This document shows positions 1 through 64,000 of a stretch of DNA of 64,000 nucleotides, one piece after another; position 1 is the stretch's first letter, and each line of letters begins with the position of its first letter. The stretch covers positions 2,278,001 through 2,342,000 of the forward strand of contig NZ_CP115484.1 of NCBI RefSeq assembly GCF_027627475.1. Reading direction: 5' to 3'. This stretch comes from Paenibacillus sp. SYP-B4298 (lineage in GTDB: Bacteria; Bacillota; Bacilli; Paenibacillales; Paenibacillaceae). The position numbers and the translations under genes were made by a program. Below the pieces are notes generated by a model, which did not search any database, was not told the DNA's origin, and saw nothing but the letters and a program-made list of their open reading frames with translations.

Positions 1-107
1 ATATATAACAACTGATTGTTGCTTTGTCAACCGGATATTGCCATCGCGTTATCAATGGGACATCCCGCCAAGCCTTGCACATGTCCATTCGCAGCAAAGA
101 AGTCGTG

Positions 108-136
108 TTGTATCTTTCGGCCTGCAAGCTTATAAT
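108..136 (+). promoter_or_regulatory. sigma-A-type promoter of the beta-lactamase-like gene
   Basis: The -35 hexamer TTGTAT (108-113) and the -10 hexamer TATAAT (131-136) are separated by exactly 17 bases. They lie about 40 bases upstream of the ribosome binding site of the gene that starts at 177. The upstream bases 1-107 show no recognisable feature. Confidence 0.65.
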
Positions 137-176
137 CGAAGGCATGGTTCTGGAAAAGAACAGGAGGAATAGAGGG

Positions 177-1172
177 ATGAATCTGACTACATTACTGCCG
201 GTGCTGGAGCCACTGGACTTGCGCAGTTGCCTCATCTCTTACCGAGGCAAGCGCATAGTAGAGCATTATCGCAACGAACGAACGGAAACCGAGCTGGCCA
301 AGATCAACTCCTGCACCAAGAGCATTCTGTCTGCACTCATCTGTATTGCGATGGACAAGCAACTGCTGCCAGGGCCGGATGAGCTTGCAGCCACTTTCTT
401 CCCGCAGTTGGCCCATGCTTCCGATGTACGCAAGCGGGAGATTACGATCGAACAGCTTCTTACGATGACTGCCGGCTTGAATTGGACAGAATTCGGCGGA
501 CAGCAGTCATTTCCACGCATGACGAGAACCGGGAACTGGATCGAATATGTGCTGGAGCAGCCGCTTGCTAATCTGCCCGGGCAGCGAATGGAGTATAATT
601 CGGGTCTGTCGCAGATGCTTGCGACGATGCTTGTACAGGCCAGCGGCTTATCCTGCTCGCAGTTTGCTGATCGCTGGTTGTTCGGCCCGCTGGGAATCAC
701 ACAATATGAGTGGGAGCAAGACCCACAGGGGGTTCATACAGGCGGCTTCGGCATGCGGATGCGTCCTGTGGACATGTTGACATTCGGGGAGCTCTATATG
801 TACAAGGGGAGATGGAACCAGGAGCAACTGATCAGTGTAGAGCTTGTCGCCAGGTCTACAGCACCGGCGATAGATGCCGAGCCTCCGCGCCGCGGACGTT
901 ATGGCTGGCACTGGTGGGCAGATCATTATGATGGCAGACAGGATGGCAGCGAAGCGGGAGCGAACGGTCAGCAATCTTCCTCGTTCCACTATTTCCACGC
1001 CTATGGATATGGTGGGCAAAATATCGTCATTGTGCCTGAGCTGGAGCTGGTGATAGTCATCTCCAATGATCGGATGAAGCGGGGCAAAGCCCCCTTCGAC
1101 GTATTCCGCCAGTTCATCGCTCCTGTGATCGCTACAGAGTATACAAGCGCAACGATGCCGCGGGATGGCTAG
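177..1172 (+). CDS. serine hydrolase, class C beta-lactamase family
   Basis: A 331-residue protein of the beta-lactamase/penicillin-binding-protein fold (Beta-lactamase, PF00144). Three signatures are visible: an SxxK motif (SCTK) carrying the nucleophilic serine near residue 45, a Tyr-x-Asn motif (YNSG) near residue 140, and a late HAYGYGG segment at the position of the KTG-like motif. Such proteins act as esterases, peptidases or amidases on cell-wall-like substrates, and true antibiotic hydrolysis is not implied. No signal peptide is evident, so it is probably cytoplasmic. The frame stays open upstream to about position 24, but ATG 177 has AGGAGG nine bases before it and lies behind a good promoter. 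The gene is monocistronic and ends in a hairpin shared with the convergent gene. Confidence 0.85.
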   Translation: MNLTTLLPVLEPLDLRSCLISYRGKRIVEHYRNERTETELAKINSCTKSILSALICIAMDKQLLPGPDELAATFFPQLAHASDVRKREITIEQLLTMTAGLNWTEFGGQQSFPRMTRTGNWIEYVLEQPLANLPGQRMEYNSGLSQMLATMLVQASGLSCSQFADRWLFGPLGITQYEWEQDPQGVHTGGFGMRMRPVDMLTFGELYMYKGRWNQEQLISVELVARSTAPAIDAEPPRRGRYGWHWWADHYDGRQDGSEAGANGQQSSSFHYFHAYGYGGQNIVIVPELELVIVISNDRMKRGKAPFDVFRQFIAPVIATEYTSATMPRDG

Positions 1173-1186
1173 TCTCCCGCGGCATC
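1154..1186. terminator. hairpin between convergent genes
   Basis: An 11-bp perfect inverted repeat, GATGCCGCGGG (1154-1164) and CCCGCGGCATC (1176-1186), overlaps the stop codon of the hydrolase gene and lies just before the end of the convergent YhgE-like gene. There is no T-run on either side, so termination efficiency is uncertain. Confidence 0.5.
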
Positions 1187-1217
1187 AGTCGCATTCCCTG
1201 CTCATCTGACTCTAGGC

Positions 1218-3893
1218 CTAAGCGATAATCTTCGTCTTCTTGGCATTGTCTGACGACCGCTTGATGATCCCGCTGAGCGGTCGCTTGAGCACGAGCGCAA
1301 TGAACAGACTAATGGCAATAAAGCCGAGCAGGAACAGAATATCCTTCAGCACCGTTCCCCACAGCACCCCGCCAACAGCTTCGCGCAGCAAGCTGATCGC
1401 ATACGTAAACGGCATGAACGGATTGAGCGCCTGAAAGAAGGGCGGTGTCATACTGATCGGGAAGGTGCCTCCTGAGCTGGAAAATTGAAACACCATAAAT
1501 ATAATCGCAATTCCCTTGCCCGCGTTGCCAAATACAGACAGCAGCATATACATCAAGGTGACAAATACGATGCTGACGAGCATCGCGAAGCATACAAACC
1601 ACAGTTTATTGGCAACGTAGGTGCCTAATATCAACAGGTTCCCCAGCGTTACACAGAGTGCCTGCAGCACACCAATCGTTAAAAAGGTTCCGAGGCGACC
1701 CAGATAGAGCTCATAGCTGCGATAGCTCCCAGTTGGATTTTCCGCCTCAGAGCGCAGCATCGAGATGAGCAGCGTGGCTCCAACCCAAAGGGACAGCACC
1801 ACGTAAAAGGGCGACATTGCCGAGCCGTAGTTCGGAATCGCATATAGCTGGTTTTCCTTTATCCGTACAGGGCTGGCCAGAAACTCGCTTTCCTTCTCAA
1901 TATCCCCCCGCAGCAGCTTCGCAAGCTCTGCAAAGCTATGGTCATCCTTCACTTCACGCAGCTTGTCTGCCGCCTTGCGAATCGCTTTCTCCAATTGCGG
2001 CAAGTCATCGCGTACAAGTCCGGCAACGCGCTTCACGTTCTCTGCAAGCCCAGGAAGCTGAGTTTGAACGAAATCCGCCAGCTTCGCCAGCTCGTTCTCC
2101 GCCTCAGACAGATCGTTCTGGACAAAAGCGGCGGCTGCGTCGATCTTTTGACCGATCGCTGGCAGGTCATGGCGAATGAATGGCGCTGCCTTGTTAATCG
2201 CATCGACAAATGCATCTGTCTTGCTCTGTAATGTCGTGGCGATATCATGCACTCGCGCGCGAATTTCGGGCAAGTCTCCCTGAATGCGGGTCAATTCCTG
2301 CTGTCCGAATGTCAATCCTTCATCTGCTGCCCGCAGCAGCTCGGCAATATCAGGCAGCTTGCTCTGTGCCGTCTGGAGAACATCGGTCGATGCCGTTCCT
2401 AGCTCCATCAATCGATGTAAGCCCTGGGAGATTGCAGGTACAATATCACTGTCGTAATGCTCCAGCACATAAGCAATATCCCGGCTCACCTGGCCCGTTA
2501 CCGTATGCAGCCGCGCTACAGCCTCCTGTGCGGGCACGGTTCCCCGTATAATCGCCTCTTTCATGATCGCCAGCAGCTTGATTTGCGTATTCAGCTTGTC
2601 GCTAAGGCCGTTCAACCTCTCAATCATTCCGTTTAACTGTCCATCCGGCACATAATTGTTCATGGTCTGCAGCACCTTCGTCATGCTGCTGATTACGCCT
2701 GCTGCCTTGCTGAGCCGATCGGAGAGTGCCTGGATTTCTGCCGCAGTCGGCAATTGGCTAAGATCGGCTCCTTGCAGCCTTGCTGTCAGTAGCTCAGCGG
2801 CATCCGCGATTTGCTTCACCAGCAGCAAATTTTGCTGCAGCGTCGGGCTAATCGTCTGCAACGCCTCCTCGCTCCGAACGAGAAACTCGTTCAGTCTGTT
2901 CGCGAAGGCGATCGCATCTCCCCCTAACGCCTCAAGCTTAGGCAGTTGCTCCTGAGCCGTTGTCACAATACCCAGGGCGGTATTGGTCTTATCCAGCGCG
3001 GTCTCGACGACTCCACACACACGGTCAAACTGAGCATCGACCTCCTGGATGCGCTGTGCCGCCTGCTGAATCTGCGGAAGCTTCTCTTGAATAAGGAGCA
3101 CTTCCCCTGCTGCATCGCTGATCCTTGGCCAATATTGCTGCAGCTTGAGCACATACTGTGCTGCTTTATTGATCTCTGGCAGCTTCTGCTGAAGCTCGAT
3201 TATTCGATGCGCCTTCTCATTGATTTCGGGCAGCATACGTTCGATGTCCAGTACCTTCTGTCCAGCCGCTTCGATGTCGGGCAGATGAGTTTCCAGATTA
3301 AAGATCCCATTCTCTACCTTGCGAATGGTCGGCAGCTCCGCCTCGATTACGACGCCTGCTTCCTTCAGCTTCGTCAGTACAGCCTCGCTGACCGCCTCTG
3401 TAAAGCCTTCATTAATTTGCTTTGTGATAGCAGAGACGCCGGAGCCGGTTATTTTCGGCGCGATCGCATTCACCTTTTCATTGACGGTATAGATCACCTC
3501 CGGCCGATCGATTTTGCCTTCGATAATGCCGGTAATCTTAGCGCTGAAGTCCGTCGGTATGAGCAGACTGGCATAATAATCCCCTTGCTCCACCCCAGTC
3601 CTCGCTTCCTCCTCATCTACAAACGTCCAGCCCAGCTTCTTGTTATTTTGCAGACTGGTCACTAATTCGTTACCGATATTTATCGTCTTGTCCTGAACGA
3701 GCGCCCCCTTATCGAGGCTTGTGACTGCAATTCTGATCCCTTGCGTATTGCTGTACGGGTCCCACACCGACTTAATATTAACCCACGCATACACACCGGG
3801 GATGAATATGATCGCGATAATAAGAAAGATACCGGTAGGCACTCGTAAAATATGTAGCCAATCCTTTTTGTAAATGCTCCAAATGTTTTTCAT
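1218..3893 (-). CDS. YhgE/Pip-family membrane protein with internal repeats
   Basis: An 891-residue YhgE/Pip-family protein, related to phage-infection proteins and to ESX/type VII-associated membrane proteins. One transmembrane segment lies at about residues 21-40. A long extracytoplasmic region of about 600 residues follows, then a C-terminal block of about six membrane segments (about 690-880) resembling an ABC-2 type permease. The extracytoplasmic part holds six consecutive 17-residue units starting LPxI (about 187-288) and later a series with an 18-residue period starting DLPxI/L. These look like helical coiled repeats. The start MKNIWSIYKKDW is chosen because AAGGCGG lies seven bases upstream; a TTG start nine codons earlier has no ribosome binding site. 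The role is unknown. In this family the permease-like part suggests export or a membrane scaffold. Confidence 0.85.
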   Translation of the reverse strand: MKNIWSIYKKDWLHILRVPTGIFLIIAIIFIPGVYAWVNIKSVWDPYSNTQGIRIAVTSLDKGALVQDKTINIGNELVTSLQNNKKLGWTFVDEEEARTGVEQGDYYASLLIPTDFSAKITGIIEGKIDRPEVIYTVNEKVNAIAPKITGSGVSAITKQINEGFTEAVSEAVLTKLKEAGVVIEAELPTIRKVENGIFNLETHLPDIEAAGQKVLDIERMLPEINEKAHRIIELQQKLPEINKAAQYVLKLQQYWPRISDAAGEVLLIQEKLPQIQQAAQRIQEVDAQFDRVCGVVETALDKTNTALGIVTTAQEQLPKLEALGGDAIAFANRLNEFLVRSEEALQTISPTLQQNLLLVKQIADAAELLTARLQGADLSQLPTAAEIQALSDRLSKAAGVISSMTKVLQTMNNYVPDGQLNGMIERLNGLSDKLNTQIKLLAIMKEAIIRGTVPAQEAVARLHTVTGQVSRDIAYVLEHYDSDIVPAISQGLHRLMELGTASTDVLQTAQSKLPDIAELLRAADEGLTFGQQELTRIQGDLPEIRARVHDIATTLQSKTDAFVDAINKAAPFIRHDLPAIGQKIDAAAAFVQNDLSEAENELAKLADFVQTQLPGLAENVKRVAGLVRDDLPQLEKAIRKAADKLREVKDDHSFAELAKLLRGDIEKESEFLASPVRIKENQLYAIPNYGSAMSPFYVVLSLWVGATLLISMLRSEAENPTGSYRSYELYLGRLGTFLTIGVLQALCVTLGNLLILGTYVANKLWFVCFAMLVSIVFVTLMYMLLSVFGNAGKGIAIIFMVFQFSSSGGTFPISMTPPFFQALNPFMPFTYAISLLREAVGGVLWGTVLKDILFLLGFIAISLFIALVLKRPLSGIIKRSSDNAKKTKIIA

Positions 3894-4008
3894 AAATAAA
3901 CCGCCTTTGCTGTTTCTCAAGTAAGATGGGATTCTTAGGCGACTTCAGATTGCCACCAGACCAGAACTTAGTTTAGCATTAGCTGAGAAAAGAAGAAATA
4001 TAATGAAT

Positions 4009-4063
4009 AAAAAAACTCCCCATACGATAACAGGAATAGAAACACCTGTTGCCGTATGGGGAG
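4009..4063 (-). terminator. rho-independent terminator after the VOC remnant
   Basis: Read on the minus strand, CTCCCCATACG pairs with CGTATGGGGAG, with a second inner stem (CAACAGG/CCTGTTA), followed by a run of seven T. It lies 3' of the truncated VOC gene and upstream of the YhgE-like gene. Confidence 0.85.
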
Positions 4064-4105
4064 CATTCTGTCCCCCTGTATCTTACCAACCCTTCTACCA
4101 CAAGG

Positions 4106-4381
4106 TTATGAAGGACTGCTCTCCTCCAAGCTGAATTGCCATTGGATGCCGAACTTGTCTGTGACACTGCCGTAATATTTGCTCCAGAACGTCTCCTGCG
4201 GCTCCATGGTCACCCTGCCGCCTACCTTCAACTGCTCATATGCGGCTTCCAGAGCGCCCTTATCGTTGCTTGTCAACGATAGACTAATATGATCCCCTTG
4301 AGCATAAGGCATGCCCGGGAAGGTATCCGAGAACATCAAGGTTCCACCGAACACATCCAGTCTTGCGTGCATCACAAGCAT
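4106..4381 (-). pseudogene. N-terminally truncated VOC/PhnB-like protein
   Basis: The 91 residues match the C-terminal two thirds of the PhnB-like VOC (glyoxalase/3-demethylubiquinone methyltransferase fold) family, with the typical stretches LVMHARLD, MFSDTFPGMP, ETFWSKYYGS and DKFGIQWQ. Family members are usually 130-150 residues and begin with a YLxFNGN-type strand, which is absent. Upstream in the same frame the codons QHPVPEGAK continue the family match, and then a TAA stop occurs. Before it comes unrelated sequence (AYTLEFEQAWNSY), and the next gene ends only about 80 bases away. About 45 residues are therefore missing, which fits a deletion. GGAGGGGG before ATG 4381 could still drive translation of the fragment, and an intact terminator follows. 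Metal- and substrate-binding residues from the first half are lost, so a working enzyme is unlikely. Confidence 0.7.
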
Positions 4382-4461
4382 CTTCGCCCCCTCCGGGACG
4401 GGATGCTGTTAGTACGAATTCCATGCTTGCTCAAATTCCAGCGTGTAAGCACGCCCTTGCT

Positions 4462-5082
4462 TTACCTAAGCTCCGGCAATGGGGGGTCCTGATGCAGATC
4501 GGTGTCAGCAGCCGTCTTCGCCCAGCGGGTAAAGACCACCTCTAGCCCGGCACGGGTCGGTGCGCAGACGAACGGCCCTGCCTGTCTGCCTGCGTGCTCA
4601 GGGAAGCGGACGACTCGAATGGTTCTCCAGTTGCCATGGCCAGCGCGGGCACGAATAATAACCGCATCCTTAAGCTGTGATGCCCTCACCGTGACCTCCA
4701 GGCCCGCCCATTCAGGTACAGGGCTGAGCGACCAGTCGGAATACTCATCTGTCGCAACGACAGCCAGGTGAGGAACGCCATCATTCAGCTCGATGCCCGC
4801 CTTGATCCATTGGCGCTCCCCTGTCCACAGCATCAGTCCAGCCTGATCATACAACTCGGTCAGTCCTGCAAGCCGGAAGGACACCTCGATCCCTTCCTCT
4901 GCCGACCATGGAGCCAGCAAGGCGTGACCATCGCGATGCTCGAAGCCGTACAATGTCTTCTCCCAGAAATCGCTGCCCTTGCAGGGGGTGACATGCATAT
5001 CCCCCTGCTCCTCACGTACCAAGACGGGCGCTACCGTCCATTTGCCTGCTGTCCATTCCACTCTCGTACTCATCGTACTCAT
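4462..5082 (-). CDS. DUF1349 domain protein
   Basis: A 206-residue protein of the DUF1349 family, a concanavalin A-like beta-sandwich. The family pattern is clear: FWEKTLYGF near the N-terminus, then LTELYDQAGLMLW, WIKAGIELNDG, and VVATDEYSDWS in the middle. These proteins are thought to bind or modify carbohydrate-like ligands, but no reaction is established. There is no signal peptide. The start is ATG 5082, because AGGAGG lies seven bases upstream; the longer frame would overlap the upstream gene. It follows the luciferase-like monooxygenase gene by 14 bases, so the two are almost certainly cotranscribed. Confidence 0.8.
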   Translation of the reverse strand: MSTMSTRVEWTAGKWTVAPVLVREEQGDMHVTPCKGSDFWEKTLYGFEHRDGHALLAPWSAEEGIEVSFRLAGLTELYDQAGLMLWTGERQWIKAGIELNDGVPHLAVVATDEYSDWSLSPVPEWAGLEVTVRASQLKDAVIIRARAGHGNWRTIRVVRFPEHAGRQAGPFVCAPTRAGLEVVFTRWAKTAADTDLHQDPPLPELR

Positions 5083-5096
5083 CGAATGTCCTCCTC

Positions 5097-6155
5097 TTAT
5101 TCCGACGCGGTCTGCGACTCCCAAGCTGCTATCTCTTCCCGCACCATTGGAGCAACCTTCGTGCCGAGCAGCTCGATTCCATGCATGACCTCCTCATGAG
5201 GCATCGTGCCAAGCGGCATATGCAGGAAGAACCGGGTCACGCCAACATGCTTGCGTAGATGAATAATCTTTTTCGCAACTGTCTCTGGGGAACCCACATA
5301 AAGTGCTCCCTCAAAGCTGCGCGCCTGATCGTAGGTTGCCCGGCTGTAATGCCCCCAGCCTCGTTCCCGACCGATCGCATTCATTACAGCCTGAGTGCTA
5401 GGGAAGAACTTCTCCGCAGCCTCCTCATCGGTATCGGCCAAAAATCCATGCGAATGCGATGCAACAGGGAGCACTTGTGGATCATGGCCTGCCTTGGCTG
5501 CCGCTCGCTTGTACAAATCAACGATCGGGGCAAAGTGGAACGGGCTGCCGCCAATAATCGCCAGCACCAATGGCAGTCCCAGCATGCCTGCGCGTACAGC
5601 AGACTCCGGTGTCCCGCCGCTCGCGATCCAGACCGGAAGCGGATCTTGTACCGGACGAGGGTAGATACCCAGATTATTGAAGGCTGGACGATGGCCACCG
5701 CGCCAGCTTACCTTCTCGGATTGACGGAGCGCCAGCAGCAGCTCCAGATTCTCATCAAACAGCTCATTGTAATCGTTCAGGTCATAGCCAAACAAGGGGA
5801 AGGATTCGATAAACGAGCCGCGGCCTGCCATTATCTCGGCGCGGCCATTCGATAGCCCATCCAACGTGGCAAAATCCTGAAACACCCGCACCGGGTCATC
5901 CGAGGAAAGCACGGTCACAGCACTTGACAGTCGAATACGCTTCGTCTGTGTAGCTGCTGCCGCCAGCACGACAGCGGGCGCTGATGCGGCGTAATCCTTA
6001 CGATGATGCTCGCCTACCCCGTAGACATCCAATCCCACCTGGTCAGCAAGCTTGATCTCCTCGACCACCTCACGCAGCCGTTGAGCATGGCTGATCACTT
6101 CACCTGTCTGAACATCTGGCGACGTTTCCACGAAAGTACTAATACCAATCTCCAT
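5097..6155 (-). CDS. LLM-class flavin-dependent oxidoreductase
   Basis: A 352-residue protein of the bacterial luciferase-like monooxygenase family (LLM, PF00296). The [13 protein letters not shown] segment near residue 50, the strand ending in [16 protein letters not shown] and the [12 protein letters not shown] loop are typical of the TIM-barrel fold that uses reduced FMN. The physiological substrate cannot be read from sequence; relatives oxidise alkanesulfonates, long-chain aldehydes or small xenobiotics. ATG 6155 has AGGAGG about ten bases upstream. It is the first gene of a two-gene unit with the DUF1349 protein. The promoter region carries a 15-bp palindrome, which suggests repression by a regulator not encoded next to it. 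Confidence 0.88.
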
Positions 6156-6201
6156 CTATATTCTTCCTCCTATATGACGCTATACGCGAAAAAGTAAGTT
6201 G

Positions 6202-6222
6202 CTAACACTATGTTAGAGTATA
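6202..6222 (-). promoter_or_regulatory. extended -10 promoter with adjoining palindrome
   Basis: On the minus strand an extended -10 element (TGG followed by TATACT, hexamer at 6217-6222) is followed directly by the inverted repeat CTAACA-N3-TGTTAG (6202-6216). The repeat covers the expected transcription start of the monooxygenase/DUF1349 unit, which is where a repressor operator would sit. No good -35 hexamer is visible. Confidence 0.45.
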
Positions 6223-6311
6223 CCACACCCACCCCATGATTACTATTGCCGCTTTTATAGTGAGCCCTCCCTAGTTCCCCCTCTGTAATGATCATTACTC
6301 CATCACGAGCA

Positions 6312-6336
6312 CAAAGACCGCCCCTGTAGGGCGGCC
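6312..6336 (-). terminator. short GC-rich terminator hairpin
   Basis: CCGCCC (6318-6323) pairs with GGGCGG (6329-6334), followed on the minus strand by TCTTTG. It lies just after the stop of the CNNM/CorC-like gene. The T-run is short. Confidence 0.55.
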
Positions 6337-6352
6337 TTCCGCGCAGCATGTA

Positions 6353-7687
6353 TTAAACACCTGTTTCCTGATCTTCATGAGCCGGATAGGCATCCAGCTT
6401 CAGTCGAACCCGCAAAATCTGCCGGTTTTCCACCTCGGCCAGTATCCAGCAATGGCCATCATGACGAAAATCCTTGCTCTTTGTACCCTGCGTCATGGTC
6501 TGTACCTGTATCCATCCGCCGATCGTATCCACTTCAAGGTCGGTGCCGAATTTCAAGCCGAAGCGTGCTTCCAGCTCCTCCAGCAGTACCCGACCATTAA
6601 TGAGATATTCCTTCTCACCCAGCTCGACAATATCTGGCTGCTCGTCCTCGTCGAACTCGTCACGAATATCGCCCACGATCTCCTCGAGGATGTCCTCCAT
6701 CGTAATGATGCCAGCCGTACCGCCGTACTCGTCGATAACAAGCGCCATATGAACCCGCTCCCGCTGCATCTTCAGCAGCACATCCTTGAGCGGTGTTGCT
6801 TCATGAATAATATGAATGGCGTGTAAATGATCCTTGATTGATGGCTCGCGCCCCATCGCCAGATGGGTCACCATCTCCTTGGCGTTCAAGGAGCCGATAA
6901 TATCATCCTTGCTCCCGTCGCGCGTCACCGGATAACGGGTATAACGATATTCATCGATAAGCTGCAGGATGTGTTGCCTATCCATCGATTGGTCAATTGT
7001 AATCATCTGCGTGCGCGGCACCATAATGTCCTTGGCGATCCGCTCATCGAAGGCGAAGATGTTCTGCACATAAGACAGCTCTGTCTGATTGATCTCCCCG
7101 CTCTGATAGCTCTGCGTCATGATGATCTTCAACTCTTCCTCCGAGTGAGCCTGTTCATGTCCAGCAGGCTTGACACCGAACATTCTCAGGAACAGCCGGG
7201 CAGCACCGTTCAAGATATAGATGAACGGGAACAGCAGCTTGCCAAAGCCGACCAACGGGCGGGCGAGCAGCAAGGTCATGCGCTCGGAGTATTGAATAGC
7301 GAGCGTCTTGGGAGCCAGCTCTCCAAGCACGACGTGCAGGAAGGTCATGATCGACAATGCGAGCGCGTAGGAGATAAAGGTGCTCCAGGCTGCCGGAATC
7401 GAAAGCTCATTGAACAGCGGATGCAATATCTTCTCCACCGTCGGCTCGCCGAGCGTTCCCAATCCGAGTGCCGTTACGGTAATACCAAGCTGACAGGCTG
7501 ACAGGTAGTAATCCAGGTCAGACACCAGCTTCTTCGCGGCTACCGCCTGCTTATTGCCTTCAGCAATCAACTGATCCAGCCTCGATACCCGTACCTTGAC
7601 CGCCGCAAACTCCGCTCCGACAAAAAACGCAGTCATTACAATCAACAATGCTACTAAAAACAGATTAATTGCGATGGATAAGTCCAA
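6353..7687 (-). CDS. CNNM/CorC-type hemolysin-family membrane protein
   Basis: A 444-residue protein with the full domain order of the hemolysin/CorC family: a DUF21 (CNNM) membrane domain at about residues 1-190, a pair of CBS domains at about 205-330 that bind adenine nucleotides, and a C-terminal CorC_HlyC domain at about 345-430. Related proteins take part in Mg2+ or cobalt transport or efflux. The label hemolysin is historical. The start is TTG 7687 with GAGGG about six bases upstream; an in-frame stop just before it rules out a longer protein. The gene is monocistronic. Confidence 0.88.
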   Translation of the reverse strand: MDLSIAINLFLVALLIVMTAFFVGAEFAAVKVRVSRLDQLIAEGNKQAVAAKKLVSDLDYYLSACQLGITVTALGLGTLGEPTVEKILHPLFNELSIPAAWSTFISYALALSIMTFLHVVLGELAPKTLAIQYSERMTLLLARPLVGFGKLLFPFIYILNGAARLFLRMFGVKPAGHEQAHSEEELKIIMTQSYQSGEINQTELSYVQNIFAFDERIAKDIMVPRTQMITIDQSMDRQHILQLIDEYRYTRYPVTRDGSKDDIIGSLNAKEMVTHLAMGREPSIKDHLHAIHIIHEATPLKDVLLKMQRERVHMALVIDEYGGTAGIITMEDILEEIVGDIRDEFDEDEQPDIVELGEKEYLINGRVLLEELEARFGLKFGTDLEVDTIGGWIQVQTMTQGTKSKDFRHDGHCWILAEVENRQILRVRLKLDAYPAHEDQETGV

Positions 7688-7920
7688 TTCGTTCCCTCAA
7701 TCGAGGGATTCACCTCCGTGATTTCATAAAATGTGTATAGCTTATCTTAGCATCTTTTTACTACGATGACAGCCGTTCCATGGTTTCAATTTTTTATTTA
7801 TTCTTTATTGCTAGTCCTCCTATATTGTCATGTTGCGGCTTATGATGGGCGCATAAGGACAGGGAGAGGTTGGAATGCTATAGTTTCTAGACAACTCATA
7901 ATGATCGGGTGAAGCTAATT

Positions 7921-9021
7921 ATGACACAGCAATCCACTGGACATCTCAGCTATATTCAGCTTGTAATGATCGTGATGCTCGTCAACGGGCTTATGAGCCA
8001 TGTCATTATCAATCCCATGCTGCTGGAGGCCTCGCAACGTGACGCCTGGCTGGCAGTAATCGCAGCAACGATGCTCATTCTGCCCTGGTGCGCCCTGATC
8101 GCCTGGTGCATGAGACGGTCAGGGCAGCAGAAGCTGCAGCCTTGGCTGGCCACGCGGGTCGGATCGTTTCTCTCCTGGCTGATCGTTCTGCCATTTAGCC
8201 TCCAGCTCTACCTGATGGGCGGCACCACAGTGCTGCATACCTCAGGCTGGACGCTCACCAACTACTTACCTGATACGCCGGTATTTATACTGGCTCTCAG
8301 CCTGTGTATAGTCTGTTTCTATTACGCCTGCACCGGCTTGAGAACGATAGCCATTAGCGCTGGGCTCATGCTTCCCGTCGTGGTCGCGCTCGGTTTTTTT
8401 GTCTCGTTCGCCAATAATGACTTGAAAGACATGGAGCTGCTGCGGCCCGTGCTGGAGAATGGCTTGCGGCCAGTCTGGCACGGCACGCTGTACGCAGTTG
8501 GGGGCTTCTCAGAGTTGATCCTCCTCTTTGCGCTACAGCATCGGATCAGACAGCCTATACGCGGTTGGCAACTGGTTCTTCTCGGTGCTCTGCTCGCCTC
8601 TATAACACTCGGGCCAGTGATTGGGGCTATTACTGAATTCGGCCCGGTCGAGGCCGCCAAGCAGATGGAGTCGCCCTATGAACAGTGGCGTCTCGTCAGA
8701 CTGGGCTATGATTTGGAGCATGTCGATTTTCTGTCTGTCTTCCAGTGGCTTGCCGGTGCGGTTATACGTATCAGCCTATCAATATTCCTGCTAGCCGAGC
8801 TGATGCCCTGGGCAGCGAGCGGCCTTCGCCGCGGACTGCTGGTCGGCGCGATTACACTGAGCTATACACTATTGTCACTTATTCCGCTAGACGCCTATAC
8901 GTTTTACCTGTATATGTATCGTTACTATGTTCCTTACTCCCTGGTAGCAGCGCTGGCGATGACAGCGTGGTATGTGCTGCTCTGCTTGCTCCCAGACAAA
9001 TCGGAGGTGAAGGCTTCATGA
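7921..9021 (+). CDS. spore germination permease, GerAB family
   Basis: A 366-residue integral membrane protein with about ten transmembrane segments, of the endospore germination permease family (GerAB/GerKB; Spore_permease, APC superfamily). In the B. subtilis model this subunit of the germinant receptor binds the small germinant, such as an amino acid, in the spore inner membrane. I chose ATG 7921, which has GGGTGA about eight bases upstream. A GTG at 7909 is in frame but has no ribosome binding site. It is the first gene of operon 1, and its TGA overlaps the next ATG. The order here, B before A and C, differs from the usual A-B-C. Confidence 0.88.
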   Translation: MTQQSTGHLSYIQLVMIVMLVNGLMSHVIINPMLLEASQRDAWLAVIAATMLILPWCALIAWCMRRSGQQKLQPWLATRVGSFLSWLIVLPFSLQLYLMGGTTVLHTSGWTLTNYLPDTPVFILALSLCIVCFYYACTGLRTIAISAGLMLPVVVALGFFVSFANNDLKDMELLRPVLENGLRPVWHGTLYAVGGFSELILLFALQHRIRQPIRGWQLVLLGALLASITLGPVIGAITEFGPVEAAKQMESPYEQWRLVRLGYDLEHVDFLSVFQWLAGAVIRISLSIFLLAELMPWAASGLRRGLLVGAITLSYTLLSLIPLDAYTFYLYMYRYYVPYSLVAALAMTAWYVLLCLLPDKSEVKAS

Positions 9022-10502
9022 TGGCTCATGGGAGTAGTTCGCAAGTAGAGAGATGCAACGATCGACTGGAAAGATTGTTCCAGCATTGTGCCGATGTCGC
9101 TCATCACAGTTATTTCCTGACGGAGCAAGACTCCTCACACATTATCGTTACCTATAGCGAGGGATTATGCGATACAGCCGAATTCAACCGCGTCATTTTG
9201 CCAGAGCTAGAGAAGCTGGAGAAGACGATTGGGCTGAGCAAGCTACAGTCCGAGGGAGTATACGGCTGGCTGCCGCTGAATCCCATACCGGAGGATGCGA
9301 CGGATGCCCAACTGTCGGAATGGCTGTTTCAGGGCGACCTGCTGCTGCGTATCTGCTCCACTGGTAGCTTGTTCCGCATCGGCCTGTCCAACCGACCTGG
9401 TCGCAATCCGGAGGAATCCAGCACGGAAATTTCGATTAAGGGACCCAAGGACGGCTTTATTGAGGAGCTGATGGTGAACATTGCCCTGATTCGCAAAAGG
9501 CTGCGCAGTGAGTCGCTTGCGGTGGAGATGATGACGCTGGGGCGAAGAACCCGCACCAAGACAGCGATCCTGTACATAGAGGACATTATCTCTCCTCCTA
9601 TAGTAGAAGAGCTTCGCTCCCGTCTGCAACGAATCGATGTGGATGGTTTGTATAGCATCAATCAATTGGAAGAATGGCTTGTAGATCAGAAATACTCCCT
9701 CTTCCCGCTGCTCGATTTTACCGGGAGACCGGACAAGGTGGTCGCCAGTCTGTTAGCTGGACGATTCATTGTTATATTGGATGGAAACCCCATGGTATTG
9801 ATCGGCCCTGGCAATCTGTCTCTGCTTATGAAGTCGCCCGAGGATCTGTATTTCAACTTTCAATACATCTCCTTTGCCCGGATGATTCGTTTATTTAGCC
9901 TTATCATTTCGATGCTGCTTCCTGGAGCCTGGACAGCTCTCTCGTCCTTTCACCCCGATCAACTGCCGTATCGCCTGATGGCGACCGTGGCATCTGGACG
10001 GATCGGCCTGCCATTTACTGGACAGATCGAGCTGCTTATATTGCTGGTGCTGCTGGAAATTTTTCGCGAGGCTGGCCTGCGGCTTCCTAGCTCCATCGGC
10101 CAGACGTTGACCGTCGTCGGCGGGTTGATCATCGGGGATGCCTCGATTCGTGCCGGACTGGTGTCCCCGAGCGTAGTCGTTGTTGGCGCCATCACAGCCG
10201 TTACGAGTGTAACGCTCGTGAATCAATCTCTCAGCGGCAGTGTCAGTGTGATCCGCTTTTTTCTGTTTTTCATCTCGGCTTTCCTGGGCATGTTCGGTCT
10301 GTTGCTAGGTATTCTACTACTGATTGGGTATTTAAGCACGCTGCGCTCCTTTGGCGTTCCCTATCTGGCTCCGCTTTCCCCATTCGCCCCGGCGGACATC
10401 CTCAAGTCAATTGTACGGGTGCCGTGGCGCTGGATGACGAAGCGGCCCGTAACGCTGCATAACCACGATAATGACCATAAGCGCGAGGGGGGAGGAACAT
10501 GA
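9018..10502 (+). CDS. spore germination protein, GerA family (A subunit)
   Basis: A 494-residue GerA-family protein, the A subunit of a nutrient germinant receptor. The soluble N-terminal part (about 1-290) contains the family segments ISIKGPKDGFIEELMVNI and RTRTKTAILYIEDI. The C-terminal part has four to five membrane segments and ends with PYLAPLSPFAPAD. It acts in the spore inner membrane with the B and C subunits; recent work on the family suggests that A subunits form a ligand-gated channel. The start ATG 9018 overlaps the upstream stop (ATGA) and has GGAGGTGA seven bases before it. The last four bases overlap the next gene, so the three subunits are translationally coupled. Confidence 0.92.
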   Translation: MMAHGSSSQVERCNDRLERLFQHCADVAHHSYFLTEQDSSHIIVTYSEGLCDTAEFNRVILPELEKLEKTIGLSKLQSEGVYGWLPLNPIPEDATDAQLSEWLFQGDLLLRICSTGSLFRIGLSNRPGRNPEESSTEISIKGPKDGFIEELMVNIALIRKRLRSESLAVEMMTLGRRTRTKTAILYIEDIISPPIVEELRSRLQRIDVDGLYSINQLEEWLVDQKYSLFPLLDFTGRPDKVVASLLAGRFIVILDGNPMVLIGPGNLSLLMKSPEDLYFNFQYISFARMIRLFSLIISMLLPGAWTALSSFHPDQLPYRLMATVASGRIGLPFTGQIELLILLVLLEIFREAGLRLPSSIGQTLTVVGGLIIGDASIRAGLVSPSVVVVGAITAVTSVTLVNQSLSGSVSVIRFFLFFISAFLGMFGLLLGILLLIGYLSTLRSFGVPYLAPLSPFAPADILKSIVRVPWRWMTKRPVTLHNHDNDHKREGGGT

Positions 10503-11656
10503 GAAGAGTTAAGCTCAAGCTGCTACGGGTGTGCCTGCTGTTGCTGCTGCTTGGGGGCTGCTCCAACAACACCAAATCTATCCAGAACCTCGCCTATGTC
10601 ACCGCCATCGGACTGGACTATGTCGATGGCCAATACATCGCCTATGTGCAAGTTCTGAATTTCATCGATGTAGCGAAGACAGAACAAATCGATATTGGCA
10701 AGAATGTGCCCGTATGGATTGGCAAGGGGGTTGGACGTACCGTCAACGACTCCATCACCTCCATCTATCCCACCTCGCAACTGCGGCTGTTCTGGGGTCA
10801 TGTTAAATCCATCGTATGCAGCGAACGTCTGCTGAAGAACGGGACCATACTTCACGAAGCCTACGAGGCGATCAATCGTTACCGTGAGGTGCGGTACAAT
10901 GTTATTGTCTACGGTACGAAGCAGCCGATTCCGCAGATCTTCTCGCAAAAGGCGCTATTGAACATGTCGGCATTGGACTCTCTGCTGGATCGGCCGGAGG
11001 AGAGCTACAATCAGCTATCTCGCCTCAAGCCGCAATACGGCTTCAAATTGATTGCCGAGCTGAACGAGCCCGCTCGTACTGCAATGTTGCCCTCTATCAC
11101 GATCCAACAGGGTACTTGGATGGAGGATACATCGCCCAAGTCCATGTTTCTGGTGGAGGGCGCCTCCATGTTCGCCGGGCAGCAATGGAAGGGCTGGTAT
11201 TCCGCGGAGCAATTGAAAGGAGCCCGTTGGCTGCAGCACAGCACCAAGCGCGTGATCATCAACGTACCGGATCATGGCAAGCCTCATGCAACGCTAGTGC
11301 TTACAAAGCCCTCACACAAGATCAAGCCGGTGCTGGACAATGGCGAGGTGAAGTTTGATATTGAGGTGCAAGCTCATGGTTTTGTCGACCAATTAATTAC
11401 TAACCTCACACGCCGCGAGCTGGAGGCCGAGGCCGAGGCGGCGGTTGAGCAGCAGATCCGCTTCACTTTCCAGCAAGGACTGCCGCATCAGACGGATACA
11501 CTCAACCTGCTCTACTCGTTATACAAAAAACATCCACAGCAATGGGAGCATCTCCAAGAAAGCGGCAAGCTGGCAATGAATGACCAGATGATCCGCGAGG
11601 TGAAGGTTAAGGTCAAGTTAATTCATAGCGGCAAATATAAAGGGAGAACCCGATGA
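10499..11656 (+). CDS. spore germination lipoprotein, Ger(x)C family
   Basis: A 385-residue GerC-family lipoprotein. The N-terminus has a positively charged start, a leucine-rich hydrophobic stretch and the lipobox LLGGC with the cysteine near residue 21. The mature protein begins SNNTKSIQNLAYVTAIGLDY, typical of Ger(x)C. It is the outward-facing C subunit of the receptor. Translation starts at ATG 10499, overlapping the A subunit gene by four bases, with GGAGG just upstream. It is the last gene of operon 1, and the 5' arm of the terminator includes its stop codon. Confidence 0.92.
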   Translation: MRRVKLKLLRVCLLLLLLGGCSNNTKSIQNLAYVTAIGLDYVDGQYIAYVQVLNFIDVAKTEQIDIGKNVPVWIGKGVGRTVNDSITSIYPTSQLRLFWGHVKSIVCSERLLKNGTILHEAYEAINRYREVRYNVIVYGTKQPIPQIFSQKALLNMSALDSLLDRPEESYNQLSRLKPQYGFKLIAELNEPARTAMLPSITIQQGTWMEDTSPKSMFLVEGASMFAGQQWKGWYSAEQLKGARWLQHSTKRVIINVPDHGKPHATLVLTKPSHKIKPVLDNGEVKFDIEVQAHGFVDQLITNLTRRELEAEAEAAVEQQIRFTFQQGLPHQTDTLNLLYSLYKKHPQQWEHLQESGKLAMNDQMIREVKVKVKLIHSGKYKGRTR

Positions 11657-11687
11657 GTATGATCTCACTCCACGGGTTCTCCTTTTG
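11643..11687 (+). terminator. rho-independent terminator of germination operon 1
   Basis: GGAGAACCCG (11643-11652) pairs with CGGGTTCTCC (11673-11682), followed by TTTT. The left arm lies inside the last codons of the C subunit gene. Confidence 0.85.
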
Positions 11688-11704
11688 TATCCATGTAGTC
11701 AAGC

Positions 11705-12532
11705 TTACTCAATATCAAAATCGAAATAAGTGCGCGGGAACGGCTCATTGTTTAACGTATAATGCCACCATTCCTTACTGTATGCACGAAACCCGGCACG
11801 CTCCATCGCCTGCTTCAAGAGATGGCGATGCTCTGTCTGCTCCTTGCTGATCCGCTTGGTTCCATGATGAGAGATTTCACCGAGGTAATCATACGGACTC
11901 CCCATATCGATCTCCTCGCTCGTCTCTCTGTCTACCAGTGTCAGATCAATGGTACTTCCCCGGGAATGCGCCGAACGGCTAGACAGATAGCCTTGCTTGA
12001 ATAACTCGGGCTTGTCCAGATCCGGGTAATAGTGCTCCTTCATCTTCAAATCTGCTTCATCCTTCGACCAGGCTATGAAATGCTTGACCGCCTTGGCTGG
12101 ACGATAGGCATCATACACCTTGAGCCCATACCCTTGCTTGGCGAGCTGCTCGCTCGCCTGTCCCAGCGCCTGAGCAGCTTCTTGTGTCATCACTGCAAAC
12201 GGCGCGTTATAGCCATCGATGCGCGTGCCGACAAAGTTATTGCTGCCGTAATAGCGCAGCTCATACTGTACCGTGGGCGCCGCTTCATCGAGATAGACAA
12301 AGCCATTAGCCAACTGCCGCTTCTTCTCTATGGTCGGGCCGACGCGGATCGCAACGACTGCGCCCGATTGAAGACCTGCTGCCCCCGCCTTGCGAACCAG
12401 CTCGCCCGCACGCAGCAGAGCTGCTCGCTCCACCCCCACCGACTCAGCAGCGCTCGTCCCCACGGACAGCGGCATCCCGCCTATCAGCAGAAGGATCACA
12501 CCTCCTGCCGCAGCCGCAGCCCTTAGCTTCAT
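11705..12532 (-). CDS. exported D-alanyl-D-alanine dipeptidase (M15D, VanX-like)
   Basis: A 275-residue metallopeptidase of family M15D. The zinc site is present: [13 protein letters not shown] supplies His and Asp, and EWWHYTL supplies the catalytic Glu and the second His. The VanX group cleaves D-Ala-D-Ala. The N-terminus [11 protein letters not shown] with a following hydrophobic stretch is a signal peptide (cleavage probably near SVGTSAAES), so this enzyme works outside the membrane, unlike the cytoplasmic VanX of vancomycin-resistance operons. A housekeeping role in releasing or salvaging peptidoglycan D-Ala is therefore more likely. The start is ATG 12532 with GGGGAG seven bases upstream; the longer GTG start lacks a ribosome binding site. 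No vanH, vanA or vanRS gene is adjacent. Confidence 0.85.
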
Positions 12533-12638
12533 CGTATCGCTCCCCTTCACAACCTGTCTCTTCCAGCTCTATGCCTCTATGTATTGTACCGGATGTCAAG
12601 GAAGGAGGGCAAGAATCGGCAGGTGCAAACGATCCGAG

Positions 12639-14855
12639 CTACATACGCTGCAGCCGCAGAGCATTACCGACAACTGTTAGCGAGCTGAGCGCCATCGCTG
12701 TGCAGGCCATCCACGGCTCCAGCCAACCGAGCGCTGCGAATGGAATAGCAAATCCGTTATATACCAGCGCAAAGGTCAGATTCTGATGGATGTTAGCCAT
12801 CGTTCTGCGGCTCATGCGGATCGCTTCTGCAACAGCGCGCAGATTGCCCCCCAGCAGGCAAATATCTGCCGCTTCCTTGGACAGATCGGTCCCGCTGGCT
12901 AACGCCATCCCGACATCCGATGCGGCCAGCGCAGGCGCATCATTCATGCCGTCGCCAACCATCAGCACCCTCTCGCCTTGACGCTGAAGCTCCCGCACGA
13001 TCTCCAGCTTCCCGCCTGGCAGCGCCTCCGCATAAGAGTGGGCAACCCCTGCTTCCTCCGCAATCCGCTTCGCCGTTCGGGCATGATCGCCGGTTATGAG
13101 CGCAGTCGTAAGTCCCAGCCTGGCTAACTCTGCTATGCCCTCCTTGGCCGAGAGGCGCAGCACATCCCGCACCGCCAGTACGGCAGACAATTGACCATCT
13201 AAGACCATGTACAATACCGTGTGACCTTCCGCTTCCAGACGCTGCGCAACGTGCGGCTTCACGATGTCCGCCTTCCTCCGCTCATGGCCGTCATGCTCGC
13301 GCATCATTCTCCAGGAGCCAATGCTAATGCGAGTATCGCCGAAGATCGCCTGAATGCCGTATCCAGGCACAGCCTTAAAGCCGCGGACAGGCCGTTCGCT
13401 CCCCCCATGGGCAGCGGCCGCTTGCACGATAGCCCTTGCGAGCGGATGCTCGGAATGGCGCTCAGCAGTCGCTGCCAGCTCTAGCAGTTCTCGCTCGTCC
13501 CTTCTTGCATTCAGACTGTACAAGCCTGTCAATACAGGGCGCCCCTCTGTCAGGGTCCCCGTCTTATCCAGCAGCACGGTCGTCACGCGATGCAACGCCT
13601 CGATCATCCGCCCCTCCTTATACAGAATGCCCTTCTGAGCCGCGCGACCCGAGCCGACCAGCACGGAGATCGGCGTAGCCAGTCCGATCGCGCACGGGCA
13701 GGCCACAACCAGCACACTGATCATCCGCTCCATCGCCACGGCCGTATTGCCCGGCTCGATGAGCATGATCCAGAACAGGAACGTGACCGCAGCGAGCGCG
13801 CAGAGCAGCGGCACGAACATCTCAGCCAGTTCATCTGCTCGGCGTTGAATAGGCGGCTTGGAGCCCTGCGCCGTCTCCAGCAGTCCGATGAGCTGTGCAA
13901 CAGAAGACTCGCTGCCCGCTCTGGCTGCCTCGATCCGTAGCCGCCCCTCCTGATTGATCGTCCCGGCGATGACCGGGTCGCCGGGGCTCTTCGCAACAGG
14001 AACCGCCTCCCCCGTCATCATCGCTTCATCGACACTGGATATTCCCTCCAGCACGATTCCATCTACCGGGATACTTCCTCCTGGACGCACCTCCAGCCGA
14101 TCTCCCGGCAGCAGCTCGCAGTGCGCAACGGACAGCCTTCGCCCGCCCCGCTCCGCCTCCACTTTGTGCTGCTGCAACTGATGCAGCCTGGAGATTGCAC
14201 TCATAGACCGCTGCCGGACGGAGGATTCCAGCAGCCTGCCAAGCAGCACAATTGTAATAATGATGCTGCTCGTCTCCAGATACAATTGTGGCTCCGAACC
14301 CGGATCGATAAGCTGCCTGAACATCTGGTATAGGCTGTAGAAATAAGCGCTGGAGGTTCCAAGAACGATCAGCACATCCATATTGGCGCCGCCGTGGCGG
14401 AGCGCTCTCCATGCAGCCGCATAGAAGGGCCAGCCAATTATGAATTGCACTGGTGTTGCCAGTGCAAGCTGTACCCACGGCTCCATGAACAGCGGGGGCA
14501 AGGAAAACGGGAAGCCAGGCACGGCATGATGAAGCATAAGCAGCAATAAGGGAAAAGTTAGCAGCAGCGACAGCCAGAACCTCGTCAAGGATGCTGTGCG
14601 AGACGGGACGGATGAGTCGGCAAGAGGCGGGCGCACAGGCTGGACACCGAACCCTAGCTGACGCACCCTCTGCTCGATCTGGCCGTAGTGAAGCTCGCCT
14701 TGGCTCCCCCCTACTGCCGCCCGTCCGGTAGCCAGATTGACATGTACCTCCTCCACGCCTTCTTCTCGCCGCAGCACCTTCTCGATCCGGGTCGCGCATG
14801 CCCCGCAGGTCATGCCCGTAACTGTGAATGTATGCCACTCGCGTTGCATTTTCAC
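12639..14855 (-). CDS. copA: copper-type heavy-metal P-type ATPase
   Basis: A 738-residue P1B-type ATPase. One N-terminal heavy-metal-associated domain carries GMTCGACATR (CxxC, residues about 14-22). The membrane metal site is CPCAIGLATP, the phosphorylated aspartate lies in DKTGTLTEGRP, the P1B-specific SEHPLA is present, and the hinge motif is GDGMNDAPALAASD. The CPC motif and these flanks indicate Cu+ export, although Ag+ is also possible. The start is GTG 14855, six bases after AGGAGG; an ATG six bases downstream of it is a weaker alternative. No copZ, csoR or copper operator was seen next to it, so regulation is unclear. Confidence 0.9.
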   Translation of the reverse strand: MKMQREWHTFTVTGMTCGACATRIEKVLRREEGVEEVHVNLATGRAAVGGSQGELHYGQIEQRVRQLGFGVQPVRPPLADSSVPSRTASLTRFWLSLLLTFPLLLLMLHHAVPGFPFSLPPLFMEPWVQLALATPVQFIIGWPFYAAAWRALRHGGANMDVLIVLGTSSAYFYSLYQMFRQLIDPGSEPQLYLETSSIIITIVLLGRLLESSVRQRSMSAISRLHQLQQHKVEAERGGRRLSVAHCELLPGDRLEVRPGGSIPVDGIVLEGISSVDEAMMTGEAVPVAKSPGDPVIAGTINQEGRLRIEAARAGSESSVAQLIGLLETAQGSKPPIQRRADELAEMFVPLLCALAAVTFLFWIMLIEPGNTAVAMERMISVLVVACPCAIGLATPISVLVGSGRAAQKGILYKEGRMIEALHRVTTVLLDKTGTLTEGRPVLTGLYSLNARRDERELLELAATAERHSEHPLARAIVQAAAAHGGSERPVRGFKAVPGYGIQAIFGDTRISIGSWRMMREHDGHERRKADIVKPHVAQRLEAEGHTVLYMVLDGQLSAVLAVRDVLRLSAKEGIAELARLGLTTALITGDHARTAKRIAEEAGVAHSYAEALPGGKLEIVRELQRQGERVLMVGDGMNDAPALAASDVGMALASGTDLSKEAADICLLGGNLRAVAEAIRMSRRTMANIHQNLTFALVYNGFAIPFAALGWLEPWMACTAMALSSLTVVGNALRLQRM

Positions 14856-14952
14856 ACTTCATCCCTCCTGCCGATCATTGTCCGTTTCACTACGCTCCCT
14901 GCCCGCAGCATCTGGTCCATTGCTCTATCCTATGCATGTCCTCGGCAATATA

Positions 14953-14992
14953 GAAAAGGGATGGGGCTCGCATTATGCAAGTCCCATCCCTT
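14953..14992 (-). terminator. rho-independent terminator after the ABC exporter operon
   Basis: AAGGGATGGG pairs with CCCATCCCTT across a 17-base loop, followed on the minus strand by TTCTAT. It lies 80 bases beyond the stop of the second ABC exporter gene. Confidence 0.75.
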
Positions 14993-15071
14993 CGGTTCTA
15001 TATGTCTCTTCCTACCGCCATACCACCGGACAAGTGCTGCTGCGGCTACTCTCATACCGAAGCGTGCCAGG

Positions 15072-16895
15072 CTATACGGCCTCAGACTCTTCAGCGAACT
15101 GGCTATGATGCAGCTCCGCGTAGAAGCCCTGCTGCTGCAATAGCTGATGATGGGTGCCCTGCTCGATGATTTGTCCCTGATTCATGACGAGGATGAGATC
15201 CGCATCCTTAATCGTGGACAACCGATGCGCAATGACAAAGCTGGTTCGACCTTGCATCATCTCTTGCATCGCCTTCTGAATATTCATCTCGGTACGAGTA
15301 TCGACACTGCTGGTCGCTTCGTCCAGAATGAGAATCTGCGGCTCCGAGATGATCGCGCGGGCGATGGTCAGCAGTTGCCGCTGTCCCTGCGAGATGTTCG
15401 AGGCATCCTCAGTCAGCACCGTGTCATAGCCATCAGGAAGGGTACGGATGAAGTCATCGGCATACGCTCTCTTCGCTGCACGCACGACCTCTTGCTCCGT
15501 TGCGCCCTCTTTGCCGTAGGCAATATTGTCGCGGATTGTGCCGTTAAACAACCACGTATCCTGAATCACCATCGCAAATCGGCTGCGCACCTGCTCACGG
15601 CTCAGCTCCTGGTAGTCTACACCCCCGAGCTGTAGCAAGCCGCCGTTCAGTTCATAGAAGCGCATCAACAGATTAATCATGGTCGTCTTGCCTGCGCCTG
15701 TTGGTCCGACAATAGCGATCTTTTGTCCTGCCTCCACCTCGATGTTCAAGCCTTGAATAATAGGCTTATCCGCATCATAGCCGAAGCTGGCATCACGGAA
15801 GGCGATGGTGCCGGATAAGCGCTCAACATCAACGTGATTCGGCTGCTGCTGCAGCTCCTCCTCCTCATCCAGTACAGCAAATACACGCTCAGCAGAGGCC
15901 AGCGCCGATTGAATCATATTGGCAATGCTGGCCACCTGCACCATCGGCTGGTTCAATTGCTGTGTGTATTGGATGAAGGCCTGCACATCCCCGATACGAA
16001 TATTGCCACTGAGCACGAGCAGCCCGCCAGCGATACTGACCAGCACATAACCGATATTGCCAATAAACATCATGATCGGCATCATCAGACCCGATATAAA
16101 CTGCGCCTTCCAGCCGGTCTGGAACAGACGTTCATTTAACTCATCAAACGTTGCAATCGCCTGATCCTCGTAATTATAGGCCTTGACAATCTGATGCCCT
16201 CCGTACATCTCCTCGATATGTCCGTTCACTTGACCGAGTCCCATCTGCTGATTCTTGAAATGCTTCTGGGATCGTGTCCCGATGAAGCGAATGACCAGAG
16301 CACTCAGGGGCAGTGTGACAAACACGACCAGCATCAGCCATGGGCTAATATACAGCATCATGACGATAATGCCGACAATCGACAGGACGGACGTAATGAT
16401 CTGCATCAGCGCCTGCTGAAGCGAGTTATTAATGTTATCAATGTCGTTGACCGCGCGACTCAGTACATCGCCATGCGGGTGCTTGTCATAGTAACGAAGC
16501 GGCAGACGCGTCAGCTTGTCATTGACCTGCCTGCGCATATCGGCAATGGTGCGCTGCGACACACCCGCCATCATATATTGCTGCAGGAACGTAAAGAACG
16601 CAGAGGCTGTGTATAAGACAACAAGCCCCAGCAGCAACTGGCCGAGCAACGAGAAGTCCACGCCGATCCCCTTGCTGAAGCTGTCATACAAGGAGGTCGT
16701 AGCATCTCCAAGCAGCTTGGGGCTAATCACATTGAACAGTGTACCGATCAGCGCCATGCATGCGATCGATATGAGCCGAACACGATGCGGCTTGAGATAG
16801 CTTATGAGGCGTAGCAGCGTTCTCTTGAATTCCTTGGGACGCCCTCCCGCCATCGCCATTCCCGGCCCGCGTCCCGGACCACCATGCTTGCTCAT
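15072..16895 (-). CDS. ABC exporter half-transporter, catalytic-site partner
   Basis: A 607-residue fused membrane/ATPase half-transporter. The Gly-rich start MSKHGGPGRGPGMAMAGG precedes six transmembrane helices (about 35-330) and a nucleotide-binding domain with Walker A GPTGAGKTT, Q-loop VIQDTWLF, Walker B ILILDEATSSVD with the catalytic Glu, and H-loop IAHRLST. Its signature is SQGQRQ rather than LSGGQ. In heterodimeric exporters of the TM287/288 and BmrC/D type, a degenerate signature in this subunit completes the non-hydrolysing site of the partner. ATG 16895 overlaps the upstream partner's stop (ATGA). Multidrug or lipid export is likely. Confidence 0.9.
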   Translation of the reverse strand: MSKHGGPGRGPGMAMAGGRPKEFKRTLLRLISYLKPHRVRLISIACMALIGTLFNVISPKLLGDATTSLYDSFSKGIGVDFSLLGQLLLGLVVLYTASAFFTFLQQYMMAGVSQRTIADMRRQVNDKLTRLPLRYYDKHPHGDVLSRAVNDIDNINNSLQQALMQIITSVLSIVGIIVMMLYISPWLMLVVFVTLPLSALVIRFIGTRSQKHFKNQQMGLGQVNGHIEEMYGGHQIVKAYNYEDQAIATFDELNERLFQTGWKAQFISGLMMPIMMFIGNIGYVLVSIAGGLLVLSGNIRIGDVQAFIQYTQQLNQPMVQVASIANMIQSALASAERVFAVLDEEEELQQQPNHVDVERLSGTIAFRDASFGYDADKPIIQGLNIEVEAGQKIAIVGPTGAGKTTMINLLMRFYELNGGLLQLGGVDYQELSREQVRSRFAMVIQDTWLFNGTIRDNIAYGKEGATEQEVVRAAKRAYADDFIRTLPDGYDTVLTEDASNISQGQRQLLTIARAIISEPQILILDEATSSVDTRTEMNIQKAMQEMMQGRTSFVIAHRLSTIKDADLILVMNQGQIIEQGTHHQLLQQQGFYAELHHSQFAEESEAV

Positions 16896-18619
16896 GCACT
16901 CTCACCTTCTGTCTGTTGGGAATCTATAATTTCCTGATAGATCGGGTTGCTTGCAGCCAATTCATCATGCGTTCCGATACCCGCGATTCGACCCTCATCC
17001 AGCACGATAATCTGATCAGCATCCTGGACACTGCTCACCCGCTGGGCGACGATAATCATCGTAGCGTTCGCCGTCTCCTTGCGCAGCGCCGCCCGCAGCC
17101 GGGCATCCGTCTTGTAATCAAGCGCGGAGAAGCTGTCATCGAACAGATAGATCAACGGCTGCTTCGCCAGTGCCCGCGCAATGGACAGCCGCTGTTTTTG
17201 CCCGCCCGATAGATTACCCCCGCCCTGGTCCAGGGAGGCCAGCATCCCCTCGTCGCGTGAACGGACAAAATCCGACGCCTGCGCAATATCCAGAGCGGCA
17301 GCTACTCGCTGCTCCTCTATATCGCCGTTGCCAAAGCGGATATTGTCCGCAATCGTGCCGCGGAACAATGCTGCCTTCTGGGGCACGTAGCCAATATTCT
17401 CCCGCAGTTCTCGCTGCGTCCGTTCGCGTACATCGACGCCATCCACAAGAATGCTGCCAGACTCCGCGTCGTAAAACCTTGGGATCAGTTGAAGCAGCGT
17501 TGTCTTTCCAGAGCCAGTACTGCCGATGATCGCCGTCGTTTGCCCTGGCCGGGCAACGAACGACACGTTCTCGATGGCTGCCTTTTCCGCTCCGGCATAA
17601 CGATAGGTTACGTTACGGAACTCGACCTGACCCGATTGGGAGGAGACCGCCACCGGCTTGCTGCTATCGCGAATAGATGAAGTCAGCTCCAGCACTTCGT
17701 TGATCCGTTGAGCCGAGGCTTGCGCGCGTGGAATCATTATGAAGGCCATGGACAGCATAATGAGCGACATGAGGATCATCATCGCATATTGCAAGAACGC
17801 CATCATATTGCCGATCTGCATCGCGCCTTCATCGATTCGCATCCCGCCAAACCAGACGATAGCGACATTCGTAAAATTCATGACGATCATCATAACTGGA
17901 AACAGGAAGGCCATGATTCGGTTTACCTTAATGCCCGTGTCGCGAAAATCCTCATTGGCCGTGTTGAATCGTTTCTGCTCATATCCTGTCCGATTGAATG
18001 CACGGATGACGCGCACTCCGGTGAGCGATTCGCGCAGCAGCAGATTCAGTCTGTCGGTTTTTTTCTGAAGCGATCGAAACAGCGGAATTGCCTTGCTCAT
18101 AATAAGCAAGATCAGTCCTGCCAGCAGCGGCAGCGAGGCCACGAAGATAAGCGATAGCTTCGCGTCACGCGAGACCGCCAAAATAATGCCGCCAATGAGC
18201 ATAATCGGCGCCCGCGTCATCATGCCAAGCATCATATTCGTCACATCCTGTACCTGCCGCACATCATTGGTGGTACGTGTGATGAGTGAAGCGGTGCCGA
18301 AACGGTCAAATTCCTGGAGTGACAAGCCTTGTATATGCACAAAAAGACGTCGGCGCAGATCGCGGCCAAAGCTGGCCGAGACCTTCGTGGTCAAATAAGC
18401 GACACCAATCGTCAGCCCTACTGCCAGCAACGAACACACGATCATCCATATCCCTGTCTGTATGATAAATCCCATATCGTTCTGAACGATACCCACATCA
18501 ACCAGACTGGCCATTAGCGTAGGCAAATACAGCTCCAGCAGAATACCGATCAGCATGCCTGCCAGCGCAAGCATGATCCATGCCCGGTAGGGCTTCAACT
18601 GCCTTAACAACCCAATCAT
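16892..18619 (-). CDS. ABC exporter half-transporter, degenerate-site partner
   Basis: A 575-residue half-transporter with six membrane helices and one nucleotide-binding domain. Walker A is GSTGSGKTT and the signature is the canonical LSGGQKQR. Walker B reads IYLFDDSFSALD, so the catalytic Glu is Asp, and the H-loop position is Gln (VAQRVSS). These substitutions are the marks of the degenerate ATP site of a heterodimeric exporter, complementing the downstream partner. ATG 18619 follows AGGAGGAAGAGC; the upstream in-frame extension has no ribosome binding site. The gene starts ten bases after the stop of the marR-like gene, so the three form one operon. Confidence 0.9.
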   Translation of the reverse strand: MIGLLRQLKPYRAWIMLALAGMLIGILLELYLPTLMASLVDVGIVQNDMGFIIQTGIWMIVCSLLAVGLTIGVAYLTTKVSASFGRDLRRRLFVHIQGLSLQEFDRFGTASLITRTTNDVRQVQDVTNMMLGMMTRAPIMLIGGIILAVSRDAKLSLIFVASLPLLAGLILLIMSKAIPLFRSLQKKTDRLNLLLRESLTGVRVIRAFNRTGYEQKRFNTANEDFRDTGIKVNRIMAFLFPVMMIVMNFTNVAIVWFGGMRIDEGAMQIGNMMAFLQYAMMILMSLIMLSMAFIMIPRAQASAQRINEVLELTSSIRDSSKPVAVSSQSGQVEFRNVTYRYAGAEKAAIENVSFVARPGQTTAIIGSTGSGKTTLLQLIPRFYDAESGSILVDGVDVRERTQRELRENIGYVPQKAALFRGTIADNIRFGNGDIEEQRVAAALDIAQASDFVRSRDEGMLASLDQGGGNLSGGQKQRLSIARALAKQPLIYLFDDSFSALDYKTDARLRAALRKETANATMIIVAQRVSSVQDADQIIVLDEGRIAGIGTHDELAASNPIYQEIIDSQQTEGESA

Positions 18620-18629
18620 GCTCTTCCTC

Positions 18630-19067
18630 CTATTCCCCGCTCCCAAGTTTTTCGTCAAAATAATCGAACGTTTCATGTAGAAGCCGTGTCAATGTCCTGC
18701 AGTCCTCCTCGCCGAGCCGCTCGCTCAGTCCGACCATCACTTGATGCATATGCTGCAAAATAGCAGTCGCTTCATCCTCGCCTTCGGCCGTTAGCCGCAC
18801 GAGCACAATTCTGCGGTCGCTCTCCTCCCGGACACGGACAATCAGCCCTGCCGACTCTAGCTTATTCAGCAACTGCGTAACAAATGGCGAGGTCACCCTC
18901 AGCGCCCGGCTAAGCTCCACTACCCTGACACCTGAAGTGCCGGCATCCTTCAGCAGCATCAGCAGTCGCCTCTCCTGCAGCTTACGATTGCCAGCGTAGG
19001 CCTGCTGCTTCAGATCGCGCATTCTGTGAAAGGCGGAGATTAAATCATCGATAACAGACAAATTCAT
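18630..19067 (-). CDS. MarR-family transcriptional regulator
   Basis: A 145-residue winged-helix protein of the MarR family. The helix-turn-helix reads VELSRALRVTSPFVTQLLNKLESAGLI, and the wing REESDRRIVLVRLTAEG is the family signature. It is the first gene of the operon with the two ABC exporter subunits, a typical arrangement in which a drug-binding repressor controls its own exporter. The start is taken as ATG 19067 (MNLSVIDDL), about 11 bases after GAGGGG; an in-frame ATG at 19091 is possible but places the ribosome binding site inside the gene. A perfect inverted repeat overlapping the promoter suggests autoregulation. Confidence 0.88.
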   Translation of the reverse strand: MNLSVIDDLISAFHRMRDLKQQAYAGNRKLQERRLLMLLKDAGTSGVRVVELSRALRVTSPFVTQLLNKLESAGLIVRVREESDRRIVLVRLTAEGEDEATAILQHMHQVMVGLSERLGEEDCRTLTRLLHETFDYFDEKLGSGE

Positions 19068-19094
19068 TGTCGCTTTATCCCCTCCTCTCATCGG

Positions 19095-19146
19095 ATAGAT
19101 AAGTTAGTTATTTATCTATTATAGTGCTACTCTACTCCCCAAGCAA
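19095..19146 (-). promoter_or_regulatory. MarR-operon promoter with overlapping inverted repeat
   Basis: On the minus strand, -35 TTGCTT (19141-19146) and -10 TATAAT (19118-19123) are 17 bases apart. An 8-bp perfect inverted repeat, ATAGATAA (19095-19102) and TTATCTAT (19112-19119) with a 9-base spacer, overlaps the end of the -10 and the start site. Size and position fit a MarR dimer operator. Confidence 0.7.
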
Positions 19147-19253
19147 TTCTACCTCATCTTGCATAAAAAGAGCGGCAATGCCGCAGGCTAAGCAGAACCA
19201 TGCCTTTCCACATCCTACAGGAGCTGCTAGAACAGTAAGGAGGTCCGCTACCC

Positions 19254-20720
19254 ATGAACAACGACCAGCACAGCAGCACGGATACGAACCATGCCCAGCT
19301 CAAGCTGCAAGAGCGTATCGAGCTTATGAAGCAAGAGCTAGGCAACAGCTCGGACTTATTCTTTCGCCATTGCCAGCTTGGCAGGCTGCGAACTGCTGCC
19401 ACCATCATGTGGATTAACGGGATTGTTAGCGCCGCTGATTTGAACAATAATGTGATCTCTCCGCTTCTGGATACAAAGTCGATGGACATTCATCCAAGTA
19501 ATGAGCAAGCGGTCTCGTTATTGAGCGCCACCGTTATTACAGCAGCCGAATCGACTGTGATCAATTCGCCCCAGCAAGCCATACCGATGCTGCTAAACGG
19601 CTGGACGGTTGTGATGCTGGACGGGTTTGACGTATTCATTGCCGTGAACACGCAGGGCTATGAGACGCGCAGCATCGAAGAGCCGGCCTCCGCTGGTGTA
19701 ATCCGCGGTCCGCGCGATGGCTTTGTCGAATCTCTTACCGTTAATATCTCGCTCATACGCCGCCGGATCAAAAGCTCGATGATGCGTGTCGAGAGCAAGA
19801 AGGTCGGAGAAGTATCGCATACTGAAGTCGCACTGCTCTATGTGGAGGGGAGGGTTCACCAGCAAACACTGGATGAGGTGCGTCATCGACTGGAGCATAT
19901 CTCGATCGATGCTGTGCTGGAATCGCATTACATAGAGGAGATTATTAAGGACAGCCCCTGGTCAATATTTCCAACTGTCTATAACACCGAGCGCCCGGAT
20001 GACGTAGCCGGGTTGATCCTCGAAGGACAAGTCGCTATATTGGTGGATGGCACTCCATTTGCCCTTGTCCTGCCCTGTACGCTGTTTCATCTGCTGAAGA
20101 CACCCGAGGATCTATATCTTGCTTATCCGATCGCGACCTTCATCCGTTGGATACGTTTTGTCGGATTTTTTGTCACGCTGCTGCTTCCCTCCTTGTATGT
20201 TGGCGTGTTGACCTTTCACCCTGAGATGCTGCCTCCACAGTTGCTCAGCAGCATATTGTCTGCACGTGACGGCGTGCCCTTCCCGGTTCTCATGGAGGCT
20301 GTCCTTATGGAGCTCACGTTTGAGGGGCTGCGGGAAGCAAGCATTCGGATGCCGCGTTCGATCGGCTCAGCTATCAGCATCGTCGGCGCACTCGTGATTG
20401 GCGAGTCCGCCGTCAAGGCCGGGCTCATCTCCTCGCCTTCCGTCATCGTGGTGGCCGGTACAGCGATTGCATCCTTTACGATTCCGTCCGTCTCCTTGTC
20501 CGGGTCGATTCGGATCTTAAAGTTTGTGATGCTGCTGTTTGCCTCCCTGTTCGGCTTGTATGGAATCATCATCGGTATGTTCATGGTGGGCATTCATCTG
20601 AGTGCGATACGATCCGTGGGATTGCCTTATCTGTCGCCGTTCGCACCGTTCAAGAAACATGAAGCTTTACAGACCTTGACTCGCGTCCCTTGGTTCTCTC
20701 TGCGCACCAAGAAGAAGTAA
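19254..20720 (+). CDS. spore germination protein, GerA family (A subunit, operon 2)
   Basis: A 488-residue GerA-family A subunit. The conserved segments GVIRGPRDGFVESLTVNISLIRR and LLYVEGRVH lie in the soluble half, and TPEDLYL precedes the four to five C-terminal membrane segments. The end reads PYLSPFAPFKKHE. It starts at ATG 19254, preceded by AAGGAGGT. It heads a second, separate germinant receptor operon in the order A-C-B. It is clearly diverged from the A subunit at 9018, so the two receptors probably recognise different germinants. Confidence 0.92.
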   Translation: MNNDQHSSTDTNHAQLKLQERIELMKQELGNSSDLFFRHCQLGRLRTAATIMWINGIVSAADLNNNVISPLLDTKSMDIHPSNEQAVSLLSATVITAAESTVINSPQQAIPMLLNGWTVVMLDGFDVFIAVNTQGYETRSIEEPASAGVIRGPRDGFVESLTVNISLIRRRIKSSMMRVESKKVGEVSHTEVALLYVEGRVHQQTLDEVRHRLEHISIDAVLESHYIEEIIKDSPWSIFPTVYNTERPDDVAGLILEGQVAILVDGTPFALVLPCTLFHLLKTPEDLYLAYPIATFIRWIRFVGFFVTLLLPSLYVGVLTFHPEMLPPQLLSSILSARDGVPFPVLMEAVLMELTFEGLREASIRMPRSIGSAISIVGALVIGESAVKAGLISSPSVIVVAGTAIASFTIPSVSLSGSIRILKFVMLLFASLFGLYGIIIGMFMVGIHLSAIRSVGLPYLSPFAPFKKHEALQTLTRVPWFSLRTKKK

Positions 20721-20747
20721 CAAATCCACGTTCAGGAGGATGAAAAC

Positions 20748-21914
20748 ATGCGCTTCCGACCGGCCCTAAGCATGGTTCTCATGATGTCGATGACACTCCT
20801 CAGCGGCTGCTGGAGCCAGATTAACTTCGATCAATTGACCGTCGTCTCTGCGGTTGGACTGGATGCGAACGAACAGCAGCTTGAAGTAACGGTACAGCTT
20901 GTCAATCCCACGCTACCCATCTCCGCCGGAGGCGGCAATCAGCAAAGACGAAGCTTTGCAACCTACAGCGCTACTGGGGAGACGATCGAGGATGCGCTGG
21001 AGATTATTCGACAACAATCCAAAAAAAGCCTCTTTTTTCCGCAAACCCGGGTGATTCTCATTGGCGAGAAGCTGGCGAGGCGCGGACTGGATGGCATGTT
21101 GGATTATTTCTGGAGAAATCAATTTCAAAACTTCAATAGCTTTATTCTGGTCTACAAGGGAGCCGCCAAAGAAGGGCTCACCACTGCCAAGGAATTGCAA
21201 GCTGTATCCGCGGATGAATGGAAAGCCTTCTTGCGTAATAAATACTACAAAAATTACAGCGGCGCTGTTGAGCTGTATCAGTTCCTGCCCAGAATCACTC
21301 AGATCGGCTACAATGCCGCAGCTCCTGGCCTATACAGAGCACCAGGCTATAAAGCCTCGGAAAATATTATGGAAATCGACGAATTGGCCGTGTTTAACGG
21401 CAACAGGATGACCGGGTGGATCAGCCGCGAGGAAGCGCAGATTGTGAATTGGCTAAACGGAACTTCACGTTTTGGAACGACCAGCATAGAGCATAACGGC
21501 AATAAAATTAATCTTCGCTTAGAGCCGCTGCACACCAGTATCAAGCCTGAATTCTCGGACAACAAATTGACCATGCGTATTCGTGTGATGGGTCAAGCTG
21601 GCGTTATCACTTCAACCCATTCACTGGATTTATCAGATGGAGCCACTCATCAGGCGCTTCGCTCCAACCTGCAATCAAGCCTCAAGAAGCAGATCGAGCA
21701 GACGGTGTCCAAGCTATACCGTACCTACCGTTCAGATGCGGTCGGATTCGGGGAGGTGATTCACCGCAAGGCGCCGTTCCGCTGGAAATCGCTCAAAAAA
21801 GAGTGGGACGAGCAAATGCCTCAGATTGAGATTGCGGCCGAGGCTTCCATTGATCTGGTCAAGTCCGGCTTGCTTATTGAAGGCATTCTAACAAAGGATG
21901 ATGATGAAATATGA
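20748..21914 (+). CDS. spore germination lipoprotein, Ger(x)C family (operon 2)
   Basis: A 388-residue GerC-type lipoprotein with a signal peptide and lipobox LLSGCW (cysteine near residue 22). The mature start WSQINFDQLTVVSAVGLDAN is characteristic of Ger(x)C. CAGGAGG lies about nine bases before ATG 20748. It sits 27 bases after the A subunit gene and overlaps the following permease gene by four bases. Confidence 0.92.
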   Translation: MRFRPALSMVLMMSMTLLSGCWSQINFDQLTVVSAVGLDANEQQLEVTVQLVNPTLPISAGGGNQQRRSFATYSATGETIEDALEIIRQQSKKSLFFPQTRVILIGEKLARRGLDGMLDYFWRNQFQNFNSFILVYKGAAKEGLTTAKELQAVSADEWKAFLRNKYYKNYSGAVELYQFLPRITQIGYNAAAPGLYRAPGYKASENIMEIDELAVFNGNRMTGWISREEAQIVNWLNGTSRFGTTSIEHNGNKINLRLEPLHTSIKPEFSDNKLTMRIRVMGQAGVITSTHSLDLSDGATHQALRSNLQSSLKKQIEQTVSKLYRTYRSDAVGFGEVIHRKAPFRWKSLKKEWDEQMPQIEIAAEASIDLVKSGLLIEGILTKDDDEI

Positions 21915-22996
21915 ACAAGCAGCAAATTTCCGGCCAGCAGTTCTTCTTCATAATCTTCGTCTCGATCACCTGTCTCACCTTCTTCTCGGTTCCCAACCAG
22001 TTGGCCTCGCAAGTGAAGCAGGATTTGTGGCTATCCATGGTGCTCGGAACCTTGATCGATGTCTACGTCGCCTTCTTGCTGGCGAAGCTAGGCTCGCAGC
22101 ATCCAGGCCAGACGCTTGTCCAATATAGCAACTCCGTCTTGGGCAAGGCGCTGGGCAAGCTAGCCGGACTTTGCTTTCTATTATTTTTTCTGATGGTGCT
22201 GATTACCTCCATGTGGGTCTATTGTGACTTTCTATCACGCTCCTTGTTGCCGGAGACCCCGCAGCTCGCCCTGTCGATCACGATGACGGTATGTGCCGGA
22301 CTTGCAACCTGGTTCGGCATCGAAGCGATTGCCCGGCTCAGCCAACTGATCGGAGTCCTGATCCTGATCACATCCATCATCCTGTTTCTCAGCTCCATCC
22401 CGTATGTTCATCTGCCCCATCTGCTGCCACAGTTGGAGGATGGATGGATGCCAGCCATTCGAGGCTCCATCTATCCCGGAAGTTGGTTCGGCATCTGCAT
22501 CACGATGGGCATGCTCATGCCGCACATGACGAATCCGAGCCGCATCTTCCGGGTCAAGAGCAGCGCTGTTGTACTCGGCTCCTTTATTATGACGCTATAT
22601 CTGCTCTATAGCATTGCAGTCATGGGGCCAGATATGGCGGGACGGTTCGAGAATCCGATCTATGTCTTTTCAAGAATCACGCAGATTATTATTTTCGAGC
22701 GGGTAGAGGTGCTGTTGCTGCTGATCTTCATCTCCGGCTCCTTCATTACTATTTCTGTGCTGTACCACTCTCTTACGGAAGGCTGCGCCCAGTTTTTTGG
22801 AACGACGACAGCTAGAAAATGGATTCTCCCGTTGGGCTTCGTCATTCTACTGAGCCCTACATTGCCATTCGGTCAGGAAAGTCCGTTTGTTACCAAATAC
22901 TTGGGATTGTGGTTTCCCTTTATCGCTTTATCTATTGAAGGCGGGTTGACGACGCTGCTGTACATCGTCTCGATGATTCGAGCCGCCAGGCAGTAG
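21911..22996 (+). CDS. spore germination permease, GerAB family (operon 2)
   Basis: A 361-residue polytopic membrane protein of the endospore germination permease family, with about ten membrane segments. It starts at ATG 21911, overlapping the stop of the C subunit gene (ATGA), and is the last gene of operon 2. The N-terminus (MNKQQISGQQFFFIIF) is typical of GerKB-type subunits. It is expected to bind the germinant in the spore inner membrane. Confidence 0.9.
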   Translation: MNKQQISGQQFFFIIFVSITCLTFFSVPNQLASQVKQDLWLSMVLGTLIDVYVAFLLAKLGSQHPGQTLVQYSNSVLGKALGKLAGLCFLLFFLMVLITSMWVYCDFLSRSLLPETPQLALSITMTVCAGLATWFGIEAIARLSQLIGVLILITSIILFLSSIPYVHLPHLLPQLEDGWMPAIRGSIYPGSWFGICITMGMLMPHMTNPSRIFRVKSSAVVLGSFIMTLYLLYSIAVMGPDMAGRFENPIYVFSRITQIIIFERVEVLLLLIFISGSFITISVLYHSLTEGCAQFFGTTTARKWILPLGFVILLSPTLPFGQESPFVTKYLGLWFPFIALSIEGGLTTLLYIVSMIRAARQ

Positions 22997-23027
22997 GCGC
23001 AGGTCTGCCTGCGCGGCCTCTACTGCC
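22989..23027. terminator. bidirectional hairpin between convergent operons
   Basis: GGCAGTAG-GCGCAGG (22989-23003) pairs with CCTGCGC (23008-23014) and CTACTGCC (23020-23027), giving 15 paired bases around a TCTG loop with a small bulge. It overlaps the last codon of germination operon 2 and lies 14 bases beyond the stop of mrpG. No T-run follows on either side. Confidence 0.6.
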
Positions 23028-23040
23028 TGCAGCAGCACTC

Positions 23041-23409
23041 TCAATTCTGTTCTTCCTTGAACTTGATATGATCCTGCAGGTCATCCTGCACGCTCCCCCG
23101 CCACAAGGGAACGCCACTGCGGTAGGCGGCTCTGCCGTTCAGATGACCGGCTACAGGGGAGGTCAGGAAGACGAATACAATGCCCAGGAGCAGCTTGGCG
23201 CTAACATGATGTTCGAAGAGCATCATATATAGGAAGACGCCTGTCAAGACGCAGAGCACCCCCAAGGTCGCGCTTTTGGTTGCCGCGTGGGAGCGCAGGT
23301 ATACATCCGGCAATCTGACCAGCCCGAAGGCGCCGAGCAGACAGAACACCGTTCCAAACACAATAACTGCCGCAAGTGCATATTCACCGATCCGACTCAC
23401 GATCTCCAT
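23041..23409 (-). CDS. mrpG: Na+/H+ antiporter subunit G
   Basis: A 122-residue MnhG/MrpG subunit with three membrane segments. The conserved RLPDVYLRSHAATKSATLG stretch follows the first helix and is the family hallmark. It is the last gene of the mrp operon. The start ATG 23409 lies inside the end of mrpF (26-base overlap), with a purine-rich GAGAGGGG upstream. It is a small accessory part of the membrane complex that exchanges Na+ for H+. Confidence 0.9.
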   Translation of the reverse strand: MEIVSRIGEYALAAVIVFGTVFCLLGAFGLVRLPDVYLRSHAATKSATLGVLCVLTGVFLYMMLFEHHVSAKLLLGIVFVFLTSPVAGHLNGRAAYRSGVPLWRGSVQDDLQDHIKFKEEQN

Positions 23410-23674
23410 GCTCCAACACCACCCCTCTCTCCATGTAACGCGCAAACATTGCTGTACCAATAAAGGTTAATATGCCGATCACCAAGATGAGCTCCAGATA
23501 GACTTGCGTCCGGTAGAGCAGACTGTACACCGCGATTGCGGCGAGAATATGAATACCTAGCGTATCTAGCGCAGCAATACGGTCAGATACCGATGGTCCG
23601 GCCAGCAGCCGGTACATACAGGCGAGCATTCCTGCCGCCAGCGCAATGAGGCAACCGCTCCAAATATAATCCAT
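23384..23674 (-). CDS. mrpF: Na+/H+ antiporter subunit F
   Basis: A 96-residue MnhF/MrpF subunit with three membrane helices and the motif GPSVSDRIAALDTLG between the first two. The start is ATG 23674 in a TGATG junction with mrpE; a GTG one codon earlier is possible. GGAGGTGA lies about ten bases upstream. In Bacillus models MrpF is also linked to bile-salt and Na+ efflux, but here only the subunit role can be stated. Confidence 0.9.
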   Translation of the reverse strand: MDYIWSGCLIALAAGMLACMYRLLAGPSVSDRIAALDTLGIHILAAIAVYSLLYRTQVYLELILVIGILTFIGTAMFARYMERGVVLEHGDRESDR

Positions 23675-24159
23675 CACGCTTCTCTCACCTCCACAATCGC
23701 TCGTTCAAAGCTTGTCCGAATCTGGCGGCTCAGCTCCTGCGCATCTTCAATGTCCATCGCATGAATGAACAGCTCCCGTTGATCAGGCGAGACCTCCAGT
23801 GTTAGCGTCCCCGGTGTCAGACAGATCAGGCAAGCCAGAATCGTAATTTCCCAGTCTGACTGCAGCTCCGTCCGATAGGTGAATATCCCTGGACGGAACG
23901 AGAGCCGAGGCGATACCGTATGCTTGGCGACCGCGAAGCTGGAGAGGAACAGCTCCTTCACAAACAGCAGCATAAGCAAGATAACAGCCCACAGCTTGCG
24001 GATATAGAGCGGCCGGGCAAAGAAACGACGGAACGCCAGCAGAATCAACATGCCAAGCAGATAGCCGATGATCCATCCGGCCATAGTCCAGTCATTGTTC
24101 AGGAACATCCAGGTGATGGACAATAGGAGATTTAATACAATTTGGAAGGCCATCTGCAT
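23674..24159 (-). CDS. mrpE: Na+/H+ antiporter subunit E
   Basis: A 161-residue MnhE/MrpE subunit with two to three N-terminal membrane segments and a cytoplasmic C-terminal half. The family block TILACLICLTPGTLTLEVS is present near residue 105. The start ATG 24159 follows the TAG of mrpD directly; a second ATG two codons on is an alternative. Confidence 0.9.
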   Translation of the reverse strand: MQMAFQIVLNLLLSITWMFLNNDWTMAGWIIGYLLGMLILLAFRRFFARPLYIRKLWAVILLMLLFVKELFLSSFAVAKHTVSPRLSFRPGIFTYRTELQSDWEITILACLICLTPGTLTLEVSPDQRELFIHAMDIEDAQELSRQIRTSFERAIVEVREA

Positions 24160-25638
24160 CTACCCTTTCATTACGGCTTCAATATAGATTGACGGGTTGC
24201 TAAGCACCTCACCCGCCTGCTTCACCAGCCCATACAGCCAATCGCCTCCGATGCCCATACCCAGAAGTATAGCGAACAGCCCCAGCAGCACAGCACTCAT
24301 CCCGCGGCCAGGCGATGACGGCCCTCCTTCAGCTTCCGGCTTAACGCCCCAGAAGGCCTGGCGATACACATTCATTAACGAGTAGAGCACGAACAAGCTG
24401 GAGGCCAGGCCAATCGCGGCAAGCCCATAATGATGAGCCTCCATGCCGCTACGCAGAATGAGCAGCTTACCCGGAAATCCGCTTAGCGGCGGGATGCCCA
24501 CAAGTGCGAGTGTCGTGCCGAAGAACAGCCAGCCCAGTAACGGATAGCGGTGAATCAGCCCGCCCATGGCGGAGAGCTGATCACTCCCTGCTCTGACAAT
24601 GAGCAGGCCGCCTAATATAAATAACAAGGCTTTGGCCGCCATATCATGCAGCAGGTAGAGGACGACGCCATCCCAGGCTTCTGCAGTAGCGGTGGCAATG
24701 CCGAGTGCGATAAATCCGACACCGATGATGACATTATAGTTCATGATTCGTGTCACATCCTGATAAGCCACTGCACCGATGCTGCCCAGCACCATCGTTA
24801 GCCCCGCCATGACGGCGATCCATAGATGCGTCACTTCAGGCTCATGATAGAATATGAGGCTGAACACCCGGATGATGGCATACAGTCCGACCTTCGTCAG
24901 CAAGCCGCCGAATAGGGCGCGAATCGCCGCCGGAGGCGCGCTGTAAGCGCCGGGCAGCCAGAAGAACAGGAATAGCCCCGCCTTCAGCGAGAAGACGATC
25001 AGCAGCAGCACCGCGATGGTCGTCAGCATCCCCCCTTGACCGACCTCGGCGACACGTTGGGATAGATGCGCCATGTTCAGCGTCCCGACTACACTATACA
25101 AATAGGCCATGGCCGCTACGAATAGTGCGGAGGACAAGATGTTGACGATGACATATTTTAATGTCTCGCGCAATTGCAGCCTGGTGCCGCCAAGCACAAG
25201 CAGTGCATAGGAGGCAATCAGCATCACCTCAAAGCATACGAACAAATTGAATAGATCGCCTGTCAAAAAGGAGCCGTTGATGCCCGTTAACAAAAACTGA
25301 AACAGCGGATAATAATACATTTCCTCACGTTTGAGCCCGATGCTGTGGAAGGAGAAGATGAGACAGGCTAGACTTATGAGCGATGTTACAAGCACGAGCA
25401 AGGCCGCCAGCATATCAGCAACAAATACAATTCCGAATGGCGGCGCCCAGCCGCCCATATAGAGCGTCTGAATGCCATGCTTATTCACTTGCCAGATCAG
25501 CAGGCACGCCGCACCTAGACCCAGCGCGGCGCCTACAGCGCTAATGATTCGCTGCAGCTTCAGATGCTGACGGCAGAGGATGAGCAGGATCGCGGTCAGC
25601 AGCGGCAGCAGCAATGGGAGGACAAGTCCATTATTCAT
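24160..25638 (-). CDS. mrpD: Na+/H+ antiporter subunit D
   Basis: A 492-residue MnhD/MrpD subunit, homologous to the NuoN/NuoM-type proton-translocating subunits of complex I (Proton_antipo_M domain), with about 14 membrane segments. Conserved charged helices include LFNLFVCFEVMLIASYALL and AKALLFILGG. It overlaps mrpC by eight bases. Together with MrpA it is expected to form the ion-translocating core. Confidence 0.92.
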   Translation of the reverse strand: MNNGLVLPLLLPLLTAILLILCRQHLKLQRIISAVGAALGLGAACLLIWQVNKHGIQTLYMGGWAPPFGIVFVADMLAALLVLVTSLISLACLIFSFHSIGLKREEMYYYPLFQFLLTGINGSFLTGDLFNLFVCFEVMLIASYALLVLGGTRLQLRETLKYVIVNILSSALFVAAMAYLYSVVGTLNMAHLSQRVAEVGQGGMLTTIAVLLLIVFSLKAGLFLFFWLPGAYSAPPAAIRALFGGLLTKVGLYAIIRVFSLIFYHEPEVTHLWIAVMAGLTMVLGSIGAVAYQDVTRIMNYNVIIGVGFIALGIATATAEAWDGVVLYLLHDMAAKALLFILGGLLIVRAGSDQLSAMGGLIHRYPLLGWLFFGTTLALVGIPPLSGFPGKLLILRSGMEAHHYGLAAIGLASSLFVLYSLMNVYRQAFWGVKPEAEGGPSSPGRGMSAVLLGLFAILLGMGIGGDWLYGLVKQAGEVLSNPSIYIEAVMKG

Positions 25639-25972
25639 GCTCCTTCTCCCCTTTCAGCTCATCCATCTGATCGGTGCCAAGCGATTGATAGGCGCGATAG
25701 GCCAGCACCAGCATAAACGCGGTAACGCCGAAGCTGATCACGATCGAGGTCAGGATCAGTGCCTGCGGCAGCGGATCTGTATAGGCCAGATTGCCCTCCT
25801 CCATGATGGGGGCCGCGCCACGCTTCAGGCGTGACATGGTCATGAGCAGCAGGTGAACCCCATGAGACAAGATTACCGTGCCGATAATGATCCGCAGCAA
25901 TGTTCTGGATAGCATAAGATAGACCGCTACTGCGAACAGAACGCCAATTACGAGAGCCATGAGCAGTTCCAT
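25631..25972 (-). CDS. mrpC: Na+/H+ antiporter subunit C
   Basis: A 113-residue MnhC/MrpC subunit, a homologue of NuoK, with three membrane helices. The motifs IIIGTVILSHGVHLLLM and DPLPQALILTSIVISFG are typical, with Asp-Pro-Leu-Pro-Gln before the third helix. It begins one base after the stop of mrpA, which leaves no room for a separate mrpB gene. Confidence 0.92.
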   Translation of the reverse strand: MELLMALVIGVLFAVAVYLMLSRTLLRIIIGTVILSHGVHLLLMTMSRLKRGAAPIMEEGNLAYTDPLPQALILTSIVISFGVTAFMLVLAYRAYQSLGTDQMDELKGEKEHE

Positions 25973-25973
25973 C

Positions 25974-28850
25974 TTACTTCTCCCTCCCGATTGATAATAT
26001 AATGGTCATCGTCACGCCTACGACAGCGAGATAGACGCCCAGATCGAATATTACAGCGGTCGCCAGCTCCGTATCCCCGAGCAGCGGCAAGTAGAAATGG
26101 CCAAAGGCATGACTGAGGAACGGAGCGCCCAGCAGGAACGAGCCCGCTCCGGTTAAGACGGCGATGAGCAGCCCCGCCGCCGTCAGGCGCGTAAAATCGA
26201 TCGGCAGCACCTGCTCGATGACATCCAGTCCGAAGGCAAGTGCCAGCAGCACGATAGCCGCCGAGGTCATCAGGCCCCCGATAAAGCCGCCTCCCGGACT
26301 GTTATGCCCCGCGAAGAACAGGTACAGAGAGAAGGCAACAATAATAAAAATGGCTACCTTGGAGACGGTCTTCAAGATAACATCATTGGATCGGTCAGGC
26401 AATCGAATATACCGCCCTGCTCCATTCCCGCTCTGTCCCACCGTGCCAGCGGCTCTCTGCTCGTCGAGTCTCAGCCGGATCATCGCGTAGATACCGAGCG
26501 AGGCAATGCCAAGCACCGTAATCTCCAGCATCGTATCAAAGCCGCGAAAATCGACCAAAATGACATTGACCATATTGCTCCCACCAGCGAGTCGGTAGCT
26601 CTCCGCAATGAAAAACTCCGAGATCGATGCGAAAGGACGCGCATCGCTCGCGCCGATCGCCAGCAAGGTCACGATTAGCCCTATCGCTCCTGCAATAAGC
26701 GCATTGGTGAATCTGAAGCTCCTTGTTGGCTTCTCCATGCTGCGCTTGGGCAGGTGATAGAAGCAGAGCAAGAATAAAGCCACGGACACGGTCTCAATGA
26801 TCATCTGTGTCAAGGCTAGATCAGGAGCGCGGTATAGCACGAACAGCAGTGTAACCAGGTATCCTACCCCGCCCGTTGCCAAGATAGAGGCAACACGGCC
26901 GCGAAGCAGCGGAATCGCCAGCGCAAGCAGGGCAAGGCCGATCGCAACGGCTGCTTCATAGACTGAGATCGGAGCCAGATCATCCATTTGCCATGGTACC
27001 CCGTAGGTAGCTAGCATTGTGATGCCAAGCGATGCAGCAATGAATAGGAAAATGTAGAGCAAGTACGCGCGCAGCGAGCCGGTCATATAGAGGCCGGTGA
27101 CCTTGCTTGAAGCGGAATGCAAGCGCTCCAGCCCCTTATCATACCCTCGGTTCAGATCGAGAAGCAGCGTCCACTCCTTATACTCAAGCCGCCTTCTCCG
27201 ATACAGCCAGACGATTGCCGAGCCTGCCGCAACTACACCAAGTGTCATCCACACCTCCGCGGTCAGGCCATGCCACAGTGACAGTTGCACCTCATATTGC
27301 TCGCCTGCCGCCAGCAGGTACGGATGAATCGCAGCCATCGCCGGTGCCACAAGCGATCCACCCAGCACATTCGGGAACAAGCCTGCCATGAGGGCGAGCA
27401 GACCGAGGATGACTGGGGCAGCCAGCATGCCGGCTGGCGCCTCGTGCGGCTGCGTCTCCAGCTTGTCCGGCTTCAGCTTCCCCCCGAAGGTGTTCACGAG
27501 CAGGAGCATGCTATAGGTGAAGGTGAACACACTGGCAACCCAAGCTATCGCCGGAATGAGCAGCCCCCACCCCTTCATGTTCCATAGCCCGAGCTGTTGA
27601 ATCTGCAGCACTGAGGTGAAGAACATCTCCTTGCTTATAAATCCACCCAGCGGAGGCAAGCCCGCCATAGATGCGGTCCCGAGCAGCGCCACCGTGAAGG
27701 TGACCGGCATGATCGTCATTAAGCCCCCTAGCTTGCGTATATCGCGTGTGCCGGTCTCATGATCGATGATACCGACGACCATGAACAGCGCTCCCTTGAA
27801 CAGCGCATGGTTCAACAGATGGAGCAGGCCGGCTGTCGTGGCCTTGGCGAAAAATAGCGCGGTCGCAGTATCTGCGAAGAAGGCCGAGGCTGATCCGAGG
27901 CCAAGCAGGCACATGACAAGTCCGAGCTGGCTGATGGTCGAGAAAGCGAGCATGGCCTTCAAGTCCTTCTGCTTGATCGCCTGATACGAGCCGTAGATGA
28001 GCGTGATCATCCCCGTTGTGGTGACGATCCAGAACCAGAGCGCCTCCGCGGCATAGATCGGGCTGAGACGGGCAACCAGATATAGCCCTGCCTTGACCAT
28101 CGTCGCCGAGTGGAGATAGGCACTCACTGGCGTTGGCGCCTCCATCGCGTCCGGCAGCCAGATATGGAACGGAAATTGGGCAGACTTGGTACATGCGCCG
28201 AGCAGCACGAGCACCAGCGAAGGCACAAACAAGGCATCCCCCTGCAGCGAGCCAAGCTGAGCGATGATCTCCCGGACGCTGAACGTCCCTGCCATCACAT
28301 ACAGCAGCACAAACCCGGCGAACATCGCCAGACCGCCAAATACCGTAATCAGCAGCGACTTCTGCGCTCCATAGCGGGATCGGTCGCGGTGATGCCAGAA
28401 GCCGATCAGCAGAAAGGAAGCGATACTCGTCAGCTCCCAAAATCCGTAGAGAATCATCAAATTATCAGACAGCACCACACCTAACATCGCACCCATAAAT
28501 AACAGCAAATACGAATAAAAGGAATGAACATCCTCCTTGGTGCGATCCATATAGAAGATAGAGTACAACGTAACCAGCGCGCCGATTCCGCTGATGAGCA
28601 GCGAAAACAGCAGTGACAGCCCATCAAGATAAACAGCAAACGAAATGTCGATGAAGGGCAGCCATGGTATAGAAGCTGTAGTCGGCACACTCTGAACCGA
28701 TGCTATTTGTGAACAAAAATAGACAAATAGCAACAGCGGTATTGGGAATACGAGCCAACCGGCATGAGGAAGTGTCCGCCATTTTCGCGTCAATAAGACA
28801 CAGGCCGAGCCCGCGAACGGCAGTAGAATAGATAAGTGCAGCAAAGACAA
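25974..28850 (-). CDS. mrpA: Na+/H+ antiporter subunit A fused to subunit B
   Basis: A protein of about 958 residues. The N-terminal part is MrpA, a NuoL-like antiporter core with about 20 membrane helices; conserved segments are MEAPTPVSAYLHSATMVKAG and LLHLLNHALFKGALFM. Near residue 650 comes the MrpA-specific C-terminal block. The last 130 residues are an MnhB domain (LYLFFAGHNSPGGGFIGGL), which in Bacillus is a separate MrpB. The fusion resembles the PhaAB arrangement of alphaproteobacteria. I chose TTG 28850 (MSLLHLSILLPF) because AAGAGGGGG lies six bases upstream and MrpA proteins usually begin with this LLHL sequence. An ATG 12 codons earlier has no ribosome binding site. The complex supports Na+ and alkali tolerance. 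Confidence 0.9.
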   Translation of the reverse strand: MSLLHLSILLPFAGSACVLLTRKWRTLPHAGWLVFPIPLLLFVYFCSQIASVQSVPTTASIPWLPFIDISFAVYLDGLSLLFSLLISGIGALVTLYSIFYMDRTKEDVHSFYSYLLLFMGAMLGVVLSDNLMILYGFWELTSIASFLLIGFWHHRDRSRYGAQKSLLITVFGGLAMFAGFVLLYVMAGTFSVREIIAQLGSLQGDALFVPSLVLVLLGACTKSAQFPFHIWLPDAMEAPTPVSAYLHSATMVKAGLYLVARLSPIYAAEALWFWIVTTTGMITLIYGSYQAIKQKDLKAMLAFSTISQLGLVMCLLGLGSASAFFADTATALFFAKATTAGLLHLLNHALFKGALFMVVGIIDHETGTRDIRKLGGLMTIMPVTFTVALLGTASMAGLPPLGGFISKEMFFTSVLQIQQLGLWNMKGWGLLIPAIAWVASVFTFTYSMLLLVNTFGGKLKPDKLETQPHEAPAGMLAAPVILGLLALMAGLFPNVLGGSLVAPAMAAIHPYLLAAGEQYEVQLSLWHGLTAEVWMTLGVVAAGSAIVWLYRRRRLEYKEWTLLLDLNRGYDKGLERLHSASSKVTGLYMTGSLRAYLLYIFLFIAASLGITMLATYGVPWQMDDLAPISVYEAAVAIGLALLALAIPLLRGRVASILATGGVGYLVTLLFVLYRAPDLALTQMIIETVSVALFLLCFYHLPKRSMEKPTRSFRFTNALIAGAIGLIVTLLAIGASDARPFASISEFFIAESYRLAGGSNMVNVILVDFRGFDTMLEITVLGIASLGIYAMIRLRLDEQRAAGTVGQSGNGAGRYIRLPDRSNDVILKTVSKVAIFIIVAFSLYLFFAGHNSPGGGFIGGLMTSAAIVLLALAFGLDVIEQVLPIDFTRLTAAGLLIAVLTGAGSFLLGAPFLSHAFGHFYLPLLGDTELATAVIFDLGVYLAVVGVTMTIILSIGREK

Positions 28851-28913
28851 GTCCAATCCCCCTCTTGGATAAGTAATATTATCCATTATTGTTGATTAAA
28901 GGTATAAAAATAC

Positions 28914-28942
28914 ACAAAAAGAGCCCGCTTGTGGCAGGCTCC
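28914..28942 (-). terminator. terminator hairpin upstream of mrpA
   Basis: On the minus strand GAGCCTGC-CACAA-GCGGGCTC is followed by TTTTTG. It lies about 65 bases upstream of the mrpA start, so it either ends a short upstream transcript or acts as an attenuator in the mrp leader. No intact gene ends just before it; an open minus-strand frame of 43 codons without a start codon stops at 28979. Confidence 0.55.
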
Positions 28943-29109
28943 TCCATGAATTACGTATTGAATTTTGATCAAGTTGGATCAAGCTTGTTCAAATGTACTA
29001 AAACCATCCTTATCAGTATAACGAGTCGCGCGCAGCTTGTAAAGAGCAGAAAGGTATAGTCCTCGACCAAACGTGGCATCCTTGTAGTAAGCATTAGGAG
29101 GGATTTTCT

Positions 29110-29337
29110 ATGCCAGACCACCAACTCATCAGCAGTCTGTTATTTTTGGTAGGGATTTACGCAGGAGGGGGCCATGTTGAACCCCGTCAGTCGCAAGTTA
29201 TAACTGATGGCTTCTCCAACCCGGGCATCTATAGCGAGCCCCAGCAGTTGGCTGCACAACCCCGGAAGGAGACGGAGCCTGACAGACGACCATTCGCGCC
29301 AAGAGAATATGTGCGAATCATTAAGCCGCCACGCTAA
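29110..29337 (+). CDS. small hypothetical protein
   Basis: A 75-codon frame with a good ribosome binding site, AGGAGGG seven bases before ATG 29110. The N-terminus has one short hydrophobic stretch (LISSLLFLVGIYAGGG), and the rest is polar and proline-rich, ending YVRIIKPPR. I recognise no family. It lies between the mrp operon and the c-di-AMP riboswitch, reading the same way as the riboswitch. No convincing promoter was found. It could be a small exported or membrane-attached peptide, or a chance frame. Confidence 0.4.
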   Translation: MPDHQLISSLLFLVGIYAGGGHVEPRQSQVITDGFSNPGIYSEPQQLAAQPRKETEPDRRPFAPREYVRIIKPPR

Positions 29338-29464
29338 CGGTCATCCGACCAGCCTTGTTCTCCAATAAGGAAGATAAAACGAGCTTGAGGCAGAAAACAT
29401 AAATGCAGATCAATTAAGTTCACTTACATCGCCTTTTTCGGGCCAATACTGCCCTTTCAGGAGA

Positions 29465-29493
29465 TTTACTTTTTCACGCAAGTGGCGTAATAT
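29465..29493 (+). promoter_or_regulatory. probable promoter of the riboswitch transcript
   Basis: TTTACT (29465-29470) and TAATAT (29488-29493) are 17 bases apart, each four of six to the sigma-A consensus. They lie just upstream of the riboswitch aptamer, so transcription would begin near 29500. Confidence 0.45.
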
Positions 29494-29514
29494 AAGTGGC
29501 GACACGTCAAGGCA

Positions 29515-29670
29515 TATATGACGCTTAATCTTCCTTCAGGGAGAGCGGGGGAACCAACGAAGCTTAGTGCTTCAGGGGTGAATCTATTCGCTTGGTCTCA
29601 AGAATAGACGGGCACTCTCATGCCCGAATCCGACAGCTAACCTCGTAAGCGGATGAGAGAGATGATCTTC
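29515..29670 (+). ncRNA. ydaO/yuaA-type c-di-AMP riboswitch
   Basis: The conserved ydaO core is easy to read in order: GCGGGGGAACC (29545-29555), then AGGGGTGAATC (29574-29584), then GGGCACTCTCATGCCCGAATC and the invariant CCGACAGCTAACCTCGTAAGC (about 29610-29650). Aptamers of this class bind cyclic di-AMP, and in Bacillus c-di-AMP turns off K+ uptake and other osmotic genes by promoting termination. The boundaries are estimates, since the closing P1 helix was not resolved by eye. It precedes the KdpD-like universal stress gene at 29773. Confidence 0.9.
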
Positions 29671-29724
29671 CGGTTTTTTGCGATGCTGCAAGCCGGGAGC
29701 AGTTCTCTGCTCTCAGGCTTTTTT
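29671..29724 (+). terminator. riboswitch expression platform with terminator
   Basis: AGCC-GG-GAGCAG-TTCT-CTGCTC-TCA-GGCT (29691-29720) is followed by a T-run (29719-29724). An alternative pairing upstream, CCGG-TTTT-TTGC with GCAA-G-CCGG (about 29670-29695), uses the same bases as the terminator's left arm and would act as antiterminator. This fits ligand-controlled transcription termination. Confidence 0.7.
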
Positions 29725-29772
29725 GCGTTGCCTGGCGAAGATTATAATTGATTGGCAGGAGATCAAAACGAG

Positions 29773-30231
29773 ATGACAAACGAAAAAATTATGGTGTGTG
29801 TGCATTGCCATTCCAACGGGCATCAATTAATTGAACGCGGCCACGAGCTGTCCGAGCTGCTGCAGAGCAAGCCGCTGCATGTGCTGAGTATCGTGGATGC
29901 TGCATATGATGAGCTGCATGCGGACAAACAATATTATTTGGAGCAATGGAAGAACAAATGCGAGGAGCTGGGCGCGGAGCTCACCGTTATTACGAAGCCA
30001 AACGCCAAGGCATGTGAGCTGGTTGCCTCTACAGCCAAAAATCTCGGTATTACCCAACTGGTCATCGGGCAACCCGTCCAGTCCCGCTGGCAGATGCTGA
30101 CCCGAAGCTCATTCGTTCAGGAGCTGCTTCGCTGTGTTGAAGATGTGGATCTGCACATCGTCTCTTCAGAGCGAGTACAGGAGGCGGCTCATTATTCAGG
30201 CGCGCTGCGTCAGCATAATGGCATTTCTTAG
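29773..30231 (+). CDS. orphan KdpD-like universal stress domain protein
   Basis: A 152-residue protein with the universal stress (USP/UspA) fold as found in the cytoplasmic input region of the sensor kinase KdpD. The beta-strand start KIMVCVHCHSNGHQLIERG, the LVIGQPVQSRWQML loop and the DLHIVSSE end are typical. In S. aureus this part of KdpD binds c-di-AMP. Here it is free-standing, with no kinase, no kdpE and no kdpFABC nearby, and lies behind a c-di-AMP riboswitch. The start is ATG 29773 with AGGAG about 11 bases upstream; a TTG seven codons earlier lies over that site. The partner is unknown. Confidence 0.8.
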   Translation: MTNEKIMVCVHCHSNGHQLIERGHELSELLQSKPLHVLSIVDAAYDELHADKQYYLEQWKNKCEELGAELTVITKPNAKACELVASTAKNLGITQLVIGQPVQSRWQMLTRSSFVQELLRCVEDVDLHIVSSERVQEAAHYSGALRQHNGIS

Positions 30232-30276
30232 TGCTCCAACAGGAGATACAAAATTTAGCTTTATTTCATAATGAAC

Positions 30277-30311
30277 AGGAGCAGCCGCTCATCCAGCTTC
30301 CGGCTGCTCCT
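30277..30311. terminator. bidirectional hairpin between convergent genes
   Basis: AGGAGCAGCCG (30277-30287) pairs perfectly with CGGCTGCTCCT (30301-30311). It separates the universal stress gene (plus) from the lipoprotein gene (minus). Neither side has a strong T-run. Confidence 0.6.
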
Positions 30312-30335
30312 GGACTTTCCTCATGACATTTCCCT

Positions 30336-31292
30336 TTATACTGGTGACATATATCGTCCAGAGCTGAGCTCAAGCTCGGTGATCTGACCGGCGCGCTGAG
30401 ACAGGAATTTTACGATCTGGCCTTCCGAACCCCACCATTCAATTCCGAGCACCATTCCTTCGGCTGTGCGTGCTGCCAGCAGCACAGAGAACATGTCAGG
30501 CGTGACCTCCCCACCGTCGTCCACTCTCCATGTGCTGTTCTCATCATATGTGGCCGGGTAATCCATGAACATTAACTGTCCATTCGTTTCTATAGCCAAG
30601 CTAGCCAGCATGCTGTCCTGTTCGCGTTCGAATTGAATCAGATACAAGGATTGGCCTTCATCAATGGTGGCCAGCTTCCATGCCTGCTGCACCTTGCGTG
30701 ACTTGGCAGCTTCGATCTGCTGCACCTTCTCCTGCTCTGCCGCCTGATCGGTCAATGGCTGTACGTTCAACACAGCAGATTGGGGCAATGCCTTTCCGTC
30801 CAGCAGCAGGTACGTAGCATTGGGCAAAGCCTCCCCGTCCTCCACTTCAAACAATTCCCCCGCCCGATGCTTGAGATTATTGGCCGTTTGTCGACCATCA
30901 TCTTGATCATCCCTCTGCTGAGTACCGACGTGCTTGACGGATAGACGCTGTCCTCCCTCACCGATGGCCAACGTAATGGTGGCCGGGTTGACCGCCTCCA
31001 TCGTAGGGTCCGGCTCTACGAGCAGCAATCGTCCTGTCTCGTCCGCGTAGCCGAATGAAGCTACCTGTTGCAGCTCTTCCTCCGATAGGACGTCATCCTC
31101 CTGCTCTAATTCATCTGACGATGCGGTATCGGGCTCCGTTAAACCGCCGCCTTCTGCTGATGTTGAGGGCGTACCCTGCTCATTGACAATTGGCGCCGTG
31201 CCTCCCGCATTGTCAATGGATTCGGTCTTTGGCTCGTTTGTGCAGCCTGCAAGGACAAGCGTCAATAGACATACGAGAAGCCATTTCTTCAT
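30336..31292 (-). CDS. hypothetical lipoprotein
   Basis: A 318-residue predicted lipoprotein: MKKWLLVCLLTLVLAGC gives a type II signal peptide with the lipid-bearing cysteine at residue 17. A Ser/Thr/Glu-rich acidic linker (about 20-75) follows, and then a folded domain rich in beta strands with no family I recognise. The start ATG 31292 has AGGAG eight bases upstream; a longer frame has no ribosome binding site. It is probably anchored to the outer face of the membrane. It stands alone between a convergent stress gene and a 326-base gap. Confidence 0.75.
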   Translation of the reverse strand: MKKWLLVCLLTLVLAGCTNEPKTESIDNAGGTAPIVNEQGTPSTSAEGGGLTEPDTASSDELEQEDDVLSEEELQQVASFGYADETGRLLLVEPDPTMEAVNPATITLAIGEGGQRLSVKHVGTQQRDDQDDGRQTANNLKHRAGELFEVEDGEALPNATYLLLDGKALPQSAVLNVQPLTDQAAEQEKVQQIEAAKSRKVQQAWKLATIDEGQSLYLIQFEREQDSMLASLAIETNGQLMFMDYPATYDENSTWRVDDGGEVTPDMFSVLLAARTAEGMVLGIEWWGSEGQIVKFLSQRAGQITELELSSGRYMSPV

Positions 31293-31618
31293 CAATACAT
31301 CTCCTATCGTAATTAAATATATGTACCAACTTGGCAGTATCATAATTGACTGCCCTTAAGTTCTATTCATGTAGACGAACGGGGAGGCTGCGAGGTTTCC
31401 GCCAAGCATAAACTTGTTGACAGGACAAACAGCGCACACGAGCATCAAAGAAATATGCTTCCTTGTTGCCGTCTGCGCTTGATTCGCTGACCCACTGACT
31501 CGATGCCCGTAAAGGCAAAAATACCTGTAGTCGAAGTAAGCTTTAATGCCTCCGTCATGCCACTCTGATCATCATATTCTTTTGGTGTGCCACAAGCCTG
31601 CCTGTCCGTTGTAATTGT
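31293..31618. other. intergenic gap
   Basis: This 326-base stretch lies upstream of the lipoprotein and downstream of the helicase gene, both on the minus strand. I see no RNA element or clear terminator. A minus-strand frame from TTG 31518 to 31363 (51 codons, with one CxxC pair) has no ribosome binding site and I do not call it a gene. Confidence 0.5.
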
Positions 31619-33532
31619 CTACATAAATCTCGCGATTAGTTCTTTCAACCTTTCTTCAGCGCAGCCATCGCCAAAGATCGTTATGGTTCCTGTGTCCGAC
31701 TGTGTACGGATCAGTCTTCCCATCCCCTGCTTGAGCCTTAATGACATATATGGAAAATCCACCTGTTCAAACGGATCGTCCGCTTCTTGCCGAAGTGCGG
31801 CAAATACAGCATCATGGGGCGGGAATGGCAGCGACCAGATCATGACATGCGACAAGGACGGCCCTGGAATATCCAGCCCCTCCCAGAGGGTGACGGCACA
31901 TAATACACTCTGTTCATCCTGCTGGAATTCATGAATAAGATGGCTGATCTCGGCTGTCCCTTCAAACCATATGTTCCGTGCGGTGGGCAGCGGCGAATCG
32001 CGAAGCGCCTGTCTGAACTGCCCCAGCTCCTCAAAAGACGGGAACAAGAGCAAGGCTCCGCCTCCATCCTCCGCTTCCAGCCGCTGATACACCTTATCCA
32101 GCTTATGCTCCAGGGATGCTTGCTGAACAAGCTCAATCTGCACCTGTTCCTTATAGTTGTAAGGAGAGGATACCGAAAATGAAAGATAATTGGATACACC
32201 AAGTCCTTGGGCAATATAGTCAAATGAGCCGTTCACCGACATGGTCGCTGAGGAGAACACAATCGGCATCGGCTTGGCAAACACCTTCTCATGCAACACC
32301 TCTTTGACCAGCTTGGGCATAATGACCAGTGTCAGCCCATCCTCGCCATCCGTCAGCCACACAATCAACTGTTCCGGCCGCTGGAACAAGGACAGCGCAA
32401 CCCCGATCATCTCCATATGCTCTTCAACAATCTTCAGTTGATAGCCATCCAACGAGAACAAGCCGCTCTCAAGCGCCACTTCCTCCTCAATCTGCGCAAT
32501 CCGTTCTCTGAATTCGGCAACGGCTCGCAGCAAGCGCTCATGGAGCAATACCTCCCGCCGATCAGAGCCGGGAACAATGCGGCTATACTGACCCAGCAAG
32601 TCAAATAGCGCTTCGCTGCATGTAATCGAGTCCTCTATAGCCTGGGCAAGCTGCTCCCGTACCTCGCCTTCGAGCAGCCTTACAATAATCTGTTCATACA
32701 CCTGGTGCTTGAGTTTATACGTCAACGCTTTCTGAGAAGCCGTCTCCAGCAGATGCCCCTCGTCAAACACAACAGCGCTGTGCTCGGGCAATAACGGCAG
32801 TTGTCCTTCTCGCTTGCGGCTGTCATAGGTCCATACATGCTCCATATAGAAATCATGCGAGCAAATAATGAGATCCGTTGCCTTGCGATAGTGGTCGCGG
32901 GAGATGCTCTGCCCGCATCGATGGCGCTGGGGACAGATGAGGCAATCCTGGAAGATGTCCCATGAAATTCGGCTCCACTCCTGGTCATCCAGCTCCGGGT
33001 ATTGCTGCCTGCTGCCATACGGAGTGAAGGTCTGCAAAGCAGCCGGCTTGTGAACGAAGTCAGGAAGACCGGTATAGATGGGAAGATAACGTCCTGCGGC
33101 AGCATCCTCTCCCTGGAGCTGCGCATCCAACTTGTTCAAGCACACATATTGGTGGGGGGACTTGGCGAGCCGGGCATCCACCTGCAATTCAAGATAGCGG
33201 GCCAGCTTGGCAATGTCTCCCTCCGGCTTCACCAACTGCTCAATTAGCGATTCATCCGCGCAGGCAATAACCGCTGGCTTCCCAGTATATCTGGCGTAGA
33301 GCACAGCATATAGCAAATAGACCAATGTCTTTCCCGTCCCGACACCCGCCTCGGCAAATATCGTCTGTTTGTTGCTGAAGGCCTGCTCTAGTTGAAATGC
33401 CATATAGATTTGCTCGTCACGAATATCAAAGCCCGCCTCAGGCAATCGTTCATAAAATACATCTGCAATCCAGTCGCTTGCTTGCTGGACAAACGGCTGA
33501 CTTGGATCATAAGAGAAAGGGTAGTTGTTCAA
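31619..33532 (-). CDS. DinG/Rad3-type ATP-dependent DNA helicase
   Basis: A 637-residue superfamily 2 helicase of the XPD/DinG type. Walker A is AEAGVGTGKT near residue 60, and motif II is VFDEGHLLE (DEGH rather than DEAH). Four cysteines between them (YVCLNK, DCLICP, HRCGQ) match the iron-sulfur cluster domain of these helicases. C-terminal motifs include FSSATM, LWEGLDIPG and GMGRLIRTQSD. The 3'-5' exonuclease domain found at the N-terminus of B. subtilis DinG is missing, so it is closer to E. coli DinG/YoaA. It would unwind DNA or R-loop structures during repair. The start is TTG 33532 with GGAGG ten bases upstream. Monocistronic. Confidence 0.88.
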   Translation of the reverse strand: MNNYPFSYDPSQPFVQQASDWIADVFYERLPEAGFDIRDEQIYMAFQLEQAFSNKQTIFAEAGVGTGKTLVYLLYAVLYARYTGKPAVIACADESLIEQLVKPEGDIAKLARYLELQVDARLAKSPHQYVCLNKLDAQLQGEDAAAGRYLPIYTGLPDFVHKPAALQTFTPYGSRQQYPELDDQEWSRISWDIFQDCLICPQRHRCGQSISRDHYRKATDLIICSHDFYMEHVWTYDSRKREGQLPLLPEHSAVVFDEGHLLETASQKALTYKLKHQVYEQIIVRLLEGEVREQLAQAIEDSITCSEALFDLLGQYSRIVPGSDRREVLLHERLLRAVAEFRERIAQIEEEVALESGLFSLDGYQLKIVEEHMEMIGVALSLFQRPEQLIVWLTDGEDGLTLVIMPKLVKEVLHEKVFAKPMPIVFSSATMSVNGSFDYIAQGLGVSNYLSFSVSSPYNYKEQVQIELVQQASLEHKLDKVYQRLEAEDGGGALLLFPSFEELGQFRQALRDSPLPTARNIWFEGTAEISHLIHEFQQDEQSVLCAVTLWEGLDIPGPSLSHVMIWSLPFPPHDAVFAALRQEADDPFEQVDFPYMSLRLKQGMGRLIRTQSDTGTITIFGDGCAEERLKELIARFM

Positions 33533-33649
33533 TCTGGCTGTGCCTCCAAGCTTTTATACGTCATTCCTGTCCATTATACAGCACAGCAACTCTCTTGTCT
33601 CTGGTGGAGGAGGGCTTCCCTCATCAGCTATTGAATCCCCGCGCAAAAA

Positions 33650-33703
33650 AGCCGAGTACGGATCACAAGAAAATTCTGCTCCGCTTGTGATCCGTACTCG
33701 GCT
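33650..33703 (-). terminator. strong terminator after the DinB-family gene
   Basis: A 20-bp perfect stem (33650-33669 with 33684-33703) around a 14-base loop, followed on the minus strand by six T. It terminates the DinB-family gene before the helicase gene. Confidence 0.9.
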
Positions 33704-33745
33704 GCTTGGGACGGCGCTGTCGCGCCGATTATTTGAAGAAGGACA

Positions 33746-34207
33746 CTACAATGAATTCATCTCACGCACAAATTGAATATAGTCGGTGGTGACAACCGAC
33801 AGACCCTCCCTGCTGAGCAGAGCCATCACTTGCCCTCGATGATAGCTGCCATGAAGCGCAACATGAGTTAATATATCCCCGACCTTCGTAACAAACGGCT
33901 CGCCTTTCGTATTCGTGTAAGAGCAGTCCGCTCCCAGATTTATAAGATCCAGCTTCTCGAGATAGCTGACATAGCCCACACGATTGCATTCAAGCAGACT
34001 GGAGCATTCCTCGAGCGACAGCTCAGGCCATAACTCCACCCCATCTTGCTTCTCCCCTTGAAGGCGAGCCAGCCAGATCTGCTCGGCGCTAAGTAGATGT
34101 GCAAACAGCTTGAGCGCCTGATCTGCGCCAGGCGCAGCACGCAGCGCTTCCAACACACGACGATCCGCCCATTCCAGATGGTGAAACATACGTAGAACCT
34201 GTTCCAT
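33746..34207 (-). CDS. DinB-family protein
   Basis: A 153-residue four-helix-bundle protein of the DinB/YfiT superfamily. The three metal-binding histidines are visible: one in FHHLEWAD near the N-terminus and two in HVALHGSYHRGQ near residue 125. Family members are often damage-inducible or act as thiol transferases using bacillithiol, but the function of this one is unknown. ATG 34207 has AGGGGG nine bases upstream; the longer frame begins without one. It is followed by an excellent terminator, so it is a single gene. Confidence 0.85.
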   Translation of the reverse strand: MEQVLRMFHHLEWADRRVLEALRAAPGADQALKLFAHLLSAEQIWLARLQGEKQDGVELWPELSLEECSSLLECNRVGYVSYLEKLDLINLGADCSYTNTKGEPFVTKVGDILTHVALHGSYHRGQVMALLSREGLSVVTTDYIQFVREMNSL

Positions 34208-34391
34208 GGTCTGTATCCCCCTATCTGTTACACTCCCCGCTACTTTGTATTCCGCTTCCTGACAACTTCTGGAGCAAGACATACGGCTTAGCTATGGGAT
34301 ACCTGTTATTATACGCCTGGACGTTCACAATGTCAGCCATCAAATTGAACTCCATCTGTATTGAATGCTGCCGCTCTCACTGCCGCCAAGC

Positions 34392-35417
34392 CTATAGCAG
34401 AGAGAGCAGCATCTGACCCATCCGTGACAATGCCACCTGCTGCTGGGCAGCGCCTAGCTCGAAGGCTGCCTTGGGCATGCCATAGACTACTGAGGAAGCC
34501 TCATCCTGAGCCAGTGTCACTGCCCCTCGGCGTCGCATGGCGAGCAATCCCCTGGCACCGTCATAGCCCATCCCCGTCAATATAATACCAGCGCTGCGCT
34601 TGCCCACCTCTTTGGCAACCGATTGAAACAGCACATCCACCGAAGGGCAATGCCCATTCACCTTGTCACCGCGAAAGCAGCGCACCTTGTAGCCGCTGGC
34701 ACTGGAGACTAGCTCCATATGATGGTCTCCTGGCGCAATCAATACATCCCCAGGCGCTACCCGATCCCCGTCCGCTGCCTCGCGGACATGCAGGGGCAAG
34801 GATTGATCCAGCCGCTGAGCGAACATCTTGGAGAAGACGGGGGGGATATGCTGCACGATCACGATGCCCGGCATTCCGGCAGGCAAGCTGCGCAGCAGTG
34901 CAGCAATGGCCTCCGTTCCTCCTGTCGAGGCGCCGATTGCAATTATATCCGTACTGGATTGAGACGGATCAAAGTCAGCCCCCTTGGAAGGAGCAGCGGG
35001 ACCTAGAGGGTCCACCTTGGCTCGCGAGCCCGCAGCCCCCTTGATCGTGCGGATGAGCTGCAGAATAAACCGTTCCACCTTAGGAGCCGAGCCCATATCC
35101 GGCTTAGGCACGAAATCAACCGCTCCAGCCTTCAGCGCATCCAGCACGGCCTCGCTCACCGAGCTGACAACGACGACCGGCAACTGGTATTGCGGCAGCA
35201 ACTGACGAATGAAGGCAATGCCATTCATGCGAGGCATCTGCACATCACACAGCATCACATCCGGCCGATGCCGCGCTATCTCTTCGGACGCCTCATAGGG
35301 ATCAGATGCGGTGGCCACGACATGAATGGCAGCATCTGAGCTGATCCCCCTGCAGATGACTTCGCGAAATAACAGCGAATCCTCAACGATAAGCACCTTG
35401 ATGGCTCTTGAGCGCAT
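34392..35417 (-). CDS. cheB: chemotaxis glutamate methylesterase CheB
   Basis: A 341-residue CheB. The N-terminal receiver domain (1-120) has the phosphoacceptor Asp in VMLCDVQMPRMNG and Lys in FVPKPD. The C-terminal methylesterase domain (about 155-340) has the catalytic Ser in IGASTGGTEA, His in VQHIPP and Asp in GMGYDGA. It demethylates or deamidates receptor glutamates when phosphorylated by CheA. It is the last gene of the che operon; its ATG shares one base with the cheR stop (TAATG), so it is translationally coupled. Confidence 0.93.
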   Translation of the reverse strand: MRSRAIKVLIVEDSLLFREVICRGISSDAAIHVVATASDPYEASEEIARHRPDVMLCDVQMPRMNGIAFIRQLLPQYQLPVVVVSSVSEAVLDALKAGAVDFVPKPDMGSAPKVERFILQLIRTIKGAAGSRAKVDPLGPAAPSKGADFDPSQSSTDIIAIGASTGGTEAIAALLRSLPAGMPGIVIVQHIPPVFSKMFAQRLDQSLPLHVREAADGDRVAPGDVLIAPGDHHMELVSSASGYKVRCFRGDKVNGHCPSVDVLFQSVAKEVGKRSAGIILTGMGYDGARGLLAMRRRGAVTLAQDEASSVVYGMPKAAFELGAAQQQVALSRMGQMLLSLL

Positions 35418-36244
35418 TACCCCAATAGGGTCCCCTCCTTGCGGTAGACAGAAGGAATCATATAGCGGAAGCCAGACAATCGCCTGTCGATGGTCTCGGA
35501 ATGGCCGATGAACAGATAACCGCCAGGCTCCAGGCTGTCATAGAAACGACGCAGCAGCCTCAGCTTCGTCGCCTCATCAAAATAGATCATGACATTGCGA
35601 CAAAAAATAAAATGAAACCGCGCCTTGAACGGGAACGTCTCTTGCATCAGATTGAACCTTCTGAATATCACCTCACGCTTGAGGAAATCAGCCGCCTGGA
35701 AGTTGCCGCTCGGCAACCTGCGAAAATAAGCGGATCGCCACCCGGCAGGCAACGGCTGGATCGCGTCTTGCGTGTATTCTCCCTGCAACGCTGCCTCAAG
35801 CGCTGCCGCAGACAGATCGGTAGCCAGCACTCTGCTATCCCAGCGCGACTTCTCCGCCCCGAGATATTGATCCATCACCATGGCGAGCGTATACGGCTCT
35901 TGCCCGAAGGAGCAGCCCGCGCTCCACGAACGCAAGTCGCGGTCCACGATGCGCGGCGCCAGCTCGGGCAGCACCTTGTCCAGCAAATATTGAAAGTGTG
36001 CCGATTCACGCATAAAAAAGGTATGATTCGTCGTAATTCGGTCAACTAGCTTGAGCGCCGCATCGCCATCACGATGTGAGGTGACGAGCCGCAGCAGCTC
36101 CTGATAGCTGCTCAGCCCATACTCATGCAGCAGCGGCTCCAGCCGTGACATCAGCATCGACCGCTTCTCTTGCTTCAGATGAATTCCGTAATGCAGCCGA
36201 ATATACTCCGCCAGGGCGCTGAATTCATCTGCACTAATCGCCAT
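35417..36244 (-). CDS. cheR: chemotaxis methyltransferase CheR
   Basis: A 275-residue CheR. The N-terminal helical domain is followed by the SAM-dependent methyltransferase domain: SAGCSFGQEPYTLAM is the SAM-binding loop, VLATDLSAAALE the acidic strand end, and FHFIFCRNVMIYFD the conserved later strand. It methylates receptor glutamates using SAM. ATG 36244 is used. An in-frame TTG at 36253 overlaps the upstream stop codon and is an alternative, as neither has a clear ribosome binding site. It lies directly after the receptor gene. Confidence 0.93.
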   Translation of the reverse strand: MAISADEFSALAEYIRLHYGIHLKQEKRSMLMSRLEPLLHEYGLSSYQELLRLVTSHRDGDAALKLVDRITTNHTFFMRESAHFQYLLDKVLPELAPRIVDRDLRSWSAGCSFGQEPYTLAMVMDQYLGAEKSRWDSRVLATDLSAAALEAALQGEYTQDAIQPLPAGWRSAYFRRLPSGNFQAADFLKREVIFRRFNLMQETFPFKARFHFIFCRNVMIYFDEATKLRLLRRFYDSLEPGGYLFIGHSETIDRRLSGFRYMIPSVYRKEGTLLG

Positions 36245-36249
36245 GGGAA

Positions 36250-37974
36250 TCAATATTTTCCGAAATCCTTATCGTGAAGCGTGATCTTGACGGGAGTGGC
36301 GGCGGCTTCCCTGTAGCCGTCAGCATATTCATCATCCAGCTCGGCATGGCGTCTTGCAGACAGATTCTCCAGCATACGAAGCACCTCCGGGTTTAGCTCG
36401 TCCAGCTCGCGGTAGGTGCTGCGTCCCGACTTCTTGAGCTTGAAGCGTCCAACCTGCTCCTTCAGCAGCGCCGCCTGGGACGACAACTGCTCGCTGGCTG
36501 CCGCGCTCTCCTCTGAAGTGGCCGAGTTTGTCTGCACAACCTGGGAGACCTGCATGATGCCCTGGTTGATTTGCGAGATGCCTGCTGCCTGCTCATTGGA
36601 TGCCTCAGAAATGTTGCCTACCAGCTCGGCGGCGCGCGTGATTCCCTCCACAATCTGATTCAGAGCCGCCGCTGTTTCTCCTGCAATATGCATACCATCC
36701 TTCACCTTGCGAATCGAGCCCTCGATGAGATCGGTCGTCTCCTTGGCAGCGCCTGCTGAGCGGGCCGCCAGATTGCGCACCTCTTCGGCCACAACCGCAA
36801 AGCCTTTGCCATGCTGGCCCGCCCGCGCCGCTTCCACCGCAGCATTCAGCGCCAATATGTTGGTCTGGAAGGCAATCTCGTCGATGACCTTAATAATCTT
36901 GGAGATGCTCTCGGAGGACAGATTAATGTCATCCATGGCCGCAAGCATCTGCTGCATCTGCTCATTGCCCTTCACGGCTGTCCCTTTGGCATCCTCTGCC
37001 AGACGGTTCGCCTGCTCGGCAGTTGAGGCGTTCAGTTGGGTCTGCACAGAGATTTGCTCCACGGATGCGGTCAACTGCTCGACAGAGCTGGCCTGCTCCG
37101 CCGCACCCTGAGACAACAGTTGGCCGGACTCGGATACTTGCCGCGCGCCGGACGCTACCTGCTCGGAAGCCGTCTGTATGTTGTTGAGCACATGGTTCAT
37201 ATTGTCCGTCATCTTGCGGAAGGCTTGTGCCAATACACCAACCTCGTCTTGAGAGTGGGCTTCTATGCGGACATCCAGGTCGCCATCGGCGATCTGGTTC
37301 GCTGTCGCTACCAGCTTGTTAACCGGGCGGGTAATAATCCGGGATATGAATACTCCAAGGCCGATGGCAATGAGAATCGCAGCGACTACCACGGCCACCA
37401 TCGTCATCACCGTATTGCTAGTCACGCCTGAATATTCCTCAGACAGCGCCAGTCCCGCTGTCCGCTTCTGATCGAACATCAGGTCTAACAGCTCACCCAC
37501 CTGGTCAGAGTAAGGCGTGGCTTGGGACAGGGTACGGAGTCCCTCCTCTGTCCGTCCATCCATAGCGAGCGTGATCGTCTGATCACGCAACACGCGATAT
37601 TCCTCCCGACTCTGCTGGAGGCTCTTGAACTGGGCACGCATCTCCTCGCTGTTAATGCTGCGCTCATACGTATCGAGCAGCTTCGTCAACTCCTCATCCA
37701 GCCCTTTGATGGTTGCCAGTGTAGCTTGCTGCTTTTGGGAGTCGACATGTAGCAGAATGTCACGAACACTATTGCGAATCATATGGAAATTAATGCCTGC
37801 TTGTCCCAAATTTCCGATCGACACTCCGTAATCCAGGTACATCTTGGAATAATTCTTGTCAATCTTCCGAATGTTCAGCACACCGATTACCCCTACAACC
37901 CCTGCGATCATCGCCACCATGATAAAGGAAGCCAATATCTTTTTGCCCAGCTTCATATCGTACAACCATTGCAT
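36250..37974 (-). CDS. methyl-accepting chemotaxis protein
   Basis: A 574-residue transmembrane receptor: one helix near residues 12-32, an extracytoplasmic four-helix-bundle-type sensor (4HB_MCP) to about 190, a second helix at 190-210, a HAMP domain (VNKLVATANQIADGDLDVRI), and a long cytoplasmic coiled coil with the hairpin tip DEIAFQTNILALNAAVEAARAG that binds CheA and CheW. The ligand is unknown. ATG 37974 follows GGGAGG by eight bases; an upstream in-frame extension is not used. Being the only receptor in the operon, it probably feeds the linked CheA. Confidence 0.93.
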   Translation of the reverse strand: MQWLYDMKLGKKILASFIMVAMIAGVVGVIGVLNIRKIDKNYSKMYLDYGVSIGNLGQAGINFHMIRNSVRDILLHVDSQKQQATLATIKGLDEELTKLLDTYERSINSEEMRAQFKSLQQSREEYRVLRDQTITLAMDGRTEEGLRTLSQATPYSDQVGELLDLMFDQKRTAGLALSEEYSGVTSNTVMTMVAVVVAAILIAIGLGVFISRIITRPVNKLVATANQIADGDLDVRIEAHSQDEVGVLAQAFRKMTDNMNHVLNNIQTASEQVASGARQVSESGQLLSQGAAEQASSVEQLTASVEQISVQTQLNASTAEQANRLAEDAKGTAVKGNEQMQQMLAAMDDINLSSESISKIIKVIDEIAFQTNILALNAAVEAARAGQHGKGFAVVAEEVRNLAARSAGAAKETTDLIEGSIRKVKDGMHIAGETAAALNQIVEGITRAAELVGNISEASNEQAAGISQINQGIMQVSQVVQTNSATSEESAAASEQLSSQAALLKEQVGRFKLKKSGRSTYRELDELNPEVLRMLENLSARRHAELDDEYADGYREAAATPVKITLHDKDFGKY

Positions 37975-37999
37975 CCTACTCGCCTCCCTGAATACATTT

Positions 38000-38491
38000 C
38001 TATTGCGTTCCGAGCAAGCCCTCCGCTTCGTCGTAGCTAAGCAGCTTATCGCAATCCAGCAGCAGCTTGACCTCATCTCCTACCTTGCCAATTCCCCGTA
38101 TGTAACGGCTGTTGCCTTGCTTCATTTCGGGCGGCGGCACGATGGCGTCCCCAAGGATAGAGATGACCTCCACGACCCCGTCAACAATGAGTCCAATCGA
38201 TAGCTCCCGGATGTCGACCACAATAATGCAGGTCCGGTCATTATATGCACGAAACGGCTTGTTGAAGCGAAGGCGCACATCCATCACCGGTATAATCTTG
38301 CCACGCAGATTCATGATCCCTCTTATATACTCCGGCAATTGGGGCACCTCGGTAATAGCCTGTATACCGATAATTTCGGTAACATAAGCTATGTCAATCC
38401 CATACTGCTCACTTCCCAGCAGAAACGTCAAATATTGATCCTTTTGCGCATCCTCTTCTGAATAGGCTTCCTCTGCAACTCTGCTACTCAA
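38000..38491 (-). CDS. cheW: chemotaxis coupling protein CheW
   Basis: A 163-residue CheW adaptor (SH3-like double barrel). Conserved segments are DQYLTFLLGSEQYGIDI, YIRGIMNLRGKIIPVMD and GLIVDGVVEVISI. It links receptors to CheA. The start is TTG 38491, with AGGAG nine bases upstream. It lies between cheA and the receptor gene. Confidence 0.93.
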   Translation of the reverse strand: MSSRVAEEAYSEEDAQKDQYLTFLLGSEQYGIDIAYVTEIIGIQAITEVPQLPEYIRGIMNLRGKIIPVMDVRLRFNKPFRAYNDRTCIIVVDIRELSIGLIVDGVVEVISILGDAIVPPPEMKQGNSRYIRGIGKVGDEVKLLLDCDKLLSYDEAEGLLGTQ

Positions 38492-38536
38492 TCCCGTCAG
38501 CTCCTCTCTTTCTTGGCAACAAGCCGTAGTGTGGAG

Positions 38537-40462
38537 TCATCCCTCCAGGCTTCTTACAGCAGGCCCAATCAGTGCGGCCACATCCAGAATGAGACTGATG
38601 TTGCCATCCCCCAGTAATGTGCATCCAGCAAGTCCTTCGATGCGCTTCATGTTGCGAATATAGGCGGGCAAGCTTTTGACGACAACCTGTTGTTGACCCA
38701 ACAACTCATCGACCAGCAGACATAACCGGCGTCCATCCTGCTCGACGACCACAAGAACACCGTCTGTCAGATTCACCCCATCGCAATCCTTGTTCAACAA
38801 GGAGCTTAACCTCATGATAGGATAGCATTCTCCCCGCACCATAATCATTTCATTGCCATCGGTGTCCTTCAGAAGCGCCTCCTGCTTCGGCTTGAATGAC
38901 TCCTGAATGGCAGTGATCGGCACCGTATATCGCGATGGCCCCACTCGGATATTCATGCCATCGATAATAGCCAGCGTCAGCGGAATTTTAAGGGAGATGG
39001 ACGTGCCCTCGCCTTTGACACTATCGACAATGATCGTTCCTCCGACCATCTCGATATTTTTGAAGGCAACATCCATTCCGACTCCGCGACCACTGAACTC
39101 GGTCACACTTTCCTTGGTGGAGAAGCCAGGGAGAAATACGAGATTATATAGATCCCTGTCGCTTACAGCACCCTGCTCTCCAGAGACCAGGCCCTGCTGC
39201 ACGGCACGCCTCCAAATTTTATCCTTATCCAGTCCCCTTCCATCATCCATTACACTGATTATGACATCATTCCCGGCATTGCTCGCCTCCAGGGTAAGCG
39301 TTCCGCACGCTGGCTTGTCGGCTGCAAGACGTTCCTCCCTGGGCTCGATGCCATGATCTATCGCATTCCGAACCAGATGCATCAGCGGATCGGAGATATG
39401 CTCGATAATATGCTTATCGACCTCCGTCTCCTCCCCAATAATTTGAATGTCCACCTCTTTTTCTAATTTTTTGCTCATATCCCGTACAACACGATGCATT
39501 TTGTGGAAGGTCGTAGCGAGTGGAACCATGCGAATCGACATTATAATATCTTGAAGCTCGCCCGTAATTTTCCGAAGATGGACCGCAGACTTTTGAAAGT
39601 GGTCTGACAACCCCTTCAGCTCCTCATGCTGAGTCACCATCGCCTCCGCAATGACGAGCTCGCCGACCAGATTCATGAGTTGATCCAGCTTGCCAACATG
39701 AACGCTGATCATGGATTGCTGCACATTTTCACGCTTCTCATGGGGCTGCTCGGCTGCAACTGCCGACTCGAGGATCTGCGTCTTCGCTCCCAGCTTCACC
39801 TCCCGTACATAGGCCATCGAACGCAGATAGTCGGCAAGATCCTGCTGTGGGCGGGAGGACTGGATGACGAGCTTGAATCCTTGCTTACGTATTACATCCT
39901 CTGTCCGTTCATTCTCCAGAATGTCGCTCGGCTCATGCGATACGACTATAAAGCCGGCTTCCCCCAGCTTGATAAGGACGTTATACGCACGAATATTCTC
40001 CATATGGCAATTCTCTTCGAATGTCACGATGACGTCGTACAGAACTTCCTGCTTCGCCTCGTTTAGACGCGCAAGGTAGCTCTGAATCGAAGCGGCCAGC
40101 TCCTGAGCATCCCCATCCGCCGGATCGCCTAGACGAATCTTGAGCGTCTCCAGCCTGATAAAATCAAGCCCGTTCAAGATGAGCTCCAGCAGCGCATCAA
40201 AGTCCGGGATGGCGGCAGCACGCTCTCGCAGGCAATAGAATAAATCCTCTATGCCATGCGCAACGCTTGCGATGCTCATATATTGCATCATCGCGGCTGA
40301 CCCTTTCAGTGTATGCATATTTCTGAATATTTCGGCAATTGAGTCCGAGCTGAAGCTGCGGCTGCGCTCACAAGCCAGAATGACGGTCTCCAATTCCCCA
40401 ATCAACTGCTCCGATTCAAATAAGTACATTTCCAGCAGTGATTCCGTATTGAAATCTTTCAT
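38537..40462 (-). CDS. cheA: chemotaxis histidine kinase CheA
   Basis: A 641-residue CheA with the full domain series: an HPt domain (phosphorylated His in NMHTLKGSAAMM near residue 50), a P2-like response-regulator docking region (about 140-225), the dimerisation domain (VHVGKLDQLMNLVGELVIAE, about 250), the ATPase domain with HLVRNAIDHGIEP, DDGRGLD and GRGVGMD, and the C-terminal CheW-like P5 domain. ATG 40462 has a run of GAGGGGAGGG before it. It is the first gene of cheA-cheW-mcp-cheR-cheB. No cheY, cheC or cheD is present in the unit. Confidence 0.95.
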   Translation of the reverse strand: MKDFNTESLLEMYLFESEQLIGELETVILACERSRSFSSDSIAEIFRNMHTLKGSAAMMQYMSIASVAHGIEDLFYCLRERAAAIPDFDALLELILNGLDFIRLETLKIRLGDPADGDAQELAASIQSYLARLNEAKQEVLYDVIVTFEENCHMENIRAYNVLIKLGEAGFIVVSHEPSDILENERTEDVIRKQGFKLVIQSSRPQQDLADYLRSMAYVREVKLGAKTQILESAVAAEQPHEKRENVQQSMISVHVGKLDQLMNLVGELVIAEAMVTQHEELKGLSDHFQKSAVHLRKITGELQDIIMSIRMVPLATTFHKMHRVVRDMSKKLEKEVDIQIIGEETEVDKHIIEHISDPLMHLVRNAIDHGIEPREERLAADKPACGTLTLEASNAGNDVIISVMDDGRGLDKDKIWRRAVQQGLVSGEQGAVSDRDLYNLVFLPGFSTKESVTEFSGRGVGMDVAFKNIEMVGGTIIVDSVKGEGTSISLKIPLTLAIIDGMNIRVGPSRYTVPITAIQESFKPKQEALLKDTDGNEMIMVRGECYPIMRLSSLLNKDCDGVNLTDGVLVVVEQDGRRLCLLVDELLGQQQVVVKSLPAYIRNMKRIEGLAGCTLLGDGNISLILDVAALIGPAVRSLEG

Positions 40463-40569
40463 GCTCTCCCTCCCCTCTAGAGAAATCGTTCTATGAATTC
40501 CTTCCGCTTACTTCTGAATCCCCTTGGTTAATGGTACCGAAAACCTAGGTCTTGGAGCCTTCATTCGAC

Positions 40570-40618
40570 ATTATAATCGTAAATACGATTTTATTCAACA
40601 TTTATACGTATATACGTA
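40570..40618 (-). promoter_or_regulatory. cheA promoter with two palindromes
   Basis: On the minus strand, -35 TTGAAT (40593-40598) and -10 TATAAT (40570-40575) are 17 bases apart. The spacer is almost filled by the palindrome AATCGTA-N2-TACGATT (40575-40590). A second perfect palindrome, TACGTATATACGTA (40605-40618), lies seven bases upstream of the -35, centred 29 bases from the first. Both share a TACG core. They are good operator candidates for a dimeric regulator, the nearest being the divergent XRE protein. Confidence 0.7.
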
Positions 40619-40745
40619 ATAGTACAATTATGGAATTTTTTTGTTTTTTCCTACTTTTGTGTCGTATACAATCAAAGAAGCAAGCTATAATATGAAGTTG
40701 TAATCTAACAAATATTGATCAAAATTATTCCGGGAGTGACTTTAT

Positions 40746-41171
40746 TTGTATTCTGTTAAGAAAAGACTGAGACAATTAAGGCAAGAGCTGGGATTGACAA
40801 TGTCTGAATTTTCACAGCAAATTCACGTATCAGCGGGAAATGTTGGAGATTGGGAAAGCGAAAAAAGATCCTCCACCCCTGGAGCGAAGGCACTCATAGC
40901 GATCGCCAACACGTATAACGTTTCACTGGATTGGCTGCTGCTGGGCAAGAATGTCCCCTTCCCGGCAGAATCCAAGCCTACGAGTAACAGCACATTGATT
41001 GAGGAGCTTCAAATAACGATCGAAGGAGAAGAGGATTACCGCTCTCCGCCAAATTCCGTTGCGGTTAAGCAACTTATTGCTGTCACTCAGGACTTGTGCG
41101 AACAGGATGTACACCTCCTTTTTCAACTCGCGCTTCGTATAAAAGAATTAGCCTCTCATCGCACTAGCTAA
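40746..41171 (+). CDS. XRE-family HTH regulator
   Basis: A 141-residue protein. The N-terminal helix-turn-helix of the Cro/C1 type reads LRQLRQELGLTMSEFSQQIHV, followed by VGDWESEKRSSTPGAKALIAIANTY and the common SLDWLLLGK end. The C-terminal half (about 75-141) is not a domain I recognise and may mediate dimerisation or ligand sensing. The start is TTG 40746, with GGGAGTGA about six bases upstream. It is transcribed away from cheA across 283 bases holding two palindromes, so control of the chemotaxis operon, itself, or both is likely. A TATAAT at 40686-40691 may be its -10, without a good -35. Confidence 0.85.
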   Translation: MYSVKKRLRQLRQELGLTMSEFSQQIHVSAGNVGDWESEKRSSTPGAKALIAIANTYNVSLDWLLLGKNVPFPAESKPTSNSTLIEELQITIEGEEDYRSPPNSVAVKQLIAVTQDLCEQDVHLLFQLALRIKELASHRTS

Positions 41172-41413
41172 CTCCTCCACCACTCGCTCTCTTCTCGAAC
41201 TCCACCATGAATCCTCTGCAGAACTAGAGTGTGACTTCAAACTCCGAAGGGAGCATACTTTACAGAATTTCCTTACTGAGCAAGGCATGTTCTCACAGGC
41301 GTACCAGGGGTACGTCAAGCGATCATAACGTTACGCAGGACGTACAGGCGGTGAACAATGCTCCTTCAGTGGGTTGGAAGTCAAGCCCTGGTTCGCTTCA
41401 CGCGATGGAAACA
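41172..41413. other. intergenic gap downstream of the XRE gene
   Basis: About 240 bases between the XRE gene and the terminator of the convergent P-loop gene. The only structure I see is a 6-bp perfect palindromic hairpin CGTACC-AGG-GGTACG (41300-41314) of unknown meaning. Confidence 0.4.
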
Positions 41414-41468
41414 TAAAAAAACAAGGTTGCACCCGACCAACTTTCCCGTCCGGGGCCCCTTGTTTTTC
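41414..41468 (-). terminator. terminator after the P-loop kinase gene
   Basis: On the minus strand AAAAACAAGG pairs with CCTTGTTTTT across a long GC-rich loop, and the T-run continues to TTTTTTT. It lies 12 bases beyond the P-loop gene. Confidence 0.75.
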
Positions 41469-41479
41469 TGTTTTCCCTA

Positions 41480-42085
41480 TTATCCACCTACCAAAAAACG
41501 CTCCACTACCGCAAGTCCGTTATCCTCCAGCATCTCGGAATTGTCATAGTACAGCACGCTGCCCTCGGGCAGCGGCCAACGGATTGTTCTCGGAGACAAG
41601 GAATGGCGAAACTCGCTCCAATGCTGGAGCTTCCATTCATCCAGCCTGGAGGCTCGCTTGGTGATTCGTTCGTAGTAGGTCTGTTCATCCTGCAAGGTCA
41701 CCACCACCACCTTCACTTCCACCTCCTGAAGTGAAGCACCGATCCGTCCCAGCTCCGATTCGATCCAGGACGGCTCCTCTGTCTCTCGCGTGAACGGGCC
41801 GATAATCAGCACACTCAAGCCAAGCTTTACATTTTCAAGCGCCGCATCCATCGTGATCCTATAGCCCAGATCTCTGCATAATGCTTTGTATTGTGCAGAA
41901 TCTCGGTCTTCGGGGTCTAACCCTGAAGCCGTCATCAGTGCGATTGCGGCTGGACGAAGCAACGTATCCATATCGAGCAGAGGAAATGAGTTTCGGACGG
42001 CCAACGCTTTAGCCAATGTCGTCTTTCCCGCTCCAGCTCCCCCTACGACAAAGAGCAACCTTCCTTTGGCTTCTCCTCCAACCAT
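41480..42085 (-). CDS. P-loop ATPase/kinase-like protein
   Basis: A 201-residue P-loop protein with Walker A GGAGAGKTT near residue 15 and a strand ending LLDMDTLL. The later segment RITKRASRLDEWKLQHW looks like the lid and Arg-containing region of small-molecule kinases. The closest resemblance is to the AAA_33/shikimate kinase-like group. The substrate is unknown. ATG 42085 lies two bases after the stop of the CYTH gene, so they are cotranscribed and probably act together; CYTH proteins bind triphosphates or phosphorylated nucleotides. A strong terminator follows. Confidence 0.7.
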   Translation of the reverse strand: MVGGEAKGRLLFVVGGAGAGKTTLAKALAVRNSFPLLDMDTLLRPAAIALMTASGLDPEDRDSAQYKALCRDLGYRITMDAALENVKLGLSVLIIGPFTRETEEPSWIESELGRIGASLQEVEVKVVVVTLQDEQTYYERITKRASRLDEWKLQHWSEFRHSLSPRTIRWPLPEGSVLYYDNSEMLEDNGLAVVERFLVGG

Positions 42086-42087
42086 GA

Positions 42088-42588
42088 TTACACACTGCCT
42101 TCCTGCAGCTTGCTCCACACCTGCTTGTTGCTATACTGGCGTTCGGTGCTAATGTCCAGCCCGAACCAATCCGGTGCTCGGAAAGCCGCAGCCTCCTGCT
42201 CCGAACGAAATTCCACCTCCAGCACGGTCAATTGCAATTGATCATACACGTCAATCTCAACTTTTCTTCGATTGAATTCGGCGGTTATGCGGTTCTTGGT
42301 CAAGGGCACAGCCCCGCAGGCGCGAATCAACTGTTCATAGATTTGGGCTGAGATAGAATACTCAACCTCCTCCCGTATCAAGCCATTGCCCCGTTTGAAG
42401 GTATGGGTATATTCCACCTCGCCGCTTGCAACATCCGTCAATCTCCGCACGCGCAACTCCTGATCCTCATCAATCGCCAGATAGGTCTGCTCAATGCGCT
42501 GCTCCCGCACCACCTTGAGTGTCCCGCTCTCCTGTAATTCCGCCAGATTCGCATTCAGCATATACTTCCGTTCAATTTCAAGCTCCAT
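42088..42588 (-). CDS. CYTH domain protein
   Basis: A 166-residue CYTH-fold protein (CyaB/thiamine triphosphatase, triphosphate tunnel metalloenzyme). The ExExK motif ELEIERKYML opens the protein and further charged strands follow: ELRVRRL, YTHTFKRG, ITAEFNRRKVEIDVYD and LTVLEVEF. Such enzymes hydrolyse inorganic triphosphate, thiamine triphosphate or make cyclic AMP; sequence alone does not decide. ATG 42588 (MELEIERK) has AAGGGG nine bases upstream; an ATG 18 bases earlier lies before that site. It is followed immediately by the P-loop protein. Confidence 0.85.
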   Translation of the reverse strand: MELEIERKYMLNANLAELQESGTLKVVREQRIEQTYLAIDEDQELRVRRLTDVASGEVEYTHTFKRGNGLIREEVEYSISAQIYEQLIRACGAVPLTKNRITAEFNRRKVEIDVYDQLQLTVLEVEFRSEQEAAAFRAPDWFGLDISTERQYSNKQVWSKLQEGSV

Positions 42589-42630
42589 CCGTTCACGCCC
42601 CTTCATTATATCGCTGTCAGCAGACTGTGG

Positions 42631-44226
42631 TTATGGCTGTGCTCGCAGCTCAGCAGCACAAACCCGATTACGACCTTGCTCCTTCGCCTGGTACAGCGCC
42701 TGATCTGCCCGCTCGAACAACTCCTGTGCAGAGCTGGCATGGGAGGGAAAGTGAGCGCATCCGATCGAAATTGTAATGCCTCTGCCGATCGGCATATCCG
42801 CTTGCTCGCAGGCCAGCCGGATGTCCTCCGCCCGGTTGAGCGCTTCTTGAATCGGCGCCAGTGGCAGAACCACTACGAACTCCTCTCCTCCGTAGCGGAA
42901 GCAAGCATCACCTGGGTGAATACAATTCAGGAGCAGAGCGCTTAGCTTCTTCAACACTTGATCACCGGCAGGATGCCCATAGCTATCATTAATCGTCTTG
43001 AAATGATCGATGTCCAATATAAGTACCGCAAACGGGAACTGATCCTCAATCCACTTGCTGGTCATGCCCTCCAGCGTCCGGCGGTTGGCAAGTCCCGTTA
43101 GCGGGTCAGTCGTCGCTTCCCGTGTCAGTTGATCCGTCTGGAGCTTCAGATTGACCATAGCCAGCGCTACGGTCTTCGTCAACATATCTGCCTCTCGATT
43201 CCAGTGCTGGCCAAATGTCATAGCCTCGGCTCTCCCTAGTCCGAAGCCGCTAACGGTATGGGCCAATTGGACAAACGGCCGCACCAGCCGCCGTGCAAGC
43301 CAGATGGCGCCTAGCATGAGCAGCAGCGAAGCCGGGGCAATATAAAGCAGCATTTGCCGGAGATGGCTGTTCAGTTGCTCCTGCACCTGCGAGATCGGCG
43401 ATACGATGACGACTCCCCACCCATTGGATTTCACAGAGGCATAGCCAGCCAGTTGGGCTACCCCTTTCGTATTGATCGCTTCCAACGAGCCGCTCTTGCC
43501 CTCCAGCACCTTCTGAACGATCGGATTGCTGCTCACATCCTCCCCGCGTCTGCTCACATCGGGATGATAGATCAGCCGACCCGTCGGCCCCACGACATAA
43601 AGATACGATTCTTTATCCGCATCCTGGCTGCTGCCAAAGATGGAATGAATAATATTCTCCTCTTGCAAATATAACGTTCCGCCTATAATACCCTGATAAT
43701 TGCCCTGCTTATCTACCAATGGCTCGCTCATAAGCACAATCAGCTTCTTGCTGGTAGTCGTCTGATAAGGACTCGACAAGTAGCTATTGTGACTGGCTAG
43801 CGCCTCCAGCGAAGCCGGCTGCTGCACCTTTCTTCCGATCATCTTCTCGCCATCAGGCACAAAGCCTCTCATAACCCCCATCCCATCTACGATGACAATC
43901 GAATTAAAATAACTGCTGCTGTCGCGCATAAATTCAAGCTCGCCCTGCAGCTCGCTTAATGTCCATTCGCGATGCTCCATCACATAGCGGCTGCCCTGTT
44001 TTAGCGCTAACCGCATCGAGCCGAATAGCGAGTCCATCGTCTTGGCCATCTTGGCGGCTGATGCTTCATTTAATGATAAGGTCGTCTGGTACAAGGACTG
44101 TTTCTTTAGCTGATATGAGCCCGTCAGCAATATGGTAGCTGTCAGCAACACGGATGCGATCACTAGACCAGCGAACAGTGTGGCCAGACTTACTTTTCTG
44201 CGTGATTTTTGTATATCTCGCCTCAT
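42631..44226 (-). CDS. membrane diguanylate cyclase with Cache sensor
   Basis: A 531-residue protein: a membrane helix (about 15-38), a large extracytoplasmic double-Cache-type sensor (about 45-275), a second helix near 285-305, a linker, and a GGDEF domain with the active signature GGEEF (RYGGEEFVVVLP) near residue 465. It would make cyclic di-GMP from GTP. The inhibitory RxxD site before the signature is HPGD, so product feedback is probably weakened or lost. ATG 44226 is chosen; upstream GGGGGA is about 14 bases away, which is long. It lies 29 bases after the radical SAM gene. Confidence 0.88.
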   Translation of the reverse strand: MRRDIQKSRRKVSLATLFAGLVIASVLLTATILLTGSYQLKKQSLYQTTLSLNEASAAKMAKTMDSLFGSMRLALKQGSRYVMEHREWTLSELQGELEFMRDSSSYFNSIVIVDGMGVMRGFVPDGEKMIGRKVQQPASLEALASHNSYLSSPYQTTTSKKLIVLMSEPLVDKQGNYQGIIGGTLYLQEENIIHSIFGSSQDADKESYLYVVGPTGRLIYHPDVSRRGEDVSSNPIVQKVLEGKSGSLEAINTKGVAQLAGYASVKSNGWGVVIVSPISQVQEQLNSHLRQMLLYIAPASLLLMLGAIWLARRLVRPFVQLAHTVSGFGLGRAEAMTFGQHWNREADMLTKTVALAMVNLKLQTDQLTREATTDPLTGLANRRTLEGMTSKWIEDQFPFAVLILDIDHFKTINDSYGHPAGDQVLKKLSALLLNCIHPGDACFRYGGEEFVVVLPLAPIQEALNRAEDIRLACEQADMPIGRGITISIGCAHFPSHASSAQELFERADQALYQAKEQGRNRVCAAELRAQP

Positions 44227-44255
44227 AACCCGTAACTCGTTCCCCCTGCTTCTGC

Positions 44256-45134
44256 TCAAGTTCCAAAACGTCTGCGATAGCCGCAGCGGCGGCATAATTC
44301 CTCCACGGCCTCTCTGCGAGAGAAGCCATCGACAAGTCGTCTAGCACGGCCACTATTAATAATTTCGGAGAACGGCTGCACATTGATATTGCCCAGATTA
44401 ATAATTCCTTCCCCGTCCAGACAGCATGGAACGACTGTGCCGTCGGATAATATTCCAGCTTGATTGCGAAGTCCATAGCAGAACCCTCTGCCATCATCCT
44501 CCTCAGCATCCAGAGCTGGCCACTCAAACTCATAGTCCTGATTAATGTATACCCGCTCCGCTACCTTCGTGCCATGCCCAGGCGCCACTCGCTCCTCGAT
44601 GCGGTAATCCAGGCCAAACTCGGCCTCAATCGCGCCCAGAATCTCCCGATTGCGCTGTCGCTCCGAATTGGTGGCATTGTCCATGTCCAGATTCCATAGT
44701 CTTAGCGAAATGATCATCTGAGTCTGCTCCATCGCTTCCCGCACAAAAGACAGCACGCCACGAATGTAACCTTCCTTGTCCGTCGAGCCTTCATGACCGT
44801 CGAAGCTGTGCAAGGAAAAGTTCATCTGGCGGATCGCTGGCTTGCCCAGAAGCTTGTGCTTCACTTTATGCAGCAGTGTGCCGTTCGTTGTAATATTGAC
44901 TTTGAAGCCCATCTCCCCGCTAATGTCGAGCAATTCATCCAGCTTAGGATGCATCAGCGGCTCTCCCTTGAGATGCAGATAGATCGAATCAGTATACGGC
45001 TTGATCTGTTCCAGTCTGTGGCGGAAAGCCTCCGGTTGGATAAAGTTCGCCTGTCGCTTGGTCTGCGGACAGAAGGTGCATGCCAGATTGCATACGCTGG
45101 TAATTTCAATGTAAAATTTCTTAAACCGTTTCAT
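44256..45134 (-). CDS. radical SAM/SPASM protein
   Basis: A 292-residue radical SAM enzyme. The [4Fe-4S] cluster motif CNLACTFC lies near residue 18, with the next conserved GEP in HLKGEPLMHP. A C-terminal SPASM-like cysteine region contains GFCYGL, VVPCCLDG and CRRCG for an auxiliary cluster. Such proteins modify peptides or other substrates, but no peptide precursor is adjacent. I chose ATG 45134 (MKRFKKFYIEIT), the usual start of this subfamily, although the ribosome binding site GGAG is 11 bases away; ATG 45143 is an alternative. Confidence 0.85.
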   Translation of the reverse strand: MKRFKKFYIEITSVCNLACTFCPQTKRQANFIQPEAFRHRLEQIKPYTDSIYLHLKGEPLMHPKLDELLDISGEMGFKVNITTNGTLLHKVKHKLLGKPAIRQMNFSLHSFDGHEGSTDKEGYIRGVLSFVREAMEQTQMIISLRLWNLDMDNATNSERQRNREILGAIEAEFGLDYRIEERVAPGHGTKVAERVYINQDYEFEWPALDAEEDDGRGFCYGLRNQAGILSDGTVVPCCLDGEGIINLGNINVQPFSEIINSGRARRLVDGFSRREAVEELCRRCGYRRRFGT

Positions 45135-45232
45135 AGCTTCCATGACTCCATTCTGCAGCACTATACGGATGCTTGTCCTATTGCTATCTTACCATATCGT
45201 TTGATCTGAGCACGAGGTTTTTCATGCCTCGC

Positions 45233-46180
45233 TCAAGCCGCCAGCCGAAGCAATACAATGCCCGCCAACGCACAGACAAGCCCGGCCAGCTCTCTTCTCT
45301 TCATCGTCTCCTTCAGATAGAAACGGGCGTAGATCAGCACCAGCACCACATTCATGGCAGAGATGGCCGAGACGAGACCTGTGATGCCATCGCGAAAGGC
45401 CGGCATGATCAGGAGCATCCCCCCGATATTGCTCAGGCCGACGATCATCCCCCAGCCCAGAACCCGCCCTGTTCCCCAGTATGCAGCTTTACTGGCAGCC
45501 GTCTCGGCTGTCGTCCTGGCAAGTGCAGGCTGCTGTGCCGGATCGCTGGATAGCTCCTGCTCCTGCACCCGCTTCGCCCGCATCCGCCCGCGAAGCTGTT
45601 CGCTGCACCACGAGCAGCCAAAGAGCAGGCTGCCCGTTGCATACATCAGGGCCAGTGTCGGCAGCGTCTCTCCCATTAGCAGAGTCGCCAGCTTAACAGA
45701 TAGATCCGTCAGACTGAAAAACAACAGTGCCAGCAAGCCCCACTGAATGCCTCCAAGCTCCGTCCATTTTAACTCCTGTGAATAGCGGATCATGAGCAAG
45801 CCGATCATAATGATGGCAAATGACCCAAGCTGCCAGACATTGAGCGCCTCGCCCCATATCACATAAGCCCCCATGACCACAATAACCGGAGGAAGTGCCG
45901 TCATCAGCGCCACCAACGAAGCTTTGCCTACCGCATAGCCTTTATACATAGAGGCATTAGAAATGAAAGAAAAAATCCCCATTAATATTCCAACCAGCGC
46001 TCCTGCCGTCCATTGCTGACCGACAACCAGATTTGCAGCTAACGCCACCAGACAGCCCGATGTATACACACCCAGCAACATCAGACTACGGTTAATCGGC
46101 CGCTGCGAAGTCCATTGATACAATATACCCCGCAGGCCGAAGCAGACAGCGGCCAACACGGCATATACAAACCACAGCAT
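45233..46180 (-). CDS. DMT-superfamily transporter (EamA)
   Basis: A 315-residue membrane protein with ten predicted helices in two EamA repeats, joined by a polar linker rich in Arg, Gln and Ala (about 190-235). This is a drug/metabolite transporter exporting amino acids or other small molecules; the substrate is unknown. ATG 46180 has GAGGTGG about eight bases upstream. The gene stands alone. Confidence 0.85.
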   Translation of the reverse strand: MLWFVYAVLAAVCFGLRGILYQWTSQRPINRSLMLLGVYTSGCLVALAANLVVGQQWTAGALVGILMGIFSFISNASMYKGYAVGKASLVALMTALPPVIVVMGAYVIWGEALNVWQLGSFAIIMIGLLMIRYSQELKWTELGGIQWGLLALLFFSLTDLSVKLATLLMGETLPTLALMYATGSLLFGCSWCSEQLRGRMRAKRVQEQELSSDPAQQPALARTTAETAASKAAYWGTGRVLGWGMIVGLSNIGGMLLIMPAFRDGITGLVSAISAMNVVLVLIYARFYLKETMKRRELAGLVCALAGIVLLRLAA

Positions 46181-46376
46181 AAATTCATCCACCTCATAAC
46201 GTCGATTCTTGTCGAATAATATTGAAATCTCACACTTCAAGTTAGATTAACACAGAATCATAAATATTGCCATCCATTACAGACCAGCGAGCAGCCGGCA
46301 GCAGCTTCCGGTCACTCCCTGTTCTCAACGACCAGGATGGCAGGAGCGCTCCAGGCCGCAGCCCAAGCTACAGAAC

Positions 46377-46406
46377 ATAAAAAAAACCTCTCACCAGTTA
46401 GAGAGG
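46377..46406 (-). terminator. rho-independent terminator of the M56 peptidase gene
   Basis: On the minus strand CCTCTC-N8-GAGAGG is followed by at least eight T. It lies 25 bases after the M56 stop. Confidence 0.85.
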
Positions 46407-46430
46407 ATCAAGGCTTCGCGCTGACCGAAG

Positions 46431-47321
46431 TCAGGCAATCGCTAGCAAAAACATGGTCATAAGCAGCAGCAGCACCACGACCGAGATCAGAAGCGCCGCT
46501 TTCTCCAGACGAACAGGCGGCTGCTGCTGAGGCTGAAGAAGCTGCTGCAGCCGATAATTGATCGAGCCGCCGGAGAATGACACTGCGGCTGCTCCTTCCA
46601 TAGGCATCCGAATGCGAATCAGCTTGAGCAGCGCACTGCCCAATCCGCGCGCGGTGCCCATACGCGAGATGGCATATTGGTCAGCCAGCACTTCGCTCAA
46701 TATATGATAGCTCTGGTAGGACCAGCGCGTGAGCGGGATGAACCACAGTCCTTCCGCGATCAATCGCAGCGTCCATAGCTTGCAGGCATCCTTGTTTTTC
46801 TGATGGAAGCTCTCATGCTCAATGACAGCCTCCAGCTCTTCCTCATTCAGCAGCGCCAGCAAGCCGCTGGACAGCACAATGACAGGACGCCAGAAGCCGA
46901 CTGTGAACGCCAGCGGCTGCTCCTGCCGTATCACCGCCAGGCGTCCTTGCTCCAGCCCGAGCGCATCAGCGAGCTGGCCTGTGCGCTGCTCGTCACGCAG
47001 CACGGCCAGTCGTATATTGAATTTGGTCAACTGCACCCCTTGCTGTATGACGTGGTAGATCGTCATCAACACCGTATAGACGATCAGTCCGCTCAGCATC
47101 CCCTGGACAGTGTAAAAGAGCAGTGAGTTTTCCCTGAACAGGGAGGTGCACAACTGGAACACATTGATATGCAAATGCGTGCCGAAGAGCAGATGAATCG
47201 CATACATACCCATTTGCGTCCACACAAGCAGTGCAATCGACAGGCTGAGCGCCAGCGCCAGCCAACATTTTTTTCTCCACCACATCAGGCTCGTTCCTTC
47301 TCTAGTCATCGAATTCGTCAT
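46431..47321 (-). CDS. M56-family (BlaR1-like) membrane metallopeptidase
   Basis: A 296-residue membrane protease with three helices before the peptidase domain and one after it. The zinc motif HESFH lies in AVIEHESFHQKN, with a downstream Glu/Asp in EVLADQYA. BlaR1 and MecR1 use this domain to cleave the BlaI/MecI repressor, but the C-terminal sensor domain of BlaR1 is absent and no BlaI-type gene is adjacent. Its substrate and trigger are thus unknown. ATG 47321 has GGGAGG nine bases upstream; a second start at 47285, with GAAGGA before it, is also plausible. Confidence 0.8.
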   Translation of the reverse strand: MTNSMTREGTSLMWWRKKCWLALALSLSIALLVWTQMGMYAIHLLFGTHLHINVFQLCTSLFRENSLLFYTVQGMLSGLIVYTVLMTIYHVIQQGVQLTKFNIRLAVLRDEQRTGQLADALGLEQGRLAVIRQEQPLAFTVGFWRPVIVLSSGLLALLNEEELEAVIEHESFHQKNKDACKLWTLRLIAEGLWFIPLTRWSYQSYHILSEVLADQYAISRMGTARGLGSALLKLIRIRMPMEGAAAVSFSGGSINYRLQQLLQPQQQPPVRLEKAALLISVVVLLLLMTMFLLAIA

Positions 47322-47583
47322 TCCGGTCATCCTCCCAGGGCGTATATCCTTGCCCTAGTACACTACACCTCATTATAGTTCAGCCCATTCCTTCTTTCAA
47401 GCGTAGCAGCCAGACCAAGAACTCCTGTAACACGGAAGAGGCCTTCACTGCCCTAAGGCAATGAAGACCTTCTGTTCTAGACTGACGGACTGAAGCCGTC
47501 AACGCTTGGCACACTGCCATCTGCCCAGGATGAACCTGGCAGGGCAAGCGAGCCAGCCAGGAATGCTACATAAGCGACCTTGC

Positions 47584-49083
47584 CTATTCTGCAGACAGAC
47601 TGCTGTCCTTCATAATGACGTCATGCGCTCCGCCTTCAACCAGGCTGGTAGCCGAAACCAGTGTAATGCGCGCATTCTGCTGCAGCTCCTCGATCGAGAG
47701 CGAGCCGCAGTTGCACATGGTGGACTTGATCTTATACAGTGTCTTGTCCAGATTTTCCCGCAGAGAGCCGGCATAAGGAACGTAGGAGTCAACTCCCTCC
47801 TCGAACACTAGCCCCTGCTTGCCGCCGGAGTCGTAACGCTGCCAGTTGCGCGCCCGGTTGGAGCCTTCGCCCCAGAACTCTTTGACAAAATTGTTGCCGA
47901 TCTTCAGCTTCTTCGTCGGAGACTCGTCGAAGCGAGCGAAATAACGACCCATCATCACAAAATCCGCGCCCATCGCCAGCGACAGCGTAATATGGTAATC
48001 ATGCACGATGCCGCCGTCCGAGCAGATCGGTACATAGATGCCTGTCTCAGCGAAATACTGGTTGCGCGCTTCATTGACCTCCATCAGTGCAGAGGCCTGA
48101 CCGCGTCCGATTCCTTTTTGCTCGCGTGTGATACAGATCGAGCCGCCGCCGATGCCGACCTTCACGAAGTCAGCCCCCGCTTCCACCAGATAGAGGAAGC
48201 CCTCGCGATCGACGACGTTGCCAGCGCCAATCTTCACGTCAAAGTTCGCCTTGACATATTCCACGGTCTCCCGCTGCCATTCGCTGTAGCCGTCTGACGA
48301 ATCGATGACAAGCACATCTACTCCGGCCTCTACCAACGCGGGCACACGCTCCATATAATCCTTGGTATTGATCCCGGCGCCGACAATATAGCTCTTGTTA
48401 GCATCCAGCAAGCTCAGCGGATTTTCCTTATGGGAATCATAATCCTTGCGGAAGACCAGGTATTGCAGCTTCTGCTCCTCGTCCACGATCGGCAGACAGT
48501 TCAGCTTATGCTGCCAGATCAGATCATTCGCCTCCGGCAGCGTCAAGCCGGAGCTGCCGTAGATCAGCGAGGAGAACGGCGTCATGAATTCGCTCACCTG
48601 CTTGTCCAGCGAATCGCGGCTCAATCTGTAATCCCGGCTCGTCACGATGCCGAGCAGGGTGCCCCGCGGCGTGCCGTCATCTGTGATCGCTACCGTGGAA
48701 TGATTGTTGCGCTCCTTGAGCTCCAGCACATCCTTGAGCGTGTGCTGTGGCGTCAGATTAGAACGGCTGACCACGAACCCTGCCTTATGCTCCTTCACCT
48801 TGCGAACCATTGCTGCCTGATCCTCTATAGATTGGGAACCGAATATGAAGGAGATTCCCCCGCACTGCGCCAGTGCTGTCGCCATGTTATGATCTGAGAC
48901 CGCCTGCATGACCGCAGAGGAAAATGGAATATTAAGCGCAATATCCGGCTGCTCGCCACGCTTGAATCTCGTAATCGGTGTCTTCAAGCTAACATTCGCG
49001 GGCGTACATTCCTTCGTTGTCAAATTCGGAATGAGCAAAAATTCGCTAAAGGTACGGGATGGTTCCAAATAGTATTGAGCCAC
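47584..49083 (-). CDS. IMP dehydrogenase (GuaB-type)
   Basis: A 499-residue IMP dehydrogenase/GMP reductase-family TIM barrel with two CBS domains inserted (about 95-215). The catalytic loop is [15 protein letters not shown] with the nucleophilic Cys, and [21 protein letters not shown] and [10 protein letters not shown] line the active site. It oxidises IMP to XMP for GTP synthesis. It differs clearly from the classical Bacillus GuaB (no FDDVLLVP start, GGGSICI instead of GPGSICT) and resembles the second IMPDH type found in clostridia and paenibacilli. The start is GTG 49083 with GGGGAG about ten bases upstream. Confidence 0.85.
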
Positions 49084-49159
49084 TGTCGTTCATCTCTCCC
49101 CAATTTATGTTTTCACTTGCACAGTGCCAGAGCCGCATCCATACGGCGTAAATTGCTTT

Positions 49160-49188
49160 ATTATAGTCGATGTTTCGCAGTTAATCAA
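49160..49188 (-). promoter_or_regulatory. sigma-A promoter of the IMP dehydrogenase gene
   Basis: On the minus strand, -35 TTGATT (49183-49188) and -10 TATAAT (49160-49165) are 17 bases apart. The leader is about 70 bases; no known purine riboswitch was recognised in it. Confidence 0.7.
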
Positions 49189-49330
49189 CCCCTGTGTCAC
49201 CTCATTAAACATGTAAACGCTTCACCCTGCAAGTACATGTCTGTACCCGCCATTTCTATATCCCATACTGTATTCCTCCGGCCCACTACACTTCCGGGCT
49301 GCCTCCTGACTTCATCGTCCAAGGAACGAA

Positions 49331-49362
49331 AGAGCCTGCCCGCGCAACGCGCAGGCAGGCCA
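49331..49362 (-). terminator. terminator after the PepSY protein gene
   Basis: GCCTGCC and CGCG pair with CGCG and GGCAGGC around a short loop; TCTTTCG follows on the minus strand. It lies just beyond the stop of the PepSY gene. Confidence 0.65.
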
Positions 49363-49374
49363 GCTATCTCTTCA

Positions 49375-49977
49375 TTAATTGTCGTCATCGTCTTTTTCAA
49401 CTTTTAATATGTTTCCCGTATAGGGATCGATCTCAAGCTCGACCTCTTGGCCTTGTACACGCAATTCCACTTCATAGACCAGACGGCCATCTTCCCTGTC
49501 CAGCTTCACCTGATGCAGCGTACCGCCCGCTTCCGCCTTGGCTGCTGCCACTGCCTGATCGGCGGTAATGACAGCCTTCTTGGAGGGAGATTGCGCTGTT
49601 CCTGTGCTGCTCTGCCCAGCATAACCTATACGCCGATCTTCACGGTCATCGTCATCCCCATCATGATCATCATCAGAACGTATCTCCAACGTTCGACCAG
49701 TGTACGCCTCAATCCTAACCTCCTGGTCATGACGGCCTTGTTCGATTTCTACCTCATAGTAGAGTATCCCGTTGCTCCGCTCCAGTTCGATGCTATCCAC
49801 CGTTCCCTGTCCGCCAACTGCGGCTAGCGCATACTGCTTCGCCTTCGCATAGCCGATGACGGCAGGCTTTGCGCCTGTAGAGGGGGATGCCTCTGCTGGC
49901 TCCACCGTTCCCATCCCATATAGTCCGCCTGCTGCCAGTATAGCAGTAAGCGCCCCTATTCCTGCCCACTTTCTCAT
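49375..49977 (-). CDS. exported protein with two PepSY domains
   Basis: A 200-residue secreted or membrane-anchored protein. The signal peptide MRKWAGIGALTAILAAGG is followed by two PepSY repeats (about 50-105 and 130-195), each with the VDSIELE/LHQVKLD strand, YEVE(I/L) and YTG pattern. They are joined by an acidic His/Asp-rich linker (SDDDHDGDDDD). PepSY domains are thought to inhibit extracytoplasmic peptidases or to sense envelope state. ATG 49977 has GGGAGG eight bases upstream. It lies 165 bases after the PepSY gene of the two-component operon. Confidence 0.82.
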   Translation of the reverse strand: MRKWAGIGALTAILAAGGLYGMGTVEPAEASPSTGAKPAVIGYAKAKQYALAAVGGQGTVDSIELERSNGILYYEVEIEQGRHDQEVRIEAYTGRTLEIRSDDDHDGDDDDREDRRIGYAGQSSTGTAQSPSKKAVITADQAVAAAKAEAGGTLHQVKLDREDGRLVYEVELRVQGQEVELEIDPYTGNILKVEKDDDDN

Positions 49978-50142
49978 TGTGCATTCCTCCCAAGCAGTGT
50001 TCTGCAGCCGCATATGATGCAGCGGCTGGCAACATCCTACAGCTTCTATTGTAGAGATGTTATATGAGAGGGCTCTGACAGCAACATTAGAAATGGATGA
50101 GAACACACGCTGACTTCAAGCGTGAAATGGTAGGCCCCACCG

Positions 50143-50712
50143 TCATTCCACGTCATCTTCCTCCGCATCATCCCATGTAATGGACATGATGGCACCGGTA
50201 ATAGCATGAACCTGCACGACGGCCTCCCCTGCATCTGTATCTATCTCGACCAGGTAATAGCGGGTTGAGCCCTGCTGCTTGTATTCAACCTCCTCCACCG
50301 TCCCCTGCACCTGCTGCAAGGCCAGCTTTGCTGCCTCAGACCCGGACAAGCCTGGCTGCTCCTCCGATACAGGCGGCTGTTCTGGCGCTGATGGCTCAGC
50401 CCCATGTTGATCGTTAGACCCAGCCTCGACCGGATCATAAGCCTCGATGCGCCTAATCGCCTGAATGCCGCCGTCTCTGCCGTCAACATCCAGCTCGTAC
50501 AGACCAAGCTGCGACCGCAGCTCGATCTTATATATAGACTGCTGCAGTCGGGCGCTTACCACCTTGCCTTCGTACAACAATTGCACCTGTTCGCTCACTT
50601 GCTCGCGGCTAAGCAGCGGCTCCGCCGAGGCATGCAGCAGCGCCCACGCCACAAGACAGGCGAGGATGACTACAACGACCGCAGCGGTCTTCAGCATTGC
50701 TGGCTTACTCAT
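50143..50712 (-). CDS. membrane-anchored PepSY domain protein
   Basis: A 189-residue protein with an N-terminal membrane helix (about 7-28, uncleaved or signal) and an extracytoplasmic part. A PepSY-like N-terminal region (about 30-95) is joined by a Pro/Glu-rich linker to a clear PepSY domain (about 120-180; GTVEEVEYKQQGSTRYYLVE and VHAITGAIM). ATG 50712 overlaps the histidine kinase stop (ATGA), so it belongs to the two-component operon. It may modulate the kinase or monitor the envelope; this is inference. Confidence 0.82.
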   Translation of the reverse strand: MSKPAMLKTAAVVVVILACLVAWALLHASAEPLLSREQVSEQVQLLYEGKVVSARLQQSIYKIELRSQLGLYELDVDGRDGGIQAIRRIEAYDPVEAGSNDQHGAEPSAPEQPPVSEEQPGLSGSEAAKLALQQVQGTVEEVEYKQQGSTRYYLVEIDTDAGEAVVQVHAITGAIMSITWDDAEEDDVE

Positions 50713-52079
50713 GCCGTCCCCCCCTTTGTGAACGTGATCGTGACCGCAGTGCCGACGCCAAGCACACTCTCCAGCTTGATACGAGCACGGAGCACCTCCG
50801 CCAGCTCTGACGCCAGCGCAAGCCCCAGTCCCGCCCCGCCCACCTGGCTGCCCTGCCGCGTCCGTGATGGATCAACGCGGTAAAAACGGTCAAACACCTT
50901 GGGGATCTCCTCCTGCGGAATGCCGACCCCATGGTCAGTGACGCGCACAAACGGCAGGCCGCCGCTCTCGCCCACGGTCATTTCAATCTCGGCTCGGCTA
51001 TATTTGCACGCGTTATCGAGCAGAATGAACAATAGCTGCCGTAGCCTATTCCGGTCGGTAACGACCGGAATCACTGCTGCTCCTTCGACGAGAATCTCCC
51101 GATGGTATGCTTCACGGAACGCCTTGGCCGACTCTTCCGTTAGCTGCAGCAGATCGAGCTGCTCCATCCTCAGACTCCACTGCTCCTTATTTCTGGCGAG
51201 CATCAGCAACTGCTCAATCAGCTCCTGCATGCGGAGCGTCTCGGAATGAATCGCCTCCAGCGCCTCCTGCTGCAGCTCCGGCCGCTCTGCCCCGCGCCGC
51301 TGCAGCAGCCTGGCGTAGCTCTCAATAATCGTCAACGGTGTCTTCAACTCATGCGAGGCATTGGACACGAACTGCTGCTGCTTCTCATAATTGCTCTCCA
51401 GCAGGCCGATCATCTCATTGAACGTCGTGCCCATCTCCGTCAGTTCATCCTTTGCCGGCTCCCTCAGCTCCAGCCTGCGAAATCTCCCGCTCTGCCGAAT
51501 GTCGCGCATCGTCTGCGTCATCGCGGAGATGGGCCGCATGATGAGACGGGCCAGCAGCCCTCCTGCCGCAACCAGCGGCACGATAGCTAACGCTGTGACA
51601 GCAAGCAGCACCAGCCGCAGCTTGGACAACGTGTCCACAGCACCCTCGATATTTTCCGCTGTCTGGACATTGACGACCCTTCCGTCTCTCCAGATCATCG
51701 GGACGGAGGTGAGAATATAGCTGCGCCTGTCTGTGGCCCGGTACACGTCCTGCCATGCCGCAGCCGAATACGTTACAGGCAGCTTGGCCAGCTCCACCGC
51801 CGCCTTGGCAGTAACCGGCGCGGGCGCCATTCCTTGTTCAGCAATGAGACGCAGCATTCCTTCCGAGGGCAGGTAGGCTCGCAGCAGCTCTGTCTCCGGT
51901 ATGGCCGGATCGGCCGAGCGCAGCCCGCCGACGATGTGAGCCGCTTCGGCGCGCGCGCGCGCCAGCTCGGACTGCATCAACTGGTGGCTGAAGATCCAGT
52001 AGATCGCTGCATTCATCAGAATCAGCAGCAGGGCGAACCAGACTGAGGAATATAGATGAATCTGGCTGCGCAGTCTCAT
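50709..52079 (-). CDS. two-component sensor histidine kinase
   Basis: A 456-residue kinase: helix 1 (about 10-32), an extracytoplasmic domain of about 130 residues, helix 2 (about 165-187), a HAMP domain, HisKA with the phosphorylated His in NASHELKTPLTIIES (about 245), and HATPase_c with N (LLDNACKYS), G1 (DHGVGIP) and G2 (GGAGLGLAL) boxes. It phosphorylates the upstream response regulator. Both junctions are ATGA overlaps. The stimulus is unknown, though the attached PepSY genes point to the cell envelope. Confidence 0.92.
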   Translation of the reverse strand: MRLRSQIHLYSSVWFALLLILMNAAIYWIFSHQLMQSELARARAEAAHIVGGLRSADPAIPETELLRAYLPSEGMLRLIAEQGMAPAPVTAKAAVELAKLPVTYSAAAWQDVYRATDRRSYILTSVPMIWRDGRVVNVQTAENIEGAVDTLSKLRLVLLAVTALAIVPLVAAGGLLARLIMRPISAMTQTMRDIRQSGRFRRLELREPAKDELTEMGTTFNEMIGLLESNYEKQQQFVSNASHELKTPLTIIESYARLLQRRGAERPELQQEALEAIHSETLRMQELIEQLLMLARNKEQWSLRMEQLDLLQLTEESAKAFREAYHREILVEGAAVIPVVTDRNRLRQLLFILLDNACKYSRAEIEMTVGESGGLPFVRVTDHGVGIPQEEIPKVFDRFYRVDPSRTRQGSQVGGAGLGLALASELAEVLRARIKLESVLGVGTAVTITFTKGGTA

Positions 52080-52771
52080 GGCGCTTCCTTGAGCACATAG
52101 CCGACGCCCCGTACCGTATGGATCAGCTCCGGTTTATGATTCTGATCAATTTTCCTGCGCAGATAGCGGATATAGACATCCACCACATTGGTGTCCCCAT
52201 AATAATCATAGCCCCACACCGCCTCTACAATCTGCTCCCGGTTCATCACCTGACGCTTGTTCTGCATGAGATAGACCAGCAAGTCGAACTCCCGCGGGGT
52301 CAGCTCGATGGGTATACCGTCCCGCGTCACCTCGCGTGTGGCCATGTTTAGCTTCAGATCCGCTGTCTCCAGCCATTGCTTGTCCACACTGGATTCCGCC
52401 GAGGTGCTTCGAAGGCGCAGCGCAGCGCGAATACGGGCAAGCAGTTCCTCAATCTGAAATGGCTTGGTAATGTAATCATTCGCTCCAAGGTCCAGACCCG
52501 ACACCTTGTCCTCCACCGAGCTTTTGGCGGTCAGCAGCAGTATAGCCGTATGCGAATCATTCGCCCGAATTCGTCGGAGCAATTCAATGCCGCTAATTCC
52601 TGGAAGCATCACATCGAGCAAGATCAGATCAAAGCCGCCCGCGCGATACCGCTCCAGCGCATCCAAGCCGTTGGTAGAGACTTCTACCTGGTATCCCTCG
52701 CACTCCAGTTCAATTTGCAGCAGCCGGGCGATCTTCGCCTCATCCTCCACCACCAATATCGCTTCGCCCAT
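52076..52771 (-). CDS. OmpR-family response regulator
   Basis: A 231-residue regulator with a receiver domain (acidic VVEDEA, phosphoacceptor Asp in LILLDVMLPG, Lys in YITKPF) and a winged-helix OmpR/PhoB domain (LTPREFDLLVYLMQNKRQVM, VDVYIRYLRRKI). ATG 52771 has GGGAGG eight bases upstream; the longer frame is not needed. It is the first gene of RR-HK-PepSY, with a second PepSY gene following at a distance. Confidence 0.93.
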   Translation of the reverse strand: MGEAILVVEDEAKIARLLQIELECEGYQVEVSTNGLDALERYRAGGFDLILLDVMLPGISGIELLRRIRANDSHTAILLLTAKSSVEDKVSGLDLGANDYITKPFQIEELLARIRAALRLRSTSAESSVDKQWLETADLKLNMATREVTRDGIPIELTPREFDLLVYLMQNKRQVMNREQIVEAVWGYDYYGDTNVVDVYIRYLRRKIDQNHKPELIHTVRGVGYVLKEAP

Positions 52772-52937
52772 CCTGTCTACCTCCCTGTTCAACTGCCACC
52801 CGGCTCCACATCTCAACCCAGATGGCGTTCACCCCGCTTGGGACGAGCCGCTTCACTTCTATCCCCTTATCGTACCATACCGGCAGCTTGGCATGAAACT
52901 GCGCGCCAACACGTCCGCCTGAGACGATCGATCGCAA

Positions 52938-52975
52938 TCAAAAACCCACTCTGACCTATAAGGCCCTAGCGGGTT
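52938..52975 (-). terminator. terminator after the SleB-like hydrolase gene
   Basis: On the minus strand AACCCGC pairs with GTGGGTT (one G-T pair) across a 19-base loop, with TTTGA following. It starts about ten bases beyond the hydrolase stop. Confidence 0.55.
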
Positions 52976-52980
52976 CCATG

Positions 52981-53967
52981 TTACTTAGCAAAGCTATGAT
53001 GTCCGATTGTAGTCACGACGTCCAGATTCGACCAGAACGGGCCCGTGGATACCTTGGGATTAAAAAAATAGACCGCGTCATCGATATTATTCTTCCCATC
53101 AAGCGCCTGCTTGACCGCGCGCTTCACGCTGGCATTGGGCTTGCTCTTGTCCAGCAGTCCATTATGTGCCGGGGGAAACTGCTTGCCGGAATAGATGACA
53201 TCACGAATCGAACTCGGAAATCTCGTATCCTTGACACGGTTCAATATAATATTCGCAATCGCCAGTTGGCCTTCAAATGGCTCGTATCCGGCCTCCACCA
53301 TCGTAATTTTGGCGAGCAGCTTCACATCCTCCTCAGAGTAGGACGGCGCCTCATGGCTAAGCAAGGAAGGGATGACTGTCTTGAACCTAGCGCCTTCCTT
53401 CAGTGTTGACTTCGCTGTCAGCCCGTTACGCTTCAGCAGTGCCGTCTTGCTATGTCCTGTCTGCTCGCTAATCTCATTCAAGCCATAGTCCTCAGAGATG
53501 ACGGCACGCTTCACCGTCTCCAGCTCCACAACGCCTGTCTCTGAATCCAGCTTCACCTGACCATGAAGCAGCTCCACCAGATGACGCAGCGGGACGTACA
53601 TGCTACCATCCGACATGAATGGTGCCGCATCCGATATATAGCGCCCGTCATTAAAATAAACGACCGGCACCTCATTGCCAAAGACGATTGTATCATTAAC
53701 TGCTGTATGTATCGTCACTTCCTCCTCGCTGCCATCCCAGCTTGCCACAGCATCATACAACTGAGCAATGCGAGCAGCAGGCACGTAAAGCCTGCCATAC
53801 TTCTCAAGCGGCGACACCTTCACTGTCTCGCCATCATGCTTGATCTTCCATTGGGCTGGAGCAGCTCCCTCCGCGCCCGCGCTAGATATTGGAGCAATCC
53901 CGAGCATTAGCAGTCCTATAGCCAGCACCATCACTAGCGCTCTCATCGGCTTGCCATTTCTGTTCAT
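52981..53967 (-). CDS. SleB-type cell wall hydrolase with amine-oxidase-like N-domain
   Basis: A 328-residue exported protein. A signal peptide (about 1-31, ending SSAGAEG) precedes a copper-amine-oxidase N-terminal-like domain (about 45-155; YGRLYVPAARIAQLYD, GSMYVPLRHLVELL), a short linker, and a C-terminal Hydrolase_2/SleB domain (about 215-328) with the catalytic Glu in ITMVEAGYEP and IANIILNRV. SleB-type enzymes are lytic transglycosylases that cut spore cortex or vegetative peptidoglycan. The binding domain found in SleB is replaced here. ATG 53967 has GGGAGGG six to seven bases upstream. Confidence 0.85.
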   Translation of the reverse strand: MNRNGKPMRALVMVLAIGLLMLGIAPISSAGAEGAAPAQWKIKHDGETVKVSPLEKYGRLYVPAARIAQLYDAVASWDGSEEEVTIHTAVNDTIVFGNEVPVVYFNDGRYISDAAPFMSDGSMYVPLRHLVELLHGQVKLDSETGVVELETVKRAVISEDYGLNEISEQTGHSKTALLKRNGLTAKSTLKEGARFKTVIPSLLSHEAPSYSEEDVKLLAKITMVEAGYEPFEGQLAIANIILNRVKDTRFPSSIRDVIYSGKQFPPAHNGLLDKSKPNASVKRAVKQALDGKNNIDDAVYFFNPKVSTGPFWSNLDVVTTIGHHSFAK

Positions 53968-54025
53968 GCATTCCCTCCCGATGTATATGGCTGCCCATCA
54001 TGCTCAGCCTGATCTCATGGGGAAG

Positions 54026-54052
54026 ATTATAACACAGCTTTTTTATGCTGTG
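54026..54052 (-). promoter_or_regulatory. extended -10 promoter of the SleB-like gene with a palindrome
   Basis: On the minus strand TGT-TATAAT (hexamer 54026-54031) is an extended -10. Directly upstream lies the inverted repeat CACAGC-N8-GCTGTG (54033-54052), where a regulator could bind within the promoter. No consensus -35 is seen. Confidence 0.45.
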
Positions 54053-54168
54053 GATTAACTTTTTCACAGAATTAGAAAAAACCATAGACCTTTAGTCTTA
54101 TTTTCAAGAAATATCAGGCTGCATTCCAGTCATTTCGAACTACTCTTCACTGCGATCCAGCATCGTGA

Positions 54169-54199
54169 CAAAAAGCCCCTTCCGTCGTCGGAAGGAGCT
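54169..54199 (-). terminator. terminator of the fur gene
   Basis: On the minus strand AGCTCCTTCCG-ACGA-CGGAAGGGGCT is followed by TTTTTG. It lies about 20 bases after the fur stop. Confidence 0.85.
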
Positions 54200-54221
54200 G
54201 GAGCATGTAACCTATTGCGAT

Positions 54222-54701
54222 TCAGGATACTGCCTTGCGTTTCTTCTTGCACTCGGTGTCTGTGCAATTCTTATAGGTTCCCGTAAAGTCCAAGCGATGG
54301 TCGATCACTTTAAAGCCGTATTCCCGCTCGACTCGCTCCTCCAGTTCGGTCAACCAATCCTCCTTGATCTCCTTGAGCTCTCCGCAGGCATGACAGATCA
54401 GATGGTGGTGCATGTGCTCATGATCATCGCTTCGCAGATCAAACCGGACAACACCATCGCCAAAATTCATCTTGGCCACGATATGAAGTTCGGAGAACAG
54501 CTCCAGATTGCGATACACCGTTGCGATACCAATATCCGGATTCTTTTGCTTGACCAGCATATAGACATCCTCTGCGCTCAAATGGTCATGCTCATGCTCC
54601 AGCAGCACTCTCAGCGTAGCCTCCCGTTGAGTGGTGAGCTTGTATCCCTTGCTGGTCAATTGCTTGTTAATTCTGACCACACTCTCTGTAATCGTCGACA
54701 T
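54222..54701 (-). CDS. fur: Fur-family iron regulator
   Basis: A 159-residue Fur-family repressor. The winged helix (GYKLTTQREATLRVLLEHE, AEDVYMLVKQKNPDIGIATVYRNL) is followed by the dimerisation/metal domain with DDHEHMHHHLICHACGE and a final CTDTEC that gives the second pair of structural zinc cysteines. The sequence is nearest to Fur, but PerR and Zur share most of it. Fe2+-Fur binds operator sites and shuts iron uptake. ATG 54701 has AGGAGGTG eight bases upstream. Monocistronic, with its own promoter and terminator. Confidence 0.9.
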   Translation of the reverse strand: MSTITESVVRINKQLTSKGYKLTTQREATLRVLLEHEHDHLSAEDVYMLVKQKNPDIGIATVYRNLELFSELHIVAKMNFGDGVVRFDLRSDDHEHMHHHLICHACGELKEIKEDWLTELEERVEREYGFKVIDHRLDFTGTYKNCTDTECKKKRKAVS

Positions 54702-54835
54702 AATGGAGACACCTCCTCTTTTTCCCTGAGCATCATGCTCGCTAACCAATACTATGTCAAGCAAGCCGCCGTTCTCACCTCGCACATGGCGGAAGGCGGC
54801 TTACAAGCTGTTGCTGTATTGCTCACTCATTTGTT

Positions 54836-54883
54836 TAGAATGATTCTTATTTATATATTAATATAATATACAATAAGATGCAA
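54836..54883 (-). promoter_or_regulatory. fur promoter with possible Fur box
   Basis: On the minus strand, -35 TTGCAT (54878-54883) and -10 TAATAT (54855-54860) are 17 bases apart. Immediately downstream, at 54836-54854, is an AATGATT-N1-T-N1-ATT sequence matching about 12 of 19 bases of the classical Fur box. Autoregulation is plausible but the match is moderate. An AT-rich palindrome (TATATTAATATA) overlaps the -10. Confidence 0.5.
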
Positions 54884-54942
54884 ATACATTCCGTAGTTCT
54901 AAGGCGGGGATAGATGCCCTTATGCGGGTTTGCATACACGCC

Positions 54943-56121
54943 CTAGTGAGCAGCATTGGCAACGAGTAAGGAAGGCGTGCTGGAGGTACCTTCTGTCGCA
55001 GCAGGCAGATACACTCGCTCTACCCTTGCCGAGAGCGAGGAGGAAATTTCCTGCGGAACGCTGTTGACATATTGCGCTAATTCCCGGCAGCTAATCTCGG
55101 CTTGCTGCTGCCGACCGATCAAGGTCACCTTCGTTCCCTCAGGAAAACGGTGCGGCAAGCGGATCATAAGCTGATCCATGCAGATCTTCCCGATCACCGG
55201 CATACGCATGCCGCCTGCCAGCACCATTGACCCTCGAAGCCCTTGCGACCAGCCGTCGGCATAGCCGATCGGCACCGTAGCAACCCATTCCTGACCACTC
55301 GCCTGATAGCTGTTGTCATAACCAATATACTCTCCTTGCTCCAGCTTCTTCACCTGCAGCATGCGGCTATGCAGACTGAGGGCAGGCTTGAGCTGGATGC
55401 CATCATCGAGACCTTGCGGGCCAAAGCCGAACAAGGCTGCACCGATGCGCACCATATCCATCTGCGCGCCTGGGAAACGTAGCGCTGCCGCACTTCCTGC
55501 ACAATGATACAAAACACCGGAAAACCCGGATTGCAGCACCCATTGCTTCATGCAACGAAATCGGTGGAGCTGACGCTCCACATAATCCGTATGCTCCTGT
55601 CCCGCAGTGGCAAAATGAGTATACACGCCAACCAGCTCGATATGGGGTCGCTGGAGCCAGGGCACCATCCTCTTCCATTCCTCTTGCGAGCGGACACCCA
55701 GGCGGCCAAGTCCAGTATCCATCTTGACATGCAATCGCAGCTTTCCGCCTATACGCCCCAGCTTGTACCGCCTGATCTCCCGCAGCCAGGACGCCGAGAT
55801 GACGGTCAGCATCAGATTGTGCTCGACGGCAAGTACAGCCTCGCTAGGGCTGACGGGGGTCAGAACGAGGATGGGCGCTTCAATACCATGCTCCCTCAAG
55901 CGCAGCGCCTCGCCCAGATATGCCACCGCCAGTTGCTCCGCTCCGGCACGAAGCGCTGCATGGGCGCTCTCGACATCGCCGTGGCCATACCCATCGGCCT
56001 TGACGACCGCCATCAGCCGCACCCCACGGCACAGCCTCGCCTTGACGGCAGCGGTATTATCCGATATGGCTGCCGAATCAATCTCTGCCCATGTGTTGCG
56101 ATGCAATTCAGGTACTGCCAT
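54943..56121 (-). CDS. alr: alanine racemase
   Basis: A 392-residue PLP-dependent alanine racemase. The PLP lysine lies in AVVKADGYGHG near residue 40 and the catalytic tyrosine in GYDNSYQAS near residue 265. KMDTGLGRLGV, YTHFATA and GKICMDQLM are conserved. It interconverts L- and D-alanine for peptidoglycan. ATG 56121 has AAGGAGG six bases upstream. It lies 68 bases after the D-Ala-D-Ala ligase gene on the same strand, so the two consecutive steps are probably cotranscribed. The 250 bases between it and fur hold the fur promoter. Confidence 0.92.
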   Translation of the reverse strand: MAVPELHRNTWAEIDSAAISDNTAAVKARLCRGVRLMAVVKADGYGHGDVESAHAALRAGAEQLAVAYLGEALRLREHGIEAPILVLTPVSPSEAVLAVEHNLMLTVISASWLREIRRYKLGRIGGKLRLHVKMDTGLGRLGVRSQEEWKRMVPWLQRPHIELVGVYTHFATAGQEHTDYVERQLHRFRCMKQWVLQSGFSGVLYHCAGSAAALRFPGAQMDMVRIGAALFGFGPQGLDDGIQLKPALSLHSRMLQVKKLEQGEYIGYDNSYQASGQEWVATVPIGYADGWSQGLRGSMVLAGGMRMPVIGKICMDQLMIRLPHRFPEGTKVTLIGRQQQAEISCRELAQYVNSVPQEISSSLSARVERVYLPAATEGTSSTPSLLVANAAH

Positions 56122-56189
56122 ACGCCCCCTCCTTCCTATTCCTCGGCCGCAATCCGCCCCTTCAATACAAACGAATCTGTTCGCCTGCT

Positions 56190-57263
56190 TCATCTCTCAT
56201 ACCGGATAGACTGCTTGTCCGCATGACGGTTAACCGCATAATCGATCAGCTTGTCGATTAACTCCGCATAGCTGGTTCCATCCGTTCGCTCCCACATGAC
56301 AGGATACATGCTGCAATTTGTAAAGCCCGGCAAGGTGTTGATCTCATTCAGGTAGAGCTGTCCTGTCGGCTCCACAAAAAAATCAACCCGCGCCAAGCCT
56401 GCACCGTCCATCGCCTTGTAGGCCAGCACAGCGTACCGTTCAATCTGCTGCGCGGTTTCTGCCGAGATATCTGCCGGGATCGACATCGTTAATTCTCCGC
56501 GAAAATATTTGGCATCGTAATCAAAAAAGGTCTGATCCTGAATGAACTCTCCTGGCACCGATACCGCTGGCTGCTCATTGCCAAGCACGGCAACTTGAAT
56601 CTCCCGCCCGGCAATCTCCTCTTCCACGACAATCTTGCGGTCATACTTGAAGGCGTGATGGATGCCACGCAGCACCTGCTCCCTGTCCAGGCAGCGACTA
56701 ATACCGATGCTGGAGCCGAGAGAGGCTGGCTTGACATAACACGGGTAGCCGAGCTCGTGCTCGATCTGCTGCACGATGTCCTCGCTGCTGGCCGCCCAGT
56801 CTGCACGGCGATAGGCCAGATGCCTCGCCTGCGGAATGCCGGCCTGTGCGAACAGTGCCTTGGCGATCGACTTATCAAGCGCTGCAGCGGAGCCCAGTAC
56901 GCCATTGCCAACGTAGGCCACATCGATCAGCTCCAGCAGCCCCTGCACCGTACCATCCTCCCCGCAGGAGCCGTGCAGCAGCGGCAGAGCGACCTTGGGT
57001 CCAGGCAGCTCAGAGAGCTGCAACAGCACGGAGCCGAGCGAGCCGGCGGCATCCTCCGTCCTCGGGCGTGAAGACAGCAGTTGCTCCATGCTCGTTGCTG
57101 GCTGCTCCAGACGTCCGCCCAAGCACCAGTACCCTTCTCTTGTAATGTACACGGGATACACCTCATGCTGGTCAAAATGAAGGGACTGAAGCACGGTGAA
57201 TGCTGTCTTTAATGAGATGTCATGCTCAACGGATTTGCCGCCATATAGTACGATTAGTATCAA
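56190..57263 (-). CDS. ddl: D-alanine--D-alanine ligase
   Basis: A 357-residue ATP-grasp ligase. GGKSVEHDISL near residue 10 and HGSCGEDGTVQG near 100 are the family start blocks; PASLGSSIGIS, DFFVEPTGQLYLNEINTLPGF and the omega loop FDYDAKYFRG follow. The Lys-Tyr pair in the omega loop is that of D-Ala-D-Ala ligases, not of VanA-type D-Ala-D-Lac enzymes. The start is TTG 57263 with AGGAGG eight bases upstream; an ATG 18 bases further upstream lies before that site. It makes the dipeptide joined to UDP-MurNAc-tripeptide. Confidence 0.9.
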   Translation of the reverse strand: MILIVLYGGKSVEHDISLKTAFTVLQSLHFDQHEVYPVYITREGYWCLGGRLEQPATSMEQLLSSRPRTEDAAGSLGSVLLQLSELPGPKVALPLLHGSCGEDGTVQGLLELIDVAYVGNGVLGSAAALDKSIAKALFAQAGIPQARHLAYRRADWAASSEDIVQQIEHELGYPCYVKPASLGSSIGISRCLDREQVLRGIHHAFKYDRKIVVEEEIAGREIQVAVLGNEQPAVSVPGEFIQDQTFFDYDAKYFRGELTMSIPADISAETAQQIERYAVLAYKAMDGAGLARVDFFVEPTGQLYLNEINTLPGFTNCSMYPVMWERTDGTSYAELIDKLIDYAVNRHADKQSIRYER

Positions 57264-57421
57264 TTGGTATTCCTCCTGCATCTGTATGTTTAGATCGGGG
57301 TAATTATCGTTCATATAGTTCACATTGTAAGGGTGAATTCTAAAGCTTCGTGTAACGAAATGTTAATTAATTCTTAAAATGCCGTTAGATGTTCGTAAGA
57401 AGTTGTCCTCGGCTGCATGTC

Positions 57422-57464
57422 AAAAAGACGGCCTTATCCCTGACGTTCGGGATATAGGCCGTCT
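57422..57464 (-). terminator. terminator after the HD-GYP gene
   Basis: On the minus strand AGACGGCC-TATATCCC and GGGATAA-GGCCGTCT form a long stem around a short loop, followed by TTTTTG. It lies about 50 bases beyond the HD-GYP stop. Confidence 0.85.
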
Positions 57465-57515
57465 GCTTCGATGTTTCCTATATATGTATGTATGTATGGC
57501 AACAGAGCAGGTCGG

Positions 57516-58157
57516 TCAGTATGACAGCCCCTCCAGGTTATTTTGCTGATAATCATACATCAAGTGCAGCTCCCGCGACATATCGCATGCCACTTGGACG
57601 ATCCTCTCGTCAAATTGCGTGCCAGCGTGTCGACGCAGCTCCTCCAGCGCTTCCTGTACAGATACGCTCTTGCGGTAAGGGCGATACGTGAGCATGCAAT
57701 CGAGCGCGTCCACGACAGAGCATACCCGCGCTCCTAGCGGAATCTCCTCCCGGCTCAGGCCATGCGGATAGCCATTACCATCCCAACGCTCATGATGATG
57801 AAGCACATAGGAAGGCACTCTGCCCTCCAGTCCCGCATACTGCAGGAGCTGATAGCCAATCATTGGATGGCCCTTGATCTGCCGCCACTCCTCACTGTTC
57901 AGCTTGCCGGGATTGTCCAAAATATCCAGCGGTATCTTCATTTTACCCAGGTCATGCAGAAAGCACCCGCTTACGATCTCAATTCCATGCTCTGTGTCCA
58001 GCAAAGGAACCATTCGCTCTGCAAGCAGCGCTACCCTCGCACTGTGGGCATAGGTTGGAGGATGGTATTCACGCAATCTCTTCATCCACATCCCTGCAAC
58101 CGGTTCGGAATACGTAGTAGGCTCCTCATATTCCTGATCATTGTCCAGCAGATTCAT
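57516..58157 (-). CDS. HD-GYP domain phosphohydrolase
   Basis: A 213-residue protein that is essentially one HD-GYP domain. HSARVALLAERM is followed by the HD pair in CFLHDLGKMKIP, then KGHPMIGYQLL, HHHERWDGNGYPHGL (the GYP motif) and VCSVVDALDCML. Such proteins usually degrade cyclic di-GMP to pGpG or GMP. No sensor domain is attached. ATG 58157 has GAGGTGG seven bases upstream. It lies divergent from the agr-like locus, 520 bases away, and has its own terminator. Confidence 0.88.
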   Translation of the reverse strand: MNLLDNDQEYEEPTTYSEPVAGMWMKRLREYHPPTYAHSARVALLAERMVPLLDTEHGIEIVSGCFLHDLGKMKIPLDILDNPGKLNSEEWRQIKGHPMIGYQLLQYAGLEGRVPSYVLHHHERWDGNGYPHGLSREEIPLGARVCSVVDALDCMLTYRPYRKSVSVQEALEELRRHAGTQFDERIVQVACDMSRELHLMYDYQQNNLEGLSY

Positions 58158-58615
58158 TCCTGTTCCACCTCTCATACAAACAAGACTCCCGCGCCTCCTT
58201 GGAACGACGCAGGTTACATATTATCCGGGCGATGCCGCACCAGCTTACTCTATGAATAGTTAAATAAATCACGCTACGATGCTTACTGAACAAAATCCCA
58301 GTCAAAAAGTAGGATAGCCGCTCCATAGCCATTGCAAGACGTAAGACCTAGTATCAGATAAACAACATTTAATTTTACTCGTCAGTATATAACAATTTTC
58401 TACATTATTCAATGCGATTTCGATACGACTGCATGATCATGCCGGAAACTGCTTCCCCCGCTATAGTATCACTAAAATCGTAAGTTAGCGAATCTATTTA
58501 ACGATAACAAAATAGGTCTAAAGGTCTATATTGTATCGATCAGCGATATGGACAGATTCTCGAGGCAGAATGAGGCTGTGCACAGTAAAAGGATTTAAAA
58601 ACATCAATTCTACTA
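58158..58615. other. divergent intergenic region upstream of the agr-like locus
   Basis: About 460 AT-rich bases between the HD-GYP gene and the agr-like promoter. I see no gene. It includes the first copy of a CAATTCTA direct repeat (58605-58612); the second (58620-58627) overlaps the end of the -35 element. Confidence 0.5.
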
Positions 58616-58644
58616 GTGACAATTCTAGAAAAAATAGATAAAAT
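58616..58644 (+). promoter_or_regulatory. promoter of the agr-like operon
   Basis: -35 GTGACA (58616-58621) and -10 TAAAAT (58639-58644) are 17 bases apart, each five of six to the sigma-A consensus. CAATTCTA occurs at 58605-58612 and 58620-58627 (15 bases start to start), so the copies flank and overlap the -35. The ribosome binding site follows at 58671-58677. Confidence 0.6.
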
Positions 58645-58677
58645 ATACATATAAATATACATGTGGTATTGAGGTGA

Positions 58678-59373
58678 GTGGTTCTGTTCCCTTCTACTCT
58701 GCACGGCTTGATGTTTACCGTTACCTCGTTGCTGGAGTATTTGGCCATCTTTACGCTTACACTGTCCCTGTTCCGATTTAGAGCAGCCGACTACAGATGG
58801 CAGATTGCATTCTCTTGCTTATCGCTGTTGATGGTATCCTACATGACCCGTGCCGGTCTGCTGGCTGAATTTTCTCCGTTTGTTCAAGTGCTGGTACTGA
58901 TTGTGCTGCTCTGGTTTGTGTTTCGCATCCAATTTTTTTATGCGTCGGTCATGTCCGTACTTGGCTTTGTGTTATATGGCACCCTACAGTTATTTATTAT
59001 TTTTGCTGCCCGGCTCGTCTATCGCTGGGCCAACGACATACCTGCTCTCCCGGACAGCAGCATGTTCATCGTAGCGATGCTCACGAGCACCATCTGCCTC
59101 GGTCTGGGGGTCTCCCTGTATCGCCGGGGATGGGGGTACACCTTTGTTCCGCAGCGCACAGATGGCTTCATCAATTATCGCAAGCGGGAAAATTTTCATC
59201 TGCTGCTTGTTGTGCTGATTGCGTTGCTCGCTATTGTCGGTGCCTATTATTTGTCCCATCAGCATTTTCATTACTGGATGGCCATGACGATCATTATGGT
59301 GTTGCTATCCTGTGTATCGCTACTGTTCATGCGGGCCTCCAATCTAAAGGATAGAAGTGAGAATATATGGTAG
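58678..59373 (+). CDS. seven-helix membrane protein, kinase-less AgrC-like candidate
   Basis: A 231-residue protein made almost wholly of membrane helices, about seven, with short loops and a brief charged tail (ASNLKDRSENIW). Size and topology match the sensor half of AgrC-type peptide receptors, but the DHp and ATPase kinase domains are missing: the frame stops and agrB overlaps it by seven bases. Homology to AgrC is not established from sequence, only position and topology. The start is uncertain: GTG 58678 abuts GAGGTGA, a CTG at 58684 has better spacing and ATG 58711 is also in frame. It is the first gene of the agr-like operon. Confidence 0.7.
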   Translation: MVLFPSTLHGLMFTVTSLLEYLAIFTLTLSLFRFRAADYRWQIAFSCLSLLMVSYMTRAGLLAEFSPFVQVLVLIVLLWFVFRIQFFYASVMSVLGFVLYGTLQLFIIFAARLVYRWANDIPALPDSSMFIVAMLTSTICLGLGVSLYRRGWGYTFVPQRTDGFINYRKRENFHLLLVVLIALLAIVGAYYLSHQHFHYWMAMTIIMVLLSCVSLLFMRASNLKDRSENIW

Positions 59374-59891
59374 ATGAGTATGCTGCGCGCCTGGCCGCAG
59401 CCATTAAGAGGACAGCGCCAGACAGCAAGGCAAGCGCAGAGGTTATCCAGTATGGCGCTATCATGCTGTTCAATGGCAGCGCGGTTCTAGTCTCTGTACT
59501 ATTACTATGCGGGCTTGCCGGCAAGCTGACACACGGCATGATTGTCCTGATCGCCTACGCCTTACTCCGTTTTTGCACCGGAGGGTTTCATTTCCGCTCT
59601 GCACTGGTCTGCTATCTATATTCGACCGGGGTGCTGACAGCGATTGCTCTCGCACCGCTGACTGCAGCAAGCAGCCCGTACCTTACTGCAGCGAGTCTGG
59701 TGCTGGTGCTCCTGTTCGCTCCATCCGATCTGGAGCAGCACACCCGAATTCCGCAAGCTTACTACCTTCATCTGAAGGTGCTTGCCGCGATGTTGGTTTC
59801 ACTCAATTTTATTATAGATTCTAATCATCTTGCATGGACAGCATGTGTACAAGCTCTTACTTTAATTAAACGAAGGAGGAATATCTCATGA
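59367..59891 (+). CDS. agrB: AgrB-like peptide-processing membrane protease
   Basis: A 174-residue AgrB-family membrane protein. The two catalytic residues are in place: His in CTGGFHFRSALVCYL and Cys seven residues later. The surrounding helices (about six) match the family. AgrB cuts the AgrD propeptide at its C-terminal side and catalyses ring closure through an acyl-enzyme at the Cys. It overlaps the upstream membrane protein by seven bases, and its stop overlaps the ATG of the agrD-like gene (ATGA), so the three are tightly coupled. Confidence 0.9.
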   Translation: MVDEYAARLAAAIKRTAPDSKASAEVIQYGAIMLFNGSAVLVSVLLLCGLAGKLTHGMIVLIAYALLRFCTGGFHFRSALVCYLYSTGVLTAIALAPLTAASSPYLTAASLVLVLLFAPSDLEQHTRIPQAYYLHLKVLAAMLVSLNFIIDSNHLAWTACVQALTLIKRRRNIS

Positions 59892-60046
59892 AGAAGGTCA
59901 ACAACTCTAAGAAGACCAAAAAAGCACTCATCTGGACGGCTTCGATCGCCGCATCTCTTCTTGCTTCCGTAGCCAGCGCTTCTGTATCGGTCGCTTCCCC
60001 TTGGTGGAACCATCGTCCGGAGCCGCCTAAGGAACTACTGGACTAG
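59888..60046 (+). CDS. agrD: AgrD-like autoinducer propeptide without cysteine
   Basis: A 52-residue peptide. It has a basic amphipathic leader (MKKVNNSKKTKKALIW), a hydrophobic Ala/Ser/Val stretch and the core-plus-tail VASPWWNHRPEPPKELLD. The tail PEPPKELL matches the conserved acidic AgrD tail (PKEL) that AgrB recognises. There is no cysteine. By aligning PKEL with S. aureus AgrD, cleavage is expected after Asn41, and Ser37 is then four residues before the end, so a five-residue serine lactone (Ser-Pro-Trp-Trp-Asn) is predicted. AAGGAGG lies eight bases before the ATG. Overlap with agrB supports coupling. Confidence 0.85.
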   Translation: MKKVNNSKKTKKALIWTASIAASLLASVASASVSVASPWWNHRPEPPKELLD

Positions 60047-60228
60047 TCCTTTGCATCATGGAGTGTCAACATCGGAGGGGGCAAGCCCTGGTAGTAAGAC
60101 TCCATCCAGCCGCCCCCTATCCTAGCTCTCGTTCGTGGCATGCTCCGACAGCGGATATAGGTTGAAGATTGCCGGAATATGTGCCATCATGCAAGAAGCC
60201 CAATCCAGAAAACAAAGGTTGAGATGGT

Positions 60229-60624
60229 GTGGATAACAAATGGATACCAGTTCTGGCATTGCCGGATGCGACGCCCGAATTTTTAAAGATTTCCGATATT
60301 TGCTATACCTCACTAAAAAGGGGGAAAATCATATTTCATACGTTGGGCAAAGACTACCAGCTCATATCCAATATTGAAGAGCTGTACAGTCTTTTGTATA
60401 CTTTTGAATTTCGCAAGACTGACCGCGGAACATTAGTGCATATTGCCAACATGGTGCACTTTGACGAGAGCTACCGCAAAATATACTTTGACCGAATGAT
60501 TACAAAGCATTCCAAGTATGCGACCGTATCATCGAACAATATCTCCAATGTCGTCAAATTCATGCGTGAACGAGATAGACAGCCTGCCCCAGATCATCCC
60601 TTACCTATGAACAAGCTGCCTTAG
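60229..60624 (+). CDS. stand-alone LytTR-type DNA-binding protein
   Basis: A 131-residue protein consisting of a LytTR-like DNA-binding domain with a short N-terminal extension. ISDICYTSLKRGKIIFHTLG, YQLISNIEELYSLL, RGTLVHIANMVHFDE and KYATVSSNNISNVVKFM follow the beta-strand pattern of AgrA and LytR DNA-binding domains. The receiver domain of AgrA is absent. It starts at GTG 60229, about ten bases after AAAGG. It lies 183 bases after agrD on the same strand and is the probable transcriptional output of the locus. How it would be activated without phosphorylation is unknown. Confidence 0.75.
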   Translation: MDNKWIPVLALPDATPEFLKISDICYTSLKRGKIIFHTLGKDYQLISNIEELYSLLYTFEFRKTDRGTLVHIANMVHFDESYRKIYFDRMITKHSKYATVSSNNISNVVKFMRERDRQPAPDHPLPMNKLP

Positions 60625-60626
60625 CT

Positions 60627-60652
60627 GGACGGAGCAGACACACACTCCGTCC
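60627..60652. terminator. hairpin between convergent genes
   Basis: GGACGGAG (60627-60634) pairs with CTCCGTCC (60645-60652). It follows the LytTR-like gene by a few bases and precedes the end of the Nudix gene. No T-run on either side. Confidence 0.5.
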
Positions 60653-60675
60653 CCCTCCCCCCACACAGCCTCTGT

Positions 60676-61215
60676 TCAACCAGCAGACACCTCAAGCAGC
60701 AGTGCTTCTCTTGCTTCTTGCTCGTATTCCATCCTTTCCTCTATGGCATGACAAGAGCTCGACAGCAGTTGACCTGCCTGATAGTCCATATGAAACCAGT
60801 AGCAGCCCTCCTGCAGCAGTTGCGGAAGCGTTCGGGGCAAATTTGCGGCCACGCCCTGATTATCGGGGTGGAGCACCCAGCTAATTTCCTTCCAGTCCAA
60901 CACACCCTCAGCAGTCTTCACCGGCGTAGCGTAAGGATGATGCGCGGGAAGCTCCGCAACATATACATACATGCCACCCAGTCCAGAGCGATCCGACGAC
61001 CACGTGATCAACCCTTTGAATGTGAGCTTCATGACATCGTGTTCGGACAGGCTCGTCTCCTCTAACAGCTCTCGAATCATCGACTGCCGGGGCTGCTCTC
61101 CGGGCAGCAGCTTTCCTCCAACGCCGTTCCAGCAGCCCATCCAGCTAGGCTTTTCCCGGTTAAGCAGCAGCAGCTCATTCCCACGGCGAACAAAACAAAT
61201 ATTATATGTAATCAT
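60676..61215 (-). CDS. Nudix hydrolase (MutT-like)
   Basis: A 179-residue Nudix protein. The Nudix box is complete: GGKLLPGE, seven residues, then RELLEETSL. The N-terminus MITYNICFVRRGNELLLLNR is typical of the 8-oxo-dGTP diphosphatase group, which cleanses the nucleotide pool, but other substrates are possible. A C-terminal extension of about 50 residues follows the fold. ATG 61215 has AGAGGG seven bases upstream; the longer frame is not needed. Confidence 0.87.
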   Translation of the reverse strand: MITYNICFVRRGNELLLLNREKPSWMGCWNGVGGKLLPGEQPRQSMIRELLEETSLSEHDVMKLTFKGLITWSSDRSGLGGMYVYVAELPAHHPYATPVKTAEGVLDWKEISWVLHPDNQGVAANLPRTLPQLLQEGCYWFHMDYQAGQLLSSSCHAIEERMEYEQEAREALLLEVSAG

Positions 61216-61365
61216 AATGAATCCCTCTCTCTTCCCTTCCCTGTCGTCCACTCCCCAAGCCGAGCCCGGCAACAGACCGGTAGCAATCACGCTTATAGTT
61301 GGTGGGCTCCTAATATGGCGCATGCCGAGGTGGTGACATGCGAATCGTCACGGATGTTCCAGAAT

Positions 61366-61415
61366 ACACAAGGCTGCCGACCAGACTCAACGAGTCGAGG
61401 GTGGCAGCCTTGTGT
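61366..61415. terminator. 13-bp inverted repeat hairpin
   Basis: ACACAAGGCTGCC (61366-61378) pairs perfectly with GGCAGCCTTGTGT (61403-61415). It sits in the 326-base gap between two minus-strand genes and could end transcription of the acidic hypothetical gene. The rest of the gap (61216-61365 and 61416-61541) shows nothing else. Confidence 0.55.
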
Positions 61416-61541
61416 TGATCATAAGACTTATGTGTGATGCTCGCTTATCTGAGTCTTAATATAGCTACGCGATACGAGGCTTTGCCTCTCAAGGACGACA
61501 ATGCCAGTTGAGATTAACGGGGCAATCCTCGGCCGGGCAGA

Positions 61542-62075
61542 CTACCAGTCGCGGCTAATCTCCATCTCGTCCACTGCAATGCCTTCCTCAACGGCAAAAT
61601 CAAAATCTTCAATATCGTACACCTGAACCGGTACTTCCGCTTCAATGATACGATCCTGCAGCTCTATCTGATCCGATAGTAGCGGCAACTTGAACTTCAT
61701 CGCCGTCAGCAACTGCTCCGTCTCGATCGGATCAAAATACTCGCCGTAATGCGCATTATCGAGCGCGTTCACAACGGTGAAGGTAACGTGCTCGCCCAGC
61801 AGCAGCGGCGCACTCTCTCTCCAGGGGACCCCAAGCGCGCGTTCAATCTTCTTGCGATTCAGCGGCTCCTCGAAAAAAGCGATCAACTCGCCAATCTTCA
61901 TCTTGACATGGCGGTCGTCCTCCACATCATCCATGACTTGATCCGGCCCGTTCTTCATATCATAAAGCTCCATAATTGTGGAGTATGGAATGACGTAATC
62001 GACAGGTCGATCCGGCACCATCAGTTGCCCATAAGTCGCGACCATCACAGCCTCTATGACAAAACGACGACGCAT
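61542..62075 (-). CDS. conserved hypothetical acidic protein
   Basis: A 177-residue, very acidic soluble protein (C-terminus VYDIEDFDFAVEEGIAVDEMEISRDW) with no signal peptide or membrane segment. The start MRRRFVIEAVMVATYGQLMVPDRPVDYVIPY resembles a hypothetical family of paenibacilli, sometimes named ADP-heptose synthase by automated pipelines without clear basis. I assign no function. ATG 62075 has GAGAGGGGG about nine bases upstream. It is divergent from ypdA across 300 bases. Confidence 0.75.
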   Translation of the reverse strand: MRRRFVIEAVMVATYGQLMVPDRPVDYVIPYSTIMELYDMKNGPDQVMDDVEDDRHVKMKIGELIAFFEEPLNRKKIERALGVPWRESAPLLLGEHVTFTVVNALDNAHYGEYFDPIETEQLLTAMKFKLPLLSDQIELQDRIIEAEVPVQVYDIEDFDFAVEEGIAVDEMEISRDW

Positions 62076-62375
62076 TTTGTATCCCCCTCTCTATATCAGC
62101 CTGTTCATGCTAGCAGATTAACGATCTATGCTTGCCCTATATTATACCTCAATCGCCATCGAAACGGTACAGGCAAAACGGACAAGGGCAATCATCCCTC
62201 CGCAAGCACGACTAGGGTCTGGCCCGGTATGCTCCGCTGTCTATCTCGGTTGCCCTCTTGGATCAGCAATATCGCATTACGTCAAGCTCCTAGCGAGCAG
62301 CGATTCCGGCATTGCTTGAAGCCGGGCATGGAGGTACAATGGGCATACTGGCATTTTTTGAAGGAGGCACTACGT
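62076..62375. other. divergent intergenic region
   Basis: Three hundred bases between the acidic hypothetical gene and ypdA. A TATAAT on the minus strand (62141-62146) may be the -10 of the hypothetical gene. A short hairpin CCGGC-N10-GCCGG (62306-62325) precedes ypdA. No small gene or known RNA element was seen. Confidence 0.4.
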
Positions 62376-63371
62376 ATGAAGGAAAAGCAAGAGCAAGTGA
62401 TTATTATTGGGGCTGGGCCATGCGGACTGGCCGCGGCACTGGAGCTGCATAGCCACGGCTTCGATCCGCTACTGATCGAGAAGCGCAATGTGGTTCACTC
62501 CATCTCCCAATATCCCATCTACATGCAGTTCTTCAGTACGCCCGAGCTGCTGGAGATCGCTGGTGTACCGTTTACAACCGCGCATGACAAGCCTAGCCGC
62601 CTGGAAGCGCTGAATTACTATCGCAATGTCGCGCTGCGCAGCGGCGTGCGCATCCATGCCTATGAGACCGTCACCAGCTTAACGAAGGAAGCCGAGGGCT
62701 TCACCTTGACGAGCATCCGCAAGAACGGCGAAGCTCATACATACTGCACACGCCACGTTGTCATTGCGACCGGCTATTTTGACCATCCGAATCTGCTGGG
62801 CATTCCGGGCGAGGACCATGACAAGGTATCCCACTTCTTCCGTGAGGCACATCCCTACACGGGGATGCAGGTCACCATCATCGGAGGAAGCAACTCCGCA
62901 GTCGATGCCGCACTAGAGCTGGAGCGGGTCGGCGCCAAGGTAACCGTCGTCTATCGCGGCGAGGACTATTCGCCAAGCATCAAGCCGTGGGTGCTGCCAA
63001 TTATGAAAGCTATGGTTGCCAAAGGACGGATTGCCTTCCGATTCCAGTCCCGCGTGATCGAGATTACCCCGGCTGAGGTCGTCATTGAGACGTCCGGCGG
63101 CACGGAGCGGCTGCCGAATGATTTCGTGCTGGCGTTAACCGGATTTCATCCAGACAGAGAATTTTTGGGGAGCGCTGGAGTAACGATGGAGGCGGAAGGA
63201 TACCCGACCTTTAACGAAGAGACGATGGAGACCAATGTGCCCGGGATTTACCTGGCAGGGGTGGTCGCCTCGCGCCACGAGGCCAATGAGATTTTCATTG
63301 AGACAGGGCGTTTCCACGGTCACAAAATTACCCGCCACTTGCTGGAGCAAGCGGCGAAGCAGGAAGGATGA
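62376..63371 (+). CDS. ypdA: YpdA-family bacillithiol disulfide reductase
   Basis: A 331-residue flavoprotein with two dinucleotide-binding motifs: IIIGAGPCGLAAA for FAD near the N-terminus and IIGGSNSAVDAALELE for NADPH near residue 170. It lacks the CxxC of thioredoxin reductases, as YpdA/Bdr does. YpdA reduces bacillithiol disulfide with NADPH and is found in bacillithiol-making Firmicutes. ATG 62376 has AAGGAGG eight bases upstream; a much longer open frame running from 61749 through the divergent region is not coding. The following MFS gene starts just after its stop. Confidence 0.88.
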   Translation: MKEKQEQVIIIGAGPCGLAAALELHSHGFDPLLIEKRNVVHSISQYPIYMQFFSTPELLEIAGVPFTTAHDKPSRLEALNYYRNVALRSGVRIHAYETVTSLTKEAEGFTLTSIRKNGEAHTYCTRHVVIATGYFDHPNLLGIPGEDHDKVSHFFREAHPYTGMQVTIIGGSNSAVDAALELERVGAKVTVVYRGEDYSPSIKPWVLPIMKAMVAKGRIAFRFQSRVIEITPAEVVIETSGGTERLPNDFVLALTGFHPDREFLGSAGVTMEAEGYPTFNEETMETNVPGIYLAGVVASRHEANEIFIETGRFHGHKITRHLLEQAAKQEG

Positions 63372-63376
63372 GCAGG

Positions 63377-64000
63377 ATGAGATCACGCCAGCTATTTGTG
63401 ATGGTCAGCATCGTGTTGACCACGCTGGTCGCTTCGATCGACGCGACCATTACGAATACGACCATGCCCATCATTGCCGAGGAGCTTGGCGGGTACTCGC
63501 TATATGCGTGGTCCTTCGCGGCCTACATGATTTTTGCCACCGTGCTGACACCGGTTGCCGGACGCATCTCTGACCTGTACGGCAGAAAGAAAATATTCGG
63601 CTTCGGTATCCTGTTCTTCCTCCTCGGCTCGCTGCTGTGCGGTCTGGCCGACTCCATGCTTCAGCTTGTCATCTACCGGGCCGTGCAGGGGATGGGAGCA
63701 GGCATTATGACCCCCTTCCCACTTATCATCGCCGGGGATCTGTTCGCCGTCGAGAAGCGCGGGAGGATTCAGGCGATGTTCTCCGCCATGTGGGGGGTGT
63801 CGGCTGTCGTAGCTCCATTGCTTGGCTCGTTGTTCGTGGAGCTGGCAAGCTGGCGCTGGATTTTTCTCATTAATATTCCAGTCTGTATCCTGGCCTTTGC
63901 CTTCCTCCTGTTCTACAAGGAAGCCTATGAGCCACGCAAATCCCCTATCGATGTGTGGGGGTCTGTCCTCTTCGCCGCCGGGGTCAGCCTGCTGCTGGCA
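63377..64000 (+). CDS. MFS drug exporter, DHA2-type, cut by the window end
   Basis: The first 208 codons of a major facilitator, open at the window edge. MVSIVLTTLVASIDATITNTTM is helix 1 with the DHA2 (EmrB/QacA) signature. Motif A is GRISDLYGRKKIF, RAVQGMGAG lies in helix 4, and the antiporter motif C region is WGVSAVVAPLLGSL. It probably exports drugs or metabolites against protons. I chose ATG 63377 with AGGAAGG nine bases upstream; ATG 63368, overlapping the ypdA stop, has the site too close. It forms an operon with ypdA. Confidence 0.88.
   Translation, partial: MRSRQLFVMVSIVLTTLVASIDATITNTTMPIIAEELGGYSLYAWSFAAYMIFATVLTPVAGRISDLYGRKKIFGFGILFFLLGSLLCGLADSMLQLVIYRAVQGMGAGIMTPFPLIIAGDLFAVEKRGRIQAMFSAMWGVSAVVAPLLGSLFVELASWRWIFLINIPVCILAFAFLLFYKEAYEPRKSPIDVWGSVLFAAGVSLLLA

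Follow-up and report, generated by a model that had tools for sequence, protein, structure and literature searches.

An agr-like cassette with a seven-helix membrane protein, a lone LytTR protein and no kinase recurs in Paenibacillus sp. SYP-B4298 and in its family

A four-gene locus of Paenibacillus sp. SYP-B4298, which encodes a seven-helix membrane protein (7TM), AgrB, AgrD and a lone LytTR protein, was found to be one copy of a recurrent and widespread type of kinase-less agr cassette and no single curiosity. In textbooks, agr stands for peptide quorum sensing by a two-component system. Unlike the textbook system, most AgrB loci sampled in the family (59/80, about three quarters) encoded a lone LytTR protein together with a membrane protein that has no kinase domain. 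It appeared fairly probable from the combined analysis that the locus is a complete peptide cassette whose receptor is uncoupled from a kinase, and that the 7TM controls the LytTR protein by direct contact. If this is true, the cassette would follow a different logic of peptide sensing and would represent a naturally occurring LytTR Regulatory System that brings its own ligand.

The genome of this strain (6.26 Mb) consists of a single contig, NZ_CP115484.1, and the window, i.e. the whole stretch of 64,000 nt that was analysed, covers its positions 2278001-2342000. The cassette was compact, with four genes in 2 kb at window positions 58678-60624, and the features of the locus were listed in Table 1. 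A preliminary description of this DNA had reported four genes in a row on one strand with the first three overlapping, and its coordinates and overlaps agreed with the ORF list: the 7TM and AgrB ORFs overlap by 7 nt and the AgrB and AgrD ORFs by 4 nt, then a gap of 182 nt separates AgrD from the LytTR gene. RNA structure was sought in this gap 5' of the LytTR gene, and the result was no better than shuffles (z 0.55). The flanking genes lie on the minus strand, with an HD-domain gene upstream and a NUDIX gene downstream (Pfam), and no kinase was detected among the four ORFs (Pfam and NCBIfam) or the two flanking genes (Pfam). The other features described earlier were also borne out. The 231-residue all-helix protein without a kinase domain was modelled with seven helices, and Pfam and NCBIfam found no kinase in it; the His and Cys seven residues apart in AgrB were H75 and C82; the 52-residue AgrD-like peptide and the LytTR-like protein matched their families above cut-off, and no receiver was found in the latter. 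The sigma-70-like scan gave 10 matches compared with 7.5 in shuffles (sd 2.9), which is little above chance. Position 58616, where the preliminary description started the locus, corresponds to the first hexamer of the sigma-70-like site.

Table 1. Features of the cassette and the preceding site in the window (positions counted from the first letter of the window)
Feature	Position	Strand	Details
7TM membrane protein, candidate peptide receptor, no kinase domain	58678..59373	+	ORF, 231 aa, GTG start
AgrB-type membrane peptidase	59367..59891	+	174 aa; PF04647 3.6e-18; H75, C82
AgrD-type signal precursor	59888..60046	+	52 aa; TIGR04223 1.1e-8
Codons of Ser37-Pro-Trp-Trp-Asn, predicted lactone ring for a ring size of five	59996..60010	+	predicted from the position of Ser
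Lone LytTR protein, no receiver	60229..60624	+	131 aa; PF04397 4.9e-7; Asp65-Arg66 kept in lone LytTRs
Weak sigma-70-like site before the cassette	58616..58644	+	GTGACA, 17, TAAAAT; consensus scan

The signal-producing part of the cassette was evaluated from AgrB and AgrD. H75 and C82 of AgrB were invariant in 20/20 aligned AgrBs. Ser37 of AgrD precedes the Pro of its PxEL motif by ten residues, which is the position of the ring Cys; the same spacing of ten residues from the ring Cys to the Pro of PxEL applies in S. aureus, and the ring of S. aureus AIP-I has five residues. The preliminary description had called this AgrD Cys-free. It contains no Cys, but its ring residue is not missing, because Ser37 stands at the Cys position. 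Since Ser occupies the ring position, a Ser-lactone peptide is expected from AgrD, and AgrD would not be defective. Ser was present at this position in 4/4 AgrDs of the genome, and the AgrDs at 22 loci of the genus comprised 17 with Ser (in two cases one place off), 2 with Cys, 2 of Lys type and 1 not found. As given in the accessible text of PMC3673130, Ser-lactone rings have been described for the S. intermedius group (S. pseudintermedius AIP), and E. faecalis GBAP is a lactone. These autoinducers and the cassette have in common the Ser that replaces Cys at the ring position, whereas the operons of the former (agr/fsr), as far as the same text describes them, include AgrC/FsrC and AgrA/FsrA, and the cassette encodes neither kinase nor receiver. 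No relatives were found when IMG/VR was searched with the AgrB of the window.

Whole-genome searches detected 4 AgrBs, 4 AgrDs, 4 such 7TM proteins and 6 LytTR matches. Four of the six LytTRs sit in cassettes with the order 7TM-AgrB-AgrD-LytTR, including the window copy and three more. The identity between the window copy and the other three was 24-26% for 7TM, 22-29% for LytTR and 26-37% for AgrB, and this low mutual identity indicated that the four copies are old. A search for GHKL kinases gave 15 matches in the genome, mostly in long frames, and for all 15 the distance to the nearest of the four cassettes exceeded 100 kb. A membrane protein whose gene follows the LytTR gene near 5215 kb was considered as a DUF3021-type partner and rejected, Pfam giving no match (E up to 1).

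The recurrence of the locus was then determined at the level of genus, family and order. The genus sample contained 22 AgrB places in 7 genomes, and the sample of the GTDB family contained 77 AgrB places in 59 genomes, of which the 61 beyond the genus set were taken as 59 stretches. L143 was left out of the count of 80 loci, as its place was below the family cut-off and no AgrB was recognised there by the model. To be counted, a 7TM had to lie no more than 600 nt away and a kinase-like ORF no more than 3.5 kb away, both on the same strand, and a lone LytTR no more than 1.5 kb away. With these limits, the 7TM was present in 70 of the 80 classified AgrB loci, accompanied by a lone LytTR in 59 and without one within 1.5 kb in 11 (11/70 of the 7TM loci). 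A kinase without a 7TM was found in 6/80 loci, five of which had a receiver-LytTR protein, and neither was found in 4/80. It had been feared that a full agrCA pair normally lies alongside. However, a kinase-like ORF was detected near only 2/70 7TM loci (L061 and L062, where it comes after the LytTR gene), compared with 6/10 loci without a 7TM. The check for the same gene order elsewhere, proposed in the preliminary description, gave a positive result in the family, and the genome itself has three further copies. Because the order recurs three times in the genome and in most of the sampled AgrB loci of the family, the locus is more than chance. At order level, the 7TM profile matched 104/149 sampled genomes and 28/38 genera, with 19 matches in one genome. 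Ten named loci were also inspected, and 7TM, AgrB and a lone LytTR were found in 8/10 (Paenibacillus pinihumi, P. roseus, P. sabuli, P. mesophilus and Cohnella laeviribosi); the remaining two were Chengkuizengella marina with kinase-fused 7TMs, and one locus with only 7TM and AgrB. Arrays of 7TM genes without an AgrB of their own were found in L149-L153.

AlphaFold, run with a 22-row family alignment, predicted seven helices for the 231-aa protein with pLDDT 85 and pTM 0.82. This protein had no Pfam or NCBIfam match above cut-off, and no Pfam match to DUF3021 or DUF2154 at E up to 10. No structural relatives of the model were found at E up to 0.001 in the PDB and the viral library, and the profile of the 7TM family had no match among PDB sequences at E up to 1. 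The comparison with AgrC sensors that the preliminary description had proposed was answered in two ways: no profile match was obtained with AgrC of Bacilli, and weak matches were obtained with the sensors of agr-linked kinases outside the class. A relationship of the 7TM to the Bacilli AgrC sensors was not supported by the profile, the result being at about the level of the AgrB control. A phylum sample of 299 genomes was searched with the 7TM profile, and 13 of them, outside the class Bacilli, matched weakly (E 1.4e-10 to 8e-6). In the 14 loci taken there (15 places listed), a kinase was fused to or adjoined the membrane domain in 13/14 and AgrB was present in 12/14, from which it appeared that the 7TM-like domain outside the class serves as the sensor part of agr-linked kinases. 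Fusion proper was restricted to one locus with two ORFs, the other kinases directly adjoining the membrane domain, and in most loci the membrane domain was encoded beside AgrB by a gene of its own, with a separate gene for a kinase (about 290-310 aa) next to it. Within the genus Chengkuizengella, 7TMs were fused to histidine kinases beside AgrB, with six fused ORFs of 456-477 aa in three loci, and the kinase ATPase domain was confirmed by Pfam in 2/2 fusions run. These three loci, L144, L145 (the same as L075, Chengkuizengella marina) and L146, had no lone LytTR, and each had another kinase-like gene on the opposite strand. A lone LytTR was present in the two unfused 7TM loci from this genus (L147 and L148). 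Judged from sequence comparison, the 7TM looks like a peptide-receptor module.

The LytTR domain was also found in larger proteins. Nine loci read 7TM-AgrB-LytTR-GGDEF-EAL (L155, L163, L184-L189 and L196), and this composition was assigned by Pfam for 2/9 loci and by model match, length and motif for the other seven. An HTH-LytTR gene was complete in six loci (Pfam on one) and probably also present in L188, where it is cut by the end of the stretch; a 7TM gene adjoined it in 5/7 loci, namely L155, L184 (on the other strand), L186, L187 and L188. No 7TM occurred in the fetched stretch for 7/7 LytTR-PAS-kinase and 5/14 LytTR-GGDEF-EAL proteins, which speaks against a simple rule. According to the accessible text of PMC4227749, three residues in the FFRCHNS motif of AgrA (R198, N201 and S202) interact with DNA. 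In the column aligned with N201, Arg was present in 85/100 lone LytTRs (a number that includes the cut L188 protein), among them R66 of the window. The same column contained Arg in 1/14 GGDEF-EAL, 1/6 HTH and 1/7 PAS-kinase fusions, and these fusions belong to few lineages, the counts not being independent. The loss of Arg in the fusions fits a loss of DNA binding with another role kept. The LytTR looks directly coupled to the 7TM because it has no receiver, is absent where the 7TM is fused to a kinase, and is retained as a domain in proteins with another output.

Compared with classical agr (agrBDCA), the cassette has in common AgrB, AgrD, a ring nucleophile, a multi-helix membrane protein as candidate receptor and a LytTR output domain. 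In contrast, no counterpart of the AgrC histidine kinase exists in the locus, and the 131-aa regulator consists of LytTR only, whereas AgrA consists of receiver and LytTR (both present in the comparison AgrA of L087). LytTR Regulatory Systems such as HdrRM and BrsRM contain LytTR regulators held by membrane inhibitors, and systems with membrane proteins other than DUF3021/DUF2154 have also been counted among them, according to the accessible text of PMC6193735. Like these systems, the cassette encodes a receiver-less LytTR regulator together with a membrane protein without an enzymatic domain. It differs from them by the addition of the peptide-making AgrB and AgrD, by the order with the membrane gene first and the regulator last, and by a 7TM that has no Pfam match to the DUF3021 or DUF2154 domains of the described systems. 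As it has neither the kinase and receiver features of agr nor a DUF3021/DUF2154 membrane protein, the cassette is a full member of neither, and from its sequence we would call it a junction of agr signal production with an output resembling that of LytTR Regulatory Systems. Direct repeats located immediately 5' of the -35 element of the operon are a mark of LytTR Regulatory Systems. Among direct repeats in 94 upstream regions, spacing 21 gave the highest excess of the 23 spacings tried, but with a z of only 2.7, and nothing clear was seen in direct repeats upstream of the cassette in the window.

In the proposed mechanism, AgrB would cut and cyclise AgrD to a small Ser-lactone peptide, and the 7TM would be the receptor of that peptide, as its homology with the sensors of agr-linked kinases suggests. 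The 7TM would control the lone LytTR by direct contact in the manner of LytTR Regulatory Systems, and would probably hold the LytTR inactive at the membrane as long as no peptide is bound; the sign of the control follows the precedent in the accessible text of PMC6193735. The freed LytTR would then bind DNA, probably at its own promoter among others. The preliminary description had proposed that signalling bypasses phosphotransfer, by direct contact or else through a shared kinase. Bypass is the best reading of the kinase-less locus; a shared kinase is less likely because the 7TM-kinase fusion loci have no lone LytTR and because the LytTR lacks a receiver, and therefore a kinase has nothing to act on. 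The recruitment by the 7TM of a kinase encoded elsewhere, with signalling still phosphate-based, is in keeping with the sensor-plus-kinase pairs of neighbouring genes outside the class, with the GHKL matches of the genome itself and with the kinase-like ORFs of L061 and L062. It was nevertheless judged unlikely, considering the scarcity of kinase-like ORFs near 7TM loci in the family and the distance of the genomic GHKL matches, mostly in long frames, from the cassettes.

It was likewise considered improbable that the peptide is an antimicrobial, with the 7TM as an immunity or export partner and the LytTR merely as regulator of the operon. The tandem 7TM genes without AgrB resemble collections of immunity genes, and the cassettes occur on phages and plasmids, but 7TM-histidine kinase fusions next to AgrB are in keeping with sensing, the match of the AgrD is to an autoinducer family, and LytTR-GGDEF-EAL outputs suit signalling better than immunity. 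Quite doubtful, too, is an indirect link, in which the 7TM and LytTR are encoded together without touching and are connected by a cytoplasmic partner or a second messenger. The LytTR domains on soluble kinases without a 7TM nearby indicate that the domain may sense something else; however, the cassette contains no further conserved protein, and a LytTR domain with a different output is still encoded beside 7TM genes. An AgrC kinase concealed by decay of the agr locus or by faulty assembly, e.g. through a frameshift, is hardly credible: the missing kinase itself is all that speaks for it, against which stand the intact overlapping ORFs, the single-contig genome and the repetition of the layout in three paralogous loci and through the family. 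A kinase hidden in this way was ruled out by this recurrence and the GHKL search of the genome.

Direct contact between the 7TM and the LytTR remained the preferred reading, and its extension to a whole signalling class is more tentative. Against direct contact stand the 7TM loci with no lone LytTR close by (11/70), the 7TM arrays that lack an AgrB, the absence of a profile match with Bacilli AgrC sensors, the weakness of the 7TM similarity outside the class and the low z of the upstream repeats. Paenibacillales and some phages and plasmids may share a phosphorylation-free class of cell-to-cell peptide signalling, in which a stand-alone 7TM receptor acts on a contact-coupled LytTR adaptor with interchangeable outputs (DNA binding itself, c-di-GMP turnover via GGDEF-EAL, or DNA binding by way of a fused HTH); receptors fused to or paired with kinases would be parallel uses of the sensor. 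If true, some genera would possess a direct route from peptide to c-di-GMP, and the cassette could be a communication device of phages.

The cassette was also carried by three phages and two plasmids. No description of the four-gene system was found in searches of the open-access literature, and the nearest was a remark of 2014 on phages Davies, Emery and Abouo, which reports AgrB, AgrD and possible AgrC homologues without an ATPase domain (accessible text of PMC3901668). These phage genes are like the cassette in having AgrB, AgrD and membrane proteins without an ATPase domain; a LytTR gene and a signalling mode of the membrane protein go unmentioned in that accessible text. In our analysis, the Brevibacillus phages Abouo and Emery carried 7TM, AgrB, AgrD and a LytTR gene as in the window, with two 7TMs in Emery, and the cassette of Abouo begins about 0.3 kb from an integrase gene. 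The LytTR of Abouo matched PF04397 at 9.7e-7, and that of Emery at 0.0016, below cut-off, with 3.7e-12 for the LytTR model of this analysis. Paenibacillus phage Harrison had the same four genes near a serine recombinase, and its fourth gene product gave 2.2e-10 with the LytTR model. Further matches in the searches came from phages Davies and Paisley. Among Paenibacillus plasmids, three records matched, and the cassette was present in 2/2 records examined; one plasmid LytTR, which had no Pfam match, matched the LytTR model at 9.7e-15.

Based on the residue at the ring place of AgrD (ten residues before the Pro of PxEL), a third class of precursors was recognised, in which Cys, Ser and Thr were absent from this place and from the adjacent positions in 32 of the 111 classified peptides. 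In 31 of these 32 AgrDs, about half of the 31 being close relatives from a single genus, Lys was located one position past the ring place; the remaining one (L142) was mis-anchored in the classification, and Lys was seen in a separate AgrD analysis there too. Among the 70 AgrDs whose ring place is occupied by Cys or Ser, just one had Lys at this position. The sequence pattern hints that the signal of the Lys-type precursors may be closed as a Lys-linked (lactam) ring.

The four-gene cassette was also borne by the phages Abouo, Emery and Harrison, with an integrase or recombinase gene near it in Abouo and Harrison, and their AgrDs, judged by eye, followed the Lys-type pattern as well. The phage-borne cassette is possibly a phage communication system.

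The kinase-less seven-helix membrane protein (7TM) occurred in tandem arrays without an AgrB of their own in five loci (L149, L150, L151, L152 and L153), and these genes could be spare receptors, eavesdroppers or immunity genes. In L155, L163, L184-L189 and L196, 7TM and AgrB adjoined LytTR-GGDEF-EAL proteins, an arrangement which might constitute a peptide-to-c-di-GMP pathway. Soluble PAS-histidine kinases with an N-terminal LytTR domain were encoded in L192-L195, L197, L200 and L203 (Pfam was run on L192), and no 7TM was found in the fetched stretches around them. The AgrB of one cassette (L074) looks broken, and 7TM, AgrD and LytTR of that cassette are open frames.

In Paenibacillus sp. SYP-B4298 itself, another LytTR gene showed no receiver match among the 177 aa tested, and the small membrane protein encoded after it was unrecognised by Pfam; in appearance the pair resembles a LytTR Regulatory System of the ordinary kind.

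Features and loci
Feature	Locus	Positions	Location
LytTR gene, then small membrane-protein ORF	L023	3381-4350	SYP-B4298 genome, ~5215 kb
Cassette AgrB split into small fragments of 81 and 54 aa	L074	4714-4959	
Tandem 7TM array, six consecutive genes	L149	11847-16235	
Lys-type AgrD	L057, L059, L091, L095, L097, L104, L111, L123, L124, L126, L129, L133, L135, L137, L141, L144, L146, L147, L157, L164-L175		

Outside Bacilli (L205-L211 and L213-L217), the sensor and the kinase were separate adjoining genes, the former of 158-190 aa in nearly all loci and the latter of about 290-310 aa, and AgrB and a receiver-LytTR gene were mostly present; this arrangement looks like a split AgrC. A kinase-like ORF of 556-581 aa also followed the LytTR gene in two orthologous loci, L061 and L062.
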